From a virus, in the IMG/VR virus record IMGVR_UViG_3300025151_000234, positions 1 to 27,151 of that record: 27,151 nucleotides of DNA. One strand, given 5' to 3'. This document shows positions 1 through 27,151 of the stretch, one piece after another. A program made the translations under genes and the position numbers. The first letter of the stretch is position 1, and the number at the start of each line of letters is the position of its first letter. The notes beneath the pieces are model-generated. The model was given only the letters and a program-made list of their open reading frames with translations. It was not told the origin of the DNA and searched no databases.

Positions 1-781
1 CATCAGTACTAACACCCAATGCTTTACTGTAGTCTAATTGATTTTTATTTACTTCTGCAATTCGTTTAATTGCCTGACCTCGTTGAGTTGCATCTAGTCT
101 ACCAAGGTTTACTAAATTTGCTCTCATGCTGAATTCTTGCATGATTAAATCTATGGAATCACCTAATGCAAGACCTAAGTCTCCACCCTGATCAGTTAAA
201 TTTAAAAAAGTTTCTATTACTTCAGGTACTACTGTAGAGCCCATTGACCTAAACACTAGGGAGTTTTCCAACATAGTTTTAGTGGCGTCTGATGTGCTCA
301 GTCCCAGCTCGTTCATTCTGGCAATATTCATTGCAGTAGAACCTTCTAATGCTAGACCAGATTGGCTGAGTTCATTAAAACTATTACCTAATTGTACAAC
401 CTTTGCAGTAACGGCCGTAATTGCTGTACCTAAAATTGCAATAGCACTACCTACTAGGAAATCTACAAAGCCTCCAACAGCATCACCAAGGCCGCCTATT
501 ATACTTCTAAAACTTAAACCCACCGACTCTAATTCGTCGTTCATAGTATCAAATGTATCGTTTATCTCATCTGGCATATCCTCTATTTCTTCACCTAGAT
601 CTTTAACTGCCTGATTAAGGTCTTTAATTTCGTTTACAAGTTTTTCTGATACTTCTGCAACTTTTTTCTGGTCTCCATTGGCGCCCAGAGCGGTAAGTAA
701 CTTTTCCATCTGAGCTTCTGTGGCCCAGGTTGGTACGGTCTTTAATTCTCCGCTACCATCTGTAAAAGATATTGTTGCCAT
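1..781 (-). CDS. Large tail protein, tape-measure-like, N-terminal part (partial)
   Basis: An open frame runs leftward from an ATG at 781 to the window edge with no stop, giving about 260 residues. It starts MATISFTDGSGELKTVPTWA. The order is a short N-terminal motif containing PTWATEAQMEKLL, a charged helical stretch with many Glu and Asp residues (KVAEVSEKLVNEIKDLN onward), then a hydrophobic segment near residues 95-125 (GGFVDFLVGSAIAILGTAITAV), then more helix. Long helices with a membrane-active hydrophobic segment are usual for phage tape-measure proteins, and the divergent neighbour is the gp26 gene, a typical place for one. An AGGA ribosome-binding site lies about 9 bases before the ATG, and a late-type promoter lies 67 bases upstream on this strand. 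I cannot tell whether it is a true tape measure (gp29 equivalent) or another large virion protein, because most of it is outside the window. Confidence 0.7.
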   Translation of the reverse strand, partial: MATISFTDGSGELKTVPTWATEAQMEKLLTALGANGDQKKVAEVSEKLVNEIKDLNQAVKDLGEEIEDMPDEINDTFDTMNDELESVGLSFRSIIGGLGDAVGGFVDFLVGSAIAILGTAITAVTAKVVQLGNSFNELSQSGLALEGSTAMNIARMNELGLSTSDATKTMLENSLVFRSMGSTVVPEVIETFLNLTDQGGDLGLALGDSIDLIMQEFSMRANLVNLGRLDATQRGQAIKRIAEVNKNQLDYSKALGVSTD

Positions 782-813
782 TCAGTTTTCCTATAAACAC
801 TAGTTTTAATGAT

Positions 814-821
814 GATAAATA
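814..821 (+). promoter_or_regulatory. T4-type late promoter for the gp26 operon
   Basis: GATAAATA preceded by AT. It differs from the T4 late element TATAAATA only at the first base and has the same context as the three other copies in this window. The predicted start point is near 827, giving a leader of about 55 bases before the gp26 ATG at 882. The message would run through the opposing late promoter at 848-855. Confidence 0.65.
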
Positions 822-847
822 CTATTCGATAATATCACTTATTGTTA

Positions 848-855
848 TATTTATC
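848..855 (-). promoter_or_regulatory. T4-type late promoter for the tape-measure-like gene
   Basis: Read on the minus strand this is GATAAATA preceded by CT, the same element as at 814-821, 7443-7450 and 15453-15460. The predicted start point is near 842, giving a leader of about 60 bases to the ATG at 781. It faces the plus-strand promoter at 814-821, so the two 5' leaders would overlap by roughly 15 bases. Confidence 0.6.
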
Positions 856-881
856 AGAATAATTAACAGGAGTTTTAATAG

Positions 882-1754
882 ATGTCAAATACACCAAATC
901 CGTTAAGCGAATACTTTAGATCGCCAAAGTTATATGTAAAACTGCCTACAGGAGGTATGTTTTACGAGAAGGATGTAGTAGAATATCCAGATTCAGGAGA
1001 ACTGCCTGTTTTCCCTATGACTGCTAAAGACGAGCTAATAATGAAAAATCCAGACGCATTGTTAAATGGCGAAGCAGTATGTCAGTTGGTTTCAAGTTGT
1101 GTACCAAATGTAAAAGAGCCAAGGCAAATGATCAGTAATGATATTGACGCACTTTTAATTGCTATACAAGGAGCAACAAATGGAGATGACATAGAAGTCA
1201 CTGCAGAATGCCCAAGTTGTAATGAAGCAATTACAGGTATTGCTAGTGCCGAAGGCGCCTTGGAAACAATGGTAACACTGGAAGAGTCATATACTGTGAC
1301 AACAAGCAAAGGTTTAGAAATAGAAGTGAAACCTTTTAAGTATGAAAATACAATCAAGGCTGGTATTGCCAGTTTCCAGAGTACAAGAAGTTTACAAGCC
1401 ATGTCAGAACTGCCAGATGATATAGACAGATTGAAAGTTTTCAATGAAAGTTTTATGAAAATGGCAGACATGAATTATCAACTAATTTTAGATGCTGTAC
1501 ATAGTGTCACTATTGTAAAAGGAAAAGAAAAGGTAAAAATTACAAACAGAGATCACATTAAAGAGTTTTTAGATAACTGTGATAGCGAAGTAGGTAAGTC
1601 TGTGGAAGAGTCAGTTGCTGAAATAAACAAAATAGGAATACAAAAAACTATGGAATTCGAATGCGATAAGGAATCATGCCAAAAGAAAAATAATCCACTC
1701 AAATTTGAAGCCGCAGTTTCATTTGATCCTGTAAATTTTTTCATGGCTTCCTAG
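882..1754 (+). CDS. 26: gp26-type baseplate/tail assembly protein (T4_baseplate family), zero-frame product
   Basis: This 290-residue protein has the N-terminal signature of the T4 gp26 family (LYVKLPTGGMFYEKDVVEY, then PMTAKDELIMKNPDALLNGEAV). T4 gp26 is shorter (about 208 residues) and is needed for baseplate hub formation. Two cysteine pairs, C110-PS-C113 and C261-x4-C266, could form a zinc ribbon; this is inference. The start is supported by AGGAG at 868-872, nine bases before the ATG. The frame ends in TAG at 1752-1754, directly after a run reading AAATTTTTTC. Here the -1 frame stays open for another 77 codons, so a longer 364-residue form is likely also made (separate entry). Lying beside a tape-measure-like gene and carrying a -1 shift are traits of tail-assembly chaperone genes such as lambda G/GT. 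A chaperone-like role is therefore plausible but inferred. Confidence 0.85.
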   Translation: MSNTPNPLSEYFRSPKLYVKLPTGGMFYEKDVVEYPDSGELPVFPMTAKDELIMKNPDALLNGEAVCQLVSSCVPNVKEPRQMISNDIDALLIAIQGATNGDDIEVTAECPSCNEAITGIASAEGALETMVTLEESYTVTTSKGLEIEVKPFKYENTIKAGIASFQSTRSLQAMSELPDDIDRLKVFNESFMKMADMNYQLILDAVHSVTIVKGKEKVKITNRDHIKEFLDNCDSEVGKSVEESVAEINKIGIQKTMEFECDKESCQKKNNPLKFEAAVSFDPVNFFMAS

Positions 1755-1762
1755 GGAAGGCC
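1733..1762 (+). promoter_or_regulatory. Programmed -1 ribosomal frameshift signal at the end of gp26
   Basis: The zero frame reads GTA AAT TTT TTC ATG GCT TCC TAG. Two overlapping X XXY YYZ heptamers are present, A AAT TTT (1733-1739) and T TTT TTC (1736-1742). Two to five bases downstream a hairpin can form: 1745-1751 (GGCTTCC) pairs with 1755-1762 (GGAAGGCC) with one bulged G at 1760 and the triloop TAG at 1752-1754, which is the zero-frame stop codon. In the -1 frame the last upstream stop is TGA at 1724-1726, so the shift must fall between 1727 and 1751, exactly where the slippery run lies. I infer frameshifting; it has not been measured. Confidence 0.7.
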
Positions 1763-1975
1763 GAACCTGAACAAATTGTTCAGTATCTAGAGAAGTTAAG
1801 AAAAGACTCAGAGGCCATACATGACCAAATTGTTGAGATAGTGGTTTACTCTGAAGGAAAAATATCTTACAATGAAGTTTGGGCAATGAGCAACAAAGAG
1901 CGAAACAGATTCGTAAAAGTTCTTAACAACTATATTAAAAAGAAAAACGGAAAGCAAGGCACTGAAGACCTATAA
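1739..1975 (+). CDS. -1 frame extension of gp26 (fusion product of about 364 residues)
   Basis: This segment reads in the -1 frame from the slippery site to TAA at 1973-1975 and adds 78 residues: FFHGFLGKAEPEQ, then a helical, charged stretch (IVQYLEKLRKDSEAIHDQIV, SYNEVWAMSNKERNRFVKVL) ending KKKNGKQGTEDL. The composition looks like a real protein, helical and rich in Lys and Glu. It has no start codon of its own near its beginning, the first ATG being about 48 codons in. Its stop overlaps the start of the next gene as TAATG, the same coupling seen at gp48/gp53, gp47/gp46 and gp25/gp6, which supports translation through to this point. The role is unknown. By analogy with lambda gpGT the extension could bind tail tube protein while the shared part binds the tape measure. 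T4 gp51 could be its functional counterpart, but I see no clear sequence match. Confidence 0.7.
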   Translation, partial: FHGFLGKAEPEQIVQYLEKLRKDSEAIHDQIVEIVVYSEGKISYNEVWAMSNKERNRFVKVLNNYIKKKNGKQGTEDL

Positions 1976-2397
1976 TGAGTTGGTATTATAAAGATAATTT
2001 AATTACAGAACTTCCAGACGATTGTGAAGCATTTGTGTATTTGATTACCAATCTCACAAACGATAAAAAGTATGTGGGTAAAAAGTTAGCAAAATTTAAA
2101 ACTACTAAACCACCACTTAAAGGCAGAAAAAACAAAAGACGTGGTAAAAAAGAAAGTGACTGGCGTACCTATTGGGGTAGCAGTGATCATTTAAATGCAG
2201 ACGTACTAGAACTAGGCGAGGATAAATTCCGTAGAGAAATACTTTACTATTGCCCTAGTAGAGGAGTAGCAAGTTATTTAGAAGCCAGAGAGCAATTCGA
2301 AAGGCGAGTACTTGAAACAGACGATTATTACAATGGAATAATTAATGTTCGTGTAGGTGGTTCGAAAATCCTTAAAGAGGCATTAAAGACCTTATAA
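1975..2397 (+). CDS. GIY-YIG nuclease-like protein
   Basis: A 140-residue protein with the core of a GIY-YIG nuclease. The first strand motif is VYL (residues 21-23, in FVYLITN) and the second is YVG (33-35, in KKYVGKK). A basic insert follows (KGRKNKRRGKK, about 49-59), then WRTYWGSS at 63-70. The metal-binding Glu is probably E103 or E106 in YLEAREQFERR. This small stand-alone architecture is common in T4-like phages, where such proteins may be homing or DNA-processing nucleases; no extra DNA-binding domain is evident. Its ATG overlaps the stop of the gp26 extension (TAATG), so it is translationally coupled and belongs to the late gp26 operon. That is an unusual place for a selfish nuclease and suggests a resident role. 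The substrate is unknown. Confidence 0.65.
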   Translation: MSWYYKDNLITELPDDCEAFVYLITNLTNDKKYVGKKLAKFKTTKPPLKGRKNKRRGKKESDWRTYWGSSDHLNADVLELGEDKFRREILYYCPSRGVASYLEAREQFERRVLETDDYYNGIINVRVGGSKILKEALKTL

Positions 2398-2408
2398 GTA
2401 GGATTGCT

Positions 2409-2450
2409 AGGCACACATCAAGGCACAACAAGGCACATCATTAAGGCACA
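2409..2450 (+). repeat. Four short direct repeats of AGGCACA
   Basis: AGGCACA occurs at 2409-2415, 2421-2427, 2431-2437 and 2444-2450, with spacings of 12, 10 and 13 bases; three copies extend to AAGGCACA. They begin just after the nuclease stop codon and before the hairpin-rich region. Near-helical spacing could suit binding of a protein or act as RNA recognition units; no function is known. Confidence 0.6.
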
Positions 2451-2846
2451 CACATAGGACTATACACCGGCCCCAACAGAGGCAAATAAATTCTGGCTCC
2501 TTGACAATCCGTTAAACACGGTGCGAGATCTGGAGATGTATAGCGGTAAAGATACAAACACACGACAAACAGTATTAAAAGTATGTAGGCTCTGAGAAAA
2601 AGCAACCTACAAGTTATATAACTAAACTTAACTAGGTTATATGATTTCCGTGAGATTCGAGACGGTAGTGTATGGGGACAAAAGGCTCACTGGTTCCTAA
2701 TAGCACCCGAGTTTAAGATGGCGACAACATCACATGATGACATATTCTCCTGTATAGGAGAATTATGACTCCTCCATACATGATAACGGAGTAAATTTAA
2801 GTCGAGTAAATGAGTTGAGTGAAACGAAACGAATTGGCGAAGACTT

Positions 2847-2864
2847 AAAAGGTCCGAAGGACCT
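2847..2864 (-). terminator. Intrinsic terminator of the gp55-gp47-gp46 operon
   Basis: Read on the minus strand, the stop codon at 2869-2867 is followed within a few bases by AGGTCC TTC GGACCT and then a short T run (TTTT, counting the last stem base) before AAG. The 6-bp GC-rich stem with a T run fits a rho-independent terminator. On the plus strand the same hairpin lacks a good T run. Confidence 0.6.
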
Positions 2865-2866
2865 AA

Positions 2867-3658
2867 TTAATATGCTTTAATAGAATGTATGAAGCGATAT
2901 TTCTTTATTTCCGATAAATCTGGTTCATGTGTTAGTTTACCTAACGGTATCTTTCCTATAGCCAGTCTTTTATCTCCTAAAGAGTAAGGCAGTTTGCTAT
3001 GTATTTTTGCTAGGAACCTGTTCAAGTTTAGCATATATTTTTTTCCAGCAAACAAATCTTCATCTAACCAGCATAATAAAAAAGATTTTATAAGGTGTGT
3101 AGGCTGAATTTGATCTTTTGGAATATCTATATCACCATCATTAAAGATAGCCATTATGTGTTTCCCCACATGAGGGTAGCCCATGTATAACCAATCCTTT
3201 TTCATATCTGGAGTAAACAAATCATAATCCTCATCTAAAAGTTCCTCACCAGGATCATCTGTAAGTATAACAATTTTGGGTTTATTACTTCTGCTTAAAT
3301 CTTCTAAGTGGTGTATTGTGTCATTTAACTTTACTAAAACATCATAAAGTTTCTGGCTGGGGTATTTTTCTTCCATCAGTTTATAATGCATACTTGCAAA
3401 AACATCGTGCAAATAATTTAAATCTCTGGAAGTTAAATCTATATCAGGCTTTAAATTTTTGAGTTCCTGAATGGTATTTTCTAAAACTTGATTTACATCT
3501 TGTACAGTTTCGCCAAAACCGTAGCAACTACTATTACTTAATACTGGAAAATTATGTTTGTTAAGACGTTGCCATATTGTTTTAGCAACACGGTTATCAA
3601 ATAGTTTATAAGTTAAGGTGTATTCTGCATTTTCACCTAAATTGACATCAACCAACAT
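2867..3658 (-). CDS. Conserved-looking protein of unknown function downstream of gp46
   Basis: A 263-residue soluble protein that I do not recognise. It begins MLVDVNLGENAEYTLTYKLF and contains helical segments (VLENTIQELKNLKP, LYDVLVKLNDTIHHLEDL), an acidic stretch (DDPGEELLDEDYDLFTPDM, about 136-154), a WLYMGYPHVGKHIMAIFNDG segment, and a basic C-terminal part (LNRFLAKIHSKLPYSLGDKRLAIGKIPLGKL). No nucleotide-binding, zinc or membrane motif is visible. Its ATG at 3658 lies inside the last codons of gp46 (ATGTTGGTTGA, 11-base overlap), so the two are translationally coupled. It is the last gene of the operon before the terminator. By position it may act with the gp46/gp47 nuclease or with late transcription, but this is inference. 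Confidence 0.75.
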   Translation of the reverse strand: MLVDVNLGENAEYTLTYKLFDNRVAKTIWQRLNKHNFPVLSNSSCYGFGETVQDVNQVLENTIQELKNLKPDIDLTSRDLNYLHDVFASMHYKLMEEKYPSQKLYDVLVKLNDTIHHLEDLSRSNKPKIVILTDDPGEELLDEDYDLFTPDMKKDWLYMGYPHVGKHIMAIFNDGDIDIPKDQIQPTHLIKSFLLCWLDEDLFAGKKYMLNLNRFLAKIHSKLPYSLGDKRLAIGKIPLGKLTHEPDLSEIKKYRFIHSIKAY

Positions 3659-5414
3659 ATTCAGTATCTGTGTTATAACTTGTAAATCCGCCTTCTTTTA
3701 CAACGGTTAATACATTGTTTACACGACCTATTAGTTCTTCTTTGTGCGATATCAACATGATGTTTTTACCCTGTTCACGATGCATTTTTTTCAGTACTGC
3801 AAGTGCATTTTCCACACCCATACTGTCCATGCCACTGTCTACAAGTTCATCAATACACATTAGGTTCATTGGTCTGTTTAGACTTTCATATATGTCTCTG
3901 AAACTCCAACTTAAACCAAGTATAAGTCTGTTACGTTCTCCTCGGCTTAAATTATCAAAGTCTAAATCTCTGCCATATTCAGTAATCTCTACACCTAAGT
4001 CGTTACTAAATTTAACGTCATGGGGCAGGCCAAGTTTTTCTAAATAATAACTAAGTCTGTGATTAAGATATGCAATATTTTGATCAATAATTTTCTTTCT
4101 GATAAAACTGTCTTTGCTTGTAAGCAACTTATATAAAAAGTCCTGATGCTCTTGTAAATGTGTTAATTCATTCATTGTATCAAAACTAATTTCCTGTAAA
4201 CCTGTAGTTTTAAGACCTTCTATTTGTTCTATATAAGGATTTTCCTCTTCTGCTTTTTCTTGCAGTTGATTATGCATAGTGTCTAAATTATGTTTATGCT
4301 GTAAAGCATCTTCCATTCTGCTATATTCTGTATGAGGAGTTTCTGGTATTTCTCCTAATTCATCGATAGCACCACACGTTTCTAATAATTGTAATTCAAG
4401 ATCATCATAATATTCTTTTTCTGTTACAATGTCGTCCTCTAAATCTGCAGTATATTTTTCGTGTGTATCTAAATGAGCAGTAGGTTGCTCACATGCTGGG
4501 CAAACACCTGCTTTTGCACTTACTAAATTACTTTGTAATTCTTCTAATTTTGATTTACTGCGATTTGCACTATTTGTAAGACGTTTTTGGTCTGCTTCTA
4601 AACTGCTCTTTTGTGCAACCTGTTCTTTTATTACTGCCAATACCTTATGGTTATCTAATTCTTGATTGATATCAATTTTTTCCATTTCCACTATTGCAGT
4701 ACCTAGTTCATTTAGTTTGGCTTCTTTATTACTTTCCCATGCTCTACTACGGCTTTCTATCTCTTTAATGTTTTTTTCTATACGTTGGTTACTGGTATCT
4801 ATAGCATTTATTGTTATTTCTTCCTCTTTAATAGCATCTCTAGTAACCTTTTGTCTTTCCTTAAGTATTTCTGCTTTTTGCGAAAGTTCTGTAATACCCA
4901 ACAACTGCTCAATCATATCCTTTTGATCGTTGTTTTTCATTGCAAGGAAAGGTTCAGTATATGTATTAAGTGCAATCAAATGCTTAAACATATTGTGCGG
5001 AAAGCCAATTATTTTTTCTATTTCTTTTTGTGTTTCTCTGCTATCGCCTTGCTGTTCTTGATCTATTGCATCTTCTCCGTCCACATATAGTTTTAAAATA
5101 TTAGGACGTCTGCCTCTTTCTATTCTATACTCTTTGCCTTTTATCTCAAACTCCACAGTAGTAATCATACCTTTACCATTTGTTTTGTTTATAAGATTAT
5201 CTTTTCTGATATTAGTTAAGGCATCTCCATAAAGAGCATAACTGAGTGCATTTATTATAGTAGTTTTACCTGTACCATTTCTGCTACCATCTCCTCCCAT
5301 GTCTAAATTGTGTCCTAACACAAGAGTGAGTTGGCAATTATCAAAGTTTACTGCCTGTGTGTTGTTCCCAACACTCATAAAGTTTTTTGCTGATACGTTT
5401 TTAATTTTTAGCAT
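3648..5414 (-). CDS. 46: Recombination endonuclease subunit gp46 (Rad50/SbcC-like ATPase)
   Basis: A 588-residue SMC/Rad50-type ATPase. The P-loop is at residues 43-52 (GSRNGTGKTT, within GHNLDMGGDGSRNGTGKTT). Two coiled-coil arms flank a zinc hook, C305-P-A-C308. The ABC signature NLSRGERNRLILGLSWSF lies near residues 486-503, the Walker B motif LMCIDELVDSGMD near 514-526, and the switch histidine in MLISHKEEL. Length is close to T4 gp46 (about 560). With gp47 it forms the Mre11/Rad50-like complex that resects DNA ends to 3' single strands for recombination-dependent replication and degrades host DNA. Its ATG overlaps the gp47 stop as TAATG. All expected motifs are intact. Confidence 0.95.
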   Translation of the reverse strand: MLKIKNVSAKNFMSVGNNTQAVNFDNCQLTLVLGHNLDMGGDGSRNGTGKTTIINALSYALYGDALTNIRKDNLINKTNGKGMITTVEFEIKGKEYRIERGRRPNILKLYVDGEDAIDQEQQGDSRETQKEIEKIIGFPHNMFKHLIALNTYTEPFLAMKNNDQKDMIEQLLGITELSQKAEILKERQKVTRDAIKEEEITINAIDTSNQRIEKNIKEIESRSRAWESNKEAKLNELGTAIVEMEKIDINQELDNHKVLAVIKEQVAQKSSLEADQKRLTNSANRSKSKLEELQSNLVSAKAGVCPACEQPTAHLDTHEKYTADLEDDIVTEKEYYDDLELQLLETCGAIDELGEIPETPHTEYSRMEDALQHKHNLDTMHNQLQEKAEEENPYIEQIEGLKTTGLQEISFDTMNELTHLQEHQDFLYKLLTSKDSFIRKKIIDQNIAYLNHRLSYYLEKLGLPHDVKFSNDLGVEITEYGRDLDFDNLSRGERNRLILGLSWSFRDIYESLNRPMNLMCIDELVDSGMDSMGVENALAVLKKMHREQGKNIMLISHKEELIGRVNNVLTVVKEGGFTSYNTDTEYVG

Positions 5415-6427
5415 TATATTTCTAAACTATTATAAATGTCAACTAATTTATTTTTGTCAACTGTTTGACTTTCTATTGTGTCTAATTGTGCAAGTACAAT
5501 TTGATCTACACTTTCAAATTGTATCTCACCGCCTTCAAATTCTTCTTCCTCTTTTATTGGAATAAGTTGAAGTTCTCTTACATTGTATTGCTCTGCAAAT
5601 TTTTCTCTAATAAAACTTGCCTCTTCGTAACTGATACTGACATCTAATTTTACTCTTGCATAAGTGTACTCGTCCAATAAATTTTGATGATCATCTAATA
5701 ATTGTTTTAGTGTAAAGACTTTGTATTTTGGACATTGTTCCCAATTAACATACAGAGGCTCTTCTCCCCATGTTAAGAACATGGCACCTCTTTCATTATC
5801 ATCTACGTCTGCGTAATTGTGTGGGAAAGCATTACCTATATAATGTATATTATTTTTAAACTGTCTTTTATGAAAATGTCCACTAAACACATACTCTGGA
5901 CCACTTAACATTTTATCGTTAATACCACCATGGTCTGGCATTTCTACCATAGCATTCATTTTAAAGTATGGTAACTCAAAATGTCCAAACATGTATTTGC
6001 ATTCCATTTTTTGTACTTGTTTAAATTCATCACCAACAAGCCAAGGAATAATTGCTACATCATCTTGTAAAAAATGCTCATCAACCATTACAAAATTAGA
6101 CAAGTCTCTGGCATACTCTATGCTATTAAGTTCTCTTTTGTCTTTATAATATAAATCATGATTACCTGTTATAAAATAAACAGTTTCAAATGCATCATTT
6201 AATTTTTTAAAGTCCACAATAGAGGCATTCATAGTTGCTACACTAATACTTGCTCTGTGATGATTCCAGTCACCAAGAAATATACAGGTTTCTGCATTTC
6301 TGGCTTTTGCTTCTGCAATAAACCAGTCTATATACCTGTGGCAATCTTGTAAATGTAAACGGCTGTTTTGCTTTAATCCGTAGTGTATGTCAGTAAAACA
6401 AGCCGCTGTTTTAAACAGTTGGCTCAT
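5414..6427 (-). CDS. 47: Recombination endonuclease subunit gp47 (Mre11/SbcD-like)
   Basis: A 337-residue calcineurin-like metallophosphoesterase. The metal-binding motifs are in the expected order: DIHYG at 13-17 (D13, H15), GDWNHH at 52-57 (D53), GNHD at 88-91 (N89, H90), a GHFE segment in KYMFGHFELPYF, and SGHFHKRQF carrying the last histidines. The C-terminal part is acidic (IPIKEEEEFEGGEIQFESVDQ) and probably includes the region that contacts gp46. Length matches T4 gp47 (about 339). It is the nuclease partner of gp46 and sits directly upstream of it with a one-base overlap; gp55 lies five bases upstream. The start MSQLFKTAACFTD is the only sensible one before motif I. Confidence 0.95.
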   Translation of the reverse strand: MSQLFKTAACFTDIHYGLKQNSRLHLQDCHRYIDWFIAEAKARNAETCIFLGDWNHHRASISVATMNASIVDFKKLNDAFETVYFITGNHDLYYKDKRELNSIEYARDLSNFVMVDEHFLQDDVAIIPWLVGDEFKQVQKMECKYMFGHFELPYFKMNAMVEMPDHGGINDKMLSGPEYVFSGHFHKRQFKNNIHYIGNAFPHNYADVDDNERGAMFLTWGEEPLYVNWEQCPKYKVFTLKQLLDDHQNLLDEYTYARVKLDVSISYEEASFIREKFAEQYNVRELQLIPIKEEEEFEGGEIQFESVDQIVLAQLDTIESQTVDKNKLVDIYNSLEI

Positions 6428-6432
6428 AAAAA

Positions 6433-7302
6433 TTAATCGTTAATATCAGTTGTTTGACTTTGTTCTGCGGCTTCTCTTAATTCACGCAGTTCATTTTCAT
6501 GTTGAATTTGTCTTCCATAACTTGGTAAATGCCCTTGCTCAATAAGAATATCATCTCTTATCATTTGGTTCCTTTTTTCCAAGTTAAGTACTCTTGTGAA
6601 ACTGTTATTAACGGCGGCTGTATAATAAGCAAAAGGGTTATCTGATTTTTGCTCATTAAACTGTAGTCCAATATAACTTAATTGTAGTAATGCTTGTCCA
6701 CGCATTTCATCTACATAAGTATATCCTCTCCAGTTACCTCTGTGACTATACCTTTCCACTAATTTTAAAAACATAGTGCCAAGTTTATTTGTGATTTTTC
6801 CATGTTCAGGATTAAAGTGTCCATTACTTAATCCTCCTTCCCAATGACTTCTTGCTACTTCCTTTAACTCATCACCAACGTATGCGTAATGTTTAAAAGG
6901 AGGAAAATTTACCTTTGCTTTTGTTTCTGCTTCATTCCTAGGATTCTTTTTTCTTCCTGGTTCTAATGGAATATGTTCCATAGTCATAACACGAAAAACT
7001 AAATCTTCTTTTGCTATGCTTTTAGGATCTACAGCAAACTCTTTCTGCTTGGGTTTATTTCTGTAATCTTTAGGATCATGTTCTGCCATTGCGGCCTGAT
7101 ATGCATCATATTGCATTTTTGCGGCTTTATTTTCTCTTGCGGCTTTAATACTGATTCTATTGACTTTTTTAACGTCTTCTAATATGATATCAAATGCACC
7201 ATATTTTTCATCTGCTAACCAGCAGTACGTCATTTTGCTTTTATGGATTTCTTTTAGAATATCTTTGTTATTAAGATAGTTTACTTTTTTAGGCTGTGCC
7301 AT
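6433..7302 (-). CDS. 55: Late-transcription sigma factor gp55, with long N-terminal extension
   Basis: A 289-residue protein whose C-terminal half matches the sigma-like core of T4 gp55: YSHRGNWRGYTYVDEMRGQALLQ, then LQFNEQKSDNPFAYYTAAVNNSFTRVLNLEKRNQMIRDD (about residues 190-260). This corresponds to the region 2-like segment that binds the RNA polymerase clamp and the late promoter -10 element. The first 180 or so residues (NKDILKEIHKSKMTYCWLADEKYG onward) have no counterpart in the 185-residue T4 protein. The C-terminus (REAAEQSQTTDIND) is polar, unlike the short hydrophobic and acidic clamp-binding tail of T4 gp55, so any sliding-clamp contact must differ. The start is backed by GAGGAG shortly upstream and by a sigma70 promoter about 40-70 bases upstream. 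It probably directs host polymerase to the GATAAATA elements in this window. Confidence 0.8.
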   Translation of the reverse strand: MAQPKKVNYLNNKDILKEIHKSKMTYCWLADEKYGAFDIILEDVKKVNRISIKAARENKAAKMQYDAYQAAMAEHDPKDYRNKPKQKEFAVDPKSIAKEDLVFRVMTMEHIPLEPGRKKNPRNEAETKAKVNFPPFKHYAYVGDELKEVARSHWEGGLSNGHFNPEHGKITNKLGTMFLKLVERYSHRGNWRGYTYVDEMRGQALLQLSYIGLQFNEQKSDNPFAYYTAAVNNSFTRVLNLEKRNQMIRDDILIEQGHLPSYGRQIQHENELRELREAAEQSQTTDIND

Positions 7303-7343
7303 TAATAACTCTCCTCAAAATTATCGTTCATTTATATTGTGTT

Positions 7344-7371
7344 ATTATACACATTACCTGTGTATTGTCAA
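7344..7371 (-). promoter_or_regulatory. Sigma70-type promoter for the gp55-gp47-gp46 operon
   Basis: On the minus strand TTGACA (7371-7366) and TATAAT (7349-7344) are both perfect consensus hexamers with a 16-base spacer. The predicted start point is near 7337, leaving a leader of about 35 bases with GAGGAG before the gp55 ATG at 7302. This places the late sigma factor under host-polymerase control, as expected for an early or middle gene. Confidence 0.8.
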
Positions 7372-7442
7372 TTAATATTTACCAGATCTAGCAAAAACTG
7401 GAAAACTTTATAGGAATAATTATAACATGCTTTAATAAAACT

Positions 7443-7450
7443 GATAAATA
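7443..7450 (+). promoter_or_regulatory. T4-type late promoter for the gp48-gp53-hub-gp5 operon
   Basis: GATAAATA preceded by CT, 19 bases before the gp48 ATG. The predicted start point is near 7456, just before the AGGAG ribosome-binding site at 7459-7463, so the leader is very short. Confidence 0.7.
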
Positions 7451-7468
7451 GAACTATTAGGAGTTAGA

Positions 7469-8407
7469 ATGGCTTTTTTGAAAAACATTATAAGTGGATA
7501 TTTGGGTAACAAGGCCAATAAAGCAATTGGCGGTATCAAAAATCCACATGCTAGAAGGTTAGCAGGTAATCTGTTAGGTGCTTCTCCTTTGGGAGATTTT
7601 ATACCTGGATTACGAAATCCTCCTAGAAATCCAGATCAAAATTTACTTTTTGGTGCTAGGATGTTAAGTGAATTACAATTAAGGCAACAATTACAGCAAC
7701 AAACAGATCAGTTTGGGTCGCTTGAACCAGAAACTCCTCACTCTGTACAAAGAAATTACGATTGGAGAGCAAGACTAAGACCTAAAAGAGGTGGTGAGGA
7801 TTATGTTTATGGGCAGGCTTATGCTAAAGAAGGTTCAGTACCAGAAACAAACATATTGCAACCAATAATAGATTCAGGCGGACTTGTATGGCAATATACT
7901 CCACAGATATTTGTATCATCAAGTGCAAATTATCAGGAACACCATTTACAGGGAATGAACTATCCGTTCTTTGCTTATGAGAATAGCAGACCACCTGAAC
8001 TACCTATTGCTTCAGAATTTACATGTAATGACATTTACGAAGCAAGATACATGTTAGCAGTATTTCATTTTTGTAAAGTAATTACAAAAAGTTTTTCAGG
8101 CGATAGTGCGGTTGCACAAGGTGTTGCAGGAACACCACCGCCAGTTCTGTTATTTGAATATTTAGGAGAGCATGGATTTAATAAAGTTCCTGTAATTGTA
8201 AAAGATTACTCCATACAGTATGGAGAAGATGTAGACTATGTGCCTGTACATTATAAAATGGGCAGTAAAGACACAGTCACTTATGTGCCTACGGCGGCAC
8301 TGGTTACGATTAACTTATCCGTAAGTTACACACCACACAAATTAAGAAAAAGATTTGATATTACTGGCTTAACAAACGGGTCAGCATATCAGGATGGATT
8401 TATTTAA
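7469..8407 (+). CDS. 48: Baseplate tail-tube cap protein, gp48 (gp48/gp54 family)
   Basis: A 312-residue protein. The N-terminal 60 residues are basic with Gly/Ala-rich helices (AFLKNIISGYLGNKANKAIGGI). A Gln-rich stretch follows (LQLRQQLQQQTDQ), and the C-terminal two thirds is beta-rich, ending ALVTINLSVSYTPHKLRKRF and DITGLTNGSAYQDGFI. The C-terminal tube-like part with VxVxYTP is what is expected of the T4 gp48/gp54 family, whose members cap the baseplate hub and start the tail tube. gp48 is preferred over gp54 because gp53 follows directly, but the two families are alike and I cannot exclude gp54. AGGAG lies five bases before the ATG. The stop overlaps the gp53 start as TAATG. Confidence 0.7.
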   Translation: MAFLKNIISGYLGNKANKAIGGIKNPHARRLAGNLLGASPLGDFIPGLRNPPRNPDQNLLFGARMLSELQLRQQLQQQTDQFGSLEPETPHSVQRNYDWRARLRPKRGGEDYVYGQAYAKEGSVPETNILQPIIDSGGLVWQYTPQIFVSSSANYQEHHLQGMNYPFFAYENSRPPELPIASEFTCNDIYEARYMLAVFHFCKVITKSFSGDSAVAQGVAGTPPPVLLFEYLGEHGFNKVPVIVKDYSIQYGEDVDYVPVHYKMGSKDTVTYVPTAALVTINLSVSYTPHKLRKRFDITGLTNGSAYQDGFI

Positions 8408-8709
8408 TGGCAAAATTTCACGGTTCAAATAGTTTCTTAAGAAACGCAGGTGCAATGGATGTATTTCTGGATGTAAATAATCTTCCCAAAATGCCTAAGG
8501 GATTGTATGATGAAGATTATAAAATTAAAGCAGATGTAGATGGCAGACCTGACATACTAGCATATAAAGTTTATGGTACTACTGAGCTATGGTGGGTATT
8601 TGCATTAAGAAATCCAGACATACTTGTAGACCCTATAAGAGATTTTAAAGCAGGAACAATAATAAAATTACCATCTATGGAATCAGTAAAACTTGTAGCA
8701 GGAGGATAA
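8407..8709 (+). CDS. 53: Baseplate wedge protein gp53
   Basis: A 100-residue protein with the gp53 family core: DYKIKADVDGRPDILAYKVY, GTTELWWVFALRNPDILVDPI and RDFKAGTIIKLPS. In T4, gp53 (196 residues) bridges neighbouring wedges and the hub; here only the conserved core is present, as seen in compact marine relatives. The C-terminal DFKAGTIIKLPS portion resembles a LysM-like end. The start overlaps the gp48 stop by one base, and the next gene begins one base after its stop with an AGGAGG ribosome-binding site inside its last codons. Confidence 0.9.
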   Translation: MAKFHGSNSFLRNAGAMDVFLDVNNLPKMPKGLYDEDYKIKADVDGRPDILAYKVYGTTELWWVFALRNPDILVDPIRDFKAGTIIKLPSMESVKLVAGG

Positions 8710-8710
8710 A

Positions 8711-11704
8711 ATGGCAGATCCTGATGCACCAAGAGATTACAGTAATCATCCAATAGCAACCGAGGAACAAAAAAAGGCTCTAAATGAATCACAGGGTGCT
8801 AGTTCTACTCCAGCAGAAAAGAAGGTTCCTAAAATTACAAATGAATATGTGGGAGACATTTTAGGTAATGTTTTAGATACTGTTGACTTGCCTACCTACC
8901 ATTTAAAACTTTACATGATAGGACCAGGCTCAAAAAATGCTAGTGCAGGGTCAGAAGATACTCCAACACAAGATACTGAAACATCTAGCTCAGAAGATGC
9001 AAGAAAAGACCAAGGGGAAAAAGGAAGTATCAGAACAACTGGCACAGGATACTTAAACAACAGAGTGGATTCTCATCCTGATCCAACACAAACAGTAGTA
9101 CTAGCAGAAACAGGTGTTACAGAAGTAGGAATAGACGGTTTAGAGATTGCTACAATTCCAGGTGGTGGTGGAAGTAGCCAAAGCACCACAGTAAATTTTA
9201 CAATTACGCAACCTAATGCCGCAGATTTTCCAGATCAAATAGTAAAAGCAAGACAGTATTTAGGTGCACCACCAGACGGTGGTGATGTACCCTTGTTTTT
9301 AGAATTAAGTTTCCGTGGCAGGAAAGAATCAGATTTAAATCCAGATTTATGGGACACTGATAATGCTGGTGGTGAAATAATGTCGAATGTGGCAGGACCT
9401 TTTGTATATCAATTAATGATAAGAAACTTTAGTATGAACATTGATGTTGGTGGCTCCACTTACGAATTTGAAACTGCTGTTAAGGATACTCTATATACTG
9501 CCGATGCATTTTTCAGAACAAGGAAATTTTATACAATAACAGGTCGTACTATAGGTCAAATGCTTCAAGATTTACAAAAGCAAACAAATGACTATAACCA
9601 AAAGCAAAAACTACCACAGAGAATAAATTTTGGCTTAGAGCAAAAGGGAAAAGTAGACGAAACAAATAAGGAATGGAAAAAAATTCGTGGTAGTACTGCT
9701 AAAAGACAAGTAGAAGTTGTGACAGGGCAAAGTGATGATTATTATGTGGAAGGATTGAAACACATAAAAGATCAAAGTTTAGATATTGAAAATACAGAAC
9801 AACTGAATGCCGTAATTAAAGAGGAAGTTGTAGACGCGGAAAATACTGCAGAAGCAAAAGAGGCCTCTGAAGAATCAAGAGATAAATCCACATCAGTTTC
9901 TAAAGATGCAAAAACAAATAAAATTAGTATAGATTTAAAAGAAGGTATCACTATGGATAAAGTATTAGGAATACTTTTATCTATGAATAAAGAATTCATG
10001 CAAAAAGCATCTAGAACTGCTGATATAGAAGATCCCAAAAACGAAGAAGTTGACGCAACTAAGCAAGTTTTATGGTATAAATTTGAAGGCAGTATAGAGT
10101 ATGGTGAGTATTTAGAAAAAGATAAGCAATATTTTAAAACTGCGTATCTGATACCAACAAGTTTTGAATCTCCCAAAACAGATATTGCTATATTTCCCTG
10201 GGAAAGTGATAAAAATAATAATTTAGAAAAAGGCGAAGTAACTGAAAGAATAAATCAGATGAAAATCAGAAAAGCATATGAGTACATATTTACAGGCAGA
10301 AATGATCAGATTATAAATTGTGATATCTCATATAATGAAGGTTACATGTTATTACAACCGCCAGACAGAGGACTGCTTGGTGATATAAGTTTGAACGCCG
10401 CAAGTATATTAAACCCTACACCTGTAGATAAAAAGGAAACTATAGAAGATGAAGGTATAGAAAAATTAACTGAATCAGCAGATGAAAGTAGTAGCCAAAA
10501 CTTTTTTGACCAATTGAATAAATTAAAAGATGATATCAAAAAAGGAGAAGCATTTATAAGAGACCTTGGAAGTGCCGCACAATTTACTGAATCACAAATT
10601 AAAGATTTAGTTAAAAATTCAAATGGTGAAGCCGCAAAAAAATTGCAAGAAGCATTAAGTGATCAATCAACAGCACAGGGTATTGCAAATGCATTAACAG
10701 AAAAAAGAAAGACATCTAATCAAGCAAATGTTGTAACACAGAGTGAAGAATTTAGTCCACAGGAATCTGGTTTTGTTTATGGCGGAGATCTAATTGGTAA
10801 TACCAAGTATGCAGAGCAACTTGCGGACAAAGGTAAAAAATTTAAAGAAGAAAGAACATCAGCAGAAGACAAAGAAGAAACAACAAACAATGGTATAGCA
10901 CAAAGAACTAAATCAGAATACCTTTCAGGATTTGCAAATGTTGGTGCTACAAAAGGAATAAAAAATAATCTGTTTACATATTTGTATGATCAACATCAGG
11001 CTGTAGATTTCTTAATGAGACTTGAAATGGAACTGAGGGGAGATCCTTGGTGGTTAGGCAAGCCTGTACACAAGGCAGGAGAGATACCTACACCACCTGG
11101 AAGTAGTGCCGAAAAAATAGAAGAAACAGATGAGGACGGAAATAACTACTTGACAACAACAAAAGATAATTTCTTCCTGTTTAGTTTAAATTCTCCCAGA
11201 CTTTTTGATATGGATGTAGAGAACGAAGACAATAATACAGGATTATGGATAAAAGAAGGTGACGGTACATCATACTTTATATCAGGCATATATCAGGTGA
11301 GAACTGTAAACCATAAATTTAATGGTGGTATGTACACAATGGACATTATGGGTGTTAAAGAAACTGCTATCAGTTTAAACAATATGGAAAGACAGTTATC
11401 ACAATTCAGTTACGTTGATGAAGAAAGAAAAGGATTTACAGCGAAAAAACAAGACGGTGTTGTTACTGATGCTGATAGAGAAGGAAATAAAGGTGCATAC
11501 GAAAAACCACATTATGCAAACGTACAAGGACAAATGGATAAAAGTAAAAAAACTGCAGAAGAATTACTTGAAGCAGGTGATATTACTAAAGAACAATATG
11601 ATTCCTGGGTAGACTGGAACGAAAAAGAGAAAAAGAAAGAAGAGCAAAGGAGAAATCCAGGATACACCAAGACATACTATCCAAGGAATGATCCAGGTGC
11701 GTAA
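8711..11704 (+). CDS. Large baseplate hub protein, gp27-like at the C-terminal region
   Basis: A 997-residue protein between gp53 and gp5. Residues 43-72 (NEYVGDILGNVLDTVDLPTY) lead into a Ser/Thr/Glu-rich linker. A beta-rich domain follows with LFLELSFRGRKESDLNPDLW and FVYQLMIRNFSMNIDVGGST. A very acidic/basic insert lies near 365-400 (EEVVDAENTAEAKEASEESR). The later part contains GDPWWLGKP, FFLFSLNSPRLFDMDV and YFISGIYQVRTVNHKFNGG, the pattern at the end of gpD/gp27-type hub proteins. The last 60 residues are charged, and ELLEAGDITKEQYDSWVDW resembles a short SHOCT-type helix pair. T4 gp27 is much shorter (391 residues), so the gp27 assignment rests on the C-terminal pattern and on adjacency to gp5, its hub partner. 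AGGAGG precedes the ATG. Confidence 0.6.
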   Translation: MADPDAPRDYSNHPIATEEQKKALNESQGASSTPAEKKVPKITNEYVGDILGNVLDTVDLPTYHLKLYMIGPGSKNASAGSEDTPTQDTETSSSEDARKDQGEKGSIRTTGTGYLNNRVDSHPDPTQTVVLAETGVTEVGIDGLEIATIPGGGGSSQSTTVNFTITQPNAADFPDQIVKARQYLGAPPDGGDVPLFLELSFRGRKESDLNPDLWDTDNAGGEIMSNVAGPFVYQLMIRNFSMNIDVGGSTYEFETAVKDTLYTADAFFRTRKFYTITGRTIGQMLQDLQKQTNDYNQKQKLPQRINFGLEQKGKVDETNKEWKKIRGSTAKRQVEVVTGQSDDYYVEGLKHIKDQSLDIENTEQLNAVIKEEVVDAENTAEAKEASEESRDKSTSVSKDAKTNKISIDLKEGITMDKVLGILLSMNKEFMQKASRTADIEDPKNEEVDATKQVLWYKFEGSIEYGEYLEKDKQYFKTAYLIPTSFESPKTDIAIFPWESDKNNNLEKGEVTERINQMKIRKAYEYIFTGRNDQIINCDISYNEGYMLLQPPDRGLLGDISLNAASILNPTPVDKKETIEDEGIEKLTESADESSSQNFFDQLNKLKDDIKKGEAFIRDLGSAAQFTESQIKDLVKNSNGEAAKKLQEALSDQSTAQGIANALTEKRKTSNQANVVTQSEEFSPQESGFVYGGDLIGNTKYAEQLADKGKKFKEERTSAEDKEETTNNGIAQRTKSEYLSGFANVGATKGIKNNLFTYLYDQHQAVDFLMRLEMELRGDPWWLGKPVHKAGEIPTPPGSSAEKIEETDEDGNNYLTTTKDNFFLFSLNSPRLFDMDVENEDNNTGLWIKEGDGTSYFISGIYQVRTVNHKFNGGMYTMDIMGVKETAISLNNMERQLSQFSYVDEERKGFTAKKQDGVVTDADREGNKGAYEKPHYANVQGQMDKSKKTAEELLEAGDITKEQYDSWVDWNEKEKKKEEQRRNPGYTKTYYPRNDPGA

Positions 11705-11728
11705 TAAAGGTGACATTTAAATAAAATT

Positions 11729-14581
11729 ATGGCTAAAGGAGATCACACAAGAAGAAATATGGGGGCGTCTTATCATGACCCTGACCCTACTAAAGAAGCA
11801 TTTGTGGATAATGGTATCTATCTGGCTAAAGTTATTAATAATAAAGATGAATTTTTCGATGGCTCAATAGATGTAGAAATTCCTGCCCTACACAGAACAA
11901 CTGGTAAAAAAGTTAAAAGTATTAAAAAAGTTAGATTTGCTACACCATTTGGTGGTATATCAAATATAAAAAATATAAAACCAGACGACACTGAAAAATT
12001 TGAAAATACTCAACAAAGTTATGGTATGTGGTTTAATCCACCCGACATAGGCAGTATGGTATTGGTTGCATTTGCAGACGGTAACAGAAAACATGGATAC
12101 GTCATTAGTCATGTTCTACCACCACAATTTAATCACATGCTACCTGGCATACCTCACGGTAAAAGTTTCCAGGGAGGAAATTTTTTAACACCAGTAGCAG
12201 AAAAAAACAAATACTCTGAACAAGACGGGCACATTAACATATTAAGGCCTATTCATCATCACATAGCAGAGCCTATTGTAAAGCAAGGATTAATAAATGA
12301 CAATATCAGAGGTATTGGTGATGCTGGTGCTAGAAGAGAAACTCCTAGTATGGTTACAGGTATTCTTACCAAAGGTGCCAGAGGTAAAGATGGTATAACA
12401 CCAGTACAAGCAGGACATCAGTTTATAATGGACGATGAGCCTAAGTCAGCCGCAATTAGAATAAGAAGTGGTAAAGGACAACAAATATTATTAGATGATG
12501 CCACAGGCACAATATATGCTATAAACAAAGACGGCAAAGGCTGGATTGAAATGGACTTTAACGGCAATATAAATGTTTTTGGTGAAGGAGATATAAATTT
12601 AAGGGCAAAGAAAAACTTTAATTTAAGAGCAGATTACAGCATCAATATAGAAGCAGGACATAATATCAGAATGAAGGCCGCAGGAGATAATGTTGCTGGT
12701 GATTATTTAGGTAGCAAATTAGGTAAACTAGGATTACCACCATTAGGCACAGGAGGAAATATAAATTTCCATGCGGCCGGAGATATGGGAATGTTAGCAA
12801 CCAGAAATGCTCAACTATCTGCAATAGGCGGAGACATTGATATCAACAGTGGTAACATGTTAAAAACACAAAGTGGTACAGCAACATCTATATCAGCAAC
12901 CACAATGGGTATAGATATTAGTGCTAAAGCAGGTATTGTTGCAGTTAATACTCCAGCCGCCATAGGACTAAATGCAGGAGCAGATGTAGGTATAGCAGGT
13001 GCTATGATTAGATTAAACACTGGCCCTGGTGTAGTATTACCAGGCTTAGATGTTTTAAAAGTTTCTGCTCCGCCATTAGATGGTGTAGAGCAAGAGGATC
13101 AACCTAGTGATCCACCAGAATACGATAAAGAAGGAGATGTTGCTCTTACAAGTGGTGGTATTAGACCTGGAGGCAGAGATAAAATTTCCACTATTGTAGG
13201 CACATTAATAACAGCAGAGCCATACGATGGACATGCTCAATTTGATCCTACATCAGAAGACAAATCTTCCATGGAAGAAGACGCAAGTGCAGATGCAGAA
13301 GTGCTACCAGGACAAACAAGTCCAGGCGATGAAGATCCTGCAGATAAAAACACACCAGAAGGTGGTACTGAATTAGGTAACGGGTTTAAAGATGCGGCTT
13401 CTGGTGCTTTGGGTAAAGCATCTGAAATTAAAGGTGCTATAGGTGGTGCCATGGATGCGGCCGGTGATGCAGTAAGTGGAGCAGTAGGAAAATTAACAGA
13501 CATGATGCCTAATTTTGAAGGCATACCCGGCTTAAACAATTTCCTACCAGGCAGTTTGAAAGATTTAATGAGTTTAAACAGTATGGAAGGTGTTATTGCG
13601 GCATTAGGCATAGCCATTCCTGCATTTAGATTCCCTACAGGTAATGCTCTTGGAGACAAAATAATTGGCTATGCTAAAGAATTAAGAGAATTAGAAGCAC
13701 AATTGGGCCAATTCAGTTTAGATGGATTAGACTTGCCTATAGATTTAGATGGTTTTGATATCGGAGAATTAAAAGGCAAAATTACAGATGCAGTCAAAAC
13801 TGTTACAGATTTAAAAAACAAGGCTAGTGGATTATATGACCAATATGGTGATTTAAAAACAAAAGCAGATAAACTAAAAGATGGTTTAACAATGTTTGAC
13901 GAGCAAACAGGTCAGGCTATGGGTTCAATGGGTATAAACTCAAATAACTATGCAGAAGTGAAACAAGAACTTAGTAAAAAAGGAATAGATCTTGCAGTTG
14001 ATGGGCCTAGTTTAATTTTTACTGATAGAAAAACAGGTCATAAAATTGTAGATATTTCTAATGGTATAGGTCCTATTGGAACACAAATGGCACTAAGAAG
14101 TGATTTAAAGAAAACTCACAGGGATATATCACAATTAATCACTGTGGATTTAAGTGATAACCAATTAATAGGCTTAACAAGTTTTGCTAACCATATTGGA
14201 ATTAATAATTTTGCAGGTAGTGAACTGCTGATAGAATTAAACAAAGGCAACTATGCAGATGTCCCCAAATATATGAGGAGATGGAGAACTGGTAAAGTAG
14301 GTGCTGATAGTGTAACTCAGGTAAGACAAGATTATATACAGCGAAGAGAATATGAAATAGAAATATTTACAACTCCAGATTGGCTTGGATTAACTCCTAT
14401 GGAAATGGGTGTTAATCAGGCAGGTAATTTATCATTTAGGCAATTAAGGGCATTACTAAGATCTGCTAAAGAAAAGAAATTTATTGAATTGGGATATAAA
14501 GTACAACCTCCAGTAAGAGGTGGAGATGGCTTATCAGGTCATAAGTTTGTACCGAAGCCTGATACAAATACAAATTTTTAA
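11729..14581 (+). CDS. 5: Baseplate central spike/hub protein gp5 with a half lysozyme domain
   Basis: A 950-residue spike protein. Residues about 25-135 form the OB-fold (GIYLAKVINNKDEFFDGSID, then GSMVLVAFADGNRKHGYVIS). Short repeating beta units around 240-310 (GQQILLDDATGTIYAINKDG, INLRAKKNFNLRADYSINIE) look like the VgrG/gp5 beta-helix. Gly/Ala-rich and acidic linkers follow, then a coiled-coil-like stretch near 640-730. Residues 787-876 match the C-terminal half of GH24 lysozymes (LRSDLKKTHRDISQ, LSDNQLIGLTSFANHIGINN, LIELNKGNY, RREYEIEIF). The N-terminal half with the catalytic Glu and the TIGYGH motif is absent. In T4 gp5 a complete lysozyme domain sits between OB-fold and helix. Here it is moved to the end and halved, so it is probably inactive or a binding module. 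No close ribosome-binding site is visible. The stop overlaps the converging gene by four bases. Confidence 0.85.
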   Translation: MAKGDHTRRNMGASYHDPDPTKEAFVDNGIYLAKVINNKDEFFDGSIDVEIPALHRTTGKKVKSIKKVRFATPFGGISNIKNIKPDDTEKFENTQQSYGMWFNPPDIGSMVLVAFADGNRKHGYVISHVLPPQFNHMLPGIPHGKSFQGGNFLTPVAEKNKYSEQDGHINILRPIHHHIAEPIVKQGLINDNIRGIGDAGARRETPSMVTGILTKGARGKDGITPVQAGHQFIMDDEPKSAAIRIRSGKGQQILLDDATGTIYAINKDGKGWIEMDFNGNINVFGEGDINLRAKKNFNLRADYSINIEAGHNIRMKAAGDNVAGDYLGSKLGKLGLPPLGTGGNINFHAAGDMGMLATRNAQLSAIGGDIDINSGNMLKTQSGTATSISATTMGIDISAKAGIVAVNTPAAIGLNAGADVGIAGAMIRLNTGPGVVLPGLDVLKVSAPPLDGVEQEDQPSDPPEYDKEGDVALTSGGIRPGGRDKISTIVGTLITAEPYDGHAQFDPTSEDKSSMEEDASADAEVLPGQTSPGDEDPADKNTPEGGTELGNGFKDAASGALGKASEIKGAIGGAMDAAGDAVSGAVGKLTDMMPNFEGIPGLNNFLPGSLKDLMSLNSMEGVIAALGIAIPAFRFPTGNALGDKIIGYAKELRELEAQLGQFSLDGLDLPIDLDGFDIGELKGKITDAVKTVTDLKNKASGLYDQYGDLKTKADKLKDGLTMFDEQTGQAMGSMGINSNNYAEVKQELSKKGIDLAVDGPSLIFTDRKTGHKIVDISNGIGPIGTQMALRSDLKKTHRDISQLITVDLSDNQLIGLTSFANHIGINNFAGSELLIELNKGNYADVPKYMRRWRTGKVGADSVTQVRQDYIQRREYEIEIFTTPDWLGLTPMEMGVNQAGNLSFRQLRALLRSAKEKKFIELGYKVQPPVRGGDGLSGHKFVPKPDTNTNF

Positions 14582-14778
14582 GAACCTAAGAGCCTAATTT
14601 CTTTTTTAAGGTCTGCATTTTCAACAAGTAATCTATATTTTTGCTCCTGTTCTTCTGCTACTGCTTTTTCCAAAAGTTCAATATGATTTCTTAAACTTTG
14701 GTTTTCATTATTTTTTTCTACTAGCATGACTCTTAATTCTTCTTCAAGAGTATTATTTAATGTAGATACATTAGCCAT
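14578..14778 (-). CDS. Small coiled-coil protein of unknown function
   Basis: A 66-residue protein, almost entirely one predicted helix with heptad-like spacing (LEEELRVMLVEKNNENQSLR, IELLEKAVAEEQEQKYRLLV, LKKEIRLLG). The chosen ATG at 14778 follows AGGAG with a seven-base spacing. A TTG five codons earlier would place the start inside that ribosome-binding site. It overlaps the last codons of the upstream hydrolase gene by eight bases and is co-transcribed with it. Its stop overlaps the stop of gp5 on the other strand, leaving no room for a terminator, so the message must run antisense to gp5. The function is unknown; a partner of the hydrolase or an oligomerisation factor are guesses. Confidence 0.7.
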   Translation of the reverse strand: MANVSTLNNTLEEELRVMLVEKNNENQSLRNHIELLEKAVAEEQEQKYRLLVENADLKKEIRLLGS

Positions 14779-15388
14779 TTTTTTGCTCCTCAAAAATTAT
14801 TTCTTGTAACATGTCTGTAACATCATTATTTAACAAAATTTCGCTGTGACCTGCTTCTATATAAACATTTTGTGTGTTTTTAAATCCAGGAGGAGTTGCA
14901 CCTTGACTATCACAAGATATCATTCCGTCATTTGCTTTTCCTCCTAGTCCTGCCACAGGATTAGACCCTCTGGTACAAATAATATTGGTATGTTTACCAT
15001 TAAAGTTTTTTTCCTGCAATAAAGACAGCACTTCAGCACCTGGCTTAGTGTTTTGAAATACTTTGTCCTTCCAAAGCATACCAAATATTCTTGCTACAGG
15101 TGTTCCTTCCCATGGTGATGCTATTGTTACTAAGTGTTTTACTCTCCTAGGATATACACTAGCATACCAACTTGCTATTAATCCGCCAAAACTGTGTCCT
15201 ACAAGTACTACAGGCTCTTTGCCAAACTCCCTTTCTTTTCTGATGCGTAAAATCTCTACAATATCAAAAGGATCATCTTCCATATCGTATTTTGGAGAGA
15301 AAAACTGGTGTTCAGGCAACTTCAAAGTGTAATAATTAAAGTTTTCTGGACTTGCATTAGCACCATGTAAATAGATCACTTTATTCAT
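14771..15388 (-). CDS. Alpha/beta hydrolase (lipase/esterase-like)
   Basis: A 205-residue alpha/beta hydrolase if started at the ATG at 15388 (MNKVIYLHGANASPENFNYY). The oxyanion strand motif is LHGA (7-10), the nucleophile elbow GHSFGG has S66, the acid is probably D154 (KANDGMIS), and the histidine is H181 (EAGHSEIL). The order and spacing of the triad are normal and all parts are present, so an active enzyme is expected. The fold is closest to lipase/PGAP1-like esterases; the substrate is unknown. A GTG five codons upstream is possible but lies inside the promoter -10 region, so I reject it. No ribosome-binding site is visible, and the promoter places the start point on the ATG, which suggests a leaderless message. 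No signal peptide is seen, so it acts in the cytoplasm unless released by lysis. It sits among baseplate genes but on the opposite strand. Confidence 0.8.
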   Translation of the reverse strand: MNKVIYLHGANASPENFNYYTLKLPEHQFFSPKYDMEDDPFDIVEILRIRKEREFGKEPVVLVGHSFGGLIASWYASVYPRRVKHLVTIASPWEGTPVARIFGMLWKDKVFQNTKPGAEVLSLLQEKNFNGKHTNIICTRGSNPVAGLGGKANDGMISCDSQGATPPGFKNTQNVYIEAGHSEILLNNDVTDMLQEIIFEEQKNG

Positions 15389-15394
15389 ATACAC

Positions 15395-15422
15395 ATAATA
15401 CACTATATTTTCATTTTGTCAA
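15395..15422 (-). promoter_or_regulatory. Sigma70-type promoter for the hydrolase gene, probably leaderless
   Basis: On the minus strand TTGACA (15422-15417) and TATTAT (15400-15395) are separated by 16 bases. Standard spacing from the -10 element puts the start point at 15388, the A of the hydrolase ATG. Confidence 0.65.
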
Positions 15423-15452
15423 CTATTAATTAAAACTTGTTATAATGAATAT

Positions 15453-15460
15453 GATAAATA
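15453..15460 (+). promoter_or_regulatory. T4-type late promoter for gp25-gp6-gp7, probably leaderless
   Basis: GATAAATA preceded by AT, the same element as the other three copies. T4 late start points lie about six bases past the last A, which here is 15466, the A of the chosen gp25 ATG. No Shine-Dalgarno sequence precedes that ATG. Confidence 0.65.
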
Positions 15461-15465
15461 CTTGC

Positions 15466-15840
15466 ATGGCAACATTATTTAAAGGATTTAGTACAGTTGA
15501 TAAAGTTAGAGCACCTTATACTCTGACTGATGCAGAACTTGTTAAAAGAGATTTACTTAATCATTTTTACACCAGAATAGGTGAGAGAGTAATGAGACCC
15601 ACATTTGGAAGTGTAATATGGGATTACCTAATGGAACCACAAGATCCTGATACACAAAATATTATAGAAGAAGATGTAAAAAGAATTGTAGATAGTGACC
15701 CAAGAGTAGAGTTCCAGGAAACAAATTTATTGGTGTTAGACCACACAATACAAGTAGAAGTAAAAATTAAATATAAACTGCTTGGAAGTGAAGATACATT
15801 GTTTTTAGAATATGTCACAAGTAATACGGATGGTACATAA
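15466..15840 (+). CDS. 25: Baseplate wedge protein gp25
   Basis: A 124-residue protein of the gp25/GpW-like wedge family, close in size to T4 gp25 (132). Diagnostic stretches are MATLFKGFSTVDKVRAPYTL, ELVKRDLLNHFYTRIGERVM and RPTFGSVIWDYLMEPQD, with the conserved GERxMxPxFGS turn. It joins gp6 in the wedge and, in contractile tails generally, helps link the baseplate to the first sheath ring. An in-frame ATG exists seven codons upstream at 15445, but that region contains the late promoter. ATG 15466 fits both the promoter and the family N-terminus. The stop overlaps the gp6 start as TAATG. Confidence 0.92.
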   Translation: MATLFKGFSTVDKVRAPYTLTDAELVKRDLLNHFYTRIGERVMRPTFGSVIWDYLMEPQDPDTQNIIEEDVKRIVDSDPRVEFQETNLLVLDHTIQVEVKIKYKLLGSEDTLFLEYVTSNTDGT

Positions 15841-18800
15841 TGGCAGTTAGTAATAGACAAAATAATTTATTTGCGGCGGAAGACTGGAAAATAGCATATA
15901 AAATTTTTAGTCAGGTTGATTTCCAGGCATACGATTTCGATTCAATAAGAACAGCACTAGTTGAATATATAAGAACAAATTTCCCTGAAAACTTTAATGA
16001 CTATACAGAAAGTTCAGAATTTATTGCAATATTAGAATTACTTGCATTTTTAAGTACAAGTATTGCATTTAGAATGGATGTTAATACAAGAGAAAATTTC
16101 CTGGAAACAGCAGAAAGAAGAGACTCAGTATTTAAACTAGCAAGGATGTTAGGTTACAATCCTAAAAGAAATATTCCTGCAAGTGGACTTATGAAACTGT
16201 CTGCAGTAACTACAACAGAGGCTTTAGTAGACAGCCAGGGAAATCAGTTAGCAAACCAGAAAGTATTTTGGGACGATGCTAATAACCCTGACAGTTACGA
16301 GCAGTTCATTACAATATTAAATTCTGCAATGAGCAGTACAAACAGATTTACTGCACCAGTAAAGTCAGGAAAAATTGCAAATATTAATACAGAAAAATAT
16401 TTAATTAATAGTGTTATAGGAAATCCTATTGCACACTCATTTAATATAAATGCTAACGGTATAAACAGACAATGTGAAATTGTAAATGGTGATTTTGAGG
16501 ACGGTAAATTCTTCTTTGAAACAACTCCTGACCCAGTAAATGAATTTGGATTATTTTACAGAAACGATGGACAGGGTATTGCAAGTAATAATACAGGATT
16601 TTTCCTTTTATTTAAACAAGGTACATTACAGTTCCAAGACTTTGATTTTACAACTTCAGTTGTAAGCAGGGTACAAGATATAAATGTGCAAAACATAAAT
16701 GAAACAGATGTTTTTGTACAGGAAATAACAACAGGCGGAACTGTATTAAATCAGTGGACAAAAATACCTAATACAGTAGGCCAAACACTAAATTACAATA
16801 ATTTACAGTTAGGTTCAAGAAACATGTACTCATGTGAAAATCTTAATAACGATGGTATAAGAATTAGATTCCCAGATGGTAACTTTGGTAATATACCTAA
16901 TGGTATTTTTAGAATATGGTACAGACAAAGTGATGCAGAAACATATACAATACAACCAGATGATGCTACAAATTTAAGTGTAGTAATTCCATACGAAAAT
17001 GGTGCTGGAGAAGTACATAACTTAACATTAAGTTTTGGTTTAAGATCTGCTGTTAATAACAGTTTACCAGCAGAGTCATTAGTAAATGTAAAAGCAAGTG
17101 CACCACAAACATTCTATACGCAAAACAGAATGGTAAGTGCTCAAGACTATCAGGTTTTTCCTAGTAGCCAATCTACAAACATTAACAAATTAAAGGCTAC
17201 TAACAGAACACATGCTGGCCATAGTAGATATATTGACATTACAGATCCTACAGGAACTTTCCAGAGCATAGAATCATATGCAGAGGATGGAGTAATATAT
17301 GCTGACATAAGCAACAGCTCAGAAAAATTTACAATTAACGAAAACAATACAGCAACAGAAGTTGTTAATAGTGTACTACCACTGTATTTAAAGAAACAAA
17401 ATTTAAACAATTTTATATATAATACATTTAGAAAAAGTGTAATTGCTACAACCCCTGCTACGTTTGATACTAGTGGCAGAACAATTAATTGGGCGACTTT
17501 ACCTGTTAAAACAACTAATACAACAGGGTATCTAACAGAAACATCTCTTATTAGTGGCGTAACAACCACAAGTGTATTAATTAATAATACAGCAGATACA
17601 TCAATGTTTAAAGAAAATAACTTTGTTAAATTTGTTGACCCTAACAATATATCAGATTACAAATGGGTAAGACTTACCAAAATAGACAACAATGGTCAGT
17701 TATCAAGTGGATTAAGTACATCAACTGGACCACTCACAATTAGTAGTACTGTTACTAACGGTTGGAAGGCAAATGAAATAATTGCAACATTAAGAAAAAC
17801 ATTTACTGCTACAGAGCAAGACGCAATTATTAACGAAATCAACAATAAAAGAAACTTTGGTATTGGATATGATCCATCATTAGACTCGTATTACATTGTG
17901 CAAAATCAAGACTTAGCATTACCAACAAATGGTGTATTACCAGATTTTAGTTATGCAAATGCAAAAGATACATCAAATACTAATCAAGATGCTAGTTATT
18001 TGATCCATTTTCAATTTAATGCTATTACAACAAGCTCATACAGTTATAACGTAAGTGTAAGAGGATTGGATTATGTTATACAAAGTAAAGAAAACTTAAA
18101 GTTTTACAATGTTAAAAGTGTTAAAATCACAGATAACACTACTAAAGCAGTTAGAGATTCAATCACATTGAACACATTAAACACAAAACCAGGTGTAACA
18201 GAAGTATTTAAATGGTATGATAATGATAATGACAATTTAGGAGAAGCATGGGAAAGCCAAGAAACAGGACAGAGATATACTCCATTATCTACATTACCAA
18301 ATATACCATTAAGAAGCAGAAATTACTATTGGTATGATATAGATGCAGAATGGCAAAGTAACTTTGGATTATTAAGAGGTGGTGATTCTTATGCAAATGT
18401 TATATCAAACAATAGATTTGTTGACGAAGCAACAGTAAACTTAAATACATTTTTTGAAGATAACACAGTCTTTGCAGAAAGAACTAATGTAACTATTGCT
18501 AATATTAGTGGTAGGGTAGAACACTTTCCTGCAAATATAGTTATAAACTTTGACAATACTACTTTCGGATATAACCTTTTTGATAGCACAGGAAATATAG
18601 TTTACAGAGGAGAAAATACAGGCACAGGAGTAAATGAAATTTATAAAGCATTTGCTAATGGTGTAAGTCACTCTTTTGGTGTAAATGGTGCTTCAGCAAA
18701 TGTAAGTGCGTCAGGTAAACTAGTATTATCTAATGCAAATGCAGTTGCACAAACTGGTACACTAACATATACTAATTTACAAACAGCAACAGGATTTTTA

Positions 18801-20024
18801 CATGCTTCAGATAGTAGTACTAATTTTAGTGTTGATAAATTAAGAGTAATTTATCTTAACGACAAAGAAAAATTAGATAAAGACATTGTATGGACAATAT
18901 CAGATACATTTAAAGAAGCAGATGGATATTGTGATCCTAGAAAAGTTAAAGTTGCACCTATAGACAGCAATGAAGATTTAGTACCAGATGATCCTTTACA
19001 ATACGACGATTTTGTAAGTCCACAAAGTTTAGTATTTTTTGAATACTATACAGACTTTGATGGCTACACATATGATAGACCTGTAAGTGGTGTATTTTTA
19101 GACTATAGAGGTGAAACTAGTATAGATTTAAGTGATACAGATTTCTTATCACCCAGCAGTTATTTAAATCAAACTGCATGGAATACTGTAGATTATTTAA
19201 TTGTTGATACTCTTGCAATAGCACAATCACTAAACAATACAGAAACTAGATATAATGGTTTAGTAATATATGTTACAGAAAATAAAAAAGTTTATCAAAT
19301 GCAGGCCAGTAGTACAGCACCAGCAACAATAACATTGAATGAAAGTTCAGATTACATTGTAAGAGAGGGTAGAGCAAGTACGCAAAATACAGCAATTCTA
19401 GATCCACAAAATGTAATACTCAAATGGAATCATACAGCACCTAACGACGTGAGAATAGATCCAAGTATTAGTAATATTGTAGAAATGACCGTGCTTACAG
19501 AAACATATTATCAAGAGATACTAAAATACATTAATGTTCCTGGTACAGCATATCCAGTATCGCCTACAAGTGAAGAATTATCAAACGAATTTGAAAAACT
19601 TAATGAATTTAAAAGTGCAAGTGATACAATAGTTTACAAAAGTGCTAAATTTAAGTTATTGTTTGGTTCAGATGCAGATTCGGCCTTCCAGGCAAAATTT
19701 AAAATAGTAAAAATACCAGGCTCTAATTTAAGTGATAATGAATTAAAATCTGGTGTAATAAATTTATTTAAACAATACTTTGATGCAAACAATTGGCAGT
19801 TTGGTGAAACTTTTTACTTTACTGAACTTTCAAGTTTTATACATAGGAATTTAGGTAATGCTATTGGAAGTATAGTAATACTACCTAAAAATACAGCAGG
19901 AAATTTTGGAGATTTATTCCAAGTAAAAGCAGAACCAAATGAACTATTCATTAGTACTGCAACAGTTAATGATATAGAAATAGTTGAGAAGATTACTTCG
20001 CAAACATTAAGAACTGATAGGTAA
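15840..20024 (+). CDS. 6: Baseplate wedge protein gp6 (BaseplateJ-like), unusually large
   Basis: A 1394-residue protein, about twice T4 gp6 (660). The N-terminus is diagnostic: LFAAEDWKIAYKIFSQVDFQ, then YTESSEFIAILELLAFLSTSI, then FRMDVNTRENFLETAERRDS and LARMLGYNPKRNIPASG. The BaseplateJ-type core continues with beta-rich sequence (RIRFPDGNFGNIPNGIFRIW, VKASAPQTFYTQNRMVSAQD). A long middle region, about 450-1200, is Asn/Thr/Ser-rich and beta-like and probably holds inserted domains. The C-terminal end (LFKQYFDANNWQFGETFYFT, ELSSFIHRNLGNAIGSIVIL) returns to the gp6 pattern that meets gp25 and gp53. It forms the inner wedge ring. It starts on the gp25 stop and ends one base before the next gene, in the late operon. 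Confidence 0.9.
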   Translation: MAVSNRQNNLFAAEDWKIAYKIFSQVDFQAYDFDSIRTALVEYIRTNFPENFNDYTESSEFIAILELLAFLSTSIAFRMDVNTRENFLETAERRDSVFKLARMLGYNPKRNIPASGLMKLSAVTTTEALVDSQGNQLANQKVFWDDANNPDSYEQFITILNSAMSSTNRFTAPVKSGKIANINTEKYLINSVIGNPIAHSFNINANGINRQCEIVNGDFEDGKFFFETTPDPVNEFGLFYRNDGQGIASNNTGFFLLFKQGTLQFQDFDFTTSVVSRVQDINVQNINETDVFVQEITTGGTVLNQWTKIPNTVGQTLNYNNLQLGSRNMYSCENLNNDGIRIRFPDGNFGNIPNGIFRIWYRQSDAETYTIQPDDATNLSVVIPYENGAGEVHNLTLSFGLRSAVNNSLPAESLVNVKASAPQTFYTQNRMVSAQDYQVFPSSQSTNINKLKATNRTHAGHSRYIDITDPTGTFQSIESYAEDGVIYADISNSSEKFTINENNTATEVVNSVLPLYLKKQNLNNFIYNTFRKSVIATTPATFDTSGRTINWATLPVKTTNTTGYLTETSLISGVTTTSVLINNTADTSMFKENNFVKFVDPNNISDYKWVRLTKIDNNGQLSSGLSTSTGPLTISSTVTNGWKANEIIATLRKTFTATEQDAIINEINNKRNFGIGYDPSLDSYYIVQNQDLALPTNGVLPDFSYANAKDTSNTNQDASYLIHFQFNAITTSSYSYNVSVRGLDYVIQSKENLKFYNVKSVKITDNTTKAVRDSITLNTLNTKPGVTEVFKWYDNDNDNLGEAWESQETGQRYTPLSTLPNIPLRSRNYYWYDIDAEWQSNFGLLRGGDSYANVISNNRFVDEATVNLNTFFEDNTVFAERTNVTIANISGRVEHFPANIVINFDNTTFGYNLFDSTGNIVYRGENTGTGVNEIYKAFANGVSHSFGVNGASANVSASGKLVLSNANAVAQTGTLTYTNLQTATGFLHASDSSTNFSVDKLRVIYLNDKEKLDKDIVWTISDTFKEADGYCDPRKVKVAPIDSNEDLVPDDPLQYDDFVSPQSLVFFEYYTDFDGYTYDRPVSGVFLDYRGETSIDLSDTDFLSPSSYLNQTAWNTVDYLIVDTLAIAQSLNNTETRYNGLVIYVTENKKVYQMQASSTAPATITLNESSDYIVREGRASTQNTAILDPQNVILKWNHTAPNDVRIDPSISNIVEMTVLTETYYQEILKYINVPGTAYPVSPTSEELSNEFEKLNEFKSASDTIVYKSAKFKLLFGSDADSAFQAKFKIVKIPGSNLSDNELKSGVINLFKQYFDANNWQFGETFYFTELSSFIHRNLGNAIGSIVILPKNTAGNFGDLFQVKAEPNELFISTATVNDIEIVEKITSQTLRTDR

Positions 20025-20025
20025 C

Positions 20026-23000
20026 ATGGCAAAAATTTACGAACAATTACCAGTAGTAAATCAGACTACAGCAGTAAAAAACTTTTTTGAAAGTACTGTT
20101 GAACAACTTTTTGCAGAAGCAAATAGTGAAATAATAACTGGATTTATAGGTAAGAAAACAAGTGCTGATCATAATGTTGATATAGCATACCTTACTGAGC
20201 CTAGTATAGACAGGACATTCTATAGCCTGTCTCCAGTAGTTAATACTTTAAACTTAACAACTGGTAAAAGTGAAGATTTTATATTTTTTGATGAGTATAT
20301 AAACACACTAAAAATATATGGTGCAAATACAATAAATCAAGACAAAATATTTTCAACAGATTTCCAGGCATATATGCCTCCTGTAGATATTGATAAATTT
20401 ATAAATTTCCAGGAATATTATTTCGATCCAGAAACTACTGCAAATTGTCATACTGTGGTAACTTGGAGTGCAAATACAGATTTTAAAGTAAATCAAGTTA
20501 TTAAAAATGGTACTGATTATTATATTGCAAACAGAGATTTTACATCTAGTGCAAGTTTTGTAAAAGATGCATCTATAGACGCCTATACATTTACTGCTGA
20601 TATTACACAAAGTACAAGTGCATTAGTTACAACAAATCAGGATCATAATTTTTATTCAGGCGATAAAGTAACTATTACAGGCGTAAGTGGTATGACAGAA
20701 GTCAATAACCAAACTTACTATGTAGAAAAAGTTACTTCTAGAACATTTAAACTATTTACAGATAAAGATTTAAGGACTCCATTAGACAGTTCTAATTTTA
20801 CAACTTGGACATCAGGAGGTAAAATTACACATGAGGCGGGTCCTACAGCAATTACACTTACAGGTAATGTAACAAACTATATAGATGTAGAAAGAGATAT
20901 TACTAATAAGAAAACTTTTACACCTGCTGGTGGTAAAGCATTCAGGAATGGAATGGTGGTTAAGTTTAGTGGTAATTATGTAATATCCTCAACTATTACT
21001 AAAGACATAAATTATGTAGTTACAGGTGTAGGAAGCAGTATAAAACTTATAGACATGTCTGATTGTAGATCAGCACCATACTCATATACTACTGGAAAAG
21101 ATTATATAACACTTGGTAGGGGCTCAGCAAATAAAAATATTTGGAGTAGGAATAATTTTTGGTGGCACAAAGACAACTATTTAGATGCCGAGGACAGAAT
21201 ACCTAATCAAAACAAAAGAGCATTAAGAGCCATATTGGAATATGATGCAGACTTGGAACTATACAACCATGGTGTGACATCTAAAGGTAATGTAGATCTA
21301 GCATTAACTGATTTAACCTTTACTCAGGCAGGAAACTTAGATCCTAATCAACTTATAGATGGCACAGAACTACCTGCAGGAAATGTTACGCCAAAATACA
21401 AATGTATTTTCCCTAATGAAGAAGGTTCAATTAGTAAAAATATTTATGAAATAACCACATCAGGATCAACATTATCATTCAGTATTGTAGATACATTTAC
21501 TACAGGAGATGTTGTAAGTATTCATCGAGGTGTAAATCATATAGGTACGGAATATTATTTTGATGGCTCAGAACTTAAATTAGCACAAACTAAGCCAAAT
21601 AGGTCAACACCGCCATTGTTTAATCTTTACAAAGATGATAAAACATACTTGGGAGATACCAGTTTATATCCTTTAAATAATTTTACAGGAAACAAAATTT
21701 TTGGTCACAAAATAGGCTCTGGAATAAATGATACAGAGTACGGCTTCCCATTAACATTTAAAGCATTTAAGAGTGCAAGTGAAATAGAATATGAAAATTT
21801 TGCACTAACAAGTTCTTATGAATATACAGCAGTTGGTTCTACAACACCAACAACACAAAAAGGATATTATTATTACAAACTACTAAAAACTACTGCAGAA
21901 TATCATAAACTGTATAAAAACACCAACAAAAGGCATAAGCAAAGAATATCTACACATTATGAATTGTCTACTGTTGATGTAGATGCAGAAAAAACTTTGT
22001 ATTTTGCAGGTGCTTTGCCAAATGCAGACGCAAACAATCACAGTGGATATGATATAATTGTTACTGTTGACGGAAAAGACAATAAAAACTTTACATATGA
22101 CAGTAATGGATTTATAAACTTTAACAGTTTTGATTTTGTAAAAGGCACACTTATAGACATAAGTGTAAAATCTTCTACTGGATTGATAGCAGAAAATAGT
22201 ATTAGCAAATATGATTTACCACTAAGTTGGAGGTCAAATCCTCTCAATGATGAAAAATCAACAATATCTGAGCCTGAATACTTAGAGCATTTTACAAACT
22301 ATATGAGGTTACAGAAAGGATTTACAGGTAATGTTTTATCAGTAAACAACTTTACTAGCACAGATAAAGAACTGCAATATGCAACAGACATAGTTGAGAC
22401 AACTCAAGATACAATGTTGGGTGTTTACTTGTTAGACGACAAACCTCACAACCTTGTTGACTCACTTAGATTTAATAAAGAAGAATACTCTAAATATAAG
22501 AAAAGATTTTTAAGAGAACTAGAAAATTATTTTAATCAGTTTGATGTAGAAAATTTAACAAATGAATTTATTTTAGAAAAAGTTTTAAGAAACGTAATTT
22601 CATTTAGTGTAGGAAGAAAGGTATTTAATCAGTCTTACTTACTGCCGTTTGGTGACAATTATTATGAAGAAAGTATTACAATAACAGATACTTCTGTAGT
22701 AGATTATACACCTACAGCATATTACGATTTAGACAAAGTAGAAAACAGTTTACTAATTTATAAAGATAGAGGTACAGAGAGAACTTTACTATGTGTTGAT
22801 AAAGATTACACATATTCCTCTTACAATCCTATTACTATAAGTTTATTAAATAGTGCAGATTTTAACACAGGTGATGTTTTAACATTTAAATTTTATGATT
22901 CAGAAAGAGATAGTGCTCAGTGTCCACCTACACCTAGTGCTATGGGACTGTACCCATTATATCAACCTGCAAAAGAAGTTGATAGTACATTCCAAACAGA

Positions 23001-26000
23001 TCAAACACTTATACTAGGACATGATGGTTCAAGAACTACTTTACTAGGAGATAGAAGAGACGATATTATATTAGAATTTGAAAACAGATTGTATAATTCA
23101 GCAAAAGCAGAATTTAGAAATGCCAATAGTGTTGGAAATTATAGTGCTATAGATATTAGGCCTGGTTACTTTAGAAGTACAGATTATGATCTAAGTGATT
23201 GGCACAATTTACTTAATTTAAATTTCCAAAACTGGATTAAAGAGAATGCAGTTGACCCTATAGCAAATGACTTTTATGATTTAACAAATGAGTTCACATG
23301 GAACTATCGTGGTGTAAGCGATATACCAGGACATTGGAGAGGCTGGTTTGAATACTATTATGATACTGTAAGACCAAACACACATCCTTGGGAGATGTTA
23401 GGATTTACAGAAAAGCCTACTTGGTGGGATACCACATATATTACTGCAACATATACAGATTATGGAAGTGATAATATACCTATGTGGACAGATATAGAGC
23501 AAGGTAAAATTGTAAGTGGTGCAAGACAAAATTTAACAAATGATCTTTATAAAAATACAGAATTTAATCCTTACAGAAGAATAGGATTATTAGATATTTT
23601 ACCTGTAACTGCAGATGCTACATTAAAATCACCTTATGATATTGCAACAACAGGAAGTACAACACTTACACCTACTTGGACAAATGCTACACCAAATACA
23701 AGTTTAGGATATGTTACAACAAGTTTTAGAAGTTTAGATGGTGTAAATGTAAAATTTGATAATTCAAATGTTTACTTGGAAAGTAATAATATAGTAAGCC
23801 ACAATATAACAATAACAGACTCTAGTGCTAGTTATATAAATGCAAATGCTCAAACAATAAGTTATATTGTACCTAGAAGAAATTTAAATACAATCAGTTT
23901 ATCTGATAATGCAATGAATCGCCCTGCAGTAGGTGTAGCAAATAACGGGCAACCAATTTATAATGTACAAGATGTAAATACTTGGACAGCATCTGATGGT
24001 ACTGCATCAACATACCACTTTAACAGAGTAGAATCCGAAACTAGCCCATTTGCATTAGGAAATGTAGATGAAAATGGTATTCAGTATTATCACACACTCA
24101 ATGCAGACATAGTTGGTTCATCAGTATGGGGTAACGCAACTACACACTCAGGTATAGTTGGATGGTCATTTGATGGAATACCAATTTATGGTCCATATGG
24201 ATACACATCTTATCATGCAAATGGTGAAATAAAAACAAATACAATTACAAATATAAAAAGTGTATTTGAATTAAGAAGCAGTACCAGAGGCAGTGGACCT
24301 GGTGGTGCTCATACTGGAGAGTTTACTGAAGACTACACATACAATTCTGCATTGGAAGGTACTGACGGATATGTAGGTGGCTCTGCAAGTATAGGAAAAT
24401 ATAATTTAAGATATGGTAAAACTCCTGATTCACCTAGTACAGCAATTAAATTTTATGTATGCACACAAGATGATAACGGTAATCCTATGTTCCCATACCA
24501 CATAGGTGGAGGAACAAAAAACCATGGTGGTGCAAATACAATTTACGGAAACAAATATTATAATGTTCCAAGTTTAAACAGTCATAATAATACTGCAAAC
24601 TTTGACGCTACGGCCACAGATGCAATAACAAGTGAGTTTAGTGAAGTACAATCAACAACTAACAACATTAGTGAACCATGGAGAATAGGTGATGGTGCAC
24701 CAGTTGAAAATGCATGGAAATATTCTGAAGAATATCCATTTGCAGTTGTAGAAGCATTACTGATCGCAAAGCCTGGTATATTTGCAACAGTATATTCAGA
24801 CCCAACTAAAATTACAAAACCATCCGCAGATGCAAGAAGTTATATTAGTACAGAGACTAGAAAAAGATGGAAGTTTACAGATTCAACAGACTTTAAAATA
24901 CATGGAGATAAAGACTCTAATGGTGATTTAATTGCAAACATAGGTTATACACAATTTATATATTCCTGGCTCAACTATCAGGGACTTAATACATCAGAAA
25001 ATTTTGCAGAAAAACTTAGAACACTAAACTTAAAATTAGGACATAGGTTTGCAGGATTTGTAGATAAAGACACAATGAGACTGACTTTAGATCAGTATAG
25101 TTCAACAGGTTCATCTACAAACTTAATATTACCAGATGAAAACATAACTGTTGATATACACGACTCTGCATACAAAACACGAAACTATTATAGTGGTGTT
25201 ATAGTAGAAAAAACCACAGACGGTTGGAAAGTTAGAGGATATGACAAAAAACTAGGTTATTTTGAAACACTACAACTAGATTTAACTGGTCCAACAGAGA
25301 GTGTAAACGTTGGTGGTGATACAGTAAGTCACAGCACATGGCAATCAAATGTATCTTATTCAGTAAACTCATATATAATACACAATGGCGGATACTATAG
25401 AGCAACTAGCGATGTACCAAGTAGTGAAACATTTAACGTATTATTTTGGCAGTCTATTGGTTCACTACCACAAGAAAATAGTGCAACTGCAACATATTAT
25501 AAACAATCTACAGATATTGTTGAACGTGTTTATTATGAAACAGAGTACACTGACGCACAAAGTTTATTTAATTTCCTAGTAGCATTAGGAAGATTCCAAG
25601 CAAGAGCAGGATACGACTTAACAAATTATGATGTAAGTATTAATGATACCAGAGACTGGTTATTTGCGGCAAAACAATATTTATTCTGGACTACAGGAAG
25701 TTGGCAAGTAGGTAACACTATTGAACTATCGCCTTTGGCAAACAGTCTTAAATTTACTCCACCAAGTGGATTTGTTGCAAAAGTTTCTAGGTCAGAAAGA
25801 AATATGTTCTCAATAGTAGATCAGACAGGTAAAGCAATAGAGCCTACAGAGTGTGATATACTTAGAGAAGATACCAGTATTGAAATAATACCTCCTACAG
25901 GAGTTGAAATTTATGGTATAGTTTTATACAGTAAAGAAATAGAACATGCAATGGTCATAGACAATGTAACTGACTTTGCAGATACAATATTTGATCCTGT

Positions 26001-27151
26001 AATAAATCAGAGACAAAACAGAATAAAATTAAAGGCAACAAGAACTGTAAATTGGGACGGTAAATTAAGTACACAAGGATTTATAGTAAGTGGGGACGAG
26101 TTAATTCCTAACTTGGATAATCTTGCACAAACAATGGGTAGATATAGTGAAATAGGATATGTACCAGTTGAGCGAGATGTATATGAAGCAAGTAGAAGAA
26201 TTTATGGTTATGAAGAAAGATCATACTTAAACGAATTAGATATTACAGATGATAACCAGTTTGAATTCTACAAAGGTATGATTCAAAATAAAGGTACAGG
26301 CTCAAGTTTAAGCAGAATTGCAAGAAGTAGTAAAATTGTCCAGGGTGACATGAATGTTTACGATGAATGGTGTATAAAAGTTGGTGACTTTGGTGATGTT
26401 GCAAATGATCAGAGCATAGAACTAAATATTGCTCGTGCAAATGTCGTACAAGATCCACAATTAATTACACTTGCTTTCCCACAAGATACAACAGGTACAG
26501 TATCAAGTGTCAGTATTGTTGACGCAAAACACAAATATTTTGATGTACCAACTATTACAATAAACAATCCTACAACAGGAAGTAATGTTGCAACAGTTCA
26601 ACCAAGTCTAAATAGTAATGGGGAAATTAGTTCTATAGCAGTAACAAATGCAGGAACAGGATATGTAGCAGGTACAGGCTTAACAATTGAAACAGCAAAT
26701 ATTTCAACAAATGATACAACGCAGACGTTTGTAAGAGTAGACGCATTATCAACAAATTATGTTACAGTAAAAGAGTATAGTGGATCTAATTCTAGTTTAC
26801 TTGTAAGCAGTAATGTAGCAAACATTTCAGGACTAGGAAATTTAACTGTAACAGACCATTTTGGAAATTATAGTGCAGGTACTGATGCGGCAACATATAA
26901 TTTAGGTAGTATTACAGATCTTGCCAATGTTGCCACACTTATTAATACAAATGCAGATATGAACTCTAATATTACAGCAAGTGTAATTACTAATATTGCA
27001 GTAAGCAACGTTAGTAGTAATACAGCAAATGTTGGATATTTTACATACTTAAAAATTACAGGTGATGATTTTACACTTAGTGATGATGACAGCAACGTAA
27101 CATTAGGCAAATTACAGTTAGGTCAGACAAGAAGATATCAACCACGTCAAA
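20026..27151 (+). CDS. Giant baseplate wedge protein, probable gp7 equivalent (partial)
   Basis: An open frame runs from ATG 20026 to the window edge with no stop, at least 2375 residues; T4 gp7 has 1032. It starts MAKIYEQLPVVNQTTAVKNF directly after gp6, the T4 position of gp7. Recognisable segments are a CBM5/12-like module at about 146-175 (TWSANTDFKVNQVIKNGTDY), an FCCH-like beta segment at about 196-267 (DHNFYSGDKVTITGVSGMTE), a YHYH-type segment at about 1346-1395 (GIVGWSFDGIPIYGPYGYTS), a second CBM-like module at about 1771-1812 (W-x4-Y, NGGYYRAT, FWQSIG), and a wedge-like region near 2040-2125 (DNQFEFYKGMIQNKGTGSSL). The last part is Asn/Ser/Thr-rich and fibre-like. The gp7 call rests on gene order and on that wedge-like region. 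The added modules suggest surface or glycan contact. The ribosome-binding site is weak (AGG). Confidence 0.7.
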   Translation, partial: MAKIYEQLPVVNQTTAVKNFFESTVEQLFAEANSEIITGFIGKKTSADHNVDIAYLTEPSIDRTFYSLSPVVNTLNLTTGKSEDFIFFDEYINTLKIYGANTINQDKIFSTDFQAYMPPVDIDKFINFQEYYFDPETTANCHTVVTWSANTDFKVNQVIKNGTDYYIANRDFTSSASFVKDASIDAYTFTADITQSTSALVTTNQDHNFYSGDKVTITGVSGMTEVNNQTYYVEKVTSRTFKLFTDKDLRTPLDSSNFTTWTSGGKITHEAGPTAITLTGNVTNYIDVERDITNKKTFTPAGGKAFRNGMVVKFSGNYVISSTITKDINYVVTGVGSSIKLIDMSDCRSAPYSYTTGKDYITLGRGSANKNIWSRNNFWWHKDNYLDAEDRIPNQNKRALRAILEYDADLELYNHGVTSKGNVDLALTDLTFTQAGNLDPNQLIDGTELPAGNVTPKYKCIFPNEEGSISKNIYEITTSGSTLSFSIVDTFTTGDVVSIHRGVNHIGTEYYFDGSELKLAQTKPNRSTPPLFNLYKDDKTYLGDTSLYPLNNFTGNKIFGHKIGSGINDTEYGFPLTFKAFKSASEIEYENFALTSSYEYTAVGSTTPTTQKGYYYYKLLKTTAEYHKLYKNTNKRHKQRISTHYELSTVDVDAEKTLYFAGALPNADANNHSGYDIIVTVDGKDNKNFTYDSNGFINFNSFDFVKGTLIDISVKSSTGLIAENSISKYDLPLSWRSNPLNDEKSTISEPEYLEHFTNYMRLQKGFTGNVLSVNNFTSTDKELQYATDIVETTQDTMLGVYLLDDKPHNLVDSLRFNKEEYSKYKKRFLRELENYFNQFDVENLTNEFILEKVLRNVISFSVGRKVFNQSYLLPFGDNYYEESITITDTSVVDYTPTAYYDLDKVENSLLIYKDRGTERTLLCVDKDYTYSSYNPITISLLNSADFNTGDVLTFKFYDSERDSAQCPPTPSAMGLYPLYQPAKEVDSTFQTDQTLILGHDGSRTTLLGDRRDDIILEFENRLYNSAKAEFRNANSVGNYSAIDIRPGYFRSTDYDLSDWHNLLNLNFQNWIKENAVDPIANDFYDLTNEFTWNYRGVSDIPGHWRGWFEYYYDTVRPNTHPWEMLGFTEKPTWWDTTYITATYTDYGSDNIPMWTDIEQGKIVSGARQNLTNDLYKNTEFNPYRRIGLLDILPVTADATLKSPYDIATTGSTTLTPTWTNATPNTSLGYVTTSFRSLDGVNVKFDNSNVYLESNNIVSHNITITDSSASYINANAQTISYIVPRRNLNTISLSDNAMNRPAVGVANNGQPIYNVQDVNTWTASDGTASTYHFNRVESETSPFALGNVDENGIQYYHTLNADIVGSSVWGNATTHSGIVGWSFDGIPIYGPYGYTSYHANGEIKTNTITNIKSVFELRSSTRGSGPGGAHTGEFTEDYTYNSALEGTDGYVGGSASIGKYNLRYGKTPDSPSTAIKFYVCTQDDNGNPMFPYHIGGGTKNHGGANTIYGNKYYNVPSLNSHNNTANFDATATDAITSEFSEVQSTTNNISEPWRIGDGAPVENAWKYSEEYPFAVVEALLIAKPGIFATVYSDPTKITKPSADARSYISTETRKRWKFTDSTDFKIHGDKDSNGDLIANIGYTQFIYSWLNYQGLNTSENFAEKLRTLNLKLGHRFAGFVDKDTMRLTLDQYSSTGSSTNLILPDENITVDIHDSAYKTRNYYSGVIVEKTTDGWKVRGYDKKLGYFETLQLDLTGPTESVNVGGDTVSHSTWQSNVSYSVNSYIIHNGGYYRATSDVPSSETFNVLFWQSIGSLPQENSATATYYKQSTDIVERVYYETEYTDAQSLFNFLVALGRFQARAGYDLTNYDVSINDTRDWLFAAKQYLFWTTGSWQVGNTIELSPLANSLKFTPPSGFVAKVSRSERNMFSIVDQTGKAIEPTECDILREDTSIEIIPPTGVEIYGIVLYSKEIEHAMVIDNVTDFADTIFDPVINQRQNRIKLKATRTVNWDGKLSTQGFIVSGDELIPNLDNLAQTMGRYSEIGYVPVERDVYEASRRIYGYEERSYLNELDITDDNQFEFYKGMIQNKGTGSSLSRIARSSKIVQGDMNVYDEWCIKVGDFGDVANDQSIELNIARANVVQDPQLITLAFPQDTTGTVSSVSIVDAKHKYFDVPTITINNPTTGSNVATVQPSLNSNGEISSIAVTNAGTGYVAGTGLTIETANISTNDTTQTFVRVDALSTNYVTVKEYSGSNSSLLVSSNVANISGLGNLTVTDHFGNYSAGTDAATYNLGSITDLANVATLINTNADMNSNITASVITNIAVSNVSSNTANVGYFTYLKITGDDFTLSDDDSNVTLGKLQLGQTRRYQPRQ

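Follow-up and report, generated by a model that had tools for sequence, protein, structure and literature searches.

A large pseudoknotted RNA with concerted twin words in aquatic phages carrying T4-like genes

Genetic organization of the locus

The window analysed in this study (the whole stretch of 27,151 nt of a 27-kb virus record) carries the genes of a phage with T4-like modules. A gp26-like baseplate gene (positions 882-1754) is followed by a plus-strand gene (1975-2397), whose 140-aa product was identified as a SegE-like GIY-YIG protein on the basis of a Pfam match (SegE_GIY-YIG, E 1e-33) and synteny; the domain match covers essentially all of this short protein. On the other side of the spacer 2398-2866 lies a converging gene (2867-3658, minus strand), placed by synteny, whose 263-aa product is not assigned to any family (no match in the PHROG search and nothing significant in Pfam) and whose relatives adjoin gp46 in other phages too. 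The minus strand then carries gp46 (3648-5414), gp47 (5414-6427) and a late sigma factor gene (6433-7302). Among isolates, gp46 is closest to that of Pseudomonas jumbo phage PA5oct and its copies, with 50% of amino acids identical, followed by those of Sinorhizobium phage Phosso and Agrobacterium phage Atu_ph07. The T4 late-promoter octamer TATAAATA does not occur in the window 1-27151 (0 occurrences versus 5.4 expected), although the late sigma factor gene is T4-like.

The initial annotation had described the spacer 2398-2866 as a gene-free, less AT-rich region rich in perfect stems. The only ORF inside it is a mechanical one (54 aa, minus strand), its GC content is 0.414 (0.337 for the window), and the two stems that had been singled out are exact, i.e. 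an 8-bp stem with a GTAT loop (2744-2751/2756-2763) and an 8-bp closing stem (2796-2803/2842-2849). The folding energy of the single sequence is not unusual on either the plus strand (z -1.47; 10 of 100 shuffles did as well) or the minus strand (z +0.33), and a list of stems alone would therefore have proved nothing.

Between the SegE gene and the conserved part of the spacer, direct repeats (AAGGCACA) are present at 2409-2452 (plus strand). These tandem-like GGCACA repeats are found in the lineage of the window, while related repeats (AAGTCACA and ATGGCACA) precede the RNA in other lineages; both their sequence and their copy number differ among relatives.

Secondary structure of the RNA

Comparison with relatives delimited a conserved RNA of about 410 nt (approximately 2451-2863, plus strand). 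The alignments were made from sequence, that of a 57-sequence core without any reference to structure, and slid partners and shuffles served as the null. In the core, 83.5% of the pair cells were paired, versus 38-46% for the slid versions; 341 cells had changed on both sides, versus 117 in the shuffles, and the covariation score was 0.493, versus 0.181 for shuffled data. All 500 shuffles fell short of the observed value on every measure, and the true helices ranked at the top of an APC-corrected covariation analysis of 62 sequences. At the level of comparative sequence analysis, covariation across more than 50 divergent relatives thus establishes the helices described below, including two pseudoknots. 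The "large structured RNA" of the initial annotation is borne out by these results, and neither an unalignable locus nor a lack of covariation, each of which had been named there as evidence against such an RNA, was found. The RNA is assigned to the plus strand, since its conserved G-U pairs (e.g. 2677-2695, present in 46 of the 57 sequences) would be A-C mismatches on the other strand.

The 5' domain (2460-2576) is composed of helices P1 (2460-2466/2537-2543), P2 (2477-2480/2492-2495), P3 (2497-2500/2532-2535), P4 (2509-2512/2518-2521) and P5 (2551-2555/2572-2576), which are 77-100% paired in 42 close relatives, with compensating changes. Hairpin P6 (2585-2610) closes the most conserved stretch of the molecule, GGCTCTGAGAAAAAGCAACC; the sequence within P6 is nearly invariant, and the hairpin is 94% paired, with double-sided changes in four of its five pairs. 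The loop of the following hairpin, P7 (2614-2644), takes part in pseudoknot helix h (2627-2631 with 2713-2717), which displays the highest covariation of the RNA (z up to 17.4). This helix is 95% paired in close relatives, and in distant phages 6-8 bp are kept despite complete sequence turnover.

The strands of three helices interleave in the central part (b, d, c, b', c', d'): helix b, a pseudoknot formed by 2650-2654 and 2686-2690 (97.5% of cells paired, up to five pair types per pair), helix d (2667-2670/2704-2707; 80% paired) and helix c (2675-2679/2693-2697; 93% paired), the latter two with double-sided changes. Downstream of these, hairpin e (2744-2763), which includes the stem with the GTAT loop, is kept with altered sequence in relatives, and the 8-bp closing stem, g, is paired in 97% of cells by several pair types. 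The molecule ends with a terminal hairpin (GGTCC GAA GGACC, 2851-2863), 100% paired with changes in the 42 relatives. On the minus strand this hairpin is followed by TTTT, and it may also terminate the converging operon.

Search among known RNA families

The initial annotation had recognized no tRNA, group I or II intron core, RNase P RNA or tmRNA in the spacer, and had left the choice between GOLLD, ROOL, an IMES RNA and a new class. The cmscan search against Rfam 15 that it had proposed gave no match in the window at gathering thresholds (the models include GOLLD, ROOL, IMES, HEARO, introns, RNase P and tmRNA), and ARAGORN found no tRNA or tmRNA; of the suggested identities, only the new class survives. 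Among 48 related loci representing all lineages, including class II (see below) and isolate loci, cmscan detected nothing apart from one unrelated tRNA, and permissive thresholds yielded chance-level matches or none. A group I or II intron was rejected, as the RNA is intergenic in all contexts examined and cmscan gave no match to a catalytic core. In the open-access literature we found descriptions of cyanophage cis elements and of an antisense RNA, and no comparable RNA. These results support the view that the RNA represents a previously uncatalogued class, matching no Rfam family.

Distribution of the RNA among phages and bacteria

Related loci were fetched using the SegE protein (80 viral loci) and the converging gene (6 loci). 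In the first pass, the spacer was conserved at 73-94% identity in more than 25 of them, always in place. At least 120 viral contigs contained a match to the 20 nt of highest conservation (GGCWMTGRGAAHAAGCAACC), and iterated nhmmer over all loci gave a match in 164 of them (160 at 45 bits or more). The RNA is present in well over a hundred aquatic phage contigs. The longest contig with a relative of the RNA comprises 267,783 bases, which shows that at least some of the carriers are jumbo phages; the carriers as a whole are aquatic phages with T4-like genes. Across 131 distinct contexts, homologs are located between the gp47-gp46 side and the gp26 side, and each long contig in which the pattern matched contains a single copy.

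BLAST searches of phage isolates with four class I queries (class I being the RNA of the window and its homologs) and class II sequences revealed nothing relevant. PA5oct, Phosso, Atu_ph07 and Vibrio phage 2.275.O carry no homolog detectable by motif, nhmmer or covariance model at the homologous place. An unannotated spacer at the corresponding place in PA5oct (L219:10860-11260) folds far better than its shuffles (z -7.5) and does not match the covariance model; it may hold another RNA. In Phosso, a Holliday junction resolvase gene near gp46 adjoins an unannotated spacer of 1 kb (L220:10411-11424), which is stem-rich by eye and has no Rfam match.

When the 20-nt motif was used to search 85,000 bacterial and archaeal genomes, 15 matches were obtained, which is approximately the chance expectation. 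Most were rejected as chance matches, and the covariance model (R1) supported only two. The copy of Alsobacter soli (region L217:2561-4730; 42.6 bits), in which helices b, c and h and hairpin e are readable and no clear twin word (see below) was found, is situated directly downstream of a large serine recombinase gene; a yifB/comM-like gene fragment ends nearby (position 6066 of L217), which suggests an integrated element. The second copy (52 bits) is carried by an alphaproteobacterial MAG contig (L214), with phage-like genes downstream. A further 684 alphaproteobacterial genomes gave a single extra match, which was weak. Given so few bacterial copies, we consider this essentially a phage RNA.

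Other RNA classes at the same place

By nhmmer, the class I RNA is missing from 43 of the 80 SegE loci. At least 13 of these carry a different structured RNA in the same place behind SegE (class II, with the core GACGNAGGNTGGGAAAGGTCAGAGCC; e.g. L018:4420-4860), and four to six carry a third, divergent type. A scan with the class II core identified at least 120 contigs, with more than 100 further loci (L281-L359 and others). Class II has no Rfam match and possesses covarying helices of its own, one of them long-range. No examined contig carries both classes, and a 5' domain is common to some members of each (L040 versus L039). The third type (L051:4580-4940, also L044, L053 and L055, with L012 and L048 cut off) scores 21.6 bits with model R1.

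Twin words

The strongest column pairs of the class I alignment include, besides the true helices, pairs 46-47 nt apart that vary with the same, and not the complementary, letter (e.g. 2729-2776 and 2734-2780, both z 10.0). They reflect two same-sense copies of one word, located on either side of hairpin e: copy 1, ACATGATGAC (2732-2741), and copy 2, ACATGATAAC (2778-2787), both on the plus strand. The word differs between phages and is alike within one RNA. Both copies read TCATGAT, TCGTGAT, ACTTGAT, TCGAGAT, ATATGAT or AGATAATG in some phages, and GAATAAT, GGATGAT, TGGTAAT, AAATGAA, ACTACAAG or GCCACAT in others. Neither these twin words nor the pseudoknots had been noticed in the initial annotation.

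The copies of an RNA's own pair share on average 7.28 bases, versus 5.50 for pairs drawn from phages with different words, and the observed sum (444) exceeds the maximum of 20,000 permutations (389). The word was found by identity, so that its positions 1-7 necessarily agree; positions +9 and +10, which played no part in its definition, agree in 85% and 82% of loci, where 35-37% would be expected. The signature is also present in class II (100 of 111 loci, most of the others being cut by contig ends), where same-letter pairs are again among the strongest and 82 of 82 loci are identical at one pair of columns; in two class II loci (L331 and L380) the copies differ at position 7. At least two RNA classes share both the place and the twin-word module. 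Third-type loci show the words TTCTC-GGTGAAG and CATCT-GGTGAAG.

Some differences between the copies are fixed. At position +8, copy 1 has G where copy 2 mostly has A. The bases at -3 to -1 are CUC ahead of copy 1 and UCU ahead of copy 2 in each of the 74 class II loci and in many class I loci, a rule from which the window's own subfamily departs. These differences are mainly transitions, and both versions would pair, through G-U wobble, with one strand carrying U and GGG; this is the chief argument for a nucleic-acid partner.

In many loci the second copy, inspected by hand, reads AUG...stop. The twin modules were considered as mini-ORFs and rejected, as the distance from AUG to word can be 13 or 14 nt and class II has no start codon there. 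Ribosome hopping of the kind known from T4 gene 60 was likewise rejected, there being no open frame upstream.

In a search for the partner of the word by exact matches and duplex energies, the RNA and its flanks showed no complement of the word beyond that found for the words of other phages, and in seven partial or near-complete phage contigs (71-268 kb) the word is not enriched and its complement is not repeated beyond the locus. If the partner is a nucleic acid, it lies in the host or in parts of the phage genome outside the stretches examined.

Interpretation of the twin words

The explanation that we favour, tentatively and at not quite even chances, is that of an independent large pseudoknotted noncoding RNA acting in trans, both word copies of which are read by one nucleic-acid partner. 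Such an RNA would be discretely transcribed, and its folded scaffold would hold out two copies of one recognition word, each base-pairing with the same partner outside the RNA. This partner would be a DNA site or another RNA, the latter from the host or from phage sequence beyond the stretches examined. Whenever a lineage switched its partner, both copies would have to change together, giving rise to concerted variation. In a bolder formulation, which we regard as improbable, at least two RNA classes share a recognition element that is quickly re-programmed in evolution: the twin words would be two identical guides, used by the RNA alone or together with SegE in a ribonucleoprotein, and retargeted by changing in step.

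Alternatively, the two copies might change in concert because a single protein recognizes both, or because of a requirement at the DNA level. In the former case, the RNA would be a scaffold for a phage or host protein, a dimer of which binds two identical modules (RUGRC-linker-word), with the word tracking the specificity of the protein. The repeated unit does exceed the word, as the RUGRC ahead of each copy also tends to match between copies (z 6-7.7), and the search for a nucleic-acid partner in the RNA, its flanks and the seven contigs gave none. However, close relatives differ by several adjacent word bases at once (ACATGAT to TCGTGAT), and such fast, near-arbitrary changes suit base pairing better than protein recognition, as do the mainly transitional differences between the copies. 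A protein scaffold is considered doubtful.

Less readily still, the words might be explained as repeats serving template switching, recombination or cleavage, or as a trace of cleavage or splicing. Direct repeats of 7-10 bp do flank a hairpin at a spacing of 46 to 72 nt, and the neighbouring gene encodes a homing-type nuclease in the phages and a serine recombinase in Alsobacter. This DNA-level or processing role is unlikely: the spacing and the hairpin sequence between the words vary widely, no contig was seen with a deleted or rearranged hairpin, the intron families are unmatched, and no internal guide complementary to the words was found, the own words of an RNA pairing with it no better than those of other phages.

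Relationship between the RNA and the SegE gene

SegE is the nearest upstream neighbour in most relatives (104 of the 131 distinct loci, a count partly biased by the SegE-anchored search, although loci fetched with the motif show SegE too), and in most loci the RNA starts just past the SegE stop codon. This arrangement would fit a cis element, which might serve the SegE transcript as its 3' UTR, as a terminator or for stability, or might terminate both of the converging operons, a role for which the terminal hairpin with its run of T's on the minus strand also appears suitable. The RNA is, however, found with other genes and no SegE upstream (L109, L110, L155, L177 and L197) and, in L128, L130 and L186, with SegE in reverse orientation, i.e. 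it is neither always downstream of SegE nor always co-oriented with it, and thus is not simply the SegE 3' UTR. Moreover, a 400-nt pseudoknotted fold with a nearly invariant P6 far exceeds the needs of a terminator, which makes a cis role quite improbable.

In the lineage of the window, SegE and the RNA (1975-2866) have the same flanking genes as in most related phages but the opposite orientation between them, and the two can thus move as one cassette. It is very unlikely that they form one ribonucleoprotein, in which the RNA would be the guide or specificity subunit of the GIY-YIG protein and the twin words the guides: the frequent adjacency, the joint inversion, a protein consisting of little more than its domain and the second RNA class behind SegE are in line with it, but part of the SegE counts is biased, as noted above, SegE genes without the RNA exist as well as RNAs without SegE, and two identical guides have no obvious use in cutting one site.

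Comparison with known systems

The RNA described here belongs to an abundant superfamily of aquatic viruses that has no Rfam entry and for which BLAST searches found no isolate. The concerted twin words are an unusual comparative signal, as same-sense copies match each other and nothing inside the molecule.

Self-splicing introns with homing endonuclease genes resemble this locus in the proximity of a structured RNA to a gene of a homing-type endonuclease. In contrast to them, the RNA of the window is located outside genes, has no exons and does not match the intron models; moreover, its helix b is nested inside helix h, whereas P3 and P7 of introns cross. Omega RNA/HEARO, associated with IscB and TnpB nucleases, is likewise a structured RNA beside a small nuclease gene, but the RNA of the window has no Rfam match, its neighbour is of the GIY-YIG and not the HNH/RuvC type, it also occurs without the nuclease, and a guide boundary at the element end was not seen.

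Several structured or regulatory RNAs have been described in marine T4-like phages (PMC2864571, PMC9602691). Of these, manA, wcaG and PhotoRC-II are short 5'-UTR elements that act in cis, and CfrI is antisense to psbA. The RNA of the window differs from all of these in being located downstream of genes, in its length of several hundred nucleotides and in the lack of an Rfam match.

Being conserved, covarying, noncoding and phage-borne, the RNA is of the general kind of the large structured phage noncoding RNAs. It is like GOLLD and ROOL in its length of several hundred nucleotides, its intricate pseudoknotted fold, its occurrence mainly in phage and metagenome DNA, and its standing as an orphan RNA, and differs from them in size and core, with no cmscan match in the window or in the 48 related loci. 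We know of no twin words in GOLLD or ROOL; in the present RNA, they reduce the question of its function to a concrete task, namely finding the strand by which the word is read.
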